Shown piece after piece: positions 1-64,000 of a DNA stretch of 64,000 bases. The notes beneath the pieces are model-generated. The model had not been told where the DNA came from, ran no database searches, and was given only the letters and a program-made list of their open reading frames with translations. The stretch covers positions 124,001-188,000 of the forward strand of contig PAAJ01000006.1 in the NCBI GenBank assembly GCA_002702575.1, given 5' to 3'. The position numbers and the translations under genes are program-made. Each line of letters starts with the position of its first letter. The stretch's first letter is position 1. Source of the stretch: Phycisphaerae bacterium. Its GTDB lineage: Bacteria; Planctomycetota; Phycisphaerae; Phycisphaerales; SM1A02.

Positions 1-287
1 GGGTCATCATTTGCAGCAAATGCCTCGACTGCTTCCGGATTCGGAGGGAGTCCCGTGAGGTTGTAGGTTGCGCGACGAATCAATGTCCTGCGGTCAGCCT
101 CGGGCGAAGGTGTCAGGCCCTCAGCCTCAAGACGAGCAAGAATGAAGTGGTCGATGTCATTACGGCACCACGAGTCGGCCTTCACGGCGGGTGGTTCATC
201 CCTGGAAATCGGTTGATCCGCCCACCAGTCTGAAGATCCGCTGAAAGACAGGGCAATCAATGTGATGACTTCGATGGGAGGCAGCAT
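1..287 (-). CDS. PSCyt2/DUF1549-domain protein, N-terminal fragment
   Basis: Reading the minus strand from an ATG at 287 (an in-frame GTG at 290 is also possible) gives about 95 residues that run off the left edge of the window. After a hydrophobic, signal-like N-terminus comes a segment containing DHFILARLEAEGLTPSP, ADRRTLIRR and LTGLPPNPEAVEAF. These are hallmarks of the DUF1549 (PSCyt2) domain, found mainly in planctomycete secreted proteins that usually also carry a DUF1553 domain and often a cytochrome-like module. Only the N-terminus is visible, so the full architecture is unknown. It lies downstream of the TPR kinase on the same strand. The family's biochemical role is not established. 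Confidence 0.75.
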   Translation of the reverse strand, partial: MLPPIEVITLIALSFSGSSDWWADQPISRDEPPAVKADSWCRNDIDHFILARLEAEGLTPSPEADRRTLIRRATYNLTGLPPNPEAVEAFAANDD

Positions 288-355
288 CACGCCAGTGTAA
301 TCGGACGAGAAGACTTCTCGGGCACCCAATCCCCTCTATTGAGATCCTGAGCACA

Positions 356-2593
356 TCAGCTCATGGGACAGACCTGTGGCCTGGTCGGGATCTTCTGATC
401 GTGATCGCCGGGTGTGTTGATCTCTTCATTCAGAATGGCGTCTCGGATTTCACGGATATTCCTGGAATGCCTGTGGGTATCGCCGACAAGCATTCGGAGG
501 GTGTCCAGTGCGGATTGAGCCAGGCTCAGCGCTTCGTCATGATCTCCGGTCAACCAGAGCTTGTGGGCGAGATTGCCCTTGGTCACCTGGACCATGACAC
601 TGTCGGGTCCATGAAGATCGATCTGATCCTCCAGAATCTTCTGGAGCGATTCTCTTGCCTGGTGATGGTTGCCACGCAATGACTGAACATGCGCGAGATC
701 GCACTGTGCGAGCAACTTCGTACCAAGCCCCATTGAAGCGACCATGTCAGTGGAACGTTCGATGAGAAGCTCAAGATAGGACTCCGACTCGTCGTATCGA
801 CCCTGGTTTCCACACGCTTTCGCGATCATGTGGATGATCGCTGTCGTGTGTTCGTGGGATTCGCCCATGATCGATTCATGCAGTGGCAATGTCTTTTTCA
901 GGTACTGCTCGGATTTTTCCGGCTGTTCGAGCTTCAGAAAGACCGTTCCGGCAAGTCTGTAGGAGTCCATTGTCTTGACATGTCTTTCACCAAGATGAGA
1001 CTCGAAGATCATGACTGCCGATTCCATGTCGCTGATGACATCTCCAGAAAACTCTTCCGGCATGTCGGATATCAGAAGCAGCTCCTTGGCACGCTGGATC
1101 GTCTTCAATTGAAGACGCGCACGAAGGAGTGGCTGGTCAGACATGTGCTTTCGAATCTTGTCCAGCGTTGAACCCATCAGGTCCATGCTCAGATACCGAT
1201 GTACTGCCGTGGAGACTTCCGGTGCACTGACATCACTGGAACATTCGTCATCCTTGTTGAGACCATTGACAGAGTGACCGTGGCAGAGTGCGTCCTTGAG
1301 GGATCGCCGCAGATTCTTGCGGTCCATGTCTTCGATGCTGTCTTCGATGAAAGCCGTCAATCGGCTCGCTTCAATAGCCTTCAGATGGGCCTCGACTCCG
1401 GCGTCGCGGGCTTCCCAGGCAAGTGCCCCGGTCCCGGTCACACCGATCATGAGAATGAGCGAGGCTGCAATGGCAGCCCGTCGTCGTTGCATGAACAATC
1501 TGATTCGATAGGACAGTCGCTGAGGTCCAGCCTCCAATGGAAGACCTGAGAGCCATCTTCGAACATCATTTCCAAGTGATTCGGCGGAGACATAGCGATC
1601 TCTTCGAGACTTTCTGATCGCCATCAACGGTATCCAGTCGAGATCCCGGCGAAGCGTCGTGATCAGAGCCGAAGATCGGATGTTTCGAAGAGAAGCAATG
1701 AAATCAACTGATTTGGTTGATGCCTTGGACAGAAGTGAGCTTGGCCGAGGTGGTTCATCCTCCTGGATGGCGGTCAACAGCTTCGAATAATCCTGTGCTG
1801 ATCCGGTTTCACGTTCAAACGGCAGCTTGCCTGCAATCAGCTCATAGAGCACCACACCAAGTGAATAGACATCACTTCGTGTATCGATTCCAAGCGCCGT
1901 CCCACTGGCTTGTTCAGGACTCATGTACTCGGGTGTTCCGACGAACTGGCCGATACTGGTGACGAACGAATTTCTGGTCAATGGTGCATGCAGAGCCTTG
2001 GCGATGCCGAAGTCGATGACCTTTGGTACCGGCTGATCGTCTTCGTCGGTCGTAACGAGAATGTTGCTTGGCTTGAGATCTCGATGAATGACGCCTCGAT
2101 GGTGTGCGTGCTGTACGGCATCGCAGACGCGCGAAAAGAGTTCGAGCCTCTCTTTCAGCGAAAGACGTCGTTTATCGCAGTATTCATGGATGGGCAGACC
2201 ACGGACATACTCCATCGCGAACCAGGGACGTCCATCCTTGGTTTCGCCAGTCTGGAGAACACGCGTGATGCCGTCATGGTCCATGATCGCCAACGCCTGT
2301 CGTTCCGCCTGAAATCGTGAAATGACTTCACGTGAATCCATGCCGGGCTTGATGATCTTGAGCGCGACTTCTCTTCGAACCGGTTCAAGTTGCTGTGCCA
2401 GGTAGACGGTTCCAAATCCACCTTCACCAAGCAGATGCATGATCTGGAATGGTCCGACACGATCGCCGTTGTTGAGTCCCGAGTGGACTGGAAGAAGATC
2501 CGTCAGATCGAGTGGTTCCCTCGGACAGGGCCCGATGGTTTCTTCGAGTTGTGACTGGTTGGTTCGAGTCTGTTCGCTGTTGTTCGATGTCAT
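356..2593 (-). CDS. Hanks-type Ser/Thr protein kinase with transmembrane segment and TPR tail
   Basis: About 745 residues. The N-terminal cytoplasmic kinase domain has a glycine loop GEGGFG (about 56-61), the VALK lysine (about 79), the catalytic HRDLKPSN (Asp about 172), DFG (Asp about 194) and GTPEYMSPEQ in the activation segment, so it should be active. One hydrophobic segment lies at about 382-404. The C-terminal half contains helical TPR-like repeats of the type seen in planctomycete kinases. I chose the ATG giving MTSNNSEQ; an upstream in-frame start at 2620 adds only nine residues. A short inverted repeat (TGAGC/GCTCA, 348-363) spans the stop codon. Substrate unknown. Confidence 0.9.
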   Translation of the reverse strand: MTSNNSEQTRTNQSQLEETIGPCPREPLDLTDLLPVHSGLNNGDRVGPFQIMHLLGEGGFGTVYLAQQLEPVRREVALKIIKPGMDSREVISRFQAERQALAIMDHDGITRVLQTGETKDGRPWFAMEYVRGLPIHEYCDKRRLSLKERLELFSRVCDAVQHAHHRGVIHRDLKPSNILVTTDEDDQPVPKVIDFGIAKALHAPLTRNSFVTSIGQFVGTPEYMSPEQASGTALGIDTRSDVYSLGVVLYELIAGKLPFERETGSAQDYSKLLTAIQEDEPPRPSSLLSKASTKSVDFIASLRNIRSSALITTLRRDLDWIPLMAIRKSRRDRYVSAESLGNDVRRWLSGLPLEAGPQRLSYRIRLFMQRRRAAIAASLILMIGVTGTGALAWEARDAGVEAHLKAIEASRLTAFIEDSIEDMDRKNLRRSLKDALCHGHSVNGLNKDDECSSDVSAPEVSTAVHRYLSMDLMGSTLDKIRKHMSDQPLLRARLQLKTIQRAKELLLISDMPEEFSGDVISDMESAVMIFESHLGERHVKTMDSYRLAGTVFLKLEQPEKSEQYLKKTLPLHESIMGESHEHTTAIIHMIAKACGNQGRYDESESYLELLIERSTDMVASMGLGTKLLAQCDLAHVQSLRGNHHQARESLQKILEDQIDLHGPDSVMVQVTKGNLAHKLWLTGDHDEALSLAQSALDTLRMLVGDTHRHSRNIREIRDAILNEEINTPGDHDQKIPTRPQVCPMS

Positions 2594-2736
2594 CCAGAAA
2601 TGTACTTCGAACGACAGCACCGTTCTGTTCCATCAGAACTTCTTTGCAATCTTCAATGTGTTTCAGGTGTTCAATATTCCTTTGAACAACCCAGAGGGAT
2701 CTCTATTCGTCACTCAAGCAATGATTGAATTGAAAG

Positions 2737-3594
2737 TCAGCCTGAATAGTCATAGACCCCGCGGCCGGTCTTGTTTCCAAGATGTCCCGCCTCAACCAGC
2801 TCGACCAGCTTCGGACAAGGGGCATATTTGTCTGGATGACCGAGCCCCTCATGAAGAACCAGCATGATGTCACGGCACACATCCAGCCCGATGAGGTCCG
2901 CCAATCGAAGGGGTCCCATCGGAAAGGCGCAACCGAGTTTCATGATCCCGTCGATTTCATCTGGACCAGCAACCCCGTCATTCCATGCGTGAAAAGCCTC
3001 ATTGATCATCGGCATCAGGACCCGGTTGCTGACGAATCCCGGGAAATCGTTTGCGGCAATCGGTGTCTTGCCCATCTGTTCAGAGAGTGCAATCGTCCTG
3101 GACAGGGTCTCTTCGCTGGTCGCCGGAGACTTGATGACTTCAACGAGTTTCATCACAGGTACAGGATTGAAGAAGTGCATTCCAATGACACGACCCGCAG
3201 CAGATCCGATGCTCTGACCAATCTCCGTGATGGAGATGGATGAGGTATTGGTCGCGAGAATGCAGTCCTCACCATAAGTCGAAACCATTGCACCGAAGAT
3301 CTTCTTCTTGATCTCGATGTTCTCGGTGGCTGCTTCGATCGCGAAAGAGGAATCCCCTGCACGCTCATGGTCCTGGCAATAGCTGATACGACCCTTGACT
3401 GCATCCGCCTCTTCCTGCGTCATCCGTTCCTTCTCGACATTTCGACGCAGAGTCTTCTCGTGATAGGCCTTGGCACGATCCAGTTGTTCCCGGGAGACAT
3501 CCACCTGGCAGACTTCGATTCCCGCAGATGCACCCGTGATGGCGATACCACTTCCCATGGTGCCGGCACCGATGACGCTGATGACCTGTGTCAT
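2737..3594 (-). CDS. 3-hydroxyacyl-CoA (3-hydroxybutyryl-CoA) dehydrogenase
   Basis: The 285-residue product has the usual length of the single-function 3-hydroxybutyryl-CoA dehydrogenases, which interconvert 3-hydroxyacyl-CoA and 3-oxoacyl-CoA with NAD(P). The N-terminal dinucleotide motif GAGTMGSG is at about 9-16. The catalytic region HFFNPVPVMKLVEV and the dimer-domain segment NDFPGFVSNRVLMPMINEA match the family. AAGGA sits 8 nt before the ATG. It is the last of three genes read in the order prpB, prpC, this gene, and is separated from prpC by only 42 bp. The context suggests acyl-CoA/propionyl-CoA metabolism. The exact chain-length preference cannot be told from sequence. Confidence 0.92.
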   Translation of the reverse strand: MTQVISVIGAGTMGSGIAITGASAGIEVCQVDVSREQLDRAKAYHEKTLRRNVEKERMTQEEADAVKGRISYCQDHERAGDSSFAIEAATENIEIKKKIFGAMVSTYGEDCILATNTSSISITEIGQSIGSAAGRVIGMHFFNPVPVMKLVEVIKSPATSEETLSRTIALSEQMGKTPIAANDFPGFVSNRVLMPMINEAFHAWNDGVAGPDEIDGIMKLGCAFPMGPLRLADLIGLDVCRDIMLVLHEGLGHPDKYAPCPKLVELVEAGHLGNKTGRGVYDYSG

Positions 3595-3626
3595 TTCAAA
3601 TTCCTTGATTCAAGAAGCCAGTACCG

Positions 3627-3646
3627 AGACAGCTGATCAGCTGTCT
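3627..3646. promoter_or_regulatory. 20-bp perfect palindrome at the end of prpC
   Basis: A perfect 20-bp palindrome with half-site AGACAGCTGA covers the stop codon of the citrate-synthase-like gene and the start of the 42-bp spacer before the dehydrogenase gene. As RNA it would fold into an 8-bp stem with a GATC loop. No run of T follows on the minus strand, so it is not a canonical intrinsic terminator. It could instead be a protein-binding site, an mRNA-processing hairpin or a weak attenuator between prpC and the downstream gene. The palindrome is seen directly; its function is inferred. Confidence 0.45.
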
Positions 3647-4788
3647 TTCCAGTTCATCAGGTCCGGACCGGCATATTCAGCGAGCGGCCGGATGATCCGG
3701 TTGTTTGCGTGCTGCTCCATGATGTGGGCACACCAGCCCGTGATCCTGCTGGCCACGAAGATCGGTGTGTACTGAGGAACAGGAATACCCATCGCGAAAT
3801 AGGTCATGCCGCATGGGAAATCGACATTTGGATGGATGTTCTTGTCACGGAGCATGATGCCCTGGACTTCATCACCCAGGTCGAACCAGCACTTCTTGGA
3901 TGGATCGATCTCTTCGCAGTACTTGAGACCCCATTCCCTGAGAATGCCTGCACGATGATCGCCGTTCTTGTAGACGCGGTGACCGAAGCCCATGAGCTTC
4001 CGCTTCTCGTTGAAGGCTCGTGTCATCCACTCGTCAACCGAGATGGATCCGTCCTTTGTATCGGTCATGATGCACTCGAGCATTTCCATGGCGGCCTCGT
4101 TGGCGCCACCATGAAGGTTGCCCTTCAGAGCTCCAACTGCACCACAGACTGCTGAATGCATGTCTGAATTCGTAGAGGCAATGACCCGGCTCGTGAAAGT
4201 CGAGGCATTGAAATCATGTTCGGCATACAGAATGAGGGAGACATCCATCACCTTGGCGGCGATCTCGGATGGCTTTTCCCCGGTGATCAACCAGAGCAGA
4301 TTGGCTGCATGGGAGAGTGATGGATCGGGCTTGACCCGATCACGGCCATCTCGTCCAGCCTGGCAGGCACCGATCAGAGTCGGGATCTTGGCCAGAAGTC
4401 GAATTGATTTGCGTGCTTCAGCCTCGGCTGAATTGTCCTCGGCCTCTGGATCCTCATGGGACAACATGGAGATGCCGGTTCGCAATATGGCCATCGGGTG
4501 AACATTTTGCTCTGAAGCAATGTTGCCAATGACATCAAGAATCTTCTCACACACGTCCCGTGATTCGTTGATCTGGGCAGTGAACGTGGAAAGCTCTTCC
4601 GGTGATGCCTTGTGTCCGACGAGGAGCAGATGGGCCACTTCCTCAAAGGTCGCATGAGCGGCCAGATCAGCGATCTCGAATCCACGGTAGATCAATTGCG
4701 TCTGGTTCACTGAGCATACGGAAGTCTCGCCGATGGTCTGACCGGCAAGGCCGCGGGTGTCTGGTGTCTTTGAGCTCGTCGCAGGCAT
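3637..4788 (-). CDS. prpC: citrate synthase family, probable 2-methylcitrate synthase
   Basis: 383 residues from the ATG giving MPATSSKTPD; a longer open frame upstream to 4866 looks untranslated. Citrate-synthase signatures are present: EHDFNAST, LHGGANE and GFGHRVYK with the active-site histidines, and NVDFPCG near the C-terminus with the catalytic aspartate. The short type-I-like length fits the PrpC/CitZ group. It condenses an acyl-CoA with oxaloacetate. Adjacency to a methylisocitrate lyase gene on the same strand favours propionyl-CoA as substrate, so prpC is the better name, but ordinary citrate synthase activity cannot be excluded. Confidence 0.85.
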   Translation of the reverse strand: MPATSSKTPDTRGLAGQTIGETSVCSVNQTQLIYRGFEIADLAAHATFEEVAHLLLVGHKASPEELSTFTAQINESRDVCEKILDVIGNIASEQNVHPMAILRTGISMLSHEDPEAEDNSAEAEARKSIRLLAKIPTLIGACQAGRDGRDRVKPDPSLSHAANLLWLITGEKPSEIAAKVMDVSLILYAEHDFNASTFTSRVIASTNSDMHSAVCGAVGALKGNLHGGANEAAMEMLECIMTDTKDGSISVDEWMTRAFNEKRKLMGFGHRVYKNGDHRAGILREWGLKYCEEIDPSKKCWFDLGDEVQGIMLRDKNIHPNVDFPCGMTYFAMGIPVPQYTPIFVASRITGWCAHIMEQHANNRIIRPLAEYAGPDLMNWKDS

Positions 4789-4905
4789 GGAGGAATCTCT
4801 TCTCTTTTTTGATATCAAGTCGATGGGGCACACGAGATCCTCAAGAACCCGCATGATCGTGAGCACTGCATCGTAGCCGATGCCCGGCTTGATGTCGTCC
4901 GTGGT

Positions 4906-5769
4906 TCAGGACGGAAATGGCCATTCCTCGCCTGGTGTGTATCCAAGCAGGTCATAAAGTTCGGTTCTTGTCTGCATGGCATCGAGAAAACTCTCTGCAC
5001 TGCCCTTTTCAGCCAGTTCCGTGAGGCCTTTCGTCACCGCAGCCATGGCGACACGCTGCATGGTGACTGGATACAGAACAAGGTCGTAACCCATGTCCGA
5101 GAATGTCCGGACATTGATCATCGGCGTTTTTCCAAACTCGGTCATGTTGGCCAACAGGAGACCCGGACAGGCATCCGCGAATGTCTTGAACTCTTCCTCG
5201 GTCCTGAGACCTTCAGGAAAGATCATGTCGGCGCCTGCTTCTCGATATTTCATGCCACGATCGATGGCGTCATCGAGACCGTTGACGGATGCGGCATCCG
5301 TCCTGGCGATGACGACGAACCCATCATCTGGACGACTCTCCGATGCGGCTCTGACCTTCTCGACCATGTGCTCGACTGGAACAAGTTGTTTTCCATCCAG
5401 ATGTCCACATCGTTTGGGAAACACCTGGTCTTCGAGATGCAGCGCAGCAGCTCCGGCCCTCGCGTATTCCACGACCGTTCTGTGAACCATCTCGACTTCG
5501 CCGTAGCCGGTATCGGCATCCACCACGACAGGAAGGCCACTGGCCGTCGAGACTTCACGAATGTTCCTGCACATTTCAGTCAACGACAGGAGTCCGACAT
5601 CCGGATACCCGGCACTGTTGGCTGATGCGCCGCCGGAAATGTAGACCGCGTTGAAACCCGCTCTGGCAACGGCTCTGGCAACCAATGCGTTGAAGGCACC
5701 GGGGCACATGACGGTTCCGGATGCCATGGCTCGTCGTAGGCGTACGCCGGGATGGTCCTGTGTGCTCAT
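4906..5769 (-). CDS. prpB: methylisocitrate lyase
   Basis: 287 residues from the ATG giving MSTQDHPG. The protein belongs to the isocitrate lyase/PEP mutase superfamily: VDADTGYG metal-binding segment (about 83-90) and the active-site loop KRCGH (about 119-123, catalytic Cys 121), the form typical of methylisocitrate lyase, which splits 2-methylisocitrate to pyruvate and succinate in the methylcitrate cycle. The length matches PrpB rather than the much longer isocitrate lyases. A TAGGAT hexamer ends 10 nt before the chosen ATG, which supports this start over upstream in-frame ATGs. First gene of the prpB-prpC-dehydrogenase set. Confidence 0.92.
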   Translation of the reverse strand: MSTQDHPGVRLRRAMASGTVMCPGAFNALVARAVARAGFNAVYISGGASANSAGYPDVGLLSLTEMCRNIREVSTASGLPVVVDADTGYGEVEMVHRTVVEYARAGAAALHLEDQVFPKRCGHLDGKQLVPVEHMVEKVRAASESRPDDGFVVIARTDAASVNGLDDAIDRGMKYREAGADMIFPEGLRTEEEFKTFADACPGLLLANMTEFGKTPMINVRTFSDMGYDLVLYPVTMQRVAMAAVTKGLTELAEKGSAESFLDAMQTRTELYDLLGYTPGEEWPFPS

Positions 5770-5779
5770 ATCGGACACC

Positions 5780-5785
5780 ATCCTA
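5780..5785 (-). promoter_or_regulatory. -10-like hexamer for prpB
   Basis: On the minus strand TAGGAT lies 10 nt upstream of the prpB start codon. A transcript starting about 7 nt downstream of it would have almost no leader. No convincing -35 element is visible. Similar spacing occurs at several other genes in this window. Confidence 0.4.
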
Positions 5786-5826
5786 TCACTCACGGAACCA
5801 CCGCTTTCCCCGGGACCCCACTGAAG

Positions 5827-6402
5827 ATGGGACATGAGCGTGCCGATGGGCTTTCCATGGATGTGCTCTACAGGTTTCCAACTCCTCGACAGGCCCCAGG
5901 CGAGTCATCGGACCGGAAAGGTCCGGGAAGATGGCGTCACACCAGAGTGCTGATGCTCATGGTTGCCGGTGCCTTCCTGGCCGGACTGGCGTTCAAGGCG
6001 GTTTCGGACGCCCGGAAGGACGAGATTCCCACGGCATCGGTCCTCGATATCCGATCACTCGTCATCAAGACCGCCCTCCATCGTCCATTGGATACATCCC
6101 AACCGAGCGGTGGCGTCCTGGGTCCATGGTGGATCCATGCGACGACCTCGGACAACTGGGACCTGCATGGACTCTGTCTTGAAGGCAGTGATGCTCATGT
6201 CGCAGCCAGCAAGGCCCGGATCATCGTCAATGCCGAAGATGACAGTCTCTGTTTCCAGTTGGAAGATGCCGTCATCGTGACACTTCCGGACTCGGATCAT
6301 GAAGGCACCATTGAAAGACATGATTCCATCATGCTCGGACCGGTTCCCATGTCGATCGATGTTCTTTCGGAAGCGGATGCCATCGAGGCTGTTCAATCCT
6401 GA
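5827..6402 (+). CDS. membrane-anchored protein of unknown function
   Basis: About 191 residues; no family recognised. A basic stretch (KGPGRWRHTR) precedes one transmembrane segment VLMLMVAGAFLAGLAF, followed by about 130 residues that are probably outside the cytoplasm, acidic and with mixed beta-like character. The start is uncertain: ATG at 5827 is used, but ATG at 5857 would remove ten residues and leave the membrane segment intact; neither has a clear ribosome site. It is divergent from prpB and convergent with the membrane kinase, whose 3' end it overlaps by 10 bp. Confidence 0.6.
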   Translation: MGHERADGLSMDVLYRFPTPRQAPGESSDRKGPGRWRHTRVLMLMVAGAFLAGLAFKAVSDARKDEIPTASVLDIRSLVIKTALHRPLDTSQPSGGVLGPWWIHATTSDNWDLHGLCLEGSDAHVAASKARIIVNAEDDSLCFQLEDAVIVTLPDSDHEGTIERHDSIMLGPVPMSIDVLSEADAIEAVQS

Positions 6403-6410
6403 ACAGCCTC
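6385..6410. terminator. inverted repeat shared by two convergent gene ends
   Basis: GAGGCTGTTCA, a 4-nt loop (ATCC), then TGAACAGCCTC: a perfect 11-bp stem that contains the stop codons of both converging genes. No T-run follows on either side, so if it terminates transcription it does so as a bidirectional hairpin without the classical U-tract. Because both strands are read through the same palindrome, both proteins end in EAVQ plus one residue. Confidence 0.55.
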
Positions 6411-8324
6411 ACTGTTCGTATTCGAAATCAGTCGTGGTATAGACCAGCGTGCCTGCCATTCATGGGTGAGCATGATCACATCGACATCACCGTCCTCCTG
6501 ATTGCTGTCGATCAGAAGAACAGCCGCATCCAGATCCCGACTCTCCAATGCGTCCCGAACGGCTGGATGAACCGGCTCACGACCTTCTTCAGGACGCGGT
6601 GGCATCACGCTCCGAATCGCGATTTCCGCCTCGACGTCGATCCGTTGAGACCAGCCTGCTCTTGAAAGCTGTTTTCTGAAGGCGTTGATCGTGCTGGAGA
6701 TCGACGGTTGATCGCGCTGGAGATGATCGATGATCAGGAGGCATTGTCCTGGTCTTGAGGATGCTGGAGAAGGAACCTCCGCGAATTCCGCGATCGCAGT
6801 GTTGCTGACAGAGTCTCCCAGATCATTGCTTGAGCTGGATGTCATGAAGAACTGTCCAAGAAGCGTCAAGATCCCAATACCCAGAACGAAACTGGCTGCA
6901 GCTGCAATCCAGGTCGATCGATTGGGATTTGATCTGTTGCTGGCCAGTTGTGTGGATGGTGGAGGTGGTGATGCGGGAGGCACCGGGGTGTGACGACGAA
7001 CCGGTGCGGGTGGTGGTGGAGGTACTGATGTTTGCATTTCCTCGGTGGCAACACCCTGCATCGAAGGAAGGTCCGCCGGGCGAACAGACCATGGATCCGC
7101 GGATTCCAGCAGGATGGCGATATCCCGCAACATCACATCCACATCCGGGTACCGCTGCTCGTAATCGGACATGGCACGATGGACGATCCACCTTGCTGCT
7201 TCGGGTGAGGGTTGGTCGAAGCGACTCAGACCACCGTGTGCCGGGAAGGTGTTTTCAAGGATGTAGTAGAACACCGCACCGGCGGCATAGACGTCGAAAC
7301 GTGTTCCATCGACATCCTGCACCTTGACCCCGCGCAATGCCTGCCGGACGAGTTCTGGATCACGGAAATACTCCGTACCGTGTGTCGTCAATGTCATGGC
7401 CGAAGCCAAAGGGGTGACGAGACCGAGATCAACGAGATGTGCACCTGATTCGTTGATGATGATGTTCTCTGGCTTCACATCCTTGTGCCAAAGACCCTGA
7501 TCGTGATAACTCCGAAGAACATGCAGAAGATCGGACATGATCTGGATCGATCGGGACAGACCATCAGCATCAAGCCCTCGTCCGCCGACGTGGAGTTCGT
7601 CAACCACTTCTCCAAGGTGCTTCCCTGGAATCCAGGGCATGACGTACCAGAAGCGTGATGCGTCCATGTCATGCTCGAGCACGAGACCCAGGCGTCGAGC
7701 GGCATCGAGTGATCGGGATTCCCGCATCATCTGAGGCAACATCGAACCTGCTTCGAGATCAAATGACTTGATCACGACCTTGGATGGCTGCCCTTTCAAT
7801 CTTCGTTGACGATTCGGAAGTGGTTCCGCGATGTAGAGCCGGGCACCGGAACCTCCGGATGTCAGCGTATCGGTGATTCGATAACCCTCGAAGCTGGCAT
7901 TCGAATCCGTATTGGGAATGACGGCCGCTTCATGGACGCTGCGTTCGACCTCATCAAGCGCAACACCGATGCCGACCAGGGCCATCGGTCTTCGAATCAG
8001 GATGCGATACAACGATTGCGCGATACCGGACGCATTGTCGCGAATCACGGACCAGGCTTGATTGGCGGCCGACCATCGACCGAGCACGATCGATCCAAGA
8101 AGCAGTGGCGTCAAGACGATCATGCTGAACAACTGACCGATGATCTTGGAAAGATCCTTGATCGATCCAAACAACCAGTGAACGATGTGCTGGATCACCT
8201 TTCCAATCAATGAACCGATTGCAAAGCCGCCCCTGAGTATGGGGACGAGTATGAACATCACACCCAGTAAGAGTGCACCGATGATCATGGAAATCACAAG
8301 AAATCCCATGAGGGTGGTGATCAT
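6393..8324 (-). CDS. membrane-embedded Ser/Thr kinase-like protein
   Basis: 643 residues. Two hydrophobic regions occupy the first 80 residues. The kinase domain (about 145-410) has SGGSGARLYIA in place of the usual glycine loop, a VVIKSF lysine (about 186), HKDVKPEN (Asp about 292, Asn about 297; HKD instead of HRD) and DLG (Asp about 309) instead of DFG, so the main catalytic residues remain. A proline-rich linker with PPPPP runs leads to a further transmembrane segment (about 491-513) and a C-terminal domain I do not recognise. Its ATG overlaps the sigma-factor stop codon (ATGA), so the two are probably co-translated and functionally linked. Confidence 0.85.
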   Translation of the reverse strand: MITTLMGFLVISMIIGALLLGVMFILVPILRGGFAIGSLIGKVIQHIVHWLFGSIKDLSKIIGQLFSMIVLTPLLLGSIVLGRWSAANQAWSVIRDNASGIAQSLYRILIRRPMALVGIGVALDEVERSVHEAAVIPNTDSNASFEGYRITDTLTSGGSGARLYIAEPLPNRQRRLKGQPSKVVIKSFDLEAGSMLPQMMRESRSLDAARRLGLVLEHDMDASRFWYVMPWIPGKHLGEVVDELHVGGRGLDADGLSRSIQIMSDLLHVLRSYHDQGLWHKDVKPENIIINESGAHLVDLGLVTPLASAMTLTTHGTEYFRDPELVRQALRGVKVQDVDGTRFDVYAAGAVFYYILENTFPAHGGLSRFDQPSPEAARWIVHRAMSDYEQRYPDVDVMLRDIAILLESADPWSVRPADLPSMQGVATEEMQTSVPPPPPAPVRRHTPVPPASPPPPSTQLASNRSNPNRSTWIAAAASFVLGIGILTLLGQFFMTSSSSNDLGDSVSNTAIAEFAEVPSPASSRPGQCLLIIDHLQRDQPSISSTINAFRKQLSRAGWSQRIDVEAEIAIRSVMPPRPEEGREPVHPAVRDALESRDLDAAVLLIDSNQEDGDVDVIMLTHEWQARWSIPRLISNTNSEAVQD

Positions 8325-9061
8325 GGCGCACCAGCCGATCTGGTTTGGGCGTCTTCAGCACGCCGCCTGGCTTCATGGGCGTGATAGATCTCGGCAATGG
8401 CCTCATCAAACAGTCTGTCATCACCCCCAAGTCCAGCCTGGGAAATCTCCGCATGTTCCTCGGGGGTGAAACTCCATTGGGCGACAACGCTCTCAAGGGC
8501 CTCACGCAGCGACTTCCGGACCGACTGTACGTGTCTTGTGATCGTGGCCTCACTGAGCCCGAGCTGCTCTGCAACTCGACGGCCGGTCTGTCCTTCGAAG
8601 ATTCGTAGTCGATAGACCTGAAAGGCAACGAACACCGACTCTGATTCGGTTCGACGGATCGCGGCGTGCACCTTGGCTTCGAAGATGCTCCGCTCATAGG
8701 CAGAATCGACATGGACATCCGCTGCAGGATCGCGATCCCCGAGAGTCACGGCCCGTCGACCTGATCCTCGCTTGATGGCGCCGCGGCGATCGAGTTCGTC
8801 TCCGAGGACATGCTTGGCAATGGCCAGCAGCCATGTCGAGAACCGAACACCCCTGTCTGGATCGAACCGATCGATCGATTTGGACAGGGTCGCCAACGTC
8901 TCCTGGGAAAGATCCCGGATCGTTTCGACTCCGATCCTTCCGCCACCCCAACGACTGAGCTGAGCGCGCAGAACAGGTCCGAAGACCTGCCAGAGTTCAA
9001 ACCAGGCGCCCTCATCGCGGTCTCTGAGTCGACGGACGAATGTAGTCGTCAATTGATGCAT
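8321..9061 (-). CDS. ECF-family RNA polymerase sigma factor
   Basis: 246 residues. Sigma region 2 is visible as ETIRDLSQETLATLSKSIDRFD and RFSTWLLAIAKHVLGDELDRR (about 46-93); region 4 with a helix-turn-helix is seen in GRRVAEQLGLSEATITRHVQSVRKSLREAL (about 158-190). A tail of about 55 residues follows region 4, longer than in minimal ECF factors. GGAG precedes the ATG. Kinase-linked ECF groups are known in planctomycetes, and the ATGA overlap with the downstream membrane kinase fits that arrangement. No anti-sigma factor gene is adjacent, so phosphorylation could replace it (inference). Confidence 0.88.
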   Translation of the reverse strand: MHQLTTTFVRRLRDRDEGAWFELWQVFGPVLRAQLSRWGGGRIGVETIRDLSQETLATLSKSIDRFDPDRGVRFSTWLLAIAKHVLGDELDRRGAIKRGSGRRAVTLGDRDPAADVHVDSAYERSIFEAKVHAAIRRTESESVFVAFQVYRLRIFEGQTGRRVAEQLGLSEATITRHVQSVRKSLREALESVVAQWSFTPEEHAEISQAGLGGDDRLFDEAIAEIYHAHEARRRAEDAQTRSAGAP

Positions 9062-9180
9062 GACTGCTCCGTAGGTGTTCTTGGGAAAACCCGTCAGCGG
9101 ATTTCATGCGGTTGATCCATCCCCAAGATGGTATTCACCCGGGACGGCCGCCTCACTCTTGGAATCCGTGAAAGAAACCG

Positions 9181-9208
9181 CTCTGGATCCCCAACAACCC
9201 CTCCAGAG
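9181..9208. promoter_or_regulatory. inverted repeat in the leader before the coiled-coil gene
   Basis: CTCTGGA and TCCAGAG are separated by 14 nt, in the 190-bp gap between the divergent sigma-factor gene and the coiled-coil gene. It could be a hairpin in the 5' leader or an operator. Only the repeat is seen; the role is a guess. Confidence 0.25.
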
Positions 9209-9251
9209 GGCCCTGGATGCCCGCAGAGGGGATTCACCCCAAGGAGCAATC

Positions 9252-10136
9252 ATGAATAGTTTGATGAAATGTGTCGTTCGATGGGGGCTGATCGCCGCCA
9301 TCATCACCGGTGGAATCGTCATCCTCGTCGGTCCTGATCGGGTCTACGCCGCCTTTGGTACAGCCAGACAACATGCCGTTGATTTCATCGACGAGCAACT
9401 GGACGACCCTGCAGCACTGCGTCACCACCTCCGAACACTTGCCGAAAGCTACCCGGATCAGATTGCCGAGGTTCGAGGTGAACTGGCTGCCGTCGAGTGT
9501 CAGGTTGAACAGTTCCAGAGTGATACCGAAGTTGCCGAGCGTGTAGTCCAACTCACGACTCAGGATCTGCAGGAACTCGCCCTGGCGGTTCGATCAAACA
9601 GCAGTGGTGTTCAACCCGTCAACTTCGTGGTCAATGGACGACATTTCGACATGGAAGAAGCTCGGGAAGATGGCAGGCGGATGAAGACGATCCGAACGTC
9701 CTATCAGGATCGAATCGCTTCGAACACACACCATCTGAAGATGCTCCATGAGCAGGCTGATCGACTCACTGGCATTCTCGAAAGGCTTGAATCCGAGTAC
9801 ACGCAGTACAGCGATCAGATCTGGCAGATGGATCGGCAGATTGACATGATCGAACGCAATGATCGACTCATCGAATTGACCGAAGCCCAGAAGGCCACCC
9901 TGCGGGACTTCGATCGCTTCGGAAGGATCTCGAACCTCGATCAGGTCGAATCCAAGCTGGCTGAGATTCGAGCTGTTCAGGAAGGCACTCTTCAGGCACT
10001 TGCAGGACGGAACATGCATGATGAATATGAATCACGCGCCCGACGCTCGACTGGAGATGAGGTCATCGAGGACGATCCATTTGCGGACATCCTTCCGAGT
10101 GATCAATGGGTCGTAAACACTCCAAGAGTTCATTGA
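9252..10136 (+). CDS. membrane-anchored coiled-coil protein
   Basis: 294 residues from the ATG preceded by AAGGAG with a 5-nt spacer, a strong ribosome site; the open frame extending to 9075 is not needed. A transmembrane or signal segment (about 10-28, GLIAAIITGGIVILVG) is followed by long charged heptad-rich helices (about 60-115 and 150-260) with many Gln, Glu and Arg residues, and an acidic C-terminus. There are no catalytic motifs. It faces the ECF/kinase pair across a shared upstream region and could be a target or regulator of that pair (inference). The overall look is vaguely PspA-like, but I cannot assign it to that family. Confidence 0.75.
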   Translation: MNSLMKCVVRWGLIAAIITGGIVILVGPDRVYAAFGTARQHAVDFIDEQLDDPAALRHHLRTLAESYPDQIAEVRGELAAVECQVEQFQSDTEVAERVVQLTTQDLQELALAVRSNSSGVQPVNFVVNGRHFDMEEAREDGRRMKTIRTSYQDRIASNTHHLKMLHEQADRLTGILERLESEYTQYSDQIWQMDRQIDMIERNDRLIELTEAQKATLRDFDRFGRISNLDQVESKLAEIRAVQEGTLQALAGRNMHDEYESRARRSTGDEVIEDDPFADILPSDQWVVNTPRVH

Positions 10137-10183
10137 AGCTGTAACCGGCTTTCGAAGTCAAGCCGATCATGATGCTTCGCCCC

Positions 10184-10219
10184 GGGAGCCCGCACATGAA
10201 GATGTCGCGGGCTCCCTTT
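10184..10219 (+). terminator. intrinsic-type terminator hairpin
   Basis: GGGAGCCCGC pairs with GCGGGCTCCC; an inner ACAT/ATGT pair around a GAAG loop extends the stem, with one bulged C. A short T-rich stretch (CTTTC) follows on the plus strand. It lies between the converging coiled-coil and SpoIID-like genes. Confidence 0.75.
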
Positions 10220-10239
10220 CACATTCCGGACTGGTCCGG

Positions 10240-11538
10240 TTACCAGGCTTTCTTGATTTCCGCACCCGGATAGTAGAACTCGATCATCTGCCAGAATGAT
10301 TTGCCTGCCTTGTCCATCGCAGCGCTTCCGTATTGACAGAGACCGGCGCCATGTCCGTAGCCGTGCCCCGAGAGTTCGAGTCGACCTCCCCGGGTTCGTC
10401 CCTCGACCCAACCGGAATAGAGCGCACCGCCTGGAAGGGATCTTGATGATTGAAGGAGATCCTCCGAAGTCATCTCCACTCGGCGACCAGCCGTATCCCG
10501 AATCTGGAGCCGAACACCTCGACCGTGTCGATTCCGACCGATGATGATGATTCGCTCCACTGTTCCAATCGCCTTTTCCGGTGACCCCTTTGAAGCAGAT
10601 CGTCGAATCGCACGGCCAAGATCCCGGCCACTGCATTCGCGTGTCCATTCGTAAAGTGGTGCCTCCTGGCAATATCCATCACCAGCATGACCCTTGAGTG
10701 GTGGTACCGCGTTGATCGGATTGGGCCCGATCGCCTCGACACCTGTGGCCGCTCGGCCACCACAGCAACTGCTGAAGTAACCAGGAACCACTTCAGGTCC
10801 CCAGGTCAGGATCATTCCACTGGTCATGTCGCAGGCTTGATGTGATAACGGATCCTCCACAACGCCCAGGTAGACCTGTGAACCAGGCGTGTCCACGACA
10901 TCCCAACGCTTCTTCTGTCGGAGGATGCACTCCATGGTCACGAAGCTTCTGGCAGCAATGGCCTGGGCTGCCTGACACTGGAGACCCCAGTGGCCGAAGA
11001 GTTCACCACTGAGAACACCTGGCAGATACGACTCGATGTCCACGTATTCAATCAGATCCCAGGTCGTTTCCTTCTGGTCGGGTAGATGGACACACCTGAG
11101 TGAACCTGCATATCGGCGGGTTTCTCCCGTGTCGTCGGTCAGTTCAAGTCCGCCTTCCGAAGCAAGACTGATCCAATCCGAGCTTTGAAAGCTGGCTGGA
11201 ACAGTCCAGGTGTCTGCTGCGCGGATGATCCAACCATCCCGATCTCGTCGGACGGTCAATGGTCCCTTTCGAGTGATCATTCGACCATTTCCATCTTCGA
11301 TCGAAACGGTCTGTCCACTGTGTGCAAAATCGACTGGCTCCAGAGATCCGGTCACCTTCCGGATTCGAACACGGACAATCGGTTCATTTTCAGGAATCGG
11401 GAGACGGATACGATCCGGTTGGTCCCTGATTTCATCGGAAATCCGGGTTGCCTTCTGGTCCTCTCGATCTCCACACGATGTGGATCCGACCAGGATCATC
11501 AAGAGACAACATGTCCTGAACCAGAAACGACATCCCAT
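10240..11538 (-). CDS. SpoIID/LytB-domain lipoprotein
   Basis: 432 residues from the ATG giving MGCRFWF. A short lipoprotein-type signal ends at a cysteine (LVGSTSC, Cys 22). The SpoIID domain fills the C-terminal two thirds: IESYLPGVLSGE, QCQAAQAIAARSF, SSCCGGRAATG and the late GHGYGHGAGLCQYGS are its standard signatures. In Bacillus SpoIID cleaves denuded peptidoglycan glycan strands as a lytic transglycosylase; related LytB proteins enhance amidases. Here it would act on the wall from the inner or outer membrane. Longer starts (11580, 11697) exist but put the signal peptide too far inside. Confidence 0.88.
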   Translation of the reverse strand: MGCRFWFRTCCLLMILVGSTSCGDREDQKATRISDEIRDQPDRIRLPIPENEPIVRVRIRKVTGSLEPVDFAHSGQTVSIEDGNGRMITRKGPLTVRRDRDGWIIRAADTWTVPASFQSSDWISLASEGGLELTDDTGETRRYAGSLRCVHLPDQKETTWDLIEYVDIESYLPGVLSGELFGHWGLQCQAAQAIAARSFVTMECILRQKKRWDVVDTPGSQVYLGVVEDPLSHQACDMTSGMILTWGPEVVPGYFSSCCGGRAATGVEAIGPNPINAVPPLKGHAGDGYCQEAPLYEWTRECSGRDLGRAIRRSASKGSPEKAIGTVERIIIIGRNRHGRGVRLQIRDTAGRRVEMTSEDLLQSSRSLPGGALYSGWVEGRTRGGRLELSGHGYGHGAGLCQYGSAAMDKAGKSFWQMIEFYYPGAEIKKAW

Positions 11539-11626
11539 ACTGATCACTTCGGCGGATCGTGGGGTGCGACTGGAATTCATCACAGGGATCGGATCATCGT
11601 CTTGTGATCCCAAGAAAGCAGAGGAC

Positions 11627-12556
11627 CTAGTCGAGGGTACGGAGCTCGAGGTTGTGGCTCTGAAGAACTTCTCGAACCTCATCAAGACTCGTTGCACCGA
11701 AATTCTTCACACCCATCAACTCGGCTTCGGTTCTTGTGGCCAGATCACCGACCGTCTGAACGCCCAGGAGCTGAAGCGCCTTGCGAGCCCTCACGGAGAG
11801 ATCCATCTGTGTGATGGACTTGTTGAGAACCGCTTCGGATGCCCGACCCTTGATCTCGTCATAGATCTCCTGGCGGACCCGGCTGTAGTGGTTCTGAAGA
11901 CTTTGACCGAGACGCAGTCCCTTGGAGGAGAGCATCTGATTGATCTCGACCAGTGATGTCTCCCCGAAGTTCTTGTAGCTCAGCAGTTCCGCCTCGCTGA
12001 CCTTCAGGAGATCGCCGAGTGTTCTGATCTGCATCTTCTTGAGGCAGTTGCGTGCCCGGACGGACAGTTCGAAATCCGTGACAGGTGTGTCGAGGAGCGC
12101 GTTTCTCTTGGCCATGTCCCTGGCCTGCTCTTCGTCGTAGTACATGTCCTTCGATGAACGAACATCCAACATGTAGAGACGAGCACGTTCGTGGTTTGGA
12201 TCGGTATCCAGAATCTGCCTGAGGCAGCGTTCTGCGCCGTTGATGTCTCCACGATCCTCGAGAATCACGGCAAGGTTGAGCAGCACATTGATCGATGGAC
12301 GGCTCTGCCTTCGGACCAGTTCCTCGTAGAGCGATACGGCCTCGTCCTCTTCACCAACCAGATCAAGGTGGTAGGCCAGTCTGAAGGCCGCCTCATCACT
12401 GGAGGATGCTGCTGAACGAAGTGCCTCGATCGCGGCCAGTCGATCACCTTCCTGCTCATGACGCTGAGCGGTCTGAAGGGCCTCGCTGGCATTCACGGTC
12501 TTGCTTGTAGCACCACCGATGACGGTGTCGAGTGCGTTGGAAGGATCCTGCGACAT
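11627..12556 (-). CDS. TPR protein with two RNA polymerase alpha-CTD-like domains
   Basis: 309 residues from the ATG with GGAG upstream. Residues about 25-130 form TPR-like helices. Two tandem modules resembling the C-terminal domain of the RNA polymerase alpha subunit follow: about 158-210 (TDFELSVRARNCLKKM, then NFGETSLVEI) and about 247-300 (TQMDLSVRARKALQLL, then NFGATSLDEV). In E. coli alpha-CTD, Arg265, Asn268, Cys269, Gly296, Lys298 and Ser299 contact DNA. Module 1 keeps the Arg, Asn, Cys, Gly and Ser equivalents but has Thr for Lys298; module 2 also loses the Asn and Cys. There is no alpha N-terminal domain, so it is not RpoA. Role unknown, probably transcription-related. Confidence 0.85.
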   Translation of the reverse strand: MSQDPSNALDTVIGGATSKTVNASEALQTAQRHEQEGDRLAAIEALRSAASSSDEAAFRLAYHLDLVGEEDEAVSLYEELVRRQSRPSINVLLNLAVILEDRGDINGAERCLRQILDTDPNHERARLYMLDVRSSKDMYYDEEQARDMAKRNALLDTPVTDFELSVRARNCLKKMQIRTLGDLLKVSEAELLSYKNFGETSLVEINQMLSSKGLRLGQSLQNHYSRVRQEIYDEIKGRASEAVLNKSITQMDLSVRARKALQLLGVQTVGDLATRTEAELMGVKNFGATSLDEVREVLQSHNLELRTLD

Positions 12557-12672
12557 TGAACTTCGCTCCCGGTCTTCTGGTCTGATTTGAACGATCACGT
12601 ATCGTACTATCCCACGTTGGCTGAGACAACGGGTCCAGCCCCCGGCACCCCCTCCAGCACCATTCCTGACCC

Positions 12673-13629
12673 ATGAAACACCCCTATCGATCACTCCTGG
12701 CCCCGTGTCTGCTGTTTCCCGTGCTCATGCTTGTCACAGGATGCCAGGCTCCAAGCAAGATGGCTGAGGCATCCAATGTCGACGTTCGGACCCAGTTGGT
12801 CATGACCCAGGGGGATTCCGATGACGTCATCAACTGGAATGATTTCATTGAGCGAGCATCGATGGCCGACATCATCGTTCTGGGTGAGGAACATGACGAC
12901 GCAACAGGTCACGCGGTTCAATTGGCGGTTGTCGAAGACGTCATGACACGTCGAGGCGGTGGAACACTCGCTCTTGAGATGCTGGAACGAGATGAACAAC
13001 TGCTCATTGATGATCTCGTCGAAGGCATCATTGATCATGAAACCTTCATGAAGGAAACCGCTTCCGCATCCTGGGCCGGCAAGGGAAGTTGGTCGGTCTG
13101 GTACCAGCCTGTGATCGAAGCGGCGATTTCCAATGATGGTCGCATCATTGCCGCCAATGCACCGAGGCGCTATGTGAGACTTGCCCGAACCCGGAACTGG
13201 GATGCGCTGGAACAACTGCCTCCAGAGAGATCACGATTCGTTTCCATCCCCAATGAACCCATCGAGGGTGTCTACAGAGAACGCTTCTTCGAGATCATGC
13301 AGCCAGCTGATCAAGGTCATTCCGAGGACGAGGACGGCAAGGAACTCGATCTGTCGCATATCGAACCGTTCTACCGTGCCCAACAGATCTGGGATGCAAC
13401 GATGGCTGATTCCGTCGCGGACGCCATCGAGACACATGGATCACCGGTCATTCTTCTGGTTGGACGTTTCCACAGTGATCATGATGGCGGAACCGTCCAG
13501 GAGATCAGAAGACTCCTCCCGGATCATGAGATTCTTGTTGTGAGCCTGGAAACCAACCGGGGACCACGGTTGGAAGCGGGCAGTGATGTGCCACAGGCGG
13601 ATGTCATCATCCACACGAATACCGAATGA
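12673..13629 (+). CDS. ChaN-like (DUF399) lipoprotein
   Basis: 318 residues with a clear lipobox (LVTGC, Cys 24). The rest matches the ChaN/Tiki-type fold: VLGEEHDDATGHAVQ, LALEMLERDEQ, AANAPRRYVRLA, YRAQQIWDATMADSVA and LLVGRFHSDHDGGTVQEI. Members of this family bind haem (ChaN of Campylobacter) or act as metalloproteases (Tiki), and the conserved Glu and His residues are present here. No iron or haem uptake genes are adjacent, so substrate and role stay open. Divergent from the alpha-CTD gene across 116 bp; convergent with the TsaC/Sua5 gene. Confidence 0.85.
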   Translation: MKHPYRSLLAPCLLFPVLMLVTGCQAPSKMAEASNVDVRTQLVMTQGDSDDVINWNDFIERASMADIIVLGEEHDDATGHAVQLAVVEDVMTRRGGGTLALEMLERDEQLLIDDLVEGIIDHETFMKETASASWAGKGSWSVWYQPVIEAAISNDGRIIAANAPRRYVRLARTRNWDALEQLPPERSRFVSIPNEPIEGVYRERFFEIMQPADQGHSEDEDGKELDLSHIEPFYRAQQIWDATMADSVADAIETHGSPVILLVGRFHSDHDGGTVQEIRRLLPDHEILVVSLETNRGPRLEAGSDVPQADVIIHTNTE

Positions 13630-13666
13630 TGAATCGGATTCAGTCCAGGTCCCGAATTCAGAAGAA

Positions 13667-14668
13667 TCAAGACAACCGTTCGGAAGCGGCGCGCATCAAT
13701 CGATCGCGGATCGCCAACCAGTTGGGATCATCCTCACCGGTAGTCTCGATGAGAATCAGATCGGCTCTCTCCGCATCCGCACGACGCAGTGCTTCATAGA
13801 GCTCCATGGCATACCCGGCGGGATCGAGTGGCATCAGGATCAATTCATGGGGTGGTTGAACGAGTTCTCTTCGACCGGAGATCGATGTGATCACGACACA
13901 ACGACACTCATTGGACGCAAGTCGATCAATCAGTTCCGGTTCCTCGACAAGCATGCAACTGGTCTGGGGCGAGTAGTGCCGCTCCGCTGTTCCAGGAGAA
14001 TGAACCTGTTCACGAATCGCTGTGGTTTCAATCCGACCAATCAGTGGTTCGAGAACTTCCGGTGTCAGGACACCTGGCCTGAGAATCCTGGGTGGATCCA
14101 TCGTCATGTCGAGAACGGTTGATTCAATTCCGACACGACAGCGGCCTCCGTCAAGAACGATCAGGTCACGGGCTTCGGGATCACCAGAGAAATCATCCAC
14201 GATGTGCTGGGCGCAGGTGGGTGAAATTCCGCCGGATCGATTGGCTGAAGGCGCTGATATGGGAGACCCGAAGGCTTCAAGGAGTGCACGGGCAACGGGA
14301 TGTTCAGGGCTTCTGACGGCGAGTGTCGGACGACCACCGGATGCCTGATCGGGCACGGATTCACCTCGGCCCAGAACCAGTGTCAAGGGTCCGGGCCACC
14401 AGGCTTCCGCAAGCAGGGTGCAACGATCATCCCAACCGGTTGTGATCGTCTTTGCACCTTCGATGTCGAGTACATGCGCAATCAGGGGGTTGTCCTGTGG
14501 TCTTCCCTTGATCCGGAAGACCGCATCCAGCGCCGTTGGATCCAGTGTCGATGCGCCCAGACCGTAGACCGTTTCTGTCGGAAAGGCGACGACACCGCTT
14601 CGAGTCAGCGCAGCAGCAGCTTCCCGTATGGAAGATTCGTCGTGTGAAAGAACGCTTGGACCCGTCAT
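13667..14668 (-). CDS. L-threonylcarbamoyladenylate synthase (Sua5 type)
   Basis: About 333 residues from the ATG giving MTGPSVLSHD; an ATG at 14692 would add eight residues and overlap the upstream gene. The YrdC domain (about 10-200) has VAFPTETVYGLG, FRIKGRPQDNPL and ISAPSANRSGGISPT with the ATP- and threonine-binding residues. A Sua5-type C-terminal domain follows after the linker HSPGTAERHYSPQ. The enzyme makes threonylcarbamoyl-AMP from threonine, bicarbonate and ATP for the t6A37 tRNA modification. It starts 4 bp after the TolC-like gene and is probably co-transcribed with it, although the functions are unrelated. Confidence 0.9.
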   Translation of the reverse strand: MTGPSVLSHDESSIREAAAALTRSGVVAFPTETVYGLGASTLDPTALDAVFRIKGRPQDNPLIAHVLDIEGAKTITTGWDDRCTLLAEAWWPGPLTLVLGRGESVPDQASGGRPTLAVRSPEHPVARALLEAFGSPISAPSANRSGGISPTCAQHIVDDFSGDPEARDLIVLDGGRCRVGIESTVLDMTMDPPRILRPGVLTPEVLEPLIGRIETTAIREQVHSPGTAERHYSPQTSCMLVEEPELIDRLASNECRCVVITSISGRRELVQPPHELILMPLDPAGYAMELYEALRRADAERADLILIETTGEDDPNWLAIRDRLMRAASERLS

Positions 14669-14672
14669 GGTT

Positions 14673-16457
14673 TCAGTAGAGGATGTCTGCATCGAATTCG
14701 CCGTTCTCATCGAGAACCTGAATTCCGATCTGATTGACATCAAGGGTTGTCCCCATCGACTCATACATCTCCGACACCGCGATGTTGAAATCGACAATGG
14801 CCGAGAACTCTTCGCTGCGAGCAGACGCCAACTGGGCCTGGGTCGAGAAGATGAGATTGAGGAAGGTCGGTGTGAGGCTGGCAAGTGTCTGGCGTTCAAC
14901 CTCAAGTGCGCGAAGAGATTCGGCGGTCGCGACTCTGGCTGCACGAGTCGCGGGGATCAGTCGTGCATTGTCCAGAACGGATCGCATGGCCGTCTTCACA
15001 TCGAGAATGACCTGGAGCAGTGTCTCGCGATAACTGATCATCGCCGAGCTGCGTTCCAGGCGTGACTGCCGGTAGGCCGCTTCTGGTGCGCGATTGCCCA
15101 GTGGATACTGGAAGACGAGACCGACCACATACGAGATGAAGTCACCAGTGAAGGATTCGCTGTATCCATCTCCATAGGTCTGACCAAGTCCCTGTGTATT
15201 GACGCTCGCCTGGAGATCAAGCTCGGGGAGACGACCGTTGTCGGCGACAACTTCGTTGATGTCGGCAATGTCGATCTCATAGAGGGATTGGCGGACATCG
15301 GGTCTGTTGGCGATCGCCATCAGAAGGGATTCCCGCAGCTCCAGTTCGATCGGTGTGTGAACCATCTCGTCGACAGGTTCAAGAACGGCTTCACCGGAGA
15401 GTGGGATATCCGGATCATTCATGAGCAGCTTCAGTTGATCCGACGCTTCCTTCACAGCCTGCTGGAGTCCGATGATCGCGGCCCTTCTTTGCTCGACAGT
15501 GGCGACTGCCTGTGCCCAGTCCGCGATGTTGGCATCGTAGGCTCGGCGACGATCAATGATGTCGAGCAGTTCTTCTGCAGCCTGGATCAACCATTCCTGA
15601 ATGGCGAGATTTCTCCACGCGATGGCCAGCTGCCAGTAGGCGACTTCAGTGGTTGTCACAGTGGAGATCAGTTGTGCTCGCAGGCCTTCCATCGCTGACT
15701 CTTCCAGCTTCTGTGCGATGTAGACATTCGCCAGATTCACATCCTGACCGAACCCACGCAGGATCGGCTGATCAAGCTGGAGTGCGAACACGGGATTGAC
15801 ACCTGGATTCGGGGAGAACCTCAGATCGCCCTGATTCTTCTGAAGCTGACGGTCCAGACTTGTCGAGAGCGTCACACTTCCGCCGGTGGTGAGTTGTTTG
15901 GTCAATTCGACCTGATACTGGAACTGCTCGATTCGGGACAGGCCGACATTGAGCGCCTGCTTGCCGTCGGTGGAGACCTGGTTGACGACCGTGATTGGCG
16001 TTCTTGAACGCCCGAAGGAGACACCGGCGCCCAGAACGATGTCGAACACGGCAGCCGCCTGGATGAGTTCCTCTCTCTGGATGGCCGGCGTCAGACGCGC
16101 ATCCTGGAGTGAGAGGTTGTTGAGGACGGCAGCCTGGACCGCCTGATCGATGTCGATTGGTTGTCGTTCGGATTCACGGCCCTCGAGATTGATCCCGAGT
16201 CTGGCATGCAGGTCCGCTCCGGGTGGAACCGGGCTCAGGGCATCCAACTCATCACGTCTCATGGAAAGGAGTTCCTCGACGTGACCGGGTTGGTCGGTGG
16301 TCGCCTCTCGTTCCAGAGCCTCGACCTGCTGGAGCTCCTGCTCGATGATGCTGGCCAATCCCTTGTCGAGGTACGGACCGTGGTCCGGTCCATCCAATGG
16401 TGATGAACAGGAAACCAGCAGGAGAACAGGTGCCAGGATGCAGATGAGGGGTTTCAT
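14673..16457 (-). CDS. TolC-family outer-membrane efflux lipoprotein
   Basis: 594 residues from the ATG giving MKPLICILAP; the frame continues to 16574 but without a signal. A lipobox (LLVSC) follows a short hydrophobic segment. Two outer-membrane-efflux repeats are recognisable by their paired coiled-coil regions, for example AVLNNLSLQDARLTPAIQRE, and later MAIANRPDVRQSLYEIDIADINEVVADNGRLPELDLQASV with alternating beta strands. Such proteins form the outer-membrane channel of tripartite exporters. No inner-membrane pump is adjacent; the HlyD-type protein at the right end of the window is more than 45 kb away. Confidence 0.85.
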   Translation of the reverse strand: MKPLICILAPVLLLVSCSSPLDGPDHGPYLDKGLASIIEQELQQVEALEREATTDQPGHVEELLSMRRDELDALSPVPPGADLHARLGINLEGRESERQPIDIDQAVQAAVLNNLSLQDARLTPAIQREELIQAAAVFDIVLGAGVSFGRSRTPITVVNQVSTDGKQALNVGLSRIEQFQYQVELTKQLTTGGSVTLSTSLDRQLQKNQGDLRFSPNPGVNPVFALQLDQPILRGFGQDVNLANVYIAQKLEESAMEGLRAQLISTVTTTEVAYWQLAIAWRNLAIQEWLIQAAEELLDIIDRRRAYDANIADWAQAVATVEQRRAAIIGLQQAVKEASDQLKLLMNDPDIPLSGEAVLEPVDEMVHTPIELELRESLLMAIANRPDVRQSLYEIDIADINEVVADNGRLPELDLQASVNTQGLGQTYGDGYSESFTGDFISYVVGLVFQYPLGNRAPEAAYRQSRLERSSAMISYRETLLQVILDVKTAMRSVLDNARLIPATRAARVATAESLRALEVERQTLASLTPTFLNLIFSTQAQLASARSEEFSAIVDFNIAVSEMYESMGTTLDVNQIGIQVLDENGEFDADILY

Positions 16458-16612
16458 GGGCAGGGGGAATCCTACCGCGCTGCTGCCACCAGGCCAGTGG
16501 ATGGGTGACCGACAGCCGCCCAATCGGTCTGATCCTCCCAACCCGCACCCCAATGCCGCAAGAAGCTTGTCCACCGGTTGTCACCGTACTTTTCCAAAGG
16601 TAGCCTCGCGCG

Positions 16613-16618
16613 TATAGT
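16613..16618 (+). promoter_or_regulatory. -10-like hexamer before the SH3-like gene
   Basis: TATAGT lies 20 nt before the ATG at 16639. A transcript beginning about 7 nt downstream would exclude the ATG at 16624 and keep the GGAGGG ribosome site at 16626-16631. Confidence 0.45.
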
Positions 16619-16638
16619 CGTCCATGGAGGGACCCATC

Positions 16639-17946
16639 ATGTACATGCTCGGACTGTTTCTTTCCTGCCTTTTCGCCCAGCAACCCGCCATGCCACCGGC
16701 GGATCAGCTGTATGTGGTCAACAGCGAGAATGCGGTGATTCGATGTGGTGGTGATCGAAACTACTACGCCTTTCTCGAAGCACCCCCCAGTTCACTGGTC
16801 CATATCAAGGAACAGATGGCCAATTGGGGAAGGATCAGTGCCGATGGTCCCCTCTTCTCGGAATCATGGGGATGGCTGCGTCTGCCAGCGGACGAGACCG
16901 GACGTTTCGAGGTCCTCGATGAACGAACCGGTACGACACTGGACACCATGCCGGTCTTCGCCCCGGATCTGATGAATCCACAGCCAACCAAGGCATGGCG
17001 ACCGGTCTGCATGCTTCCGATGGACAGTCAGGTCGACATCGTGGATTCGACCACCGAAAACCTTGATGGCAAGACATTCCATTTCTACAAGATCCGCCTC
17101 CCGAGACAGGCCGAGGGCTGGATCAACATGGCTGATGTTCGACTGGCGACTGCTCAGGAAGCACGAGCCTGGTCGACCGTTGAACATGACTCCACAATCG
17201 AAGTGACCACCATGAAGGCGGATTCACCGGTTGTCGTTTCCGAAACCGAATCAATGGAAACCCTCCCTGCTCCCACTGGACAACCGTCCTACCTGTCCCG
17301 GTATCTCCAGAACAGACGATCATCGATGGTTCCTGACAAGGTCGTCCTCATCGAAGAGGAGCCTGGTGAGGAAATCGTCATCAACTCAAGGCCGTACTGG
17401 GAGAAGGAGAACCATTATTTCCTCGGCCTCGAGCGACTCTATTCATCCATTCCTCCCACCGAGATGTCCCATGAACTGCTTTCCAGGTTGTGGGATGCCT
17501 ATGCGATCGTTGCAGAAGAGGATGTGGATACGGATCCAGATGCATCCCAGATGGCTTCGATCAGAATGCGCCAGCTCGAGCTGGCCATGTGTCTTGTTGA
17601 TCAGAAGAAATCACTGAACCGTCTCGAATCGGTCATGAAGGTCGCCTCGAGTGATGTCCGTGTCGTTCGCAAGGCGATTGATCAACCGGTCGACTACGTC
17701 GTGATGGGTCGTCTTGGCGTATCCAGCATCTTCACTGGAAACGACGGAAGACCGGTCATGTATCGAGTCGAGGATCCTGTCAGTGGACGCACACTGGCCT
17801 ACATCGAGCATGATCTCTCGGTGGACATGACTGCCATGATTGGTCAGTGGATTGGTGTTGTAGGTCCGATGAACTTCGACAGTCGTTGGCGGGTGCAAGT
17901 CATTGCCCCGCAACGGGTCGATCTTGTGGCCGCCTCACCGTTCTGA
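16639..17946 (+). CDS. exported protein with bacterial SH3-like regions
   Basis: 435 residues from the ATG giving MYMLGLF, preceded by GGAGGG at good spacing. A signal peptide (LGLFLSCLFAQQPA) is followed by about 60-residue segments that resemble SH3b folds: YVVNSENAVIRCGGDRNYYAFLEAP up to WGWLRLP, and KAWRPVCMLPMDSQVDIVD up to AEGWINMADVRL. A linker of no clear fold and a C-terminal beta-rich region (about 350-430, with VMGRLGVSSIF and WIGVVGPM) complete it. SH3b domains commonly bind the cell wall. No catalytic motif is seen; role unknown. The tRNA-Ala gene follows in the opposite direction. Confidence 0.75.
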   Translation: MYMLGLFLSCLFAQQPAMPPADQLYVVNSENAVIRCGGDRNYYAFLEAPPSSLVHIKEQMANWGRISADGPLFSESWGWLRLPADETGRFEVLDERTGTTLDTMPVFAPDLMNPQPTKAWRPVCMLPMDSQVDIVDSTTENLDGKTFHFYKIRLPRQAEGWINMADVRLATAQEARAWSTVEHDSTIEVTTMKADSPVVVSETESMETLPAPTGQPSYLSRYLQNRRSSMVPDKVVLIEEEPGEEIVINSRPYWEKENHYFLGLERLYSSIPPTEMSHELLSRLWDAYAIVAEEDVDTDPDASQMASIRMRQLELAMCLVDQKKSLNRLESVMKVASSDVRVVRKAIDQPVDYVVMGRLGVSSIFTGNDGRPVMYRVEDPVSGRTLAYIEHDLSVDMTAMIGQWIGVVGPMNFDSRWRVQVIAPQRVDLVAASPF

Positions 17947-17953
17947 GTGGCAA

Positions 17954-18026
17954 TGGAGCTGGACGGGCTCGAACCGACGACTTCCTGCTTGCAAAGCAGG
18001 CGCTCTCCCAACTGAGCTACAGCCCC
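17954..18026 (-). tRNA. tRNA-Ala(UGC)
   Basis: On the minus strand the sequence starts GGGGCTGTAGCTCAG and has a D-loop, an anticodon arm CCTGC-TTTGCAA-GCAGG (anticodon TGC) and a T-arm with GGTTCGAGCC. The 7-bp acceptor stem pairs with one G-U. The discriminator is A and the 3' CCA is not encoded. Length 73 nt. Confidence 0.97.
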
Positions 18027-18189
18027 TGAGTGATCCGGAATTCTAAACGAACGTGGCCTGTCCGGGTATCCCCTGGAGGGCCACTTTTCAAAGAACATCC
18101 ACCCTTTCGGGTTTCTCGGACGTGAAATGATGCATGGAACCAGCGGGATGGCCGCCCATGGGTGTGTCTGGAATCCGACTGGTCCCGGG

Positions 18190-18378
18190 CTAATTGGGGA
18201 AGGTTGGTGGTTTTTCCTGAAGCCAGTAACTGTTGGCTTCATAGGGACCACCCCAGAAGGACACCATGACCAGGCCGATCATGAACAGGGCCGCGACAAC
18301 AAGAAGAATGGCCCAAGCCCTTCGCTCGCATTTGTCCATGCCTTCCTGCGGCTGTGTTGAATTCTCTGGTGATTCCAT
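18190..18378 (-). CDS. small single-span membrane protein
   Basis: 62 residues. Hydrophilic N-terminus, one transmembrane helix (AWAILLVVAALFMIGLVMVSFW) and a short tail with aromatic residues. GGGAGG lies 6 nt before the ATG at 18378; the ATG at 18381 overlaps the stop codon of the upstream nuclease gene (ATGA) and is the alternative. The ribosome site and coupling argue for a real gene; no family recognised. Confidence 0.6.
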   Translation of the reverse strand: MESPENSTQPQEGMDKCERRAWAILLVVAALFMIGLVMVSFWGGPYEANSYWLQEKPPTFPN

Positions 18379-18989
18379 CATGAACCTCCCTGGGACCACA
18401 GTTGTACCCCACCATCCATCGAGCTTCCAGTCCCGATGCCTGATTGAATGAGTAAATCAGCCGCCTTGCCCATGTCGAGTGTCCAGGGAATCCGGTGATC
18501 ATCCTCCAATGGAAGGTCGTGGACGAACCGTCGATAGAGACCGAGTGTCAACCAGACGTCCCAGGCGTTGTAGAGACTGAGGAGTTGAAGCGCATCCGGA
18601 TTTCCGGATTCCCAGAGCTTCCAGAGCAGAATGGCTGAACGACCATCCATTCCGCTGATTTCCGGAGGTCTCGGAAGGCCGCAGGTTTCCGCGACCTTCT
18701 TGAGTCCTCCTCGATGCCCTTGTTTCCAACCGTCGTACATGATGTCCCGATGGTTGGCATGCAGTTCGACACCAAGATCCTTGATCACGAACTTCTCATC
18801 GAAGTTGCGGCCATTGAAGGTGACCAGTTCAGAGGAGGATGTCCAGTGGGATCTGAAGGTCGATTCCGTATCGAGACCCCGGACCCACCTGTGCCAGGTT
18901 CCCTGGTAATACCAGCATGCGGTCGTCACGACGTCGTTGCGACGAGACAGACCTGTGGTCTCCACATCAAGAACCATGACATCATCCAT
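18378..18989 (-). CDS. RNase H-fold (DEDD-type) 3'-5' exonuclease-like protein
   Basis: 203 residues. The arrangement VLDVETTGL (about 6-14), LVTFNGRNFDEKFV (about 56-68) and SLYNAWDVWLTLGLYRRF (about 138-155) carries the acidic residues of DEDD exonucleases and matches the RNase_H_2/YprB-like group. These are often fused to or neighbours of helicase domains, but here the protein stands alone. Its start overlaps the end of the RsmJ gene by 8 bp, so the two are likely co-translated. Target (RNA or DNA) unknown. Confidence 0.8.
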   Translation of the reverse strand: MDDVMVLDVETTGLSRRNDVVTTACWYYQGTWHRWVRGLDTESTFRSHWTSSSELVTFNGRNFDEKFVIKDLGVELHANHRDIMYDGWKQGHRGGLKKVAETCGLPRPPEISGMDGRSAILLWKLWESGNPDALQLLSLYNAWDVWLTLGLYRRFVHDLPLEDDHRIPWTLDMGKAADLLIQSGIGTGSSMDGGVQLWSQGGS

Positions 18990-19755
18990 GGTTGTCCCCT
19001 TTCACGAGATAGACGTCATACCGGACGATCTTGCCTCGATGGCACATGTCGGGATCTTCGACGAGTGGTCTCGCATCATCCGTTCTCTTGACCACGACCC
19101 TGTTCCGAGCCGTCTTCATCGCGATCTTGAAGAGATCCATGACATCATCATCATGCCCGACGATCTTTCTGAGAACCTGGGCGGGTTTCCGTGGCAATGC
19201 GGATCGTTTTCTGGGTTCGAACATGGGATCCATGTAGATGACATCGGGATTCGATTCCATTCGACTCAACCATTGGATTGATTCGTCCACATGAACCTGA
19301 AGTCGTGATCCCATGTTCATGGACAGCTGGGGATCCAATCTGGCATCCTCGACCGACTGTTCCAACAACAAACCGATCACAGGATGACGCTCGATTGCGT
19401 GGACGTTCCAACCGAGGCATGCCATCAGAAAGGCATCGTGACCGAGTCCGGCTGTCGCATCGACGACTGTCTGATTCGATCGACCGATGGCTCTGGCAAT
19501 TGGTTGTTTGTGAGACAGGCTTCCATTCCCGGTACGCAGATCGATTCCATGGAATCCAATCGGCATCCCCCGTTTCCTGGAATGTTCGTCCCAGAGCTGG
19601 GCACCGTGCTCGAAGAGAATGATCCTGAACTCGCCGGAGGGAACACGTTCACCTTTCACACAGGTGGTTCCCAGTCGGCTGGCAAGCGCATCCGCCTCAC
19701 ACTGCCTGTTTTGGCAGCGGCACTGAACAGTGACCTTGACTGGAAGGGATGGCAT
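18982..19755 (-). CDS. rsmJ: 16S rRNA (guanine-N2)-methyltransferase RsmJ-like
   Basis: 257 residues from the ATG giving MPSLPVKVTV. SAM-binding motif I is VVDATAGLGHDAFLMA, followed by the catalytic-type YMDPMFEPRKRSALPRK, VVVKRTDDARPL and GKIVRYDVYLV. These are distinctive RsmJ signatures; the E. coli enzyme methylates G1516 of 16S rRNA. A GTG at 19779 is a possible longer start, but TATAGT ends 9 nt upstream of the chosen ATG, and GGGAG lies in that 9-nt gap. The gene starts 24 bp from the divergent Dabb lipoprotein. Confidence 0.88.
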   Translation of the reverse strand: MPSLPVKVTVQCRCQNRQCEADALASRLGTTCVKGERVPSGEFRIILFEHGAQLWDEHSRKRGMPIGFHGIDLRTGNGSLSHKQPIARAIGRSNQTVVDATAGLGHDAFLMACLGWNVHAIERHPVIGLLLEQSVEDARLDPQLSMNMGSRLQVHVDESIQWLSRMESNPDVIYMDPMFEPRKRSALPRKPAQVLRKIVGHDDDVMDLFKIAMKTARNRVVVKRTDDARPLVEDPDMCHRGKIVRYDVYLVKGDNHG

Positions 19756-19764
19756 GGTCTCCCG

Positions 19765-19772
19765 ACTATACT
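19765..19772. promoter_or_regulatory. overlapping divergent -10 elements
   Basis: The octamer ACTATACT contains TATACT reading right (7 nt before the ATG at 19780) and TATAGT reading left (9 nt before the ATG at 19755). With only 24 bp between the two start codons, both transcripts would be leaderless or nearly so. Confidence 0.5.
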
Positions 19773-19779
19773 CGCCCAC

Positions 19780-20160
19780 ATGGCACGTATTTCAGTGATC
19801 TTGAGCATCGTCTTCATCTGCCTGATCGCCGGTTGCTCCGCACCTGAACGGCCGGCAATGATCAACCATGTGGTCTTCTTCAAGCTCGAGGACCCGGAAG
19901 ATTCCACGGAACTGATCGAGGATTGCGACAGGGATCTCTCGACGATTCCCGGTGTCGCCTCCTACTACTGTGGACAACATGGAGATTTTGGACGTCAGAA
20001 TGTGGATAGTGACTACGACGTCGGTTTCTATGTGGGTTTCGAGACCGAAGAAGCCTATCGGGCATATCTCGTCGACCCTGCTCACACGGCGGTTGTCGGC
20101 AAATGGAAACCCCGTTGGGAATGGATTCGCATCTACGATGTTGTTGATACATCGCCCTGA
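19780..20160 (+). CDS. Dabb-domain lipoprotein
   Basis: 126 residues; the open frame upstream is antisense to rsmJ and not used. The lipobox LIAGC (Cys 19) is followed by a stress-responsive alpha/beta-barrel (Dabb) domain beginning MINHVVFFKLEDPEDSTELIEDC and continuing YDVGFYVGFETEEAYRAYLVDPAH. Dabb domains are small dimeric ferredoxin-like folds of mostly unknown role; lipoprotein versions are frequent in planctomycetes. It is followed 29 bp later by a methyltransferase gene that has its own -10-like hexamer. Confidence 0.85.
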   Translation: MARISVILSIVFICLIAGCSAPERPAMINHVVFFKLEDPEDSTELIEDCDRDLSTIPGVASYYCGQHGDFGRQNVDSDYDVGFYVGFETEEAYRAYLVDPAHTAVVGKWKPRWEWIRIYDVVDTSP

Positions 20161-20173
20161 GCGTCGAGACCGC

Positions 20174-20179
20174 TACACT
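20174..20179 (+). promoter_or_regulatory. -10-like hexamer before the methyltransferase gene
   Basis: TACACT ends 10 nt before the ATG at 20190, implying a leader of only a few nucleotides. No ribosome site is visible. Confidence 0.35.
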
Positions 20180-20189
20180 GCAAGACCTC

Positions 20190-21029
20190 ATGTCTACGAC
20201 CACGAAAAATTCGAAGCGGAAGAAGAACGCCTCCTCCAGAACAGCCCGAGGAAGTGATATCCACGAACTCTATGAATTGTCCGTCCAGGATCCCGAAGGT
20301 GAAATCGACACCATCGACAGGATCTGGAAGGATCAGCGTGGCCGGACCGCCTCTTCCATGCGTGAGGATTTCTGCGGGACCGCAGCCGTTGCCCGTGAAT
20401 GGGTGAAGAAACGACCGGAAAACACGGCGGTGGGTGTCGATCTCAGCACAGAGGTGCTGGAGTGGTGCCGAACCAGGATCGATCAGAATCTGAACGATGA
20501 GGAGTCGAGTCGACTGAATCTCATCGAGGGTGATGTTCTCAACACCAAGACGGACCCGGTTGAAACGGTTCTGGCTTTCAATTTCAGTTACTTCCTCTTC
20601 AAGAAACGATCTCAGGTTCTGGACTACTTCAAGACCGTCAGAGACCAGCTTGAGGATGATGGACTCTTCATCCTGGATGCCTATGGTGGAAGTGATTCCT
20701 TCCTCGAGATGGAAGAGGATCGTGATCTTGATGGATTCACCTATGTCTGGGATCAGCATCATTACGATCCCGTGACCGGCGATGTCGTCAATCACATTCA
20801 CTTCAAGTTTCCCGATGGAACCAAGATCAAGAATGCGTTCACCTATCATTGGCGACTCTGGACACTTCCCGAGATTCAGGAACTGCTCCTTGAAGCCGGC
20901 TTCAGCCGTGCTGCCGTGTACTGGGAAGGAACGGATGAGGAAACCGATGAAGGGAACGGTGTCTGGACAGAGGTCGATGAAGGTGAGGCCTGTGAAGGCT
21001 GGGTCGCCTACCTCGTTGGAATCAAGTAG
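20190..21029 (+). CDS. class I SAM-dependent methyltransferase
   Basis: 279 residues. After a basic N-terminus (KNSKRKKNASSRTAR) come a glycine-poor motif I region (REDFCGTAAVAREWV), an acidic motif II (AVGVDLSTEVLEWC), EGDVLN and LAFNFSYFLF, then VRDQLEDDGLFILDAYGG. This fits a Rossmann-fold methyltransferase. The later acidic stretch WEGTDEETDEGNGVW is found in uncharacterised members. Substrate unknown. Followed 24 bp later by the polyprenyl synthase gene, so the two may be one unit. Confidence 0.85.
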   Translation: MSTTTKNSKRKKNASSRTARGSDIHELYELSVQDPEGEIDTIDRIWKDQRGRTASSMREDFCGTAAVAREWVKKRPENTAVGVDLSTEVLEWCRTRIDQNLNDEESSRLNLIEGDVLNTKTDPVETVLAFNFSYFLFKKRSQVLDYFKTVRDQLEDDGLFILDAYGGSDSFLEMEEDRDLDGFTYVWDQHHYDPVTGDVVNHIHFKFPDGTKIKNAFTYHWRLWTLPEIQELLLEAGFSRAAVYWEGTDEETDEGNGVWTEVDEGEACEGWVAYLVGIK

Positions 21030-21053
21030 ACCACATCCAGCCAGCAAGATCAC

Positions 21054-22052
21054 GTGTCTTTGATTGATACCGACATCCTGAACCGCCCCATTGGTCATCT
21101 TCTGATCGACCAACTGGACGCTGTCTGCAAGGTGTTTGAACGCCATCTCGAGAGTGATGATGACGGTGTGAATGATCTGTGTTCACACATCGAGCGTTAC
21201 CGGGGAAAGATGCTCCGGCCATCACTCGTCATCCTGTCCTCATTGGCTGTATCCGGTTCGGATTCATCGGACGATCTCAATGAACGGCATCAGATCGTTG
21301 CCGCTGTCGTTGAGATGATCCACATGGCGACTCTGGTTCACGACGACATCCTCGATGAGTCGGAAGTCAGACGTGGTGGTGCGACGATCAACTCGTTGAA
21401 TGGAAACGAAGTTGCCGTGATGCTTGGTGATTATCTGATCTCCAAGGCGTTTCATCTCTGCTCGACGATGGGTGATCCCTCGATCAATCTCGCATTGGGT
21501 GAAGTGACGAACACGCTCTGTGAGGGTGAGGTCATCCAGCTTCAGAAGAGACATGATCTTGATATCGATGAATCCGTCTATCTGGATGTCGTAGGCAGGA
21601 AGACAGGTTCATTGATTGGTGCATGCTGTCATATGGGTGCCGTGCTCGGAAACGGAAACGAGGAACACTGCTCGGCATTGAAGATGTTCGGTGAGGAAAT
21701 GGGGATCGCATTCCAGATCACGGATGATGTCCTTGATCTGTTTGGTGAAACGGCAGTCACTGGAAAGACTGTTGGTCGTGATCTTGATCTCGGAAAAATG
21801 ACCCTTCCGTTGATTCGTCTTCGAAACAGCCTGGACTCGATTGACCGGGAACGATTCGATCTGGTTGTCCACTCGCGTGACCGTGAGGGGCTCCAGAAGT
21901 TTCTGGACACCTCCTCCGCGCTCGATTCGACCATGCAGACAGCGCGGGACATCGTGGTCAGGGCCAAATCAAGGTTGTCGATTCTGCCCGAGGGTCCGGC
22001 TCTTGAACTTCTGCTCGATCTCTCCGATCGCGTGCTGATCCGCCACGCCTGA
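21054..22052 (+). CDS. polyprenyl diphosphate synthase
   Basis: 332 residues from a GTG start. Both aspartate-rich motifs of trans-prenyltransferases are present: HDDILDE (about 96-102) and ITDDVLDLFG (about 222). GGKR-like RGKMLRPSLV is at the N-terminus and KTVGRDLDLGKMTLPLI follows the second motif. Small residues upstream of the first motif suggest a long-chain (C35-C50) product, such as a quinone side chain, but chain length is not certain. The start lacks a strong ribosome site; it may be read by coupling to the methyltransferase. Confidence 0.9.
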   Translation: MSLIDTDILNRPIGHLLIDQLDAVCKVFERHLESDDDGVNDLCSHIERYRGKMLRPSLVILSSLAVSGSDSSDDLNERHQIVAAVVEMIHMATLVHDDILDESEVRRGGATINSLNGNEVAVMLGDYLISKAFHLCSTMGDPSINLALGEVTNTLCEGEVIQLQKRHDLDIDESVYLDVVGRKTGSLIGACCHMGAVLGNGNEEHCSALKMFGEEMGIAFQITDDVLDLFGETAVTGKTVGRDLDLGKMTLPLIRLRNSLDSIDRERFDLVVHSRDREGLQKFLDTSSALDSTMQTARDIVVRAKSRLSILPEGPALELLLDLSDRVLIRHA

Positions 22053-22140
22053 GCGGATACTTGCCGCGAACCCAGAAATCGCTAGCATGAAAACCTTCAA
22101 AGTCCCGGTCGCGTGAAAGCGTGGCCGCAGGAGATTCAAC

Positions 22141-23058
22141 ATGATTCCTCGACGCCCACCCCATGGTGGACGTGTCGGATTCCTGTATTGCCCTCCCTGG
22201 CGTGTCCAGGGTGTCAGCATCGGTGGTGAACAGACCGTCGTCCAGGTTCCCGAACTCGACATCAACTTCGACATCGGCATGTGCCCCAGAGTGGCCCTGG
22301 CTGCCCCATGGGTCGCGATCAGCCATGGACACATGGACCATATTGGTGGGCTGCCCTACTACTTCAGTCAACGGTCCTTCCAGAAGATGCCCGGGGGAAC
22401 CTGTGTGTGCCCCCCTGACATGGTTGAACCTCTGGAGCGAATGCTGCATGCCTGGACACCGGTTGAGCATCAACAGACCCCATTCAGACTGGTTCCACTG
22501 GGCCATGAGGAGCAGACTGAAATCAAGCCTTCGATCTTCCTGAAGGCGATTGAGATGCGTCATACGGTGCCTGCCAACGGGTATGTGATCGTGGAACACA
22601 GAAGCAAGCTCCGAGAGGATCTCGTGGATGTCCCCCAGGCCCGTCTCAGATCCCTGCGAGAAGCCGGTGAAACCATCACCAGGACCCTTGAAATCCCCCT
22701 TGTGGCCTTTACGGGCGATACGGATCAGACCCCCAATCTGCTCAGGGAGGAGTTCCGAAAGGCTCAACTGGTCATCACCGAGTGCACCTTCTTCGAGGAA
22801 GGCCACCGACAACGAGCCCGGATCGGCAACCATCTGCATCTCAAGGACCTGGCGGAACTTGTGGAGGCATGGGAGGCCGAGACGATTGTTGTCATCCACA
22901 CCTCCAGGCGAACCCGGATCGAACAGGCAAGGGAACAGACCAGGGAATTCCTTGGGGAAAAGGCCATGGAGAGGATCCATTTCCTGATGGATCACAGACG
23001 GAACAGACTTCGGTACGACCAGCAGGTCGAGGAAGCCAATTCGATATCCGTCGATTGA
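22141..23058 (+). CDS. metallo-beta-lactamase-fold hydrolase, RNase Z-like
   Basis: 305 residues. The zinc-binding motif is SHGHMDHIGGLP (HxHxDH, about 61-72). Further metal ligands are likely in MRHTVPANGY, FTGDTDQTP and VIHTSRRT. The order resembles the tRNase Z/arylsulfatase branch. GGAG sits 8 nt before the ATG, and a TAGCAT hexamer lies further upstream. A 3'-tRNA processing role is plausible but not proven, because the exosite loop of RNase Z is not evident. The gene is immediately followed by dnaA. Confidence 0.8.
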   Translation: MIPRRPPHGGRVGFLYCPPWRVQGVSIGGEQTVVQVPELDINFDIGMCPRVALAAPWVAISHGHMDHIGGLPYYFSQRSFQKMPGGTCVCPPDMVEPLERMLHAWTPVEHQQTPFRLVPLGHEEQTEIKPSIFLKAIEMRHTVPANGYVIVEHRSKLREDLVDVPQARLRSLREAGETITRTLEIPLVAFTGDTDQTPNLLREEFRKAQLVITECTFFEEGHRQRARIGNHLHLKDLAELVEAWEAETIVVIHTSRRTRIEQAREQTREFLGEKAMERIHFLMDHRRNRLRYDQQVEEANSISVD

Positions 23059-23170
23059 GTTGTTGACGAACCTGCCTTCGGGAACGTACCTTCACGAATG
23101 GCCTCTGGTGGGGCTGAGGGGCTTCATTGCCCTGATGACGGTGGGGATGGAGAGAAGGGGACGCACTCGA

Positions 23171-24529
23171 ATGCCTGTAGTTGAACCACATGTAATGGAA
23201 GCACTGCTTGCTTATCTGCGGAGCAATTGTGCGCATATGTGCCGCCACTGGTTCAATGAAATCGAGGTGATCGAACTCTCACAGGGAACCTTGACACTGC
23301 TGGTCAAGGAACAGGTTCGCCTCAAGTATCTCCAGCGTTGCTGTGTTGATCAGTTCACCGAAGCTGCACAGGCAGCGACCGGACGCCTTCTTGCAGTTGA
23401 ATTCATTGGTGAGAACAAGCAGGTTGAGCGAGCGGAAGACAAGGCTTCCACAGGTGTCTTCACACAACCTGAACTTGATGAGGAAATGATCCTCAGTCCT
23501 GATTACACCTTCGACAGCTTCGTCGTTGGACCGGACAACAGACTGGCTCATGCCGCTTCACTGGCAGTCGCCCAGAAGCCCGGCAAGGCATACAACCCGT
23601 TCTTCGTGCATGGTGGTGTTGGTCTTGGAAAGACACACCTGCTTCAGGCGATCTGCCAGATGGCCATGCGTACGCACAACGGCATGCGGATCTTCTATAC
23701 GTCCTGCAACGGTTTCATGAATCACTTCATGGAAGCGGTCCAGGCTGGTCAGATGGCGGACTTCCGTCATCGGTTCAGGAACTTCGATCTGCTCATCGTC
23801 GATGACATTCATGATCTTTCGAAGCGTGGTCCATCCCAGGAAGAATTCTTCCATACCTTCAACACGCTCTATCAGGCAGGTCGTCAGATCGTTCTGAGTT
23901 CCGATGCACCCCCCAATGAGATCCCTGATCTCGAGGAACGCCTGACCAGTCGTTTCAACTGCGGTCTCGTCGCGAATGTCGAGCGTCCGTGCTACGAGAC
24001 GCGGGTCGCCATCGTCCGAAGCAAGGCCCAGATGCGAAATGTGGACCTTCCTGACGACTGTGCCGCCTACATCGCTTCTCGACTTGATTCCAACATCCGT
24101 GAACTGGAGGGTGCGATCACCAAGCTCCAGGGATTCGCACTGCTTGAGCAGTCCGCGATTGATCTTGAATTGTGCAAGAAGGCGATCGGTGAGCAGGAAT
24201 CATCCACACCAGGAAGCCCGACCACCATCCAGGAAATCCTGAATACGATCAGCAGCTACTACGGATTGCGGATCACGGATCTCCTGTCGAAGCGTCGACA
24301 CAAGTCCATCGCCCTTCCGAGGCAGATTGGAATGTATCTCGCTCGCAAGCACACCCGTTTCAGCCTCGGTGAGATCGGAGGCTATTTCGGAGGGCGTGAT
24401 CACACGACCGTGATGCATGCCATCCGGAGCATTGACACCAGGAGAACGGGTGATCGCCATCTGGATGATGAAGTCAGAAGGCTGGAAGAGCTGATCGTCC
24501 ATCCCTCGCTTCCAACATCCGGCGAGTGA
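23171..24529 (+). CDS. dnaA: chromosomal replication initiator DnaA
   Basis: 452 residues from the ATG giving MPVVEPHVME, preceded by a purine-rich ribosome site; the frame is open back to 23060. Domain III AAA+ ATPase: Walker A GGVGLGKT (148-155), Walker B LLIVDDIH (about 198-204), SSDAPP and SRFNCGL, and a box VIII segment NIRELEGAI. Domain IV has the DNA-binding signature GGRDHTTVMHA (about 417-427). SSDAPP replaces the common SSDRPP. The usual replication neighbours dnaN, recF and gyrB are absent, as is common in planctomycetes. No convincing DnaA-box cluster was found on either flank. Confidence 0.97.
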   Translation: MPVVEPHVMEALLAYLRSNCAHMCRHWFNEIEVIELSQGTLTLLVKEQVRLKYLQRCCVDQFTEAAQAATGRLLAVEFIGENKQVERAEDKASTGVFTQPELDEEMILSPDYTFDSFVVGPDNRLAHAASLAVAQKPGKAYNPFFVHGGVGLGKTHLLQAICQMAMRTHNGMRIFYTSCNGFMNHFMEAVQAGQMADFRHRFRNFDLLIVDDIHDLSKRGPSQEEFFHTFNTLYQAGRQIVLSSDAPPNEIPDLEERLTSRFNCGLVANVERPCYETRVAIVRSKAQMRNVDLPDDCAAYIASRLDSNIRELEGAITKLQGFALLEQSAIDLELCKKAIGEQESSTPGSPTTIQEILNTISSYYGLRITDLLSKRRHKSIALPRQIGMYLARKHTRFSLGEIGGYFGGRDHTTVMHAIRSIDTRRTGDRHLDDEVRRLEELIVHPSLPTSGE

Positions 24530-24838
24530 TTGAGTATTCATTTGAATGTCATGGTGTTCATGCCCTTGTCTGATGGGTGTGAACGGCTTCTTGATAACTT
24601 GTCCTTGCAGTGACAACTTCTGCTTCCAGGAATCGATTGATGCGACGTGGTTCTGGATCCGTTGGGGAAATCGAGCCTGAACAGACACAGGCAACAGCAG
24701 CTTTGGACAGGCGTGGAGACAGGTTCCTCACATGACCCGTGCGCCTGCAAGATCAATGTTTCCAGCTGCTTGTCACAGCCGATGTGTATTCATCCACGAA
24801 TCAACAGGACGACTACTAGAGAGGAAGATTGAATTCAT
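24530..24838. other. 309-bp gap between the 3' ends of dnaA and mutM
   Basis: This is the longest stretch without a supported gene. It lies between converging genes, so it is not an ordinary promoter region. Only short imperfect repeats are seen (for example TTGTC/GACAA near 24600). Two sites at about 24783 and 24791 resemble a DnaA box with two mismatches each, which is not enough to call an origin. No known structured RNA was recognised. Confidence 0.5.
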
Positions 24839-25705
24839 TCACCTTCTTCTTCTTCTGAATGGTTGACACTTCGAACACCAGACGGTCTGCCGCTGAGCAA
24901 TGACACGGTCCTTGAGAAGCTGTCCACAATTCACGCACAATTCTCCACTGCGTCCATAGACACGATGTGTCGAGACGAACGAGCCCTTCTGTCCCGTGGA
25001 ATCCAACCAGGTCCGGACGGTCGATCCACCCATGCTGATGGCCTCCTGGAGGATCTCGACGATCTGACGTGTCAGAAGATCGATTTCACTGGATTTCAAC
25101 GTCCCCGCAGGCTGCCTTGGATTGAGCCCTGCTCTGAACAGGGCCTCATCGACGTAGATGTTCCCGAGACCAGCAACCACATGCTGGTCCAGAAGGGCGG
25201 ATTTCAAACCCCTTGATCTGCCAGCCAGGGAACACTCCAGAACATCCGGTTCGAGCTGCAGGGCGTCTGGACCAAGTTTGTCCCAGCGGGTTCTCAGCAG
25301 CCTCTCGTGCGAAGAGAGGGTCCAGAGTCCTCCGAATCGCCTCGGGTCGATGAAACGCATCTCACAGGCTTCAGGAGCCCCAGAAAGCTTCCAGATGCAA
25401 TGAGTGTGAGGTTCGATCTGATCCGGCTCGTTCCGGTTGATGATCTGGACTCGTCCCGACATCCCGAGATGGATGCAGAGCACCCTCCCATCAGCCACCT
25501 CGATCGCCAGCTGCTTGCCTTTTCGAACCAGATTCGAGATCCGTCCTCCGAGCAGGAGGCCATGTGAATCCGCTCTGGATCCACTCCCTGAGCCCTTCGC
25601 ATTCACGATTCCAGGTCGATGAAGTTGGACTTCCGAGACCGTGGCGTCTTGAATTGAGTTGCAGAGGTGCCGACGGAGATGTTCGACTTCGGGAAGTTCA
25701 GGCAT
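24839..25705 (-). CDS. mutM: formamidopyrimidine-DNA glycosylase (Fpg/MutM)
   Basis: 288 residues. The mature N-terminus MPELPEVE holds the catalytic Pro and Glu. The helix-two-turn-helix region has ALLDQHVVAGLGNIYVDEALFRAGLNP, and the C-terminal zinc finger is CVNCGQLLKDRVIAQRQTVWCSKCQ with four cysteines. The enzyme removes oxidised purines such as 8-oxoguanine and nicks the abasic site. It is convergent with dnaA and divergent from the MoxR gene. Confidence 0.95.
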   Translation of the reverse strand: MPELPEVEHLRRHLCNSIQDATVSEVQLHRPGIVNAKGSGSGSRADSHGLLLGGRISNLVRKGKQLAIEVADGRVLCIHLGMSGRVQIINRNEPDQIEPHTHCIWKLSGAPEACEMRFIDPRRFGGLWTLSSHERLLRTRWDKLGPDALQLEPDVLECSLAGRSRGLKSALLDQHVVAGLGNIYVDEALFRAGLNPRQPAGTLKSSEIDLLTRQIVEILQEAISMGGSTVRTWLDSTGQKGSFVSTHRVYGRSGELCVNCGQLLKDRVIAQRQTVWCSKCQPFRRRRR

Positions 25706-25846
25706 GATCTCGATCCCGGGATATCAGTTCGATTCAACCAGCTGTTGTCCGAAGCGTTCGTCCGGGGAGTCAGAAGTATACTCAGGTGTTGAATTGGTTA
25801 CTTCATAGCAGACAAACGATCATGTGAAAGCCGGGAGACTTTCCTG

Positions 25847-26923
25847 ATGAACCAAGCGGATTCGAACAACACCCACGACAATGAACAGACACTTGCAGCT
25901 GTCCAGCAGGTGGCGGAAGCCGCAGACAGCATGCGGACACAACTGGGTCAGGTGATCGTAGGACAACAGGAAGTCATCGAGCAGATGCTGATCAGTCTGT
26001 TCGCCGGCGGTCACGCACTGGTTGTCGGTGTCCCCGGTCTCGCGAAGACACTGCTGATTCGATCGATCGCCCAGGCACTTGAACTCGACTTCTCCCGTAT
26101 TCAGTTCACTCCGGACCTCATGCCCAGTGACATGACAGGTACCGAGGTCATCGAAGAGGATCGAGCCACCGGTTCTCGACAACTCAGGTTCGTCAAAGGA
26201 CCCGTATTCGCCAACATCGTCCTCGCAGATGAAATCAACAGGACTCCTCCCAAGACCCAGGCTGCTCTGCTTGAGGCCATGCAGGAACGACAGGTCACCG
26301 CTGGTGGTGAACGACACGCCCTTCCGAATCCATTCTTTGTTCTGGCGACTCAGAATCCGATTGAGCAAGAAGGCACCTATCCCCTTCCCGAGGCACAACT
26401 CGATCGATTCATGCTGAACATCCAGGTTGGATATCCAGGTGAAGACGAAGAATTGAAAGTCGTTCAACAGACAACATCTGATCAGGAAATCAACATCCGA
26501 CCCGTACTCAGCGGATCGGATGTGATGTCCATCCAACAACTGGTTCGTCAGGTTCCGATTGCGGATCATGTTGCCGAATACGCCGTTCGTCTGGCTCGCT
26601 CCAGTCGCATCAGAGACATCGAGAATCCTCCTCAGATCGTTTCGGATTACGTCAGTTGGGGCGCAGGACCTCGAGCAAGCCAGTTTCTTGTCCTTGCAGC
26701 CAAGGCCCATGCCCTGATCAACGGTGATCAGCATGTCACACCGGATCACATCAAGTCCGTTGCCTTCCCTGTTCTGCGACACCGCATCCTTCTGAACTTC
26801 AATGCCGAAGCCGACGGAATCCGTCCGGACGACATCATCCGTTCACTGCTTGATGAGATCGCCATTGATCCGATTGATTCAAGAACAGCTCGACACATGG
26901 ATGAAGTGATCCGCTCGGAATGA
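25847..26923 (+). CDS. MoxR-family AAA+ ATPase
   Basis: 358 residues. Walker A is GVPGLAKT, Walker B is VLADEINRTPPKTQAALLEAMQE, sensor 1 is LATQNPIEQEGTYPLPEAQLDRF and a MoxR lid domain follows. MoxR ATPases act as chaperones that activate or assemble metal-containing or membrane-linked complexes together with VWA partner proteins. GGGAG lies 9 nt upstream of the ATG. It heads a seven-gene run on the plus strand and is followed 22 bp later by a DUF58 gene, the classical partner. A TATACT hexamer at 25777-25782 could serve as -10, without a good -35. Confidence 0.93.
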   Translation: MNQADSNNTHDNEQTLAAVQQVAEAADSMRTQLGQVIVGQQEVIEQMLISLFAGGHALVVGVPGLAKTLLIRSIAQALELDFSRIQFTPDLMPSDMTGTEVIEEDRATGSRQLRFVKGPVFANIVLADEINRTPPKTQAALLEAMQERQVTAGGERHALPNPFFVLATQNPIEQEGTYPLPEAQLDRFMLNIQVGYPGEDEELKVVQQTTSDQEINIRPVLSGSDVMSIQQLVRQVPIADHVAEYAVRLARSSRIRDIENPPQIVSDYVSWGAGPRASQFLVLAAKAHALINGDQHVTPDHIKSVAFPVLRHRILLNFNAEADGIRPDDIIRSLLDEIAIDPIDSRTARHMDEVIRSE

Positions 26924-26945
26924 AATCACATCCAAGGGACCAGGC

Positions 26946-27938
26946 ATGCAATCCAGAGATGACCAATCATCACAGCCTTCCAATCGTGCGGAGGCATATC
27001 TTGCACCTGAGACTCTCTCACAGCTGTCACCCTTCGAGTTGAGGGCACGAATGATCGTTGAAGGTGTGAGAAGTGGACTTCATCGTTCACCACACCAGGG
27101 AATGGCCGTCGAGTTCAACCAGCATCGTGGGTATGTCCCTGGAGATGATCTCAGACATCTGGACTGGAAGGTCTACGGTCGCTCGGATCGATTGACCATC
27201 AAGCAGTACCAGCAGGAAACCAACCTCGATGTCATCCTGCTTGTGGATGCCTCAGCCTCGATGCGGTTCGGATCTCTTCCGATCAAGAAGGGATGGGGTG
27301 AGACGGAGGCGAGCAGAGCGACCGGCAGCTGGACGAAGTTCGATCATGCGGTCGCGACATCAGTCGCCCTTTCATGGCTTTCGCTTCAACAGTCAGATCG
27401 GGTCGGTCTTGTGGTCTTCGGTGACGGCATCAAGGGAATGGTTCAGCGATCAAGCGGTCAGGGGCAGTGGCGTCGGATCGTCTCCGCATTGAATACCAGG
27501 CCGGTTGATGACGGAACCAATCTGACGAAGACAACTGATCAGGTACTCGGAAGAATCTCGAACAGAGCCGTCTTCATACTTGTTTCCGATCTTCTGACCG
27601 ACCCAGAGGAAATCCAATCATCACTTGCACGCTTCCGCCATCAAAGACAGGATGTCCTCTGTCTTCAGGTCCTGGACCATCGGGAGATCGCCTTTGATTT
27701 CCAGGGACCCGAGCAGTTTCATGGACTTGAAATCGATCATCGCGTCAAGGTGGATCCCCGTTCGATCCGCGATGCGTATCTGAAGGCGTTCAATCGACAT
27801 ATCGACGAGATCTCCTCGATCTGTACGCAGTTTGGTTACGACCACCTCCTCATGAACACCCATGATTCCGTCGGTCCAGCGGTGGCCCGTCTACTGGCTC
27901 GACGTTCGATGTGGCTGAAGAGACACAAGGCAGGATGA
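26946..27938 (+). CDS. DUF58 domain protein (VWA-like)
   Basis: 330 residues. The DUF58 core is seen as SGLHRSPHQGMAVEFNQHRGYVPGDDLRHLDWKVYGRSDRLTIKQYQQETNLDVILLVDASASM, quoted here in part as the key motifs GDDLRHLDWK and DASASM; the DxSxS metal-site motif is intact. Residues about 100-300 have a von Willebrand A fold. There is no transmembrane segment, so it is probably a cytoplasmic or membrane-associated partner of the MoxR ATPase. Its stop codon overlaps the ATG of the next gene (ATGA), a sign of translational coupling. Confidence 0.9.
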   Translation: MQSRDDQSSQPSNRAEAYLAPETLSQLSPFELRARMIVEGVRSGLHRSPHQGMAVEFNQHRGYVPGDDLRHLDWKVYGRSDRLTIKQYQQETNLDVILLVDASASMRFGSLPIKKGWGETEASRATGSWTKFDHAVATSVALSWLSLQQSDRVGLVVFGDGIKGMVQRSSGQGQWRRIVSALNTRPVDDGTNLTKTTDQVLGRISNRAVFILVSDLLTDPEEIQSSLARFRHQRQDVLCLQVLDHREIAFDFQGPEQFHGLEIDHRVKVDPRSIRDAYLKAFNRHIDEISSICTQFGYDHLLMNTHDSVGPAVARLLARRSMWLKRHKAG

Positions 27939-30076
27939 TGGTGATCAGCCTCATTCTGATTGCGCCATGGTTGGCGATTCTCGGTGCATCCTGCATCGCT
28001 GTTCCGATTCTCATACATCTGTTGTCACGCCGTCGACGTCCACCCATCGACTGGGCTGCAATGCGATTCGTCATCGAGGCCTGGAAGACACGTCGTCGCC
28101 GTCTTCAGATCCAGAACATTCTGCTTCTCTGTATCCGATGTCTGATCCCGATCCTTCTGGGTCTCGCGCTCGCCCAACCGATTCTCTCGGGCCGTTCAAT
28201 CTTCACCAGCAGTGGAAAGATGATTCACATCATCATCGACAACTCGATGGTGTCCGGATATCCCGACGATTCCGGTGAAGCGGCATTTGAACGACATCGA
28301 AGCCGGGCTCTGGACATCATCGATCGTGCTCAGCAGGGTGATGAAATCGGTGTGATTCCGCTTTCAATGATCGATCAACGTCACTCCATCCCCCATCAAC
28401 GGGATCACTCGATGGTGATGTCCGGCATTCGAAAGATGCAGCCGACAGCAGGTCAGGCCGATCTTGAACGGGCACTCAGAGAAGTCTCGAGGATCGTTTC
28501 CGGAGATCAATCCCGTCCACACCAGGTGATTCTGCTCAGCGATTTCCGTGAAGGTAGTGGCCGTATTGATGAAGCCCTTCCTTCAGATCTGCTTGCCTCC
28601 AAGAATGTCCAGCTTGATTACTCCCCACCATCAACAGACGTGGTTGAGCAGACCAGGATCATGGACGTCACTCCACTCAGAAGACTTGCGCTGAGAGACG
28701 GCGGTGTCGAATCCCTTGCATCACAAAGTCTCGTTCACCTTGAACGGGATGGAGAACAGTTGCCCGCAACCACAAACACACTGAAGGCCACGACACCGGA
28801 TGGTGCCACGACTTCAAGACAGGTCAATTGGGATGCGGGATCCCGAACGATGATCGTCGACCTTCTTCTCCCGGTCACAACAGGTGAAACCGGTGATTCG
28901 AGCATCAAGGTCACGGTTGGAGAGGATCTGCCAGCACAACAACATCATGTTCTTGTCGAGTTGCAGGATGTCCTTCGGATCATCATTCTCGATCGAGATC
29001 GTCTTGGAAGAGATTCCCTGCCAATTGAACTTGATTCATCGAACTGGATTCAACGAGCACTCCAACCTTCGGATGAACTTCCAATTGATGTCAGAAGGGT
29101 TGATCCCGCTTCTCTTGTGGAAGGGGATCTGATGGACATCGATGCGGTATTCATTCTTCGACCAGATCTCCTCGAAGTCGATGGTTGGGACCTTCTCTCG
29201 ATCTTCCAGGACGACGGTGGTTTGATCATGGTTCTTCCACCAGGTGAACGGAATATCCACAACTGGACCGATCGGATGAATATGGCGTTCGATCTCGACT
29301 GGAGATTCGATCAGGAAACAAAGGATCTTGATGCCAAGGAAGGTCTCGAGTTCTCCGAGACGGATGACTCTGTTCTGGCAATCATCAGTCCCGAACTTCC
29401 AACACTGCTCGAACCGATTGATGTGAGCAGGATTCTGGGAATGGATCCAGGCATGGATTCCACGACGCTGCTCAGAACGGATTCCGGAATTCCGTTTCTT
29501 GTCATGAATTCAAATCCCGGGAGTGGCACGCTTCTCTTCATGGCGAGTTCACCAAGGCTCGATTGGACCAACCTTCCCGCAAAGCCACTCATGGTTCCCT
29601 TGATTCAAGAATCGCTTCGTGGTGGTCTCCATCTTGGTCGGGACCAGCAGGATCTCATGGTTGGTCTTTCTGTAGAGGCGCACGATCATCTTCTGAAATC
29701 GGGAGAGCTGCGTCATCCGGATGGAACATCCATTTTCCTGTCCGATGTGAACGGGATGATCGACAGACCTGGAACATGGTCTTTCCTGGGTTCAAACGGT
29801 CTTCGAAAAGGTCGATATACGGCCAACGTCGATCCATCTTCGGGTGACATGGACATCCAGACGCAGGATGCGGTGGACACATGGTTGTCCGAAACAGGCG
29901 AGTGGACTCTCGTGAACGAAAGTGAATCAACGGATGAAGCCGGCTACAGCCTGGTATGGCTGCTGTTGGGCATTCTCGCTGCACTTGTTCTGGTCGAGAG
30001 CTTCCTCTCCCGACTGTTCAGTCCTTCGGTTGGCATCTCAAAAGGTTCAACCACTGTCATGGGAACGGCTTCATGA
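27935..30076 (+). CDS. BatA-like membrane protein with VWA-type domain
   Basis: 713 residues from the ATG that overlaps the DUF58 stop codon. The N-terminus is the Aerotolerance/BatA-type membrane module: a first helix (ISLILIAPWLAILGASCIAVPILIHLL), RRRRPPIDWAAMRFV, then a second helix (LLLCIRCLIPILLGLALAQPIL). A VWA-like part (about 90-250, beginning IIIDNSMVSG) has a degenerate metal site (DNSMV rather than DxSxS). A long middle region contains a possible glutamine-amidotransferase-like fold. It ends with one more membrane helix (YSLVWLLLGILAALVLVESFL). The bulk is predicted to lie outside the cytoplasm. Confidence 0.85.
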   Translation: MMVISLILIAPWLAILGASCIAVPILIHLLSRRRRPPIDWAAMRFVIEAWKTRRRRLQIQNILLLCIRCLIPILLGLALAQPILSGRSIFTSSGKMIHIIIDNSMVSGYPDDSGEAAFERHRSRALDIIDRAQQGDEIGVIPLSMIDQRHSIPHQRDHSMVMSGIRKMQPTAGQADLERALREVSRIVSGDQSRPHQVILLSDFREGSGRIDEALPSDLLASKNVQLDYSPPSTDVVEQTRIMDVTPLRRLALRDGGVESLASQSLVHLERDGEQLPATTNTLKATTPDGATTSRQVNWDAGSRTMIVDLLLPVTTGETGDSSIKVTVGEDLPAQQHHVLVELQDVLRIIILDRDRLGRDSLPIELDSSNWIQRALQPSDELPIDVRRVDPASLVEGDLMDIDAVFILRPDLLEVDGWDLLSIFQDDGGLIMVLPPGERNIHNWTDRMNMAFDLDWRFDQETKDLDAKEGLEFSETDDSVLAIISPELPTLLEPIDVSRILGMDPGMDSTTLLRTDSGIPFLVMNSNPGSGTLLFMASSPRLDWTNLPAKPLMVPLIQESLRGGLHLGRDQQDLMVGLSVEAHDHLLKSGELRHPDGTSIFLSDVNGMIDRPGTWSFLGSNGLRKGRYTANVDPSSGDMDIQTQDAVDTWLSETGEWTLVNESESTDEAGYSLVWLLLGILAALVLVESFLSRLFSPSVGISKGSTTVMGTAS

Positions 30077-32364
30077 TCAGATGGTTGTTCAATCTCGATT
30101 CGATTCCCGAAGGAGACAGTCTGCAACTGGGCTGGTTGTCACCATGGCCACTCTGGCTCTGGATTCTGACACTGATCGGTATCACCCTGTTCTCCATCTG
30201 GTGCTATCGAAGCGCCGGGATCGCAAGATCATGGCGATTTGTTCTCGCAACGACCCGGGCCCTGATTCTTCTGCTTGTCGCCCTGCTTCTCAATGGACCG
30301 GTTCTGGAATCTCCTCGCAGGATCACGACACCAGACCAGGTCGTCGTTCTGCTGGATCAGAGTGGTTCAATGCAGGTTCCCGATGTGGGTACCGATGATG
30401 GTGATTACATCAGCAGACAGAATCAGATGATGGATCTCCTTCAGAACAACAGGAACCTCTGGTCTGATATCGATGAGCAGAGATCGATCCGCTGGTTCGG
30501 CTTCCATGGCTACGCCTTCGAACGCATTCCTTCTGAAGAAGAACTGTTCCCGGTGATCGATGAATCACCAGGTGACCGTACACGAGTGGATTCTTCCATC
30601 TCCAGTGCCATCGCCATGTCGTCCAACAGTCCAGTGAGCGCCGTGGTGATCTTCACCGACGGACGTTCGGATCAGGACATGAATCCCAGGGATGTTGCGG
30701 AGATCCGATCATCCGGTGTTCCGGTCATCGCTGTTCCATTGGGGTCCAGGGAGGCTGTCGGTGATCTCGTCATTGAACAGGTCACGGCACCGAATCAGGC
30801 ATTCACAGGGGACAGTGTTCCGATCCAGGTTGCGATCACTCGTCGCGGCGCAGCCAATGAAGGATTCGACCTGGTTCTTCAGGATCGACGCACAGGTGAG
30901 GAGCTGGACCGTGTGCGCGTCGAACCCAGTGACATGTCCCGGGTTGAATCAACCTTGCTGGGCATACCGGATGATGGTGGTTCTGCCACATGGCGGGTTC
31001 TGATCGAGCCGGATACACCTGATCTCGTTGCGGAAAACAACCAGAACGACATCGATATCAACCTTCTGGATGAACCCCTCAGGGTTCTCTACATCGAAGG
31101 TTCACCACGGTGGGAATACCGTTATCTCAAGAACCTTCTGATTCGGGAAGATTCGATCGAGAGTTCGATCATGCTGTTGTCCGCCGACAGCAATTTTGCA
31201 CAGGAAGGTGATCGTCCTCTGTCACGACTTCCGGTGACGAGGGAGGAATTCGATGATTTCGATGTGATCATCATCGGTGATGTTCCATCAAGCGTGATGT
31301 CGCCGGAACAACACCGACTTCTTCAGGATGCTGTTGCTGAATCCGGTTCAGGTCTTCTCTGGATTGGTGGAGAAACATCAACACCATCAAGTTGGGGATC
31401 GACCGATCTTGTGGACACGCTCCCCTTCAACGGTCCCTACAACCTTCCCAAGATCGGTTCACCAATCCAGATTTCAAAGACCGACGAAGCGGACCGGGTT
31501 GGCGTTCTTCAGATCTCCGAGATTGGATCATCCGAGTGGCCGCAGGTGCTGGGTGATGAACAGATCGACTGGTCGAAGATGCAGTGGGCCCAATGGATTC
31601 AGGCTGATCAGATCAAACCAACCGCCACCGTTCTGGCGGAAACGATCCGTGTCCGTGATCAGGGAGAACCCATCCCACTCGTGATTGGTGCTCGCTACGG
31701 ACTCGGAAGAAGCATCTATGTCGCCACGGATGAGACCTGGCGATGGCGACATGGACGAGGGGAACTCTTCGGAGAACAGTTCTGGATCCAGCTCATCCGG
31801 CATCTCGGGAGGACGTCGCTCTCCGCGACACGGGGTGATGCGGAGTTGATTCCATCCCTGAGACAGGTTGCGGTTGGTCAGGTCGTTCAACTCAGAATGA
31901 AGGTGTTCAACGAATCGCTTTTGATGCAGCTCCCGAAACTGATTTCCATTGCGGTCGTGGATTCCAATGACCGCACGAATTCCGATGTCGGGATGCGGAG
32001 AAATGGTGAGATTCGCGATACCTGGATCGGTTCATGGGTCCCCCCTCGACCCGGTCGATTCAGACTTCGAGTCGATGTTCCGGGTCTTCAGATCGAAACA
32101 GATGTTCGTGTCGAAGATGTCTCGACGGAATACCGTCAACCAGAGGCGGATCATGCGGCATTGGAAAACCTCGTGGAAGCGACGGGTGGACAGATTCTCC
32201 TCCCGGAAAATCTGGGTGAACTGGATGACATTCTTCCAGATCGATCCGTTACGGAGATTGATGTTCAAAGAGCAGGATTGTGGGACACCCCGATCGTGTT
32301 TCTGGTCCTGATTCTCCTTCTGGCATTCGAATGGACCGTACGAAGAGTGCTTCGGCTTGCCTGA
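30073..32364 (+). CDS. VWA-domain membrane protein with GATase1-like region
   Basis: 763 residues from the ATG overlapping the previous stop (ATGA). Two N-terminal helices (WPLWLWILTLIGITLFSIWCY and ATTRALILLLVALLLNGPVL) precede a VWA domain with an intact DQSGSM site (about 96-101) and VVIFTDGRSDQD. The middle region (about 340-620) contains LRVLYIEGSPRWEYRYLKNLL and FDVIIIGDVPSS, typical of the class I glutamine amidotransferase-like fold in such planctomycete proteins, but without a catalytic Cys-His pair that I can identify. A C-terminal membrane helix closes it. It is probably a structural partner in the MoxR-driven complex. Confidence 0.87.
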   Translation: MIRWLFNLDSIPEGDSLQLGWLSPWPLWLWILTLIGITLFSIWCYRSAGIARSWRFVLATTRALILLLVALLLNGPVLESPRRITTPDQVVVLLDQSGSMQVPDVGTDDGDYISRQNQMMDLLQNNRNLWSDIDEQRSIRWFGFHGYAFERIPSEEELFPVIDESPGDRTRVDSSISSAIAMSSNSPVSAVVIFTDGRSDQDMNPRDVAEIRSSGVPVIAVPLGSREAVGDLVIEQVTAPNQAFTGDSVPIQVAITRRGAANEGFDLVLQDRRTGEELDRVRVEPSDMSRVESTLLGIPDDGGSATWRVLIEPDTPDLVAENNQNDIDINLLDEPLRVLYIEGSPRWEYRYLKNLLIREDSIESSIMLLSADSNFAQEGDRPLSRLPVTREEFDDFDVIIIGDVPSSVMSPEQHRLLQDAVAESGSGLLWIGGETSTPSSWGSTDLVDTLPFNGPYNLPKIGSPIQISKTDEADRVGVLQISEIGSSEWPQVLGDEQIDWSKMQWAQWIQADQIKPTATVLAETIRVRDQGEPIPLVIGARYGLGRSIYVATDETWRWRHGRGELFGEQFWIQLIRHLGRTSLSATRGDAELIPSLRQVAVGQVVQLRMKVFNESLLMQLPKLISIAVVDSNDRTNSDVGMRRNGEIRDTWIGSWVPPRPGRFRLRVDVPGLQIETDVRVEDVSTEYRQPEADHAALENLVEATGGQILLPENLGELDDILPDRSVTEIDVQRAGLWDTPIVFLVLILLLAFEWTVRRVLRLA

Positions 32365-32446
32365 TGGTGAAGAGCTTTCATGAATACCTGATTTCACCCT
32401 GATTGGAGTTGGTCATCCGTCCCTGATGACACGAGAATAGAAGTAG

Positions 32447-35400
32447 ATGAACGAGATCATCCAACACCTTGATTCAGCCTCTCGACGCACACGAAGACTG
32501 CTGATCGGTCGTCGTGTCGCCGTGTTGATCTCATCCTTCCTGGTGTTGCTCTCCATACTGATCCTTCTGGACTGGTTGATCCGTTTCTCACCCGGAATTC
32601 GGTCGACATCACTGGTGCTGGTCATGGTTGTCTTCATCTCATGGACCATCCTCTGGTTGTTTCCAGTGCTCTCCTTTCTACCCACCAGGCATCGGATGGC
32701 ATTGCAGCTGGAGGACCGGGAGCCGAGTCTCAGGGGTTACCTGGCATCCAGTCTGGAATTCGAATCCAGTGGTGTATCGGAGACCAGTTCACTGGCAGCT
32801 GCAAGTGTGCTCGAGACTCGTCGGAGATTCCAACGGGTGTCCGTCGATTCGATCATCAACCCCTCGCCAGCAAGATGGTCACTGGCACTTCTTCTGATCA
32901 TTCTGGGGTGCAGTCTGATCACCATCATCCTCGAGCCGGGATTCACACGACTGGGATTCACTCGGGTGATGGCACCCTGGTCGTCAATCGAGTGGCCACC
33001 ACGAACAGCCGTATCGTCACGGATGCATGAAGTTGTTCCTGAACATGGTGTCCATGGTCAGGGCATTCCATTGTTGCTTCGTGCGGAGAACAGAACCCGT
33101 GATCACACGGATGACCCTGTAGAAGCTGTTTATCGCATCATCGAGGACGGTGTCCCATCGGAGTGGAACACGGTCATGTTGACTTATCAACGTGACGGCA
33201 TCCATGAACGTCTCATCTCGACGAGCGGTGAAGCGATTGAAGTCGGTTTCATGACGAGTGATGCACAGACCGAGCATGAGCGCATCATCCTGATGCCCTT
33301 GCCACAGGTCACCTCACTGACTCTGGACATCGAACCTCCCCCACATGCCGTTCCATGGTTGAAGGATCGACGAATCGAATCCACGGATACAGGTCCTCGA
33401 CTGGATGTGATTCGACCACCTGTTCTCCAGGGCTCAAGGGCCCGCCTGGATCTGCAGCTCAATCGATCGATTCTGATTCCTGATGAGGGACCATCCCGCT
33501 CCGAATGGCTGATGAGAACCTTTGGTCTTGCCGAAGGTGTGGAACCACCCGAACTCATGGTCGATGAAGATGATCCCAGGAAACTCTCCTTGACATGGCA
33601 AGCGGATGACACGCGGCGAATGTTGATATCACTTCAGGACGAGTTCGGTCTGGAGAGTGTCGAACCGGTTCCGGTCTATATTCCGGTCGAAGAGGACCTG
33701 GCTCCGGATGTCGTTCTGGTCGAACCGGAGCAAGACCTCGACATTCTTCCAACGGCGGTGATTCCACTGGTTGCCGAAGCTGTCGACAACCTTCCTCTGC
33801 ACAGAGTCGGAATCACGGTCATGCGGGGTGAAGGTGAACAGGTCGACGGCCATGTCAAGGAAGTCGAAACCGAGCGAAGTCGGATCAGTACACCATTCGA
33901 TGTGTCGGCGTCAGGTGTCGTTGAAGGTGATCTTCTTGAAGTCCGTGGCATCGCTTCGGATCGATGGCGGGATGAATCCGGGAACCACCGTGAATCCAGC
34001 TCACGTGTTCGAACACTCCGAGTCATCTCTGAAACAGAGTTTCTCACACAGCTTCGTGATCAGATGTCACTGCTCGAACAGCGAGCGATGGATCTTGAAG
34101 ACACCCAGAAGTCGGTACAGAACCAGTACCAGGACATCATCAGTACGACTCAGGAAGATGATGATTCGATCGAGACTGAAGATGCGGACAACCTCTCATC
34201 CGAGCAACAGGATGGGACACCGTCGGAGTTCAGTGACTCCGAAACCAGATACCGGCAGTCTCTTGAGAGAAGACAATCCGACATTTCAAGACGTCTGTCA
34301 GATCAACAGAATCAGGTCGAAGCCATCCGGGACTGGATCGGCGACAACATGTTGGATGAGGAACGCATCGAATCCGTCCTGGATCAGGTCGAGGAGGCCT
34401 TGGCCGATGCTCAGGAGTCATCCGCGGAAGCCATGCGTTCCATGGAGGCATCACGGCCATCGGAACAATCCGAATCATCTCCAGAAGGAACGGACCCTTT
34501 CGATTCGACCGAAACGGCGGCTGAGCAGGATCAGGAAACACTTCAGTCCCAGCAGGATGTCCGTGAGGCGCTCCAGGATGTCGTTGCTGCGTTGGCAGAG
34601 GATCAGGAAACATGGTTGATCTCCAGACAGGTGGAGAACATCCAATCCCGTCAGCAATCTCTCCAGGATCTCACCCGATCGCTCTCTGAACAGACTCGTG
34701 GCCAGTACATGGATGAATTGTCCCCCGAGATCCAGAGTGCCATCGAGGATGCGGCGCGTGAGCAGGAGGCATTGACCGATGCCATGTCTCAACTGACCGA
34801 ATCGATGACAGCGCAGGCCGAGGCCATGCGTGAGATGGATCCAAGTGGTGCATCCGCCATGGAACAGGCGGCTGAACTTGCCGAGCAGCAGGATGTCGAA
34901 TCGATGATGTCCGAGGCCGCCGAGGAGATCGAACAAGGTCGTCTCGAGATGGCTGGTGGATCCCAGCAGGAGATCATGGAAGCACTGCAATCCATGCAGG
35001 AAGCCATGTCACCAGATCAACAAGACAGGATCGCTGATCTTTTGAGGAGACTTGTGGATCTCGAGACAGCCATCGAGGAACTGATTGATCTTCAGGCTGA
35101 TGAACTGGTGACGCTCGATGATGCAATCGTGCGAAATGATTTTTCCGGCCGTGATGCAGCCGTGATCGAGATCAGAAAACGAACACTGGCCGTATCCGAT
35201 GAGGCAAGAAACCGATCCGATGAGGAACGTGGTCTTTCACGAAGATTGGATCGAGCTGGTGATTCACAATCCGATTCCATCTCCGTCCTTCGCGCTGTTC
35301 CAGTCGATGGAGCCTCTGCACGGGATCACCAGCTTGTCGCTCTTCAGCAGTTGAGGTCGGCACTTGAAGATCTCAAACAGGTGGAAGCCGAGGCTCAACA

Positions 35401-36733
35401 GGAGATGGTGGAAGCTGATCGAGCCTCCCTGGCCCAGTCCTATCGGGAGCTGGCTCAACAGCAGGTGGACATCCAGGTCAAGACAAACCCGATTCTGGTC
35501 GCGGATCCATCGAAGCGCCGAGTCCGACACGAAGCCAGAAGGTTGTCTCTTGATCAGGAGACCATCGGAGAGGGTTCACGCACATTGCGTGAATCCAACG
35601 AGGAAATCAACGAGCGACCGATCTTCATGCTCATGCACACCCGCATCGAGGAAGCATCGAAATCGAGTCAGGAAGCACTCTCGGATGCACAACTCGGTCC
35701 ACGAATTCAACGCCTTCAGAGCAGGATCGCACAGGATCTTTTCGCGATGGCTGAATCGCTTGAGCAGGAGGATGGTGCAGAGGAGGAGTTCGAACGCGGT
35801 TCCCAATCCGGTGGTTCCGGTTCCCAGGGGCAAGCGGGTTCAGGTGAGGGTGAGGATGGTGTTCTGCCCCCGATTGCCGAACTGCGTCTTCTGAGATCAC
35901 TGCAGCTCGATGTCATGAACTCGACACGGGATCTTGATCGAGATGACCTGATTGATCCCGAGGACCGTCTGCGTGAAATCCGACGTCTGTCCGATCTTCA
36001 GTCCGATCTGTCCAGACTCGGCCAGGAGATGTTCGACCGCCATACCAACGATGGCATGTCCGACGTGATGCCACAGGAAGCGATTCCTCCTTCATTCAAT
36101 CTTCAGCTTCAGGACACCGGGATCGAAGAACCGGGTGAACAGGCCGCAAGACGTCGCCCAAGATCACTTGATGAACTTCTTGGTCTTGAGGAACAGAATG
36201 AAGGGAGTGTTGATGCCACACCACTGCCAGCATCACACGACCCATTGGAAGCGATCGTCGAGGAGATGGAGCGGGCTGCGATGCTCATCGGTGAGGATCT
36301 GGTGACCGGACCTCCAACACAACGTCTTCAACAGGACATTCTTCTCCGGATCGACAGTCTGATCGATCAGGCGAACGAACAACAGTCCAGCCAGTCATCA
36401 AGCAGTCAATCTTCAAGTTCGAATCAGAATCAACAGCAGAATCAGCAATCCAGACCCGAGCAGTCCAACCAGCAACAGCAGGCACAGGGTTCCATCACTG
36501 AAGCACAGTTGAATGAAGGTGACGAGGGTGACGAACGATCTCCGTTGTCCGGTCTGGAGGAAACCAGGTTGGGTGGTGCGCTCGAAGAGACGGATCAGGA
36601 ATGGGGCGCCTTGCCTGCTCGAGTCAGGGATCTGCTTCGACAGGGAAGGCGTGATACCTACTCCAACGTCTACGAGCAGTTGACGGGAGAGTATTACAGA
36701 CGACTCGCGGAGGAACAGAATGCTCCCAAGTGA
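32447..36733 (+). CDS. giant membrane-anchored coiled-coil protein (DUF4175-like)
   Basis: 1428 residues. Three membrane helices lie near the N-terminus (about 24-45, 55-77, 147-167). A beta-rich region (about 180-520) is predicted to be outside the cytoplasm, then long Glu/Gln/Ser/Arg-rich heptad repeats run from about 530 to 1250. The C-terminus (about 1300-1345) is a Gln/Ser low-complexity tract (QSSQSSSSQ and similar) before a short conserved-looking tail (LPARVRDLLRQGRRD). The layout resembles DUF4175-type proteins found next to MoxR/VWA genes. It may be a scaffold spanning the envelope. The last 14 bp overlap the next gene. Confidence 0.8.
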   Translation: MNEIIQHLDSASRRTRRLLIGRRVAVLISSFLVLLSILILLDWLIRFSPGIRSTSLVLVMVVFISWTILWLFPVLSFLPTRHRMALQLEDREPSLRGYLASSLEFESSGVSETSSLAAASVLETRRRFQRVSVDSIINPSPARWSLALLLIILGCSLITIILEPGFTRLGFTRVMAPWSSIEWPPRTAVSSRMHEVVPEHGVHGQGIPLLLRAENRTRDHTDDPVEAVYRIIEDGVPSEWNTVMLTYQRDGIHERLISTSGEAIEVGFMTSDAQTEHERIILMPLPQVTSLTLDIEPPPHAVPWLKDRRIESTDTGPRLDVIRPPVLQGSRARLDLQLNRSILIPDEGPSRSEWLMRTFGLAEGVEPPELMVDEDDPRKLSLTWQADDTRRMLISLQDEFGLESVEPVPVYIPVEEDLAPDVVLVEPEQDLDILPTAVIPLVAEAVDNLPLHRVGITVMRGEGEQVDGHVKEVETERSRISTPFDVSASGVVEGDLLEVRGIASDRWRDESGNHRESSSRVRTLRVISETEFLTQLRDQMSLLEQRAMDLEDTQKSVQNQYQDIISTTQEDDDSIETEDADNLSSEQQDGTPSEFSDSETRYRQSLERRQSDISRRLSDQQNQVEAIRDWIGDNMLDEERIESVLDQVEEALADAQESSAEAMRSMEASRPSEQSESSPEGTDPFDSTETAAEQDQETLQSQQDVREALQDVVAALAEDQETWLISRQVENIQSRQQSLQDLTRSLSEQTRGQYMDELSPEIQSAIEDAAREQEALTDAMSQLTESMTAQAEAMREMDPSGASAMEQAAELAEQQDVESMMSEAAEEIEQGRLEMAGGSQQEIMEALQSMQEAMSPDQQDRIADLLRRLVDLETAIEELIDLQADELVTLDDAIVRNDFSGRDAAVIEIRKRTLAVSDEARNRSDEERGLSRRLDRAGDSQSDSISVLRAVPVDGASARDHQLVALQQLRSALEDLKQVEAEAQQEMVEADRASLAQSYRELAQQQVDIQVKTNPILVADPSKRRVRHEARRLSLDQETIGEGSRTLRESNEEINERPIFMLMHTRIEEASKSSQEALSDAQLGPRIQRLQSRIAQDLFAMAESLEQEDGAEEEFERGSQSGGSGSQGQAGSGEGEDGVLPPIAELRLLRSLQLDVMNSTRDLDRDDLIDPEDRLREIRRLSDLQSDLSRLGQEMFDRHTNDGMSDVMPQEAIPPSFNLQLQDTGIEEPGEQAARRRPRSLDELLGLEEQNEGSVDATPLPASHDPLEAIVEEMERAAMLIGEDLVTGPPTQRLQQDILLRIDSLIDQANEQQSSQSSSSQSSSSNQNQQQNQQSRPEQSNQQQQAQGSITEAQLNEGDEGDERSPLSGLEETRLGGALEETDQEWGALPARVRDLLRQGRRDTYSNVYEQLTGEYYRRLAEEQNAPK

Positions 36734-37877
36734 AGTCATCAAGCTGACATTGATCGGTGTCATCACCGTGCTGGTGTCTTTAGTGTCTGCGAATGCTGCT
36801 GCTGATGAAGAGGCCGGTATCGAACCCGTCACGACGACGGATGTGAAGATCGATTCGGAAGATCCCGATTCGAATGATCCCGTCGACCATCTGTCATCCC
36901 TCATTGAGCATCCGGAGGGCGCGGAGAACATTCCTGCAGATGATGAGATGGACGCCTATCTCCTGGAGCGGATCCAGAGAGGTCTGGCTTATCTCTCCGG
37001 ACAACAGGAGGAGAACGGCTCATTCGGACGTGGACGTTTTTCGAATCACGTCGCCATCACATCCCTGGCGGCTCTGGCTTTCATGGCGGATGGCCATGTT
37101 CCAGGGAGAGGGCCCTATGGAGATCAGGTCCAGTCCGCACTCGAGTTCATACTCGATAACGCACAGGAATCCGGTCTGATCGCCGCCCAGGCTGCCCATG
37201 GACCCATGTACGGACATGGGTTCGCAACCCTGTTTCTCGGGGAAATCTATGGAATGTCCCTGTCCGATGATCGTGTCCGGGAAGTCCTCGAGAAGGCGGT
37301 CGACCTCATTGTCAGAACACAGAATCGAGAGGGTGGATGGCGGTATCAACCGGTACCGGTGGATGCCGATGTCTCCGTGACCATCTGTCAGGTCATGGCG
37401 CTCCGGAGCGCGAGAAATGCCGGTATCAAGGTTCCACGATCGACGATCGAACGTGCCGTTCGCTATATCCGTGACTGCCAGAACATCGATGGTGGTTTTC
37501 GATACATGACGAGAGCAGGAAGTTCCGCCTGGCCTCGAACCGCGGCGGGTGTGGCGGCACTCTTCTATGCCGGAATCTACGAGGACAATTCGATCAACCG
37601 AGGACTGGGCTATCTGATCCGGACATCCCTTCCCGGGAGCACTCGTGTTCGAGAATCCCATTACTACTACGGTCAGTACTACGCGGTCCAGTCGATGTAT
37701 CTCGCGGGTGGAAGCTGGTGGCGCACCTGGTGGCCTGCGATTCGAGAGACTCTGTTGAGAAGACAGTCGGCAAACGGTGGATGGCTCGACCACCACATTG
37801 GCGGCGCCTATTCAACATCGATGGCCCTGATCATTCTTCAGATGCCCAAGAGATACCTGCCGATTTTCCAGAGATGA
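36720..37877 (+). CDS. exported prenyltransferase/squalene-oxidase-type repeat protein
   Basis: 385 residues with a signal peptide (LTLIGVITVLVSLVSANAAA). At least three alpha/alpha-barrel repeats with QW-like motifs are visible: ENGSFGRGRFSNHVAITSLAALAFMADG, EGGWRYQPVPVDADVSVTICQVMAL and NGGWLDHHIGGAYSTSMALIILQ. This is the fold of terpene cyclases and of thioester domains. The acid motif of squalene-hopene cyclases (DxDD) appears only as DADV, and no CGEQ thioester is seen, so it may be non-catalytic. It overlaps the giant coiled-coil gene by 14 bp and the next gene by 4 bp, which ties it to the MoxR cluster. Confidence 0.85.
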   Translation: MLPSEVIKLTLIGVITVLVSLVSANAAADEEAGIEPVTTTDVKIDSEDPDSNDPVDHLSSLIEHPEGAENIPADDEMDAYLLERIQRGLAYLSGQQEENGSFGRGRFSNHVAITSLAALAFMADGHVPGRGPYGDQVQSALEFILDNAQESGLIAAQAAHGPMYGHGFATLFLGEIYGMSLSDDRVREVLEKAVDLIVRTQNREGGWRYQPVPVDADVSVTICQVMALRSARNAGIKVPRSTIERAVRYIRDCQNIDGGFRYMTRAGSSAWPRTAAGVAALFYAGIYEDNSINRGLGYLIRTSLPGSTRVRESHYYYGQYYAVQSMYLAGGSWWRTWWPAIRETLLRRQSANGGWLDHHIGGAYSTSMALIILQMPKRYLPIFQR

Positions 37878-39022
37878 CCAGAAAACTTCTGACCACTGTC
37901 GTCGTCCTCATGCTCTGCACACCGATTGCAGAGGCATTTGGAACGCCGCGATTCAACGCGATTCTCCTGGACGAGTCGCCACGCACCGTCAAACTCGGAA
38001 CCATCGAGCCGACCGGTTCCGATCTGCTCGACGTCGATGAGGGCTGGTTCACGATCCAGCCCGGAGGTTGCCTCGCGGTCATTCGTCAGGATCCCTGGAC
38101 ACTTCGACCGTCAAGGATGCGCATCACGCTCCATGATGGTCAGATCTTTCCCGGAGAACTCGTCTTCGGAGACCAGGACCGGATCCAGATCGATCATCTC
38201 TGGATGCGCAAACTGGACATCCCCATCGACCGGATCAGTCTGATCGAGTTTCGATCCGGTACGGAAGTTCCACCTGGTGAATCCGATCGCGTCGTCCTTG
38301 TGAATGGCGACGTCTTGACGGGTTTCATTGTTTCCATCGACGACAAGGTGAGGATCGAGACGGGACGTGATGAGATTCGGGAAATCGAACTGCCGATCGA
38401 TCGCGTTGCCGCGATCGCATTCGCTGGCGAGTCCCCACCCGCTTCCTGGCCACAGATCTGGATGCTGGATGGCGTTCGCATGACGATTCCACGAGTCGGA
38501 ATAGATGCGTCGGGCCGTCTGGATCTCGACCCCCATGAATTCATGCTTGGTGACTATGAACGGTTGCCGAATGCCGACGAACTCGTCGCCTTGATTCTGG
38601 ATGGCGACCGGTTCACACCACTCGGCAATCTCCCGTTGGACGTGATCAAGACATCGGTTGCCAGAAGAACCAACCCACCTCCTGTCCGTCAGGATCCAGG
38701 CGCCCCGATCGGGCTGACGAACCTGCTTCTCGGTGGACCTGCTCGCTACGACTTCACGATTCCCGATGGCACGATTCGTTTCAGATCGGTTCTCGAGCGA
38801 CCTCGAACAAGCAGACGCTGGCCATCCCCGACGGTCACGATTTCACTCGGTGATACGGTGCTCTGGACAGGTCAACTGGAAGATCCCGTCGATCTGGACC
38901 TCGACTGCACTCAGGTTGGTGGGTCCGGGCGGTTGTCGATCGACATCGCCTGTGGGTCACAGGGTCCCGTCCACTGTGGAGTCCGCTTGATTCAGCCGAT
39001 GATTTTCCAGAAGACGGACTGA
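37874..39022 (+). CDS. exported beta-rich protein, last gene of the MoxR cluster
   Basis: 382 residues from the ATG overlapping the previous stop codon (ATGA). Signal peptide KLLTTVVVLMLCTPIAEAFG. Repeated short beta segments (ITLHDGQIFPGELVFGDQDRIQ, VVLVNGDVLTGFIVSIDDKVRIE, MLDGVRMTIPRVGIDASGRLDLD) look like tandem small barrels. The C-terminal part (about 290-382, with PDGTIRFRSVLE, VTISLGDTVLW and CTQVGGSGRLSIDI) has the feel of an NPCBM-like carbohydrate-binding domain, which I offer only as a possibility. No enzyme motif is seen. Confidence 0.78.
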   Translation: MTRKLLTTVVVLMLCTPIAEAFGTPRFNAILLDESPRTVKLGTIEPTGSDLLDVDEGWFTIQPGGCLAVIRQDPWTLRPSRMRITLHDGQIFPGELVFGDQDRIQIDHLWMRKLDIPIDRISLIEFRSGTEVPPGESDRVVLVNGDVLTGFIVSIDDKVRIETGRDEIREIELPIDRVAAIAFAGESPPASWPQIWMLDGVRMTIPRVGIDASGRLDLDPHEFMLGDYERLPNADELVALILDGDRFTPLGNLPLDVIKTSVARRTNPPPVRQDPGAPIGLTNLLLGGPARYDFTIPDGTIRFRSVLERPRTSRRWPSPTVTISLGDTVLWTGQLEDPVDLDLDCTQVGGSGRLSIDIACGSQGPVHCGVRLIQPMIFQKTD

Positions 39023-39040
39023 CCCACCGGATCCGGTCAG
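39019..39040. terminator. inverted repeat containing both stop codons of convergent genes
   Basis: CTGACC, a 10-nt loop, then GGTCAG. The left arm contains the TGA of the exported protein, the right arm the TGA of trpD. It could act as a small bidirectional terminator; no T-run follows. Confidence 0.4.
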
Positions 39041-40104
39041 CTGTTCGAAGTCTCACACAGCTTCGTGAGTGCGTCCCGCGCCAATCCCTGGTCGATCGCG
39101 GCTGCGGATCGCTCGACACCTTCACGGAGATCCGACACCACATCACAGGCGAGCAACGCTGCGGCCGCATTCAGAAGCGTCATGTCTCGAGGCGGCCCTT
39201 GTTCAGCGCCATCAAGGACATCACGCATCATGGTGGTGGCGTGATCCAGATCCCTGGCCGTGACAAGTGCAATGTCGGAAGTCTTCAGGCCGACATCTTC
39301 CGGCTGAATTCGCCAGGTCGATACGCACCCATCATTGACCTCCACGATGGTGGAAGGTGCGGAGATGGACAGTTCATCCAGACCATCATCCGAATGCACG
39401 ACCAGTGCCCGTGTTGTTCCAAGCCGCTTCAGGGCTTCGGCAACAGGTTGCTGATAGACACCGTCCCACACCCCCATCAACTGTCGACCTGCGCCTGCAG
39501 GATTCGTGAGGGGTCCAAGGAGATTGAAGATGGTGGGAACACCCATCGATTTTCGAACCGGCATCACATGCTTCGTCGCGGGGTGATGATGAATGGCGAA
39601 ACAGAAGCAGATCCGGGCATCTTCCAGACAGCGTGCCTGGATGGACGTGTCCGCATCGACATTGATGCCCAGTGACTGAAGTGCTTCGGCTGATCCCCTT
39701 CCCGTTCGGGACCGGTTTCCATGTTTTGCAACAACGGCACCTGCACCCGCCGCGACGAGTGCTGCTGCTGTGGAGACATTGAAGGTCTTCGGAGCGCCTC
39801 CCGTTCCCGCGGTATCCAGGATTCGATCATGATCAAGGGAAGACTGAACAGGTGTCACATGCCTTCTCATGACGGTGGCGGCACCTTCCAGTTCCTCGGG
39901 AGTCGGCAGCCGAGTCGCCAAGAGGGCCAGGAATGCTCCCATTTCACCATGGTGGACATCACCTGTCATCATCGATTCAAAGGCGGCGGTCGTCTGCTCG
40001 ACGGTCAAGGTTCTGCCTTCCAGAAGAACCTTGAGCATCGGCGTGAGATCTGCAGTTCGATCTTCACGAGCGAATTCGGAGGGCTTCATTCCATCATTCT
40101 TCAT
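39037..40104 (-). CDS. trpD: anthranilate phosphoribosyltransferase
   Basis: 355 residues from the ATG giving MKNDGMKPSE. The PRPP-binding DTAGTGGAPKTFNVST and the KHGNRSRTGRGSAEALQSLG segment match TrpD, which joins anthranilate and PRPP in tryptophan synthesis. The C-terminal alpha/beta domain is complete (VHSDDGLDELS near residue 225). No other trp gene is in the window, so the pathway genes are dispersed. The HGNRS segment differs slightly from the usual HGNRAVSS, but the phosphate-binding residues remain. Divergent from lgt. Confidence 0.93.
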   Translation of the reverse strand: MKNDGMKPSEFAREDRTADLTPMLKVLLEGRTLTVEQTTAAFESMMTGDVHHGEMGAFLALLATRLPTPEELEGAATVMRRHVTPVQSSLDHDRILDTAGTGGAPKTFNVSTAAALVAAGAGAVVAKHGNRSRTGRGSAEALQSLGINVDADTSIQARCLEDARICFCFAIHHHPATKHVMPVRKSMGVPTIFNLLGPLTNPAGAGRQLMGVWDGVYQQPVAEALKRLGTTRALVVHSDDGLDELSISAPSTIVEVNDGCVSTWRIQPEDVGLKTSDIALVTARDLDHATTMMRDVLDGAEQGPPRDMTLLNAAAALLACDVVSDLREGVERSAAAIDQGLARDALTKLCETSNS

Positions 40105-40207
40105 GGTGCTGTCTGCTCGTGGATCCGTTGGAGAGGTCTTGATATCCCTATCATGACACCTGGGAATTCCTGCTGTGGTACAACCCCGCAGCCACGGAGT
40201 CTTCAAG

Positions 40208-41233
40208 ATGCTGCTTGCCGAATCCTACCTTCATACGCTCGATCCGTACGTCATCCAGTTTGGTGACGGTGGATTTGGTATTCGCTGGTATGGACTCTCC
40301 TATGTGGTGGGCTTCATCATCGCATGGGCCCTCATCAAATGGCTCGCCAGGACAGGTCGAAGCCTCGTGTCAGCGCCGTCCGTCGGTGATCTCATGATCT
40401 ACGCGGTCCTTGGTGTGCTGATCGGAGGTCGTCTGGGATATGCGATCTTCTACGATCCTGCACTGTTCATCGAAGCTGCACGCAACCAGGCTGGGGAGGT
40501 CGTGATTCCATGGTGGGCACTGCTTGCCATCAATCAAGGTGGCATGGCCAGTCATGGCGGGATGATCGGTGCGGTCCTCGCGGTTCTGATCTTCATGAAG
40601 CGAAATGGATACCACCCCATCTTCCATGGTGCGGATCTCCTCGCATTCGTTGCGCCACCAGGTCTGTTTCTCGGTCGACTGGCCAACTTCATCAATGGTG
40701 AACTCTGGGGCCATCCCGTCTCCGACCAGACCACCCCCCCCTGGTGGAGCGTCAAGTATCCAGAGGAGGTTCTCCAGGGATCCATTGATGTCGATCGACT
40801 CCGTTCGGTCATCCCTGGTGATCAGAGTTTCCTTCCCAACGTCGTTCAATCACTCCGTTCCGGTCAGACGGTCGTTGTCGAAGAAGTTGTTCCAAAGTTG
40901 ACCGCGTACTATCCGTCCCAGTTGTTCCAGGCGCTCGCCGAAGGACCGGTTCTGTTCCTGATCCTGATCGCCGTCTGGTGGGTTCCCCGCAAGACGGGCG
41001 TCATCATGGGTTCATTCCTCTGCAGTTACGGCGTACTCAGGATTGTCACAGAGCTGTTCCGACAACCGGATGAGGGCATCGCATTGACACTTGGTCTGAG
41101 TCGTGGACAACTCCTGAGTGTCTTCATGATCCTGATCGGACTGGTCATCATCCTCCTGGGCGCCATGTCGAAGGGGCCACGGATCGGAGGACTGGGTCGA
41201 CCAGTCGTGGATCACTCCGCCACTTCGGCCTGA
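40208..41233 (+). CDS. lgt: phosphatidylglycerol-prolipoprotein diacylglyceryl transferase
   Basis: 341 residues; the ATG giving MLLAESYLHT is preceded by GGAG at 8 nt. Multi-span membrane protein with the Lgt signatures ASHGGMIGAV and FLGRLANFINGELWGHP (the arginine corresponds to the essential Arg143 of E. coli Lgt), then YPSQLFQALAEG and LFRQPDEGIALTLGLSRGQLLS. It attaches the diacylglyceryl group to the lipobox cysteine of prolipoproteins, consistent with the many lipoproteins encoded nearby. A hydrophilic insertion (about 185-235) makes it longer than the E. coli enzyme. Its 3' end overlaps the converging gene by 22 bp. Confidence 0.94.
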   Translation: MLLAESYLHTLDPYVIQFGDGGFGIRWYGLSYVVGFIIAWALIKWLARTGRSLVSAPSVGDLMIYAVLGVLIGGRLGYAIFYDPALFIEAARNQAGEVVIPWWALLAINQGGMASHGGMIGAVLAVLIFMKRNGYHPIFHGADLLAFVAPPGLFLGRLANFINGELWGHPVSDQTTPPWWSVKYPEEVLQGSIDVDRLRSVIPGDQSFLPNVVQSLRSGQTVVVEEVVPKLTAYYPSQLFQALAEGPVLFLILIAVWWVPRKTGVIMGSFLCSYGVLRIVTELFRQPDEGIALTLGLSRGQLLSVFMILIGLVIILLGAMSKGPRIGGLGRPVVDHSATSA

Positions 41234-42192
41234 GACCCGGGCTTGGTGAAGATCAGCACGTGCTGCTGTGGAAGGTCGTCGTAGGTCGTCACCCACCGGA
41301 AACCGGCTGCTTCGAATTCATGACGCGCCTGGATCTCGGACATCTTGTGATGCGGCTTGATCAGGACAGTCGGATCCTCGGCCCGGTATTCGACCAGCAC
41401 GACTCGACCGCCGGGACGAAGTGCCTTGTAGAGCGACTGCTTCATTTCCCAGGGGTTGGAGAACTCGTGATACGCGTCGACGAAGAGGACGACATCAATT
41501 GAATTCTCCGGAATCTTGGCATCATCGATGGCGCCAAGAACGGTCTCGACGTTCGAGATCCCCTGTTGTTCCGCATTCTGTTCCAGAATGGCGTTCATCT
41601 CGGGTTGGATATCGACCGCAACGACCTTGCCATCGGGAACCTTCGGTGCGATTCGGAGGGTGAAGTAACCGGTTCCCGAACCGATGTCGGCGACGACGTC
41701 GTCACGATCAAGTTCCATCATCTTCATGAGCAGATCGGTTCGTTCCTCCTGCTCGCGTTCCGGACGTTCAAGCCAGCCAGCACCAAGGTGACCCATGACC
41801 TGCGAGATTTCGCGGCCCATGTAGATCTTTCCGATTCCGTCATAGGCAGGAGGCGACTTCTTGAAGTAGAGACGGTCCGGATCGACATGGACCAGTGGAT
41901 TCGACCAGTCCCTTGGATCGTTTGCCAGAACGAAGGTCGCCTTGGAATCGCTTGTCGACATCGACAGGATGGGTTCATCCGTGGAGAGCGGCAGATCGAC
42001 CCGTGAGGTCGAGAGAATGCGACCTCCGGTCGCGATCACATCGGACAGGATGACTGGAAGATCTTCCGCCTTGGTCGACTGTGTACCGGCCGCGGCGCCT
42101 GAAGGATCACTGACCAGAATGATCTGGCACGGTGCTGCTGCAACGGTCACGGTGCAGAGCACCATCCACATTGCGATTCTGGAAATCCACAT
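41212..42192 (-). CDS. exported SAM-methyltransferase-like protein
   Basis: 326 residues from the ATG giving MWISRIAMWM; an SD-like stretch rich in AGGA/GAGG precedes it. A signal peptide (about 1-20) is followed by a region of no clear fold (about 25-110), a conserved-looking bridge YDGIGKIYMGREISQVMGHLGAGWLERPEREQEE, and a Rossmann methyltransferase domain with motif I VADIGSGTGYFT (about 167-178), VVAVDIQPEM and LRPGGRVVLVEYR. SAM is not normally available outside the cytoplasm, so export of a methyltransferase is puzzling. It lies 19 bp after holB and is probably co-transcribed with it. Confidence 0.83.
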   Translation of the reverse strand: MWISRIAMWMVLCTVTVAAAPCQIILVSDPSGAAAGTQSTKAEDLPVILSDVIATGGRILSTSRVDLPLSTDEPILSMSTSDSKATFVLANDPRDWSNPLVHVDPDRLYFKKSPPAYDGIGKIYMGREISQVMGHLGAGWLERPEREQEERTDLLMKMMELDRDDVVADIGSGTGYFTLRIAPKVPDGKVVAVDIQPEMNAILEQNAEQQGISNVETVLGAIDDAKIPENSIDVVLFVDAYHEFSNPWEMKQSLYKALRPGGRVVLVEYRAEDPTVLIKPHHKMSEIQARHEFEAAGFRWVTTYDDLPQQHVLIFTKPGSQAEVAE

Positions 42193-42211
42193 GGTCAAGA
42201 CCTCATTTCCT

Positions 42212-43288
42212 TCAGGAATGACAGAGTTGGCACCACTCGGCACCAAGTGATTCCAGGACGTGCTTCAGGTTGAGTCCCCGTTGCAACTGATCCTCGGTTT
42301 CACTGATTCGATTCGCCAGGGCCCACAAGTGCCGTCCGGATTCCTGGTCATCCGGTCCAACGGTTGCGAGTCGCCTGCGGACATGCGAGCCGAGCAGCCT
42401 CAGAATGATGGCTGCAGCCTGCTTGTTGGCCATGTCCTTGCTGGCCTTGCTGTTGGCTTTCACGACTTGCTCGGATCGTTGGTTGATGAACTCAGCGATC
42501 CGGACACAGAAGTCCTGGTTCCATCTGCCGTGATCAAGATCATCGAGAATCGCCTGAAGCTCGTGGGCATATTCCGCCAGTGAGGTTTCCTCGGCGAGCA
42601 TCGCCATCCCGGGGGCACCATCCGCCCACTGCACGATCCAATCGACATTCGACACGTCCGGCATGGTCTGCGAAATCCACTCCCGGATTTCATCGTCCAG
42701 AAGTGGACCGAATCGAACATGTTCACAACGACTTCTGACGGTCTGCAGAAGACGCTCCGGTCTCGAGGTGACCATGACAATCCAGGTATCCGGTGGTGGT
42801 TCCTCGAGGGTCTTCAGCAGTGCATTCTGTCCGGAAGGATCGATGAGTTCGGCCTCATCGAGGATGAAGACCTTGCCTTGGCCATAGTGGCTCTTGCGCC
42901 ATGCAGGCGCTTCCCGCATGACACCGTCATCGGTGTGGCCACCAATGATGCGTTCCCGAAGCAGATCGATGGGAATGTTCATCTGTTTCCGTGATCGCAG
43001 GGTGCTGGTCTGGGCGAAGGCGGCATCTTCCTTGCGGATGATGTGCAGATCGGGATGGGATTCCGACTCGAGCAATGTGCCTTCCGGTGAAGCTAGCGCG
43101 GTCTGGCCCAGTCCGAAGTCATCCGCAGTCGACTGCGGATCGAGGATGGTCCGGGCGAATTCACGGGCAACCGTGAATTTTCCAACACCTGGTGGGCCCG
43201 ACAGGATCCACGCATGGTGGATGCGACCGGATTGGATCGCATTCCGGATGGTGTTCAGTGCAGCTTCATGGCCGATGACGGCAGACAT
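42212..43288 (-). CDS. holB: DNA polymerase III delta' subunit
   Basis: 358 residues. AAA+ clamp-loader subunit: IGHEAALNTIRNAIQSGRIHHAWILSGPPGVGKFT (a Walker A form is kept), KVFILDEAELIDPSGQNALLKTLEEPPPDTWIVMVTSRPERLLQTVRSRCEHVRF with the SRC sensor motif. The cysteines of the zinc-binding module found in DnaX and many delta' proteins are not evident. TATTCT ends 7 nt before the ATG, so the mRNA may be leaderless. Followed by the exported methyltransferase-like gene. Confidence 0.9.
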   Translation of the reverse strand: MSAVIGHEAALNTIRNAIQSGRIHHAWILSGPPGVGKFTVAREFARTILDPQSTADDFGLGQTALASPEGTLLESESHPDLHIIRKEDAAFAQTSTLRSRKQMNIPIDLLRERIIGGHTDDGVMREAPAWRKSHYGQGKVFILDEAELIDPSGQNALLKTLEEPPPDTWIVMVTSRPERLLQTVRSRCEHVRFGPLLDDEIREWISQTMPDVSNVDWIVQWADGAPGMAMLAEETSLAEYAHELQAILDDLDHGRWNQDFCVRIAEFINQRSEQVVKANSKASKDMANKQAAAIILRLLGSHVRRRLATVGPDDQESGRHLWALANRISETEDQLQRGLNLKHVLESLGAEWCQLCHS

Positions 43289-43386
43289 GTCCGCGAGAAT
43301 AACGTCCCTCGCCTGCGTTGGGGTGAGTGCAAGCCGAAACGGTGATGAACTGGGGATGAGTTGCTGATCACCAATAGGTTCCGGGG

Positions 43387-44976
43387 ATGCATTCCAACAG
43401 AAGAAGAATGTGGCCTCTCATGGTCCCACTGTCCATCGCATTCCTCACAGGAACAGCCTTGGGAAGAACACCGATTTCATGGTGGTCCTGGTTCATCCTG
43501 CTTTTGTTTCTGGGAGTCGTGACGATTCTGCGAGCCAGAGGCATTCCATTCTGGATCTGTCTCGTCGCCATGATTCTGATCGGTGCTGGTTGGAGTGGAA
43601 TGCAATGCCAAACACTGCATCGACAGGATCTGCTCATCATCAGTGGTCATGCCACGGATCCGATTCTGGCGAAATGCGAAGGCACCGTCCTGTCGATGTC
43701 AGGTACCCGGATGCAGCTTCATGTAACGAAGTGGATGACATCAGAGAAGATCATCCAGACATCGGGACGAATCACTGTTCGGACGCCAGATCATCTGAAA
43801 CCTGAACTCACCGGCAAAGCGATACAGGTGATCGGTTGGATCAATCCAGTACCGGCTTCCTTCCGAGACCAGACAGACTGGTTGACCATCGCCATTGACG
43901 GGGGATATCGAGGATGGATGAAACTTGAATCATGGCAACTGCTGAAGGTGGTTCAAGGACAAGAGGCCAGTACCGTATCGTTGAAAAGAAAGATTCAGTC
44001 ATGGGCTACATGTGTGCTCATGGCTGAACCTCTTCCAGCACATGGACCTGTCAAGTCACTTCTTTCCGCGTTGCTTCTTGGTCAGCGTGATGACCTGTGG
44101 AACAAGGTCGCGGCTCCATTTCAACGACTGGGCGTTTCTCATCTTCTTGCCATATCAGGCATGCATCTCGGGATGCTGGTCGGTATGGCTGTCTTTATGG
44201 TGCGTGCTGGAAGAGACAGGCGTTCGTGGCATGGATTCTTCATTCTTGGAGTCATCGTTGCCTACATGTGCATTGTGGAATTGCGTCCACCGATCATTCG
44301 GGCAGGCATCATGACGGCCACGGCGTGCATCGGCCTTCTCTTTCAACGACGATTCAGTGGGATCGGACTTCTTTCCATGTCATTGGTTCTGGTCCTGGCA
44401 TACCAGCCGGGACAGTTGACCAGACCTGGATTCCAGTTGAGCTTCATCGTGGTCGCTGGTTTGATTCTTCTCGTATATCCAGTCAGAAAACGTTGGTTCG
44501 GTTCATCATCGACAACGGAATCAAAACCCCTTGGGGTCCTGAAGGAATGGTTCATCAATACATTCACCGCTTCCACGATCGCCTGGGTGGTCTCCATTCC
44601 GATCGTGATTGGACACTTCGGTCAGTTTTCGATCGCATCCGTACCGATGACCATTGCCTTGACACCTCTTGTCGCCCTGATTCTCGCCCTTGGTTCACTC
44701 CGTATTTGCCTTGGAGAAATCCCGTTGATCACCGATGTTCTGGCGGTGTTGATGTCGAACCTTGCACACTGCTGCCTTCACATCACCAAGTTCGTTGATG
44801 AATGGCCCTTGATGTCAATCGAAGGGATCAAAGCCAACTGGACATGGGTTTGCTCCGCAATGATCTGGATCGTGTCCTGGTGTCTTGCCGAGAGGTTGAG
44901 ATATCTTCTGTGGCCCTCGTTCACATTGATTCTTGCCTGGCTCCTGTTGATGCAGGTCGCCTCGGGAGATGGGTGA
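43387..44976 (+). CDS. ComEC/Rec2-family DNA-uptake channel, without C-terminal hydrolase domain
   Basis: 529 residues. N-terminal helices and an OB-fold-like soluble region (about 60-190) are followed by the Competence domain: SALLLGQRDDLWNKVAAPFQRLGVSHLLAISGMHLGMLVG and further membrane helices, with ELRPPIIRAGIMTATACIGLLF. ComEC normally carries a metallo-beta-lactamase domain at the C-terminus (total about 750 residues). Here the protein ends soon after the last helices. ComEC forms the inner-membrane channel for transforming DNA. No other competence genes are nearby. A TAGGTT hexamer lies 6 nt before the ATG. Confidence 0.88.
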   Translation: MHSNRRRMWPLMVPLSIAFLTGTALGRTPISWWSWFILLLFLGVVTILRARGIPFWICLVAMILIGAGWSGMQCQTLHRQDLLIISGHATDPILAKCEGTVLSMSGTRMQLHVTKWMTSEKIIQTSGRITVRTPDHLKPELTGKAIQVIGWINPVPASFRDQTDWLTIAIDGGYRGWMKLESWQLLKVVQGQEASTVSLKRKIQSWATCVLMAEPLPAHGPVKSLLSALLLGQRDDLWNKVAAPFQRLGVSHLLAISGMHLGMLVGMAVFMVRAGRDRRSWHGFFILGVIVAYMCIVELRPPIIRAGIMTATACIGLLFQRRFSGIGLLSMSLVLVLAYQPGQLTRPGFQLSFIVVAGLILLVYPVRKRWFGSSSTTESKPLGVLKEWFINTFTASTIAWVVSIPIVIGHFGQFSIASVPMTIALTPLVALILALGSLRICLGEIPLITDVLAVLMSNLAHCCLHITKFVDEWPLMSIEGIKANWTWVCSAMIWIVSWCLAERLRYLLWPSFTLILAWLLLMQVASGDG

Positions 44977-45009
44977 GTGCTACTATTTCATGATCAGAGG
45001 AGCTCACCC

Positions 45010-46200
45010 ATGCCCGCTTCAATCATCCGCATGCTGCTGTTGACCGGTACCGTCCTTCTGGCTGCAGCAACACCACTTCCCGGAACATCCGAGGCCGATC
45101 AGCCCAGATTGCCGGATATCAGATTGGAGCCGGTCTTCGGAAGCATGTCCTTTCAGGCCCCCGTTCAGATTCTGCCCATGCCTGGTCAGGAGGACACCTT
45201 CGTCATCGTGGAACAGCGCGGTCGACTGATTGCCAAGGGCACGGATCCCAAGTCGAGAAAGAAGCTCCTGATCGACATGCGGGATCGGGTTCGCATGAAG
45301 CATTCCGAGGAAGGGTTGTTGTCCGTCGTCTATTCCCCGGATCAGGCAACGGATCCGAAGATCTACCTCTACTACAGCGTGTCCAAGCCGCGCCGAACCA
45401 TCCTTTCCAGAATGGATGTCAAGGAAGACGGCACCATCGACAAGGCCAGCGAGGAAATCCTTCTTGAAATCCCGCAGCCCTATGGCAACCACAATGGTGG
45501 AACCGTGCTCTTTGGACCTGATGGCATGCTCTATCTCAGTATCGGTGACGGTGGATCGGCCAACGACCCCGAGAATCACGCGCAGGACCTCTCGGATCTT
45601 CTGGGAACGGTCATTCGGATCGATGTCACATCGAAGGACGCACCGTATGCAATCCCTCCGGACAATCCCTTCATCGAAGCCGAAGGCGCTCGACCGGAGA
45701 TCTGGGCCTATGGGCTCAGAAACATCTGGCGCATGCATTTCGACAGGGAGACCGGAAAACTCTGGGGTGGCGATGTGGGCCAGAACAAGTGGGAAGAAGT
45801 CGACATCATCGAACGCGGTGGCAACTACGGTTGGCGACTTCGCGAGGGCAAGCATGATTTCCGACCGGTCGATGGTCAGCCAACGGATCTGATCGAACCG
45901 GTGATTGAATATCCACGCAACGCCGGCCAATCCATTACCGGTGGCTTCGTCTACCGAGGTGATGACATTCCCGGTCTGGAAGGTGCCTATCTCTTCTCGG
46001 ACTACATGACCGGACGCCTTTGGGCTGCACGCGTGCAGGACGGCAAGGAGCCTGAGATCCGTCAGATCCTGAAGGGTTCCCCCATGGCCGTCAGCTCATT
46101 CGGCGAGGGGACCGATGGAGAACTCTACATCTGTGGATTCTCGAGTCCCTATGCCCGTGAAGGTGTGATCTATCGAATCGCACCACGCACTGTCCGGTAG
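45010..46200 (+). CDS. glucose/sorbosone dehydrogenase-type (PQQ) beta-propeller protein
   Basis: 396 residues from the ATG 7 nt after GAGGAG. Signal peptide followed by a six-bladed propeller of the GSDH family. Diagnostic segments are NHNGGTVLFGPDGMLYLSIGDGG, WAYGLRNIWRMHFDRETGKLWGGDVGQNKWEEV and GGNYGWRLREG, with the catalytic-type His and the Asp/Asn residues around the PQQ/Ca site. Such periplasmic proteins oxidise sugars with PQQ, though many members are not biochemically tested. No pqq synthesis genes are seen in this window. TACTAT (44981-44986) may be its -10. Confidence 0.87.
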   Translation: MPASIIRMLLLTGTVLLAAATPLPGTSEADQPRLPDIRLEPVFGSMSFQAPVQILPMPGQEDTFVIVEQRGRLIAKGTDPKSRKKLLIDMRDRVRMKHSEEGLLSVVYSPDQATDPKIYLYYSVSKPRRTILSRMDVKEDGTIDKASEEILLEIPQPYGNHNGGTVLFGPDGMLYLSIGDGGSANDPENHAQDLSDLLGTVIRIDVTSKDAPYAIPPDNPFIEAEGARPEIWAYGLRNIWRMHFDRETGKLWGGDVGQNKWEEVDIIERGGNYGWRLREGKHDFRPVDGQPTDLIEPVIEYPRNAGQSITGGFVYRGDDIPGLEGAYLFSDYMTGRLWAARVQDGKEPEIRQILKGSPMAVSSFGEGTDGELYICGFSSPYAREGVIYRIAPRTVR

Positions 46201-46203
46201 CGA

Positions 46204-48138
46204 CTACTCCTCACCGGTCACGGCGATCTTCACGACACGCTCCACGATCGGCTCGTCATCGAGTTCCCATCGTGGAATCTGCTTGCCATCGACGAAGATC
46301 GATGGGAACGAACGAAGTCGCCATGATTTCGAACGAACAACATTCGTCCGGATCAACTGCATGACCTCGTCACTGGCCATCATGTTGATGAAGGCGTCGC
46401 GATCAAGACCCAGGCGATCACCTTCAGCAAGGATCTCCGGCATGGTGACCTGCTGTCCCGATGCCAGCAGGAACTCGATCATGCCCCAATAGGCTTCCTG
46501 TCCGCCAAGCTTGGCGGCTGCGATCACGGCCTGAGCAGCAATACAGCTGCTGGGGAATCGATCCTTGAACTCTGCTCGGATGTTCTCGTTGCAATCCGGA
46601 TTCTTCGGGATCGCATGGATGTCATAGCGGATACCGGGATACTTCTTTCTCAGCGCTTCGATGCGCTCATGAAGCGCCTTCGTCCTTGGATCGGTGTAGT
46701 CGGCATAGAGAATGATGCTGTGTGGTGCACTGGAGACGCCCTTGGCGACACCGAGTGAATCGGGGATTCTCTTGACCGGTGCATCTCGCCAGTCTTCGAC
46801 GTACTTCACCACTTTCGTGGGAGGCGCCTTGATCGAACCATCATTCCGACCAGCTGCGATGTCCTTGGCGAGCTTGTCGACGGCCACATCCAGACTGATC
46901 GGAACCTGCCACCATTTCAGCTGGACTCCGTTGATGAAGATCATGGGTGTGAAGTAGACACCCAGCTGGCCACCGATCGCGATGTCCTCCTGGAGAAGCG
47001 CTTCGACGGCCGGGCCCGTCATGATCTGCTGGAACATCGCCGGGTCCAGTCCGAGTTCCCTGACCATGTCCGGAAACTCCTTCTGAGTGAAACGACCCCG
47101 GACTTCGAAGAGCATCTCATGGGCTTTCCAGAAGGCCTCTTCTCCTCCAAGGATTCCCGCAGTCTCCGCAAAGCGCGCTGCCCAACAGGCATTTCCATGA
47201 AGCGTTCTGTTCACATGTGGGTTGCAGTCCTGATTGAACGGGAAGTGCCGGACGGTCAATGAGACATCGTCGCGGTTCTTGAGAATCTTGGCGATCCTGG
47301 TTTCATAGCTCTTGCAGTCGGGGCACTGGTAGTCGCCGACCATCACGATCTGAATGGGTGCATCAGCCGGTCCAAGTCGATAACGGCCGGTGAAATCATT
47401 CGGGTTCTCGACGACCGATCTCTTTCCACGGAAGGTGATGCCATCACCCTCTTCGGCTTCGGCATTGGATCCTTCGCCAGCATCGTTCACCGCCTGTTCC
47501 AGTGGGTTGGCGCCACCCGAGAGGGTTGCCTTGAGGATCGCATCCATGTTGGCTTCACTGGCAACCCTGTTCATATGGGCTGCCTGAGCCTGTCCGCTCA
47601 CAAGGAGACCCGTGACGATGATCCAACTGAAGATGAACGTGATGAAAGCAGGCATGGGTGATCCTTCCGTTCGCTTGCTGCGGCTTGATTGACCAGCACA
47701 TTCAAGCGTGATCCAGAATGCAAGATTGGCGACATGTGCAGTGATGCAGTATGGACAGAGTTTCCATTCAACGAGGATGACGATGATGAAAAGCAATGAG
47801 AACAACATGCCCAGACGTCCGATCCAGAGCATGAGTCGAGACACACCCGGCCAGCAAGCCGACCAGGCGGTGATCATCGCGATGAAATATGTGAATCCCA
47901 TGTAGGACGTCGGCCAACCGATTCCCGGGACGCTTCCAAAGAAGCCCCGGGACAGATCACCACAGGCGCTCTGCTCACCACATCCAGGCAGCACCACACC
48001 CATCACGCCCATCTCCTTCATCATCAGGAGTCCGGAGGCCACTGCTGCGACGATCAGGAAGACCAGACCCAGAATCCACCGCAGCGTGTCACCTGCAGTC
48101 GCATTCATGGTGTTTGAAATGGTCTGATCGGCAGCCAT
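46204..48138 (-). CDS. VKOR-DsbA-DsbA fusion, disulfide-forming membrane protein
   Basis: 644 residues with GAGGAG upstream. Residues about 18-155 are a vitamin K epoxide reductase domain with four or five helices, loop cysteines C53 and C59 (CGEQSAC) and the active-site CPYC (128-131). A further hydrophobic segment (about 161-183) leads to a DsbA-like domain with CPDC (272-275) and a cis-Pro (TP, about 398), then a second DsbA-like domain (about 470-644) whose CxxC position reads DPRT (483-486). VKOR normally reoxidises a thioredoxin-like partner using quinone; here enzyme and partner are one chain. The second domain is probably redox-inactive at the standard site. Confidence 0.88.
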   Translation of the reverse strand: MAADQTISNTMNATAGDTLRWILGLVFLIVAAVASGLLMMKEMGVMGVVLPGCGEQSACGDLSRGFFGSVPGIGWPTSYMGFTYFIAMITAWSACWPGVSRLMLWIGRLGMLFSLLFIIVILVEWKLCPYCITAHVANLAFWITLECAGQSSRSKRTEGSPMPAFITFIFSWIIVTGLLVSGQAQAAHMNRVASEANMDAILKATLSGGANPLEQAVNDAGEGSNAEAEEGDGITFRGKRSVVENPNDFTGRYRLGPADAPIQIVMVGDYQCPDCKSYETRIAKILKNRDDVSLTVRHFPFNQDCNPHVNRTLHGNACWAARFAETAGILGGEEAFWKAHEMLFEVRGRFTQKEFPDMVRELGLDPAMFQQIMTGPAVEALLQEDIAIGGQLGVYFTPMIFINGVQLKWWQVPISLDVAVDKLAKDIAAGRNDGSIKAPPTKVVKYVEDWRDAPVKRIPDSLGVAKGVSSAPHSIILYADYTDPRTKALHERIEALRKKYPGIRYDIHAIPKNPDCNENIRAEFKDRFPSSCIAAQAVIAAAKLGGQEAYWGMIEFLLASGQQVTMPEILAEGDRLGLDRDAFINMMASDEVMQLIRTNVVRSKSWRLRSFPSIFVDGKQIPRWELDDEPIVERVVKIAVTGEE

Positions 48139-48241
48139 GATTCAGGCGGATCTCCTCGCTGAAATGGAACGCGGCATTCTACGCTTCATTGCATGAACCA
48201 CGGCGATTTCGCATTCAAGGGGTCCTGACAGGGACCAGAGC

Positions 48242-50107
48242 CTACATCCGTTGCGGTGCCTCGATTCCCAGAAGCCCGAGACCATCCTCAAGGACCCTTC
48301 TGGTCAGATCACACAATCGAAGTCGCGATCGACGAATCCCGTCATCCTCTGTCTTCAGGACGGGACAGGCCTGGTAGAAGCTGCTGAAGGTCTCGGCCAG
48401 TTCATGGAGATAGCCGCAGAGGCGATGGGGCTCGAGTGTTCGAGCGACATCCGAGACGGTGTTGCCATAGCGGAGCAGGACGAGCGCCAGTTGTCGTTCG
48501 GTCGCATCATCCAGCGTCATTCCAGAAGACTGAAGATCACCTTCACCACTCTTCTCCAGAAGTGAGCAGATGCGGGCATGGGCGTACTGGAGATACGGAC
48601 CGGTATCGCCCTCGAAGGCGATCATGCGGTCCATGTCGAACACATAGTCACGTACGAGATCGTTGCTGAGATCCGCATACTTCACGGCACCGATTCCAAC
48701 GGCTCGACCAATCGCACCGATGGCATCAGCATCCAGTCCATGGGTCGGCGCAGACGGGTTCTCTGATCGCGAAGCCACTTCACGTGTTCCACGCTCGATC
48801 GCTTCGGCAAGCAATGAGGCGAGGGTGAGATTGGTACCGCTTCTCGTCTTCAACGGCTTCTTGTCGGCTCCCATGATCGAACCGAAAGGAACATGCACGA
48901 GTTGGACGTCGTGGTCATCCGGAGTTCGATTCCATCCTGCCAACCGAGCGGCATCGAACACATCCTTGAAATGGTCACGCTGCCTGGCATCGACGACGTA
49001 GATGCATCGATCCGCACCGGTATCCCGGGTTCGGTGTCGCAGCGCGGCAAGGTCACTGGTGGCATAGAGGAAGCCACCATCCCGCTTGCGGATCAACAGG
49101 GGTCGTTCTCGGTCCTCGAAGTCGACGACCAGAGCCCCGTCATCCTCGCGACACAGTGATGCCTTCTCGAAGTGATCAATGACCGGCTGAAGCTTGTCGC
49201 GATAGAAGGATTCACCACGATTGTTGTCCGGGCCCATCTGGACGTTGAGCAGATCAAGCGCCTCATAGACCGCCTGCATGGTGACATCGATCAGTTTGTT
49301 CCAGTCACGAACGAGTTCGTCATCACCCTGTTGCAGTGCGACCAGGGTGTCGGACGCGGCTGCTCGTGCCTCCTCGGCACCGGATTGCTGTGCTTCGAGT
49401 TCAGCAACTCGATGGGGTCCACTGTGTCGTGTTCGCGCGGCTTCCAGCCCCTTGGCATCACCCCGAGCGCGTGCCTGGGCATCTCGATAAGCCACATCAA
49501 GTTCAGTGAGGGTCAGCGCGTCGAGATCCGTTCCATTGGTTCGAAGCGTGTGGAGCACCATCGCGATGGGAAGCCCCCAGTCACCCAGATGGTTTTCTCG
49601 AAGGACATGCCGTCCTCTGCGTTCCAGCACGCGTGCAAGGGAATCACCGATGATCGTCGAACGAAGATGGCCGACATGCATCTGCTTGGCGACATTCACA
49701 CCACACAGGTCAACCACAATGGGTCGTGGGTCGTCGCTGGCTTCGACGCCGAGCTGTTCGTTGTCCATGTCACCCAGGGCATTGGCCAGGGCATCCGTCT
49801 TCAAGCGGATGTTGATGAACCCGGGACCGGCAATCTCAAGGTCTTCGGCAATGGCCTCCAGATCGACGACCTCCACCAGTTTCTGGGCCAGATCACGTGG
49901 GGGCTGACCCACACGCTTGGCGAGTCCCATGGCGGCGTTGCACTGGAAGTCCCCCAGTTCCGGATTGGCGGTATTGCGGATCAATGGATCGGAGCCGGCG
50001 TAGTCATCGCCCAAGGTGGCCACGATGGCTTGCTGGAAGGCCGAGCCGATTGCGGTACGGGGATCCCCGGCTGGTGACGTCGATGTGCGTGAAGGCCCTG
50101 TGGACAT
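48242..50107 (-). CDS. argS: arginyl-tRNA synthetase
   Basis: 621 residues. Class I signature NVAKQMHVGHLRSTIIGDSLARV (HIGH as HVGH). The N-terminal Add-1 domain begins FQQAIVATLG, and the C-terminal anticodon-binding part contains DYVFDMDRMIAFEGDTGPYLQYAHARI and the usual ending with SFYQACPVLK. The KMSK loop is replaced by a GADKKPLKTRSG segment, as in many ArgS proteins. TATACT ends 8 nt before the ATG and there is no ribosome site, so the message may be leaderless. Confidence 0.95.
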   Translation of the reverse strand: MSTGPSRTSTSPAGDPRTAIGSAFQQAIVATLGDDYAGSDPLIRNTANPELGDFQCNAAMGLAKRVGQPPRDLAQKLVEVVDLEAIAEDLEIAGPGFINIRLKTDALANALGDMDNEQLGVEASDDPRPIVVDLCGVNVAKQMHVGHLRSTIIGDSLARVLERRGRHVLRENHLGDWGLPIAMVLHTLRTNGTDLDALTLTELDVAYRDAQARARGDAKGLEAARTRHSGPHRVAELEAQQSGAEEARAAASDTLVALQQGDDELVRDWNKLIDVTMQAVYEALDLLNVQMGPDNNRGESFYRDKLQPVIDHFEKASLCREDDGALVVDFEDRERPLLIRKRDGGFLYATSDLAALRHRTRDTGADRCIYVVDARQRDHFKDVFDAARLAGWNRTPDDHDVQLVHVPFGSIMGADKKPLKTRSGTNLTLASLLAEAIERGTREVASRSENPSAPTHGLDADAIGAIGRAVGIGAVKYADLSNDLVRDYVFDMDRMIAFEGDTGPYLQYAHARICSLLEKSGEGDLQSSGMTLDDATERQLALVLLRYGNTVSDVARTLEPHRLCGYLHELAETFSSFYQACPVLKTEDDGIRRSRLRLCDLTRRVLEDGLGLLGIEAPQRM

Positions 50108-50206
50108 GGTTGGGAAGTATACCGGTGGGCGTCAGGACGCCTCCTTATGGGGCTGCCTTTCAGGACTGGCAAGAGCGGCCGTGGGATCAGTATCATGGGA
50201 CCCCCA

Positions 50207-51331
50207 ATGGCAAAGGCAACCACAGAACCAACCACCGTCCTTGAGAAGGTCGATCGCTGCGGCGACCTGCCCCACCGTCCTCGTGTCCTGCTTGGAAAGA
50301 TGGGCCTGGATGGCCACGACCGTGGTGTGAAGCTCATTGCCAGGGCCATGCGAGACAGCGGCATCCATGTGATCTATTCCGGTCTCTGGCAGACGCCACG
50401 AAGTCTGGCGATCGCGGCCCGTGACGAGGATGTCGACTGCATCGCCGCTTCGATGATGAGCAACTCGCACAACGTGCTGGTTCCCAAGCTCATCGAGGAG
50501 TGCCGCAACGTCGGTCGTCCCGACATGACGATCAACATCGGCGGCATCATCCCTCAGGAAGATGTTCAGGGCATGCTCGATGGTGGCGTGAATGCCGTCT
50601 TCCATACCGGTACGACCATGCAGGACATCGTCGATTCGGTTCGTGCGGCGACCGGTCCCTATGACAATCTGTCTTCCGATGACAACTCGGCCAATCTGGC
50701 CCGAACGCTGTCACAACTGGTCACCGGTCAAGACGTCGCTTCGGCTCCACGCAAGCGACCCGCGAGAGTGATCGGTCTGACAGGCTCACCAGGTGCCGGC
50801 AAGTCGACACTGGTCGCCGCCATGGCCAACGAAATGCATCGTGCCGGTGAGAAGGTCGCCGTGGTCGCCTTTGATCCGATGAGTCCGATCACGAGTGGTG
50901 CGCTTCTGGGCGACCGACTTCGTGTCGATTTCAACGAGGTCGATCAGGACTGCTTCTATCGCAGCTTCGCGATTGTCGGCGAGGACTACGCCCATCTGCC
51001 CGAGATCATCGAGATCCTCGGTGGTGCGGGTTGGGACCGTGTCATCGTCGAGACGGTCGGTGCTGGTCAGAGCGACGTCGCCATCCGCGAGCACGTGGAC
51101 ATGACCGCCGTCGTCGTCGTTCCCGGCATGGGTGATTCGGTGCAGATGGACAAGGCGGGCATCCTGGAGATCGCCGATGTCTTCGTCCTGAACAAGGCCG
51201 ATCATGCCGGTGAAGCCAAGCTGGCCCGCGAGCTGCTGGACATCAGTACCGGACGCCCGATCTGCGAGACGATCGCGACCAAGGGCCAGGGTATCGAGGA
51301 TCTGGTGAAGGCCCTCTTCCCGACCGGTTGA
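50207..51331 (+). CDS. B12-binding domain fused to MeaB/ArgK-type GTPase
   Basis: 374 residues from the ATG giving MAKATTEP. Residues about 24-150 are a cobalamin-binding domain like the C-terminus of methylmalonyl-CoA mutase: KMGLDGHDRGVKLIARAM with the DxHxxG cobalt-ligand motif (His 37), then SMMSNSHNVLVP and IGGIIP. Residues about 165-370 are a MeaB-type G3E GTPase: GSPGAGKST (173-181), DPMSPITSGALLGDRLR, VETVGAGQSD and NKAD (319-322). MeaB chaperones loading and protection of B12 mutases. The C-terminal dimer arm of MeaB looks short or absent. The mutase catalytic domain is not encoded here. TATCAT lies 10 nt before the ATG. Confidence 0.92.
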   Translation: MAKATTEPTTVLEKVDRCGDLPHRPRVLLGKMGLDGHDRGVKLIARAMRDSGIHVIYSGLWQTPRSLAIAARDEDVDCIAASMMSNSHNVLVPKLIEECRNVGRPDMTINIGGIIPQEDVQGMLDGGVNAVFHTGTTMQDIVDSVRAATGPYDNLSSDDNSANLARTLSQLVTGQDVASAPRKRPARVIGLTGSPGAGKSTLVAAMANEMHRAGEKVAVVAFDPMSPITSGALLGDRLRVDFNEVDQDCFYRSFAIVGEDYAHLPEIIEILGGAGWDRVIVETVGAGQSDVAIREHVDMTAVVVVPGMGDSVQMDKAGILEIADVFVLNKADHAGEAKLARELLDISTGRPICETIATKGQGIEDLVKALFPTG

Positions 51332-51345
51332 GCAACGTCCTCCAG

Positions 51346-51351
51346 TACAAT
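51346..51351 (+). promoter_or_regulatory. -10-like hexamer before the APC transporter gene
   Basis: TACAAT ends 8 nt before the ATG at 51360; no ribosome site is seen, so the transcript may be leaderless. The transporter could also be read through from the B12/MeaB gene 28 bp upstream. Confidence 0.35.
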
Positions 51352-51359
51352 CCCTGTCG

Positions 51360-53795
51360 ATGACCGGAACCCGTACCGCCCCAGTGATGGAGACGCCCTC
51401 GCAGCCCGGCGGTCCCGTGACCGAACTGGCCCGCGACATGCGCCTTTTCGACATCACCATGGTCGGTGTGGGTGCCATGATCGGAGCCGGCATCTTCGCG
51501 CTGACCGGCATCGCCGCCGGTCACGCCGGTCCCGCCCTCATCCTCGCCTTCTGTCTCAACGGTGTCCTCACTCTCATGACCGCCATGGTCTACGCGGAAC
51601 TGGGCAGCGCCATTCCCGCCGCCGGTGGCGGTTACCTCTGGGTGCGGTTCGGCTTGCCTGGACCCTCTGCATTCCTGGCTGGTTGGATGGACTGGCTGGC
51701 CCATGCCGTCGCCGGTTCGCTCTACGCCGTCATCTTCGGCACCTACATCGTCTGGGGACTGCAGGTCATCTTCGGACTCGGTGAAGCGCCAACCGGTGTC
51801 GATGGTCATGGCTACGGAACCCTGTTCGGGATGGAAGCCTGGCCCTTCGCGAAGGGACTCACACTCTTCATCTGCATCGTCTTCCTGTGGATCAACTATC
51901 GCGGCTCCAAGGAAACAGGCAAGGCCGGCAACATCATCACGGTCGCCAAGATCATCGTGATCGCGATCTTCATCGCCGCAGGACTCATCGCCATGCTTCG
52001 GGCCACGGGCAACGTGGCGGTCTCCGAAACCTATGTTCCGTTCATGCCCAATGGATTCAGCGGTGTTCTGGTCGCGATGGGCCTGACCTTCATCGCCTTC
52101 GAAGGCTACGAGATCATCGTGCAGGCGGGTGAAGAGGTCGAGAATCCCCGACGCAACATCCCCCGCGCCGTCTTCTACTCGCTCCTGATCGTGATCCCGA
52201 TCTACATCCTGGTGGCCATCGTGTGCATTGGTGCGATGCGCATCCCCGAGGAGGTCATCGCGGAAACCGGCTGGAGTGCTTCTGAAACCTGGCGGTATCT
52301 CGCCGGCCTCGGTGAAACCGGTGTGGCCGTTGCAGCCAACGAGTTTCTCCCCTGGGGGCTGGGCGGCATCCTGCTGGTGATCGGGGCCATCCTCTCGACC
52401 ATGAGTGCGCTGAATGCCACGACCTTCTCATCGACCCGCGTGTCCTTTGCGATGGGACGCGACCACTACCTCCCACAGGGCATGGCGAAGATCTCATCCA
52501 AGACGAGAACACCCACCGTCGCCCTCATGGCCAGTGGCGTCATCATCATCGTCGTGGCACTGGTACTGGACGCCGAGCGTGTTGCCGGCGCGACCTGTGC
52601 GATGTTCCTGCTGGTCTTCGCCGGCGTGAACATCTCATCCATCACCATTCGCCGGAAGTACGGTGACAAGCTTCGTTACGGCTACGTCGTTCCCGGCTAT
52701 CCACTGGTTCCGATCATTGCTGCCGTCGGACAGGTCGCCATCGCCGCCTGGTTGCTGGCATCCCAGCCATTGACGCTGGCGCTGACGGCAGGCTGGATCA
52801 CAGCCGGTCTGATCGTGTACTTCTTCTATTCAAGCAACCAGGAACACGAGTTCCGTGCTTCGGCCGTCGCCTTCGAACAACCACCGACGACTTCGCGGGA
52901 ATCGAACTATCGCGTACTCGTACCAGTTGCGAACCCACAGACAGCCAAACCGCTGGTCGATCTGGCAACCCGCCTGGTGGCGCCTGATTCCGGTGACGTG
53001 ATTGCATTGAATGTCGTATCGGTTCCGGAGCAGACCCCCTACTGGTCAACGGAACGATTCGTCGCAGAAGGTCGAAAGGTTGTCGAGACGGCAACCCAGT
53101 CCGCGGTCGAATCCGGTCATGACGTTCGGGGACTGGTCCGATTGAGTCGTGATCCCGGCCGTTCCATCGCCGACACGATCCGGGACCGGAAGATCAACGC
53201 ACTCGTGATGGGATGGAGTGGACGTCGACATGGACCCAAGGCCAGGATTCTCGGTACGGAACTCGACACCGTGCTGCGTCAATCCGACGCTGATACGGTC
53301 GTTCTTCGTGGTTCCGTTCCGGAGATGCCCGAGCGGATTCTGATTCCAGCCGCCAATCCACGTCAGGCCCAGTTCGCCATCCATGTCGCGGAATCCGTTG
53401 CCGGACCATCGACCTGGATCGAGATTCTTCGCATCCTTCGAAGTGACGAGAAGGAAGATCGCGTTCGCGCGGATCTCCGTTCGGAGATGTTCGCGATCGA
53501 TGATGACTCGGCGCCGCTTCGCTCTCCCAACCTGGGCCTCCCGATCGATCTTCGCATGGAGCAGTCATCCGATGTCGTCGGAACGATCGCACAGGCAGCC
53601 AAGGCATCCGATCTCTTGATCATCGGTGCTGCAGCGGAGAGTTGGCGACAACGTCGTTCCTTTACACCTTTGCATCGAGCCGTGGCTGCCGCATGGGATG
53701 GTCCACTGGTTCTGGTCAAGCTGCGAAGCGGCCGAGCCCGCTTCACGACGCAGCAGGTCATCGACTTCATGACATCACGGGAGCCCGAGTCATGA
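51360..53795 (+). CDS. APC-family transporter with C-terminal Usp domains
   Basis: 811 residues. The first about 470 residues contain about twelve membrane helices of the amino acid-polyamine-organocation family: GVGAMIGAGIFALTGIAAG in helix 1, AIPAAGGGYLWVR, and FIAFEGYEIIVQAGEEVENPRRNIPRA. The last about 300 residues are two universal-stress-protein-like domains; the first has YRVLVPVANPQTAKPLVDLATRL and VMGWSGRRHGPKARILGTELDTVLRQSDADTVVLRG, a nucleotide-binding-type glycine pattern; the second begins ERILIPAANPRQAQFAIHVAES. Such fusions probably couple transport to a nucleotide or energy signal. Substrate unknown, likely an amino acid. Confidence 0.9.
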   Translation: MTGTRTAPVMETPSQPGGPVTELARDMRLFDITMVGVGAMIGAGIFALTGIAAGHAGPALILAFCLNGVLTLMTAMVYAELGSAIPAAGGGYLWVRFGLPGPSAFLAGWMDWLAHAVAGSLYAVIFGTYIVWGLQVIFGLGEAPTGVDGHGYGTLFGMEAWPFAKGLTLFICIVFLWINYRGSKETGKAGNIITVAKIIVIAIFIAAGLIAMLRATGNVAVSETYVPFMPNGFSGVLVAMGLTFIAFEGYEIIVQAGEEVENPRRNIPRAVFYSLLIVIPIYILVAIVCIGAMRIPEEVIAETGWSASETWRYLAGLGETGVAVAANEFLPWGLGGILLVIGAILSTMSALNATTFSSTRVSFAMGRDHYLPQGMAKISSKTRTPTVALMASGVIIIVVALVLDAERVAGATCAMFLLVFAGVNISSITIRRKYGDKLRYGYVVPGYPLVPIIAAVGQVAIAAWLLASQPLTLALTAGWITAGLIVYFFYSSNQEHEFRASAVAFEQPPTTSRESNYRVLVPVANPQTAKPLVDLATRLVAPDSGDVIALNVVSVPEQTPYWSTERFVAEGRKVVETATQSAVESGHDVRGLVRLSRDPGRSIADTIRDRKINALVMGWSGRRHGPKARILGTELDTVLRQSDADTVVLRGSVPEMPERILIPAANPRQAQFAIHVAESVAGPSTWIEILRILRSDEKEDRVRADLRSEMFAIDDDSAPLRSPNLGLPIDLRMEQSSDVVGTIAQAAKASDLLIIGAAAESWRQRRSFTPLHRAVAAAWDGPLVLVKLRSGRARFTTQQVIDFMTSREPES

Positions 53796-54034
53796 GCCTC
53801 TCCGATCTTGAAAAGATGAAACTCCTCAAGCCGGAACAGGAGTGGACGGGTCATGCCCAGGGATCCGAGGTCCAACCGGTGCTGACTGCCTTGACCAGTG
53901 CACTGGGTATCACCGGCTGCATCTTCATGTGGCTGGGAAATGGTCACACCATGACCTGGATCGGCCTGCTGATGTTTGCGGTCTTCCTCGGCTCATTCAC
54001 ATGGGTGAACCTCAAGGGTGTCCGCAAGTCCTGA
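53792..54034 (+). CDS. small two-helix membrane protein coupled to the APC transporter
   Basis: 80 residues; its ATG overlaps the transporter stop codon (ATGA). A hydrophilic N-terminus (about 30 residues) is followed by two hydrophobic helices (LTALTSALGITGCIFMWLG and WIGLLMFAVFLGSFTWVNL) joined by a short loop. No family recognised. The overlap suggests an accessory subunit or stability factor for the transporter (inference). Confidence 0.75.
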   Translation: MSLSDLEKMKLLKPEQEWTGHAQGSEVQPVLTALTSALGITGCIFMWLGNGHTMTWIGLLMFAVFLGSFTWVNLKGVRKS

Positions 54035-54073
54035 TTTGCCTGCTAGGATCCACCATCACTTGAGGAGATCGAC

Positions 54074-54265
54074 GTGAGCGACACGAATACTTCCGAGACG
54101 TCCCCCACCGGCCCAGGCAAGGTCCTCATCTGGCTCCTGCTGGTACTTGGCTTCGTTGGTATCGGCATCGCCATCTACTTCATGGGCCCATGGCTGCAGG
54201 ATCAATTGAACTCCGCACCGGGCGCAGACGCGGGCGCACCAACCACGCAGACGACTGCTGAATAG
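54074..54265 (+). CDS. small single-span membrane protein
   Basis: 63 residues from a GTG start with GAGGAG at 9 nt. One membrane helix (VLIWLLLVLGFVGIGIAIYFMGPW) flanked by a Ser/Thr-rich N-terminus and an Ala/Thr/Gly-rich tail. TAGGAT lies about 30 nt upstream and could be its own -10. The strong ribosome site supports it as a real gene. Function unknown; it follows the transporter and its small partner on the same strand. Confidence 0.72.
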   Translation: MSDTNTSETSPTGPGKVLIWLLLVLGFVGIGIAIYFMGPWLQDQLNSAPGADAGAPTTQTTAE

Positions 54266-54274
54266 TCTGTTCAG
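54258..54274. terminator. small inverted repeat at a convergent junction
   Basis: CTGAA, a 7-nt loop, then TTCAG, lying over the stop codons of the small membrane protein and prpD, which are 5 bp apart. It is a weak hairpin and is listed because of similar repeats at other convergent junctions. Confidence 0.3.
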
Positions 54275-55818
54275 TCGACCGAGTCCCGCTGCTGAATCTT
54301 CACATCCCAGAGCCCACTCAGATCGGTCGCAGACTCGATGTTGTTGCATCGATCGATGATCGTTGCGGCATCATCCATGGCCAAGGCCCCCAGCAGTGAG
54401 GCCTTGTGCATCAGGATGTCATCCAGGTCCGCGGTGGTATTTCGTGCATGACCGGATGGATACATCACCAGACCACTGTCGTACTTGGTGCCGTCCGCCA
54501 TCTCGATCACCATCGAGGTCGGAATGCCGTCCGGGTAGCGGTCGTCGTATTCCTTGCCGCCGTGCTCGAAATCAATCTTGTCCATCAGTTCCCGTGTTGC
54601 CGGATTGGCGATGGCTTCACGCCCGTAATCGATCGGTGCCAGCATGAGGAGCTTCCACCACTCATCGTTGCCATCAGCGATGGAACCACTTCCCTTGGCG
54701 GCGGCATGCTCGATCGCCTTGCGCAATTTGGTCGAGACGATGTAGACCATGGAGTGATCGGCACTCTGACGAGTCTTGGGTTCGCGCTTTGCCGGATCAC
54801 CGATGATGCCGAAGGCCGGCTCGTAGGCGACGATCGTGATGCCCTTGATGGAAGCAGGATTCTCCAGAACACCCGGGTTGGCCGATACCAGATCGATGAG
54901 ACCCTGCAGGGCGCCAGCGGACTGATGCTCATAGAGTCCCAACTTGAAGTGCATGCCCATGACCGCAAAGTCATCTCCGGATGTGGAGAGCACGAGGTCG
55001 AACGGGCTGTCGCCATCAGTTGGTTCGAACTGTCGCCAGATGGCTTCGGGGTTCCGGAAGATGTCCTTTGGACCGATGAATCCCTTCATGGATCGCTTCA
55101 TGGCCATGATGGCGACTTCCGTGCTGATGGCAGCGGAGGCACCCTTGGAATCGGACAACTGCTTTCCGGCTCGAATGGCACGCCATGGAATGTAGTGCGC
55201 GACCACCATTCCGATGGCGGATTCGATCTGTTCAGGCGTGGCTCCCAGCATGGCACCGTAGACGGCTGCGGAACCAATGGCACCGTGAACGACGTGATCG
55301 ATCTTGTAGCTCTTGAGACTGAAGACTTCCGAGAGTCTGCCACGGATTTCATCCAGGCAGATCATGCCACGCAGGGCAGTGGCGCCGTCCAGGCCCGCCA
55401 CCTGGGCGGCGGCAACGGGAACAGCGTAGAAATCGTTGTGGCCGAATTCACCGGCGGTATGACCGAGCGCCGGGTTGTAGCCGAAGTTGGTTCCATTGCT
55501 GTCCCATTCGCGAACAGCACTGGCATTGGCCAGAATGGCCTTCTCAGGCGAAACGCGTTCAGTCGAACCGAAGACGGTAGCGCCGCCATCAAGTGGATAG
55601 GTCAAGGCCTCTTCACGCAGAACGACCGGAGCATTCGTCTGAAGCGCCAGAGCCGAGAGACCGCAGAGCACGCTGTCCGTGAAGAACTGGATGGTTCGAT
55701 GCTTGACGGCATCGGAAGGATCACCCGACTTCATGAAGTCACAGGCAAACTGGCCGATTCCAAGGGCCTGGTTTTCGTTGCGGGCAAGCGTGACGCTGGT
55801 AGCTGTGGCGGTACTCAT
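54271..55818 (-). CDS. prpD: MmgE/PrpD family, probable 2-methylcitrate dehydratase
   Basis: 515 residues. The PrpD fold is recognised from RTIQFFTDSVLCGLSALA, TERVSPEKAILANASAVREWDSNGTNFG, GHNDFYAVPVAAAQVAGLDG, and AIGSAAVYGAMLGATPEQIESAIGMVVAHY with SDSKGASAAISTEVAIMAM. The protein dehydrates 2-methylcitrate to 2-methyl-cis-aconitate in the methylcitrate cycle; cis-aconitate decarboxylase is a relative with another activity. It lies about 49 kb from prpB/prpC. Their presence in the same stretch supports the methylcitrate assignment. The paired fbp gene starts upstream on the same strand, 45 bp away. Confidence 0.9.
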   Translation of the reverse strand: MSTATATSVTLARNENQALGIGQFACDFMKSGDPSDAVKHRTIQFFTDSVLCGLSALALQTNAPVVLREEALTYPLDGGATVFGSTERVSPEKAILANASAVREWDSNGTNFGYNPALGHTAGEFGHNDFYAVPVAAAQVAGLDGATALRGMICLDEIRGRLSEVFSLKSYKIDHVVHGAIGSAAVYGAMLGATPEQIESAIGMVVAHYIPWRAIRAGKQLSDSKGASAAISTEVAIMAMKRSMKGFIGPKDIFRNPEAIWRQFEPTDGDSPFDLVLSTSGDDFAVMGMHFKLGLYEHQSAGALQGLIDLVSANPGVLENPASIKGITIVAYEPAFGIIGDPAKREPKTRQSADHSMVYIVSTKLRKAIEHAAAKGSGSIADGNDEWWKLLMLAPIDYGREAIANPATRELMDKIDFEHGGKEYDDRYPDGIPTSMVIEMADGTKYDSGLVMYPSGHARNTTADLDDILMHKASLLGALAMDDAATIIDRCNNIESATDLSGLWDVKIQQRDSVD

Positions 55819-55863
55819 CGCGGATCTGGTTCCGTTCGGGTCAGTTGGCTGACGGGTTGTTGT

Positions 55864-56853
55864 TTACGAAAGAAAACGTTCGACGTGATCGACTTCATCA
55901 GTGGATCCCATGACAACGGGAATGCGTTCATGAAGCGAGGTCGGCTTGATATCGAGCAGACGGCCCTGATTTCCGGCAATGGATCGTCCACCGGCCTGCT
56001 CGATGATCATGCTCATCGGCATGGCCTCATACAGGTAGCGGAGCTTGCCCTCCGGGCGGTCATCCGTTGGCGGGTAGATGAAGACACCACCCTTCAAGAG
56101 CGTTCGGTGGATGTCGGCCACCATGGATCCGATGTAGCGGCTTGAGTAGCCGTCCTCATGGGCCCACTCGAGATACGAGCGATAGCCAGCAGGGAATCGA
56201 TCCACATAGGCCTCGTTGATCGAATAGATCTTCTGACTCGTGGGAATCATGAGATCTCGCTTGACGAGAACAAACGCGCCGATCGAGTGATCAAGGACGA
56301 ACATGTCGACGCCCTGTCCGGTTGTCAGGACAAAGACAGTGGATGATCCGTACAACACGTATCCGGCTGCCACCTGTTTGGACTCGGGTGTGAGAATCAT
56401 GTTCTCAGGCGTGCCCTTTACGCCATCACCCAGTCGAACAACACTGAAGATGGTGCCCACACCCACGGAGACGTCCAGGTTCGAGGATCCATCCAGAGGA
56501 TCGAACAGGACGGCATACCGTCCTCCGTCGTCATGACTTCGCAGGACCGTCGGGGTTTCTTCTTCCTCAGAAACCAGTGCACCGATGTTCGCCCGGCTGC
56601 CGAGGCAGGATTTGATGATCTCGTTGGAGATCACGTCCAGCTTCTGCTGCTGTTCGCCCTGGACGTTGTGTTCACTCAGCTCCCCGATGACATCCTCGAT
56701 CCGGGCCCGACGGACCTTGTTTCCGATGGTCTTGGTCGCCAGTGAGATCGCGGACAGGATCCACGTGAAATCCCCCGTCGCCCCCGGGTGGTGACGCTCC
56801 TCGACGAGCACGTGGCTCTGGAGGGACATCAGGTTGTCATCAGTCCATGGCAT
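55864..56853 (-). CDS. fbp: fructose-1,6-bisphosphatase, class I
   Basis: 329 residues. The metal-binding signature VLFDPLDGSSNLDVSVGVGTIFSV, the acidic SEEEETP loop, and GGVFIYPPTDDRPEGKLRYLYEAMPMSMIIEQAGGRS are standard for class I FBPase, which hydrolyses fructose-1,6-bisphosphate in gluconeogenesis. A start at the internal ATG giving MSLQSHVLVEERHH (56829) is possible. Upstream of prpD on the same strand, so gluconeogenesis and propionate use may be co-regulated (inference). Confidence 0.94.
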   Translation of the reverse strand: MPWTDDNLMSLQSHVLVEERHHPGATGDFTWILSAISLATKTIGNKVRRARIEDVIGELSEHNVQGEQQQKLDVISNEIIKSCLGSRANIGALVSEEEETPTVLRSHDDGGRYAVLFDPLDGSSNLDVSVGVGTIFSVVRLGDGVKGTPENMILTPESKQVAAGYVLYGSSTVFVLTTGQGVDMFVLDHSIGAFVLVKRDLMIPTSQKIYSINEAYVDRFPAGYRSYLEWAHEDGYSSRYIGSMVADIHRTLLKGGVFIYPPTDDRPEGKLRYLYEAMPMSMIIEQAGGRSIAGNQGRLLDIKPTSLHERIPVVMGSTDEVDHVERFLS

Positions 56854-56965
56854 GTCGTATAGGATGCCCCGTCCACCGGCGGATCGCCCGTCGGCAACAG
56901 TGCAGATGTGAATTGTAACGATCCTTGCCTGCCACTTGGCGGGACCCGCCCGGGAGACCTATTCA

Positions 56966-58138
56966 ATGAGCCATTCAGTCATTCTCGCCGCCCGTCGTAC
57001 TCCAATCGGCCGTTTCATGGGTGGACTCAGCCGGGTCCCCTCACCTCAACTGGGTGCCATGGTCATCCAGGCGGTCCTCGAGGAATCCGGCGCCTCTGAG
57101 CATGTTGATGAATGCATCATGGGCTGCGTCCTCCAGGCCGGGCTCGGCCAGAATCCGGCTCGTCAGGCCGGTCTCAAGGCCGGGCTTCCACACACCCTGA
57201 ATGCCCAGACGATCAACAAAGTCTGTGGATCGGGATTGCAGAGTGTCATGCTCGCTGACCAGTCGATCCGCGCCGGAGACAATTCGGTCGTCATAGCCGG
57301 TGGCTTTGAGAACATGTCGGCCGCGCCGCACATGGCTCATGTCCGCGCGGGTTTGAAGTTCGGAGACGGTGCCCTCATTGATCACATGGCCCACGATGGA
57401 TTGACGTGCGCCTTCGAGGAATGGGGCATGGGGTTCGCTGCCGAACATACGGCTGACAAGGTTGGAATCACACGTGATGACATGGATGCCTTCTCTGCAC
57501 GTTCGCATCAACGTGCCGCCGAAGCCACGGAGCAGGGCTGGTTCAAGGATGAGATCCTGCCGCTCGAAGCCAAATCAATCAAGCAGAAGGCGGATGTGAC
57601 TTCGGACGAGGGTGTCCGCGGTGACTCGACCGCCGAGGGTCTTGGCAAACTGCGTCCGGCCTTCAAGAAGGACGGCACGGTGACCGCAGGCAATGCCTCC
57701 CAGATCAGCGATGGCGCCGCTGCCCTCGTGGTCGCCAGTGCAGAGGCGGCCAGCAGCATGGGGGCAACTCCGCTGGCGCGCATTCTCGGATCCCATACAC
57801 AGGGTGTCGAACCGAAGAATCTGTTCGAAGCTCCTGGAATCGGAATCGAAGCGTTGCTGGAGAAGCATGGACTCTCCAAGGACGACATCGATCTCTACGA
57901 GATCAACGAAGCATTTGCCGCACAGGCACTGGCAAACATCCGTTATCTCGGACTTGATGAGAACAAGGTCAACATCTGTGGTGGCGGCATCGCCCTGGGA
58001 CACCCGATTGGTGGTTCAGGTGCACGTGTCCTGACCACACTGCTCCACCAGATGAAACGCATCGATGCCAAGCGCGGCATCGCAAGCCTCTGTCTGGGCG
58101 GTGGCAATGCGGTATCGATGCTCGTCGAGCGAGACTGA
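56966..58138 (+). CDS. acetyl-CoA acetyltransferase (thiolase)
   Basis: 390 residues from the ATG 9 nt after GGGAG. The thiolase catalytic residues are in [12 protein letters not shown] (Cys 87), [16 protein letters not shown] (His near 346) and [15 protein letters not shown] (Cys 376). The length and the spacing fit biosynthetic or degradative acetyl-CoA acetyltransferases; substrate length is not fixed by sequence. With the 3-hydroxyacyl-CoA dehydrogenase at 2.7 kb it could form part of beta-oxidation or of butyrate or polyhydroxyalkanoate-type metabolism. Divergent from fbp; convergent with the next gene with 2 bp between stop codons. Confidence 0.93.
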
Positions 58139-58140
58139 GT

Positions 58141-59364
58141 TCATCCGATCGGTATGGTCAGGATCGGGGCTGAATTCGCTTTGTCATCGTCACTGATCTG
58201 AAGATTGAGCAGTTCGATGGCGAGGGTGAAGGTCCGCTTGGACGACAGCTCCGAGTCATCGATGTAGAACCAGTAGCCACGTGTCTTGACAGCAACCCAG
58301 GCATGCGGAGGCGGGTTGTTGGCTTCATGCACATGGAGCGCGACATCCAGGAATCCCTCGATCACCACGTCGTAGATCTGTTCATCCGTACCCGGCAGGA
58401 CCAGTTCCGCCTGCAGATCTCCCGGTGGAATCTCGACCGCGAGACTCAGCAGATTCATCACGCCGTAGAACGATCGCATGCGAACCCGAAGGCTGTCGGT
58501 CGATGATGTCGGTGGATCCTGGAACTTCAGATTGTCCAGCCAGTAGAAGGGTTCTTCCGGATCAAGGTTCAACAGATTCATGACGACCTGACCGGCTTCG
58601 GAAGCCTGTCCATCCTTCGAGATCCAGATCACCGGTTCCAGTTCATACGTGTGCAGCGCCCAGTCGTCACTGCCTGGATCGATCGGTCGCCATCGCTTGC
58701 CACTCTGGATGGCGGCCAGGTAATCGGATGGCTGCAATTGGTCCTGTGAAACCGTTCCGTCATAGTCGTCATAGGCCTTCAGAAAGCCACAGACGATGTC
58801 ATTCTCTTCCTCAAGGACATGAATGGCGGCAAGCAGTTCACCGAATTCCGGATCACCCGCTCGGGTCGGCAAGGTTCCCGCAGCGGTGTAGCTTCTGACG
58901 CCATTCGCATTTTCGACCAGCAACGCAAAGATGTTGTCGAGTCGATAACCCGCACCTGACAGATACGCGATCGTCTGTGGATCAATTGGACTGAGCAACT
59001 GCTTGGCGACTTCTTCGCCCTGACGAGGCGTGATCGAGATGGTTGGATTGTCCTTGAATGCCAGAGACCCTTCGACACCCCAGCTCGCCGGCCCCTGGAT
59101 CTCGTCGAGCCAGCCGATATCACTTCCAAGTCCAGTGGTCGTCTCGAACTGCGTGTTGATGCTGGAGACGGCGACGAACTGAGGCGCTTCGGCATATCGC
59201 ATGCGGACGATGTTCAGAAGGAGTTCCTCGTTCATGACCTGTCGTACGGCTTTGTTGTAGTCGATGTGCGAGTTGATGATCAGGGTTGGTCCGTTCGTGC
59301 AACCAGCCGGGAGAACCATCAACACCAAGAGCACCAGTGATCCGATCAGTTCGTGAGATCTCAT
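58141..59364 (-). CDS. conserved lipoprotein of unknown function
   Basis: 407 residues from the ATG giving MRSHELIGSL. Lipobox LPAGC. The segment DYNKAVRQVMNEELLLNIVRMRYAEAPQFVAVSSI near the N-terminus is one I recognise as a recurring motif of otherwise uncharacterised lipoproteins. The remainder mixes alpha and beta and ends with VAVKTRGYWFYIDDSELSSKRTFTLAIELLNLQ. No catalytic residues evident. It probably sits in the outer membrane facing the periplasm. Confidence 0.75.
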   Translation of the reverse strand: MRSHELIGSLVLLVLMVLPAGCTNGPTLIINSHIDYNKAVRQVMNEELLLNIVRMRYAEAPQFVAVSSINTQFETTTGLGSDIGWLDEIQGPASWGVEGSLAFKDNPTISITPRQGEEVAKQLLSPIDPQTIAYLSGAGYRLDNIFALLVENANGVRSYTAAGTLPTRAGDPEFGELLAAIHVLEEENDIVCGFLKAYDDYDGTVSQDQLQPSDYLAAIQSGKRWRPIDPGSDDWALHTYELEPVIWISKDGQASEAGQVVMNLLNLDPEEPFYWLDNLKFQDPPTSSTDSLRVRMRSFYGVMNLLSLAVEIPPGDLQAELVLPGTDEQIYDVVIEGFLDVALHVHEANNPPPHAWVAVKTRGYWFYIDDSELSSKRTFTLAIELLNLQISDDDKANSAPILTIPIG

Positions 59365-59458
59365 GAAAGGCTCCTCGAAAGCATGGTAACTCCTGAAGTC
59401 TTCATGCAATCCACCCGCTCATCAGCGAGCATCACGCCATTCCAGTACCTTCAACACC

Positions 59459-60688
59459 ATGTCACCACGCCGCCGAAGCATCCTGACGATCGTGGGCCCC
59501 GGTCTTCTCGTTGCGGCCACAGGAGTCGGAGCCGGCGATCTGGCGACGGCTGGATTCGCCGGTTCCAAACTCGGAATGATCGTGCTCTGGGCGATTGTCC
59601 TCGGGGCTGCGATGAAATACGTGCTGAACGAAGGTCTGGCACGCTGGCAGCTGGCGACGGATACGACGCTTCTTGAGGGCACCAGGCAGCGGATCGGCGC
59701 CTGGGCGATCATCATCTTTCTCATCTATCTGATTCCGTTCAGCTTCTTCGTGGGTGGTGCGCTCATTTCCGCCCTTGGCGTCGCTACGCACTCGATCATC
59801 GGCTGGCCGGTCGACCCGTCGGTCGCCAAGCTTGTCTGGGGAGGTGTTGGAAGCGTGCTGGCGACGATTCTCGTGCTCAGTGGCGGCTTCAAGGTCTTCG
59901 AGCGTGTGATGGCAGCCGGGATCGCCGTGATGTTCGTCGCCGTGATCTGGACGGCGGTTCGGTTGGGGGCGGATGCCCAGGCCATGGTGCAGGGTCTGAT
60001 CCCCCGCCATCCAGGAAATGGTGAACCGCTGGAATGGACGATCGGGCTCATTGGCGGCGTCGGCGGGACCGTGACTGTTCTGTGTTACGGCTACTGGATC
60101 AAGCAGGCGGGTCGAACTGGCATGAGTGAAGTTCGCGCGTGTCGACTCGATCTGGCAGTCGCCTATATCGCAACGGCGTTGTTCGGTGTGGCCATGCTCG
60201 TGATTGCCAGTGGAATCGAAATCGAGGGCAAGGGAACAGGGTTGCTCGTGAAGCTGTCCGAGCGACTGAATGAAGCGCTCGGACCAGCGGGTGCGATGAT
60301 CTTCCTCATCGGTGCCTGGGCTGCGATCGCCAGCAGTCTTCTGGGAGTCTGGCAATCCGTTCCCATGCTGTTCACCGATGCCTGCCAGGTTCTCCGATCA
60401 TCCGGGCGTTGTCCGATCGAGCATCTGCCACGAACCTGGACCTATCGCATCTTCCTGTTGCTTCTGGCCAGTCTTCCGATGCTTCAGGCCGGTCTCGGCT
60501 TCGCAACAGTCCAACGCATCTATGCGATGGTCGGTGCATTCTTCCTTCCGCTGCTGGCAATCGTCCTGCTGTTCCTGAATCGAAGGCGTTTCATCGGAAA
60601 AGCCTCCAACAGACCGTGGACTTCGATGGCCCTTCTGGGGGTGCTGGCCTTCTTCGCATGGGCTGCCATCGCCCGGACCATGGGCTGA
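59459..60688 (+). CDS. Nramp-related membrane transporter
   Basis: 409 residues, about eleven membrane helices. Helix 1 reads VGPGLLVAATGVGAGDLATAGFAG, similar in position to the Nramp helix 1 but with GVGAGD where metal-transporting Nramps have the DPGN-type motif; the usual helix-6 metal motif (MPHN or similar) is replaced by LIGGVGGTVTVLCYGYW. The overall fold (LeuT-like) is supported by these paired glycine-rich helices. It may transport something other than Mn/Fe, or nothing known. No ribosome site is seen; the ATG follows a short gap after the divergent lipoprotein gene. Confidence 0.75.
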   Translation: MSPRRRSILTIVGPGLLVAATGVGAGDLATAGFAGSKLGMIVLWAIVLGAAMKYVLNEGLARWQLATDTTLLEGTRQRIGAWAIIIFLIYLIPFSFFVGGALISALGVATHSIIGWPVDPSVAKLVWGGVGSVLATILVLSGGFKVFERVMAAGIAVMFVAVIWTAVRLGADAQAMVQGLIPRHPGNGEPLEWTIGLIGGVGGTVTVLCYGYWIKQAGRTGMSEVRACRLDLAVAYIATALFGVAMLVIASGIEIEGKGTGLLVKLSERLNEALGPAGAMIFLIGAWAAIASSLLGVWQSVPMLFTDACQVLRSSGRCPIEHLPRTWTYRIFLLLLASLPMLQAGLGFATVQRIYAMVGAFFLPLLAIVLLFLNRRRFIGKASNRPWTSMALLGVLAFFAWAAIARTMG

Positions 60689-60696
60689 TTGCCACC

Positions 60697-61152
60697 TCAG
60701 TGCCCGATGTCCTCCGCCCAGAGATCAGGCTTCTCCGCCTGGAGACGCTCCATGAGGCTGACGCATCGATCGCAGTCCGCATGGATCAGATCGACCCCGG
60801 CTTCCTGAAGCCACGATTCAGCACCCTGAAAGGTCCTGCACTCGCCGATGACGACCCTTGGGATCCGATAGAGCACCGTCGTTCCAGCGCACATCGGACA
60901 GGGACTCAGCGTGGTCACGAGCGTCAGCTCATGCCAATCCCGCCTTCGTCCAGCCTGCCGAATGCAGGACATCTCCCCATGCGCCGTAGGGTCTCCGGAT
61001 TGCACTCGTTCATTGTGACCACGGGCGACGATCTGGCCATGCCGATCAACCAGGACGGCGCCAATTGGAATGCCACCTTCGGACCAGGACTTCTCAGCCT
61101 GTTCGATGGCGGCATCAAGCCAGGGCCGCCATTGCTCCGGGTTCAACGTCAC
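60697..61152 (-). CDS. cytosine-deaminase-like zinc-dependent deaminase
   Basis: 151 residues. Cytidine deaminase-fold with HGEMSC (His 58, Glu 60) and SPCPMC (Cys 85, Cys 88) zinc sites. The pattern IPIGAVLVD, ARGHNERVQSGDPTAHGE, TTLSPCPMCAGTTVLYRIPRVVIGE and the ending CVSLMERLQAEKPDLWAEDIG closely follow the yeast-type cytosine deaminase family, which converts cytosine to uracil. tRNA adenosine deaminase TadA is less likely because of the C-terminal ending. Its ATG overlaps the stop codon of the upstream lipoprotein gene. Confidence 0.85.
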   Translation of the reverse strand: MTLNPEQWRPWLDAAIEQAEKSWSEGGIPIGAVLVDRHGQIVARGHNERVQSGDPTAHGEMSCIRQAGRRRDWHELTLVTTLSPCPMCAGTTVLYRIPRVVIGECRTFQGAESWLQEAGVDLIHADCDRCVSLMERLQAEKPDLWAEDIGH

Positions 61153-61667
61153 GAGCCGGATTCAGCAGAGGCCTGCTGGAGTTCGGCCGAGGTCCGCTTG
61201 AGCTGTTCTTCGTTGAATCGCCAACGGTTCGATGCGACGACATGCCATGGCTGGAAGACATAGGACTGCAGTTCCAGTGTGACGAGTTGAGCTGGCGAGG
61301 TCCCGCGTGGCACGGTCATGTCGACCATGGCCTTGAGACCGAACATTCGGACCGAACGAATCTCGATGCCATCTGTTCTGGATGCATCGGTCTCGAGTCC
61401 GTTCAGTTTCAGTTGCTCTGCAACAGCAGCATGAGCGGCATCGCCCATGCTTGCGGGCAGACTGAAGATGACCGGTTCCTGCTGTGATCGGAAATCCTCC
61501 CGTGCCACACACCACTCGATGGCGGTGGCGATCACTTCGGGAATGGGAGCGTGTGTCGCCTGGTCGATGGAAGCCTCACCTTCAAGTGGTGGGTAGGAGG
61601 CGTAATTGGCACATCCCGTGGCTGCGAGAGACACGAGGATCACTGAAAGGGCCGAAAATCGAAACAT
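61149..61667 (-). CDS. small lipoprotein of unknown function
   Basis: 172 residues. Lipobox AATGC (Cys 19) after a short signal peptide. The mature part contains IPEVIATAIEWCVARED, FSLPASMGDAAHAAVAEQLK, IEIRSVRMFGLKAMVDMTVPRG and LVTLELQSYVFQPWHVVASNRW, an alpha/beta layout with no match I recognise. Its stop codon overlaps the start of the deaminase gene (ATGA), so the two are probably co-translated. Confidence 0.75.
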   Translation of the reverse strand: MFRFSALSVILVSLAATGCANYASYPPLEGEASIDQATHAPIPEVIATAIEWCVAREDFRSQQEPVIFSLPASMGDAAHAAVAEQLKLNGLETDASRTDGIEIRSVRMFGLKAMVDMTVPRGTSPAQLVTLELQSYVFQPWHVVASNRWRFNEEQLKRTSAELQQASAESGS

Positions 61668-61745
61668 GCTCTGCTCCCTGTGAAATCGCCCTTTGAAGGC
61701 GTCATTTCTTCAGTGTATCAACAGGCGGACCCTCAACTGCACGTC

Positions 61746-61751
61746 TATACT
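61746..61751 (+). promoter_or_regulatory. -10-like hexamer before ubiX
   Basis: TATACT ends 12 nt before the ATG of ubiX; no ribosome site or clear -35 is visible. Confidence 0.4.
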
Positions 61752-61763
61752 TGACCACGACTT

Positions 61764-62402
61764 ATGCACCATCGAGTAGTCATTGGTATCACAGGTGCCT
61801 CCGGTGCCGCCTATACGATCCGCTTCATGGAGCTCCTGGCGCGGCTTGGTATCGAAGTCCATGTGGCGGCCAGCGCCATGGGCCGTCGCCTGCTGTTTGA
61901 AGAGCTTGATATCCGCCATTTCACCGGTGAAGCCATGCTGGGCCCGGAACTGGCCGATCAGGTCGTCATTCACACCACCAATGATTTCGGAGCCACCATT
62001 TCCTCCGGCAGCTTCCAGCATGACGGCATGGTCATTCTGCCCTGCTCAAGCAATACCCTGAATTCGATTGCGGCGGGGCTGACCGGGACGCTGATCCAGC
62101 GTGCGGCAGCGGTCTGTCTGAAGGAGCGGAGGAAGCTGGTCATCGCCCACCGCGAGTCCCCGCTGAGTCCGATCGACATTGAAAGCATGAGCAAGCTCAA
62201 TCGCGCAGGTGCCATCATCGCACCGCTGTCTCCGGGCTTCTACATGCTTCCCAAGACGCTTGATGATCTGGTGGATTTCATGGTCGGTCGTCTGATGGAT
62301 CAGCTTGGCTACGACCACAAGTTGCCTGTTCGCTGGAAGGGCAGTGCCGACAAGCAGGACGTCAACCCGACGGCGTCTGGGCTTCCTCAATCCGACGCAT
62401 GA
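61764..62402 (+). CDS. ubiX: flavin prenyltransferase UbiX/Pad1-like
   Basis: 212 residues. FMN and dimethylallyl-phosphate-binding signatures: GITGASGAAYTIRF, TISSGSF, VILPCSSNTLNSIAAGLTG and LVIAHRESPLSPI. UbiX makes prenylated FMN, the cofactor of UbiD-type decarboxylases. No ubiD lies in the window. Polyprenyl synthase and UbiX fit quinone synthesis but are far apart. The 3' end overlaps the converging HlyD-type gene by 41 bp. Confidence 0.93.
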   Translation: MHHRVVIGITGASGAAYTIRFMELLARLGIEVHVAASAMGRRLLFEELDIRHFTGEAMLGPELADQVVIHTTNDFGATISSGSFQHDGMVILPCSSNTLNSIAAGLTGTLIQRAAAVCLKERRKLVIAHRESPLSPIDIESMSKLNRAGAIIAPLSPGFYMLPKTLDDLVDFMVGRLMDQLGYDHKLPVRWKGSADKQDVNPTASGLPQSDA

Positions 62403-63897
62403 TGGTCCCCGCCGGAGGTTCGACCAGAAGAACCTGGTCCCCTTCCACCAACTCACTCTGAATCTCCGCGAAGAGTTCGGAGTTCCTGTTGACCTTGACC
62501 GGGAACTCGACGTAACCGTTGTCTTCAAGCTTGTAGACGAAGACATGCCGACCACGACGGTGGATTGCCTGAACGGGAACATAGAGCGCCGCCTCGACGG
62601 TCTCGATGTGGATGTTCGCCTTGACCCGCATCGAGGGCTTGAGAACGAGTCCGTGTCCCTCGGTGATCACGATCTGGACGCTGTAGTCACGTCCTCCCGG
62701 ATCCCGCCATCCGCCGTCCTCCGCGAGAACACTGACACCGAGGACTTCACCGTCGATGATGGCATCTGGAATGGCATCCGTCTTCATCACCACCGACTGA
62801 CCTTTCTTGATCAGACCTGACAGGGCTTCATTGACCTTGACGCTGGCCGCCATCCGTTCGGTATTCGGAAGCACCACGATCAGCTGGTTTCTGTAGAGAT
62901 TGCTTCCGACCTGCAAAGGCGGATCATCATCACGACGGCGGCGATCCACCGTGGATCCATAGACGACCATGCCTTCTGCCGGGGCATTGACGATGCATCG
63001 TTCCAACTGGAGCTGCCATTTGCTCAGGCGTTCCTGCTTGGATTCGAGGGTCTTCTTCGCCGCTTCGACGTTGTCCTTTGCGGTACGGACCTCCGCATCG
63101 GTTCGCTTCTGGACACGCGTCATCTCGGCAATGGCCTGATCGCGATCCGATTCCTTCTGAAGCTGGTCCTTGAAGAAGGTGTACTTCTCGTACATCTCGT
63201 TGGAAAGTCGCGCCTTCGAAAGCTCGGCCTCCGCCTTGATCATCGAGATTTCATCTTTTTCGAGTTCATCCTGCGAGATGAAATCCTTCTCTCGCAGCGT
63301 CAACGACTTCTCGTACTTTTCCTTCAGCCGGTTGTAATCCTTTTCAGCCGTGCGGACGGACAGTTCATTCTGTTCCCGGGTCGTCCGGACCTCGCCCTCC
63401 TGCCAGGCCTTGAGTGCGAGCTCGGACTGGTCGACGGTCACCTGTGCCTTCTGGACACTCGAGTCTCGAAGCTGCTTGGCGATCTCGTAGGTCGCTTCGC
63501 GATTGCGAAGCGTGTTTTCGGCGGCAACGACATCCTCTTCGATGCCCTGGATCTTCTCGAGAACGTTTTCGTCATCGAGCTTGAAGAGAAGATCACCTTC
63601 CTTGACCGTCGTTCCCTCATCGATGATCTCGGTAATGGTCGCCTGACCCTCCAGCTCACATCGGATTTCAACCTGATCCATGGCGATCAACTCACCGGAC
63701 GCGGGGATGGTGATGTCGAATTCACCACGCTCGATCACATGCAGATCGGTCGCCCCGACCGTCTCCGGCTGCCCCCCGCTGCCAGTGGACATCCAGGCGA
63801 CACCCACGATGAGGATGGTGGCCGCTGCCACGAGCATGATGCCGCTGCTGGTGACGCCTCGGTGGGCATGACGAAATGGGGTGAAGTCGGGAGTCAT
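62362..63897 (-). CDS. HlyD-type periplasmic adaptor (membrane fusion protein)
   Basis: 511 residues from the ATG giving MTPDFTPFRH; a TTG at 63915 overlapping the upstream stop (TTGA) is the alternative. One membrane helix (about 20-38), then a lipoyl-like half (SGELIAMDQVEIRCELEGQATITEIIDEGTTVKEGDLLFKLDD), a long coiled-coil hairpin (about 100-290), the second lipoyl half (APAEGMVVYG), and beta-barrel and membrane-proximal domains (YVPVQAIHRRGRHVFVYKLEDNGYVEFPVKV). It links an inner-membrane exporter to a TolC-type channel. The pump itself is presumably encoded beyond the right edge. Confidence 0.88.
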   Translation of the reverse strand: MTPDFTPFRHAHRGVTSSGIMLVAAATILIVGVAWMSTGSGGQPETVGATDLHVIERGEFDITIPASGELIAMDQVEIRCELEGQATITEIIDEGTTVKEGDLLFKLDDENVLEKIQGIEEDVVAAENTLRNREATYEIAKQLRDSSVQKAQVTVDQSELALKAWQEGEVRTTREQNELSVRTAEKDYNRLKEKYEKSLTLREKDFISQDELEKDEISMIKAEAELSKARLSNEMYEKYTFFKDQLQKESDRDQAIAEMTRVQKRTDAEVRTAKDNVEAAKKTLESKQERLSKWQLQLERCIVNAPAEGMVVYGSTVDRRRRDDDPPLQVGSNLYRNQLIVVLPNTERMAASVKVNEALSGLIKKGQSVVMKTDAIPDAIIDGEVLGVSVLAEDGGWRDPGGRDYSVQIVITEGHGLVLKPSMRVKANIHIETVEAALYVPVQAIHRRGRHVFVYKLEDNGYVEFPVKVNRNSELFAEIQSELVEGDQVLLVEPPAGTIMRRIEEAQTPSG

Positions 63898-63911
63898 TGG
63901 GAAGTGTTCAT

Positions 63912-64000
63912 TCAAGCAGGTGGATCGTCATAAGACAAGTTTTCTGTCGGTTCCAACTGCATTCCGGGAAGAATTTCCATCATTCCATTCGGCTGTATGC
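63912..64000 (-). CDS. C-terminal end of an unidentified protein
   Basis: Reading the minus strand from the window edge gives 28 residues ending QLEPTENLSYDDPPA and a TGA overlapping the first base region of the adaptor gene. The coupling suggests an upstream partner in the same export operon. Too short to assign. Confidence 0.4.
   Translation of the reverse strand, partial: IQPNGMMEILPGMQLEPTENLSYDDPPA

Follow-up and report, generated by a model that had tools for sequence, protein, structure and literature searches.

The window, by which we mean the whole 64,000-nucleotide stretch of DNA that was analysed, carries on its minus strand a gene whose product consists of TPR repeats followed by two true alphaCTDs, detached from the polymerase to which such domains normally belong. 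The features of this gene and of its downstream neighbor are collected in Table 1.

Table 1. Position of the TPR-alphaCTD gene, its domains and the adjacent gene in the window (residue positions of determinants in E. coli alpha numbering)
Feature	Position	Strand	Basis or detail
SpoIID-domain lipoprotein-like gene, downstream and co-directional	10240..11580	-	ATG near 11580; the ORF caller start at 11697 overlaps the TPR-alphaCTD gene
Whole gene, TPR / tandem alphaCTD protein, 309 aa, single copy	11627..12556	-	ATG at 12556, stop ends at 11627
alphaCTD module 2, residues ~240-309; R265, N294, G296, S299 and E302 equivalents; N268K, C269A; 261 determinant gone	11630..11839	-	Sequence matches
Inter-module linker, partly helical, residues ~222-239	11839..11890	-	AlphaFold
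alphaCTD module 1, residues ~150-221; R265, N268, C269, N294, G296, S299 and E302 equivalents; acidic 259/261 pair	11893..12109	-	Sequence and structure matches
Junction motif S-x-x-M-x-Y-D-E-E, residues 135-145, between TPR capping helix and alphaCTD1	12122..12154	-	Conservation within and beyond the order
TPR domain, residues ~23-139, about 3.5 repeats and a capping helix	12140..12490	-	Pfam TPR_14/TPR_2; AlphaFold helices 23-138

Identity of the gene product and its surroundings

Pfam searches with the 309-aa protein placed PF03118 (RNA_pol_A_CTD) on two stretches with E=6.6e-42 and 141.5 bits against a cut-off of 23.8, and TPR_14, TPR_2 and TPR_19 all exceeded their cut-offs. Compared with the PDB by phmmer, module 1 retrieved RNA polymerase alpha chains, including the E. 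coli alphaCTD 1coo at E=5e-14, and module 2 searched alone retrieved RNA polymerase alpha chains only, the best being the alphaCTD of the Spx complex 1z3e (E=3e-11). The AlphaFold2 model of the full protein is confident for each domain (pLDDT 84.6, pTM 0.45). With Foldseek, its alphaCTD part superimposed at 0.7-0.8 Å and 46-48% identity on 9zum, an alphaCTD bound to AT DNA, and 3n4m, an alphaCTD-CAP-DNA complex, while the N-terminal part matched TPR structures, as it also did in a structural comparison with Z of about 16. When the two-module fragment was modelled alone, the domains were again confident and pTM was 0.48, so the mutual arrangement of the alphaCTDs appears not to be fixed in the model and a flexible tether is probable. 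The conserved motif at the junction with the TPR domain is predicted to act as a hinge or partner site.

The protein is not itself an RpoA. RpoA models scored far under their cut-off (125.8 bits versus 227.8 for TIGR02027), the alpha N-terminal dimerisation domain is missing with TPRs in its place, and the genuine rpoA of the same genome, with a normal N-terminal domain and one alphaCTD, lies on contig C10. An earlier note made from the sequence had described two modules resembling alphaCTD, joined to TPRs and without the alpha N-terminal domain, and the double PF03118 match and the PDB and Foldseek results bear this out. It had also named the alternative that the modules are generic helix-hairpin-helix domains. 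alphaCTDs are part of the wider helix-hairpin-helix fold and a weak HHH_5 match does exist, but at 4.6e-4 it falls under its cut-off, and the PF03118 match, the module 2 matches in the PDB and the close Foldseek alignments with alphaCTD structures refute this identity, to which we assign a negligible probability.

A second copy of the gene is present in the assembly, at 117472-118383 of contig C25 (G000), and corresponds to window positions 11630-12556. As identity is 99.87% across all 3183 bases compared, C25 is a near-duplicate contig of the same MAG rather than the carrier of a paralogue, and the 8.2% contamination listed for the assembly agrees with the presence of near-duplicate contigs. 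Among the genomes inspected, the gene count is one per genome.

Of 80 related loci in the order, 62 have a co-directional SpoIID-domain gene next to the TPR-alphaCTD gene, a probable operon partner. In other families of the class that are related, tgt comes next after SpoIID, with yajC and a large gene, maybe secDF, behind it in some of them; in other lineages, tgt or ruvA comes directly after the TPR-alphaCTD gene. No transcription gene is consistently linked among the neighbourhoods compared, so gene context provides no functional clue, and operon context was set aside as a guide to function with SpoIID as neighbor in the order and class and Tgt-YajC or RuvA elsewhere. Separately, an ECF-type sigma factor gene (8321-9061, minus strand) shares four bases with the start of a Ser/Thr kinase gene (6393-8324), and the two form a coupled sigma-kinase pair (6393-9061); in 14 of the 80 related loci, the sigma gene occurs close to the TPR-alphaCTD gene. 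The window also contains a 1428-aa open reading frame (32447-36733, plus strand) for which Pfam gave no matches at E<=1e-5.

Distribution, inheritance and constraint across Planctomycetota

The earlier note had suggested looking for the TPR plus double alphaCTD architecture elsewhere. A profile of 24 rows was run against 392 Planctomycetota genomes representing 267 genera and about 100 families, and yielded some match in 390 of them and a long, family-type match (E<=1e-40; hand-counted from the match table) in 368. The remaining 24 genomes, mostly incomplete MAGs, gave an RpoA- or TPR-type match only, a fragment, or nothing. Among good-quality genomes (completeness of 90% or more, contamination of 5% or less; n=216), 213 had the long match, and one of the three exceptions, G143, has a fragment at a contig edge. 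The gene is near-universal among the 392 genomes of Planctomycetota that were searched, and its full-length recurrence in hundreds of genomes means that the architecture is not a product of chance. Five genomes of the window's own family that are 88-96% complete (G400, G402, G404, G415 and G421) showed RpoA-type alphaCTD matches only, which may reflect secondary losses or gaps in the assemblies.

A scan of species genomes for close relatives returned 296, of which the best 80 were all long matches and almost all from Phycisphaerales, Phycisphaerae or other Planctomycetota. No relatives were found in viral contigs, and there was no full-length match in the phage, plasmid and viral-contig collections; the phage and plasmid matches listed were alphaCTD-only, mostly RpoA or short alphaCTD-like proteins. 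A mobile or viral origin was rejected on these results. In the full-protein tree (FastTree), sequences cluster by family, order and class, and this agreement with taxonomy indicates vertical inheritance; one sequence labelled “Phyc” that falls within family f31 is probably L145, which comes from an f31 genome. The vertically inherited combination of TPRs, junction motif and alphaCTD1, with or without alphaCTD2, in one open reading frame defines a Planctomycetota TPR-alphaCTD family, into which the window gene fits.

Family members outside the order are usually 430-510 aa long with additional N-terminal TPRs, and the junction S..M.YDEE is conserved both within and beyond the order. At the domain level, 148 of 151 family proteins contain two alphaCTDs and three contain one that is recognisable. 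In families f49 and f97, L131 and L132 have no module 2 and L122 has a degenerate one, with module 1 and the TPRs retained in each, and these lineages are natural experiments on the role of module 2. In two genomes, G365 and G324, the TPR and alphaCTD parts were found in separate open reading frames. In both, the pieces abut or overlap (…YYDE/YDE… and …LK/LK…), and we read these splits as probable assembly breaks at contig ends and not as gene fission. The pairs L145/L138 and L146/L137, from two genomes of different families, share the same break point between TPR and alphaCTD1, a curious coincidence that is probably an assembly artefact.

The two modules differ in how strongly they are constrained. 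In the 28 genomes that carry all three domains, pairwise identity averaged 63% for module 1, 53% for the RpoA alphaCTD and 47% for module 2, and for 80% of genome pairs it was higher in module 1 than in the RpoA alphaCTD. Of the 49 module 1 sequences in the tree, 48 fall into a single clade (support 0.82); the 62 columns of the alignment limit deeper inference. Module 1 is therefore more constrained than the RpoA alphaCTD, and module 2 is under weaker constraint, with some lineages doing without it.

Equivalents of known DNA- and sigma-contact residues

Arg265 is present in every module 1 except one gapped row, in all 148 module 2 sequences examined and in every planctomycete RpoA. In the window, the 265 determinant (R265, N268, C269, N294, G296, K298, S299, E302) is complete in module 1 except for K298, and across the family this module has N268 in 84-93% and C269 in 90% of sequences and also keeps N294, G296, S299 and E302. 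In module 2, these last four residues are nearly always kept across the family, position 268 is mostly Lys or Arg, and position 269 mostly Ala or Cys; folding may be the reason for the conservation of G296, S299 and E302. Both modules have Arg at position 267, which in RpoA is mostly S, N or T, and their mean net charges are +1.1 (module 1) and +0.5 (module 2), compared to -0.5 for planctomycete RpoA alphaCTDs.

The residues that the earlier note had assigned were read correctly, namely R265, N268, C269, G296 and S299 in module 1, Thr at 298 in both modules, and N268K and C269A in module 2. Two of the meanings it had attached to them were not borne out. The missing Lys298 is no special feature, since 97% of planctomycete RpoA alphaCTDs have Thr at this position. 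Nor is the division into one DNA-contacting and one protein-contacting module supported, because module 2 keeps R265, N294, G296, S299 and E302 with Lys or Arg at 268 and need not be protein-contacting; judged from these residues, it is still compatible with DNA contact.

On the E. coli UP element, the proximal alphaCTD contacts both DNA and sigma region 4, and the distal alphaCTD contacts DNA only. The asymmetry between the modules, as far as residues can tell, would fit such a division into “DNA plus sigma4” and “DNA only” better than one into “DNA” and “protein”. The acidic pair at 259/261 (D259/E261) is kept in module 1 and is drifting in module 2. In E. coli, alpha D259 and E261 contact R603 of sigma70 (PMC5511352; PMC7419079), and the equivalent sigma4 arginine was present in the housekeeping sigma factor of all ten genomes checked, in the sequence HPVR or HPIR.

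Possible functions and relation to known systems

The reading that we favour, with a confidence somewhat short of even, is that the protein is a trans-acting factor for transcription initiation at promoters, made of RNA polymerase parts. Upstream of promoters, the two tethered alphaCTDs would sit in neighbouring minor grooves of AT-rich DNA, just as the alphaCTD pair of the polymerase does on an UP element. Module 1 would resemble the proximal alphaCTD, binding DNA through its 265 determinant and sigma region 4 through its acidic 259/261 patch, and module 2 would resemble the distal alphaCTD and bind DNA only. The TPR domain would dock a partner, either RNA polymerase itself or a regulatory or signalling protein, and would in this way adjust how polymerase is recruited to a set of promoters throughout the phylum. 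We infer that the protein binds DNA, touches sigma and docks a partner, and the sign of regulation is likewise inferred. Observations in favour of an initiation factor are the alphaCTD identity of the modules, the invariant R265 and nearly invariant N294, G296, S299 and E302, the Arg267 and more positive charge of both modules, the D259/E261 pair together with the sigma arginine, the near-universality and vertical inheritance of the gene and the constraint on module 1. Weighing against it are the loss of N268 in module 2, the absence of K298 (also from the RpoA of the phylum) and neighbors that are not transcription genes (SpoIID, tgt, yajC, ruvA). In addition, alphaCTD-like DNA residues are no guarantee of function, as Thermus illustrates: its RNA polymerase, with an alphaCTD that lacks some of these residues, shows no UP-element response (PMC5511352). 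In its most far-reaching form, which we consider rather unlikely, the protein would be a phylum-specific global initiation factor whose TPR adaptor adds a second, trans-acting alphaCTD pair, so that upstream DNA would be read by four alphaCTDs of two kinds and not by two.

The earlier note had suggested that the protein could tune UP-element use or bind activators in competition with RpoA, and it may do so. A pure form of such competition, in which the tandem alphaCTDs act as a decoy that occupies UP elements, sigma4 or activators and dampens alphaCTD-dependent promoters, is in our estimate unlikely. Because the alpha N-terminal domain is missing, the protein should not enter core, and a single gene acting in trans with its DNA and sigma4 surfaces retained would suit a decoy; a pure decoy, however, would have no need for a conserved TPR domain and junction motif, and conservation stronger than that of the RpoA alphaCTD would be unexpected. 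Single copies in nearly all genomes, vertical inheritance and core-gene behaviour would instead be in keeping with a stable accessory subunit of RNA polymerase, its TPR domain bound to core, alpha or sigma and its extra alphaCTDs brought to most promoters. For a core subunit, the apparent absence from the five genomes of the window's own family is hard to accommodate, even if gaps in the MAGs may explain it, and we regard this explanation as improbable. We give similarly little credence to alphaCTDs repurposed as AT-DNA or protein binders for a role other than initiation, in a nucleoid, DNA-repair or structural adaptor. The divergence of module 2 and the housekeeping nature of the adjoining genes (SpoIID, Tgt and YajC, with RuvA in other lineages), which are unrelated to transcription, speak for such a role, but it leaves the acidic sigma4-contact pair of module 1 unexplained.

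The alphaCTD is a common bacterial interface of promoter upstream DNA, activators and RNA polymerase. If a detached and nearly universal second alphaCTD pair does act as a factor for transcription initiation, this step would be wired in the phylum unlike in E. coli and B. subtilis, and confirmation would make the protein a rare global transcription factor built from a domain of an RNA polymerase subunit. Most valuable among the new facts is the presence of a strongly constrained, detached alphaCTD in a near-universal, vertically inherited gene of the phylum, and planctomycete researchers gain one specific gene to study. Searches of open-access literature turned up no account of this architecture or of what it does, in line with the earlier note, which knew of no experimental description. 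Automatic annotations in public databases presumably already show alphaCTD and TPR domains for proteins of this family. With no experimental description found and the gene in nearly every planctomycete genome examined, the protein is a good candidate for a phylum-wide global transcription factor. The main text of an essential-gene (TraDIS) study of P. limnophila lists 108 essential proteins that are phylum-specific and have no known function, and contains no mention of the TPR-alphaCTD gene (PMC10632474).

Several known systems share part of this arrangement. The alphaCTD of RpoA has the same fold as both modules, R265, most of the 265 determinant and the helix-hairpin-helix turn NFG-x-T/K-S, with 43-50% mean identity. 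Unlike RpoA, the protein described here has two alphaCTDs per chain, fused to TPRs and without the alpha N-terminal dimerisation domain, and its module 2 has N268K and lacks the 261 determinant. Small stand-alone alphaCTD-like proteins (NCBIfam NF005841, PRK07758, 95 aa; the “DNA binding protein” of Microbacterium phages such as Atraxi) likewise have an alphaCTD-like domain outside RpoA but are short, with a single module, no TPR and weak similarity, the NCBIfam match being far under its cut-off. The BREX protein PglW (NF033442) and the beta' model PRK14906 (NF011498) contain an alphaCTD-like segment inside another protein, as is the case here, but the match is local and far under the family cut-offs, and its context is a kinase or beta' without the TPR-tandem architecture. 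Spx and other alphaCTD-binding regulators demonstrate that regulatory proteins dock on alphaCTD surfaces, and in the SicA-InvF-alphaCTD system a TPR protein, the chaperone SicA, has been proposed to take part in alphaCTD-dependent activation. In these last systems the alphaCTD belongs to RNA polymerase, whereas in the planctomycete family it sits in the TPR protein itself.
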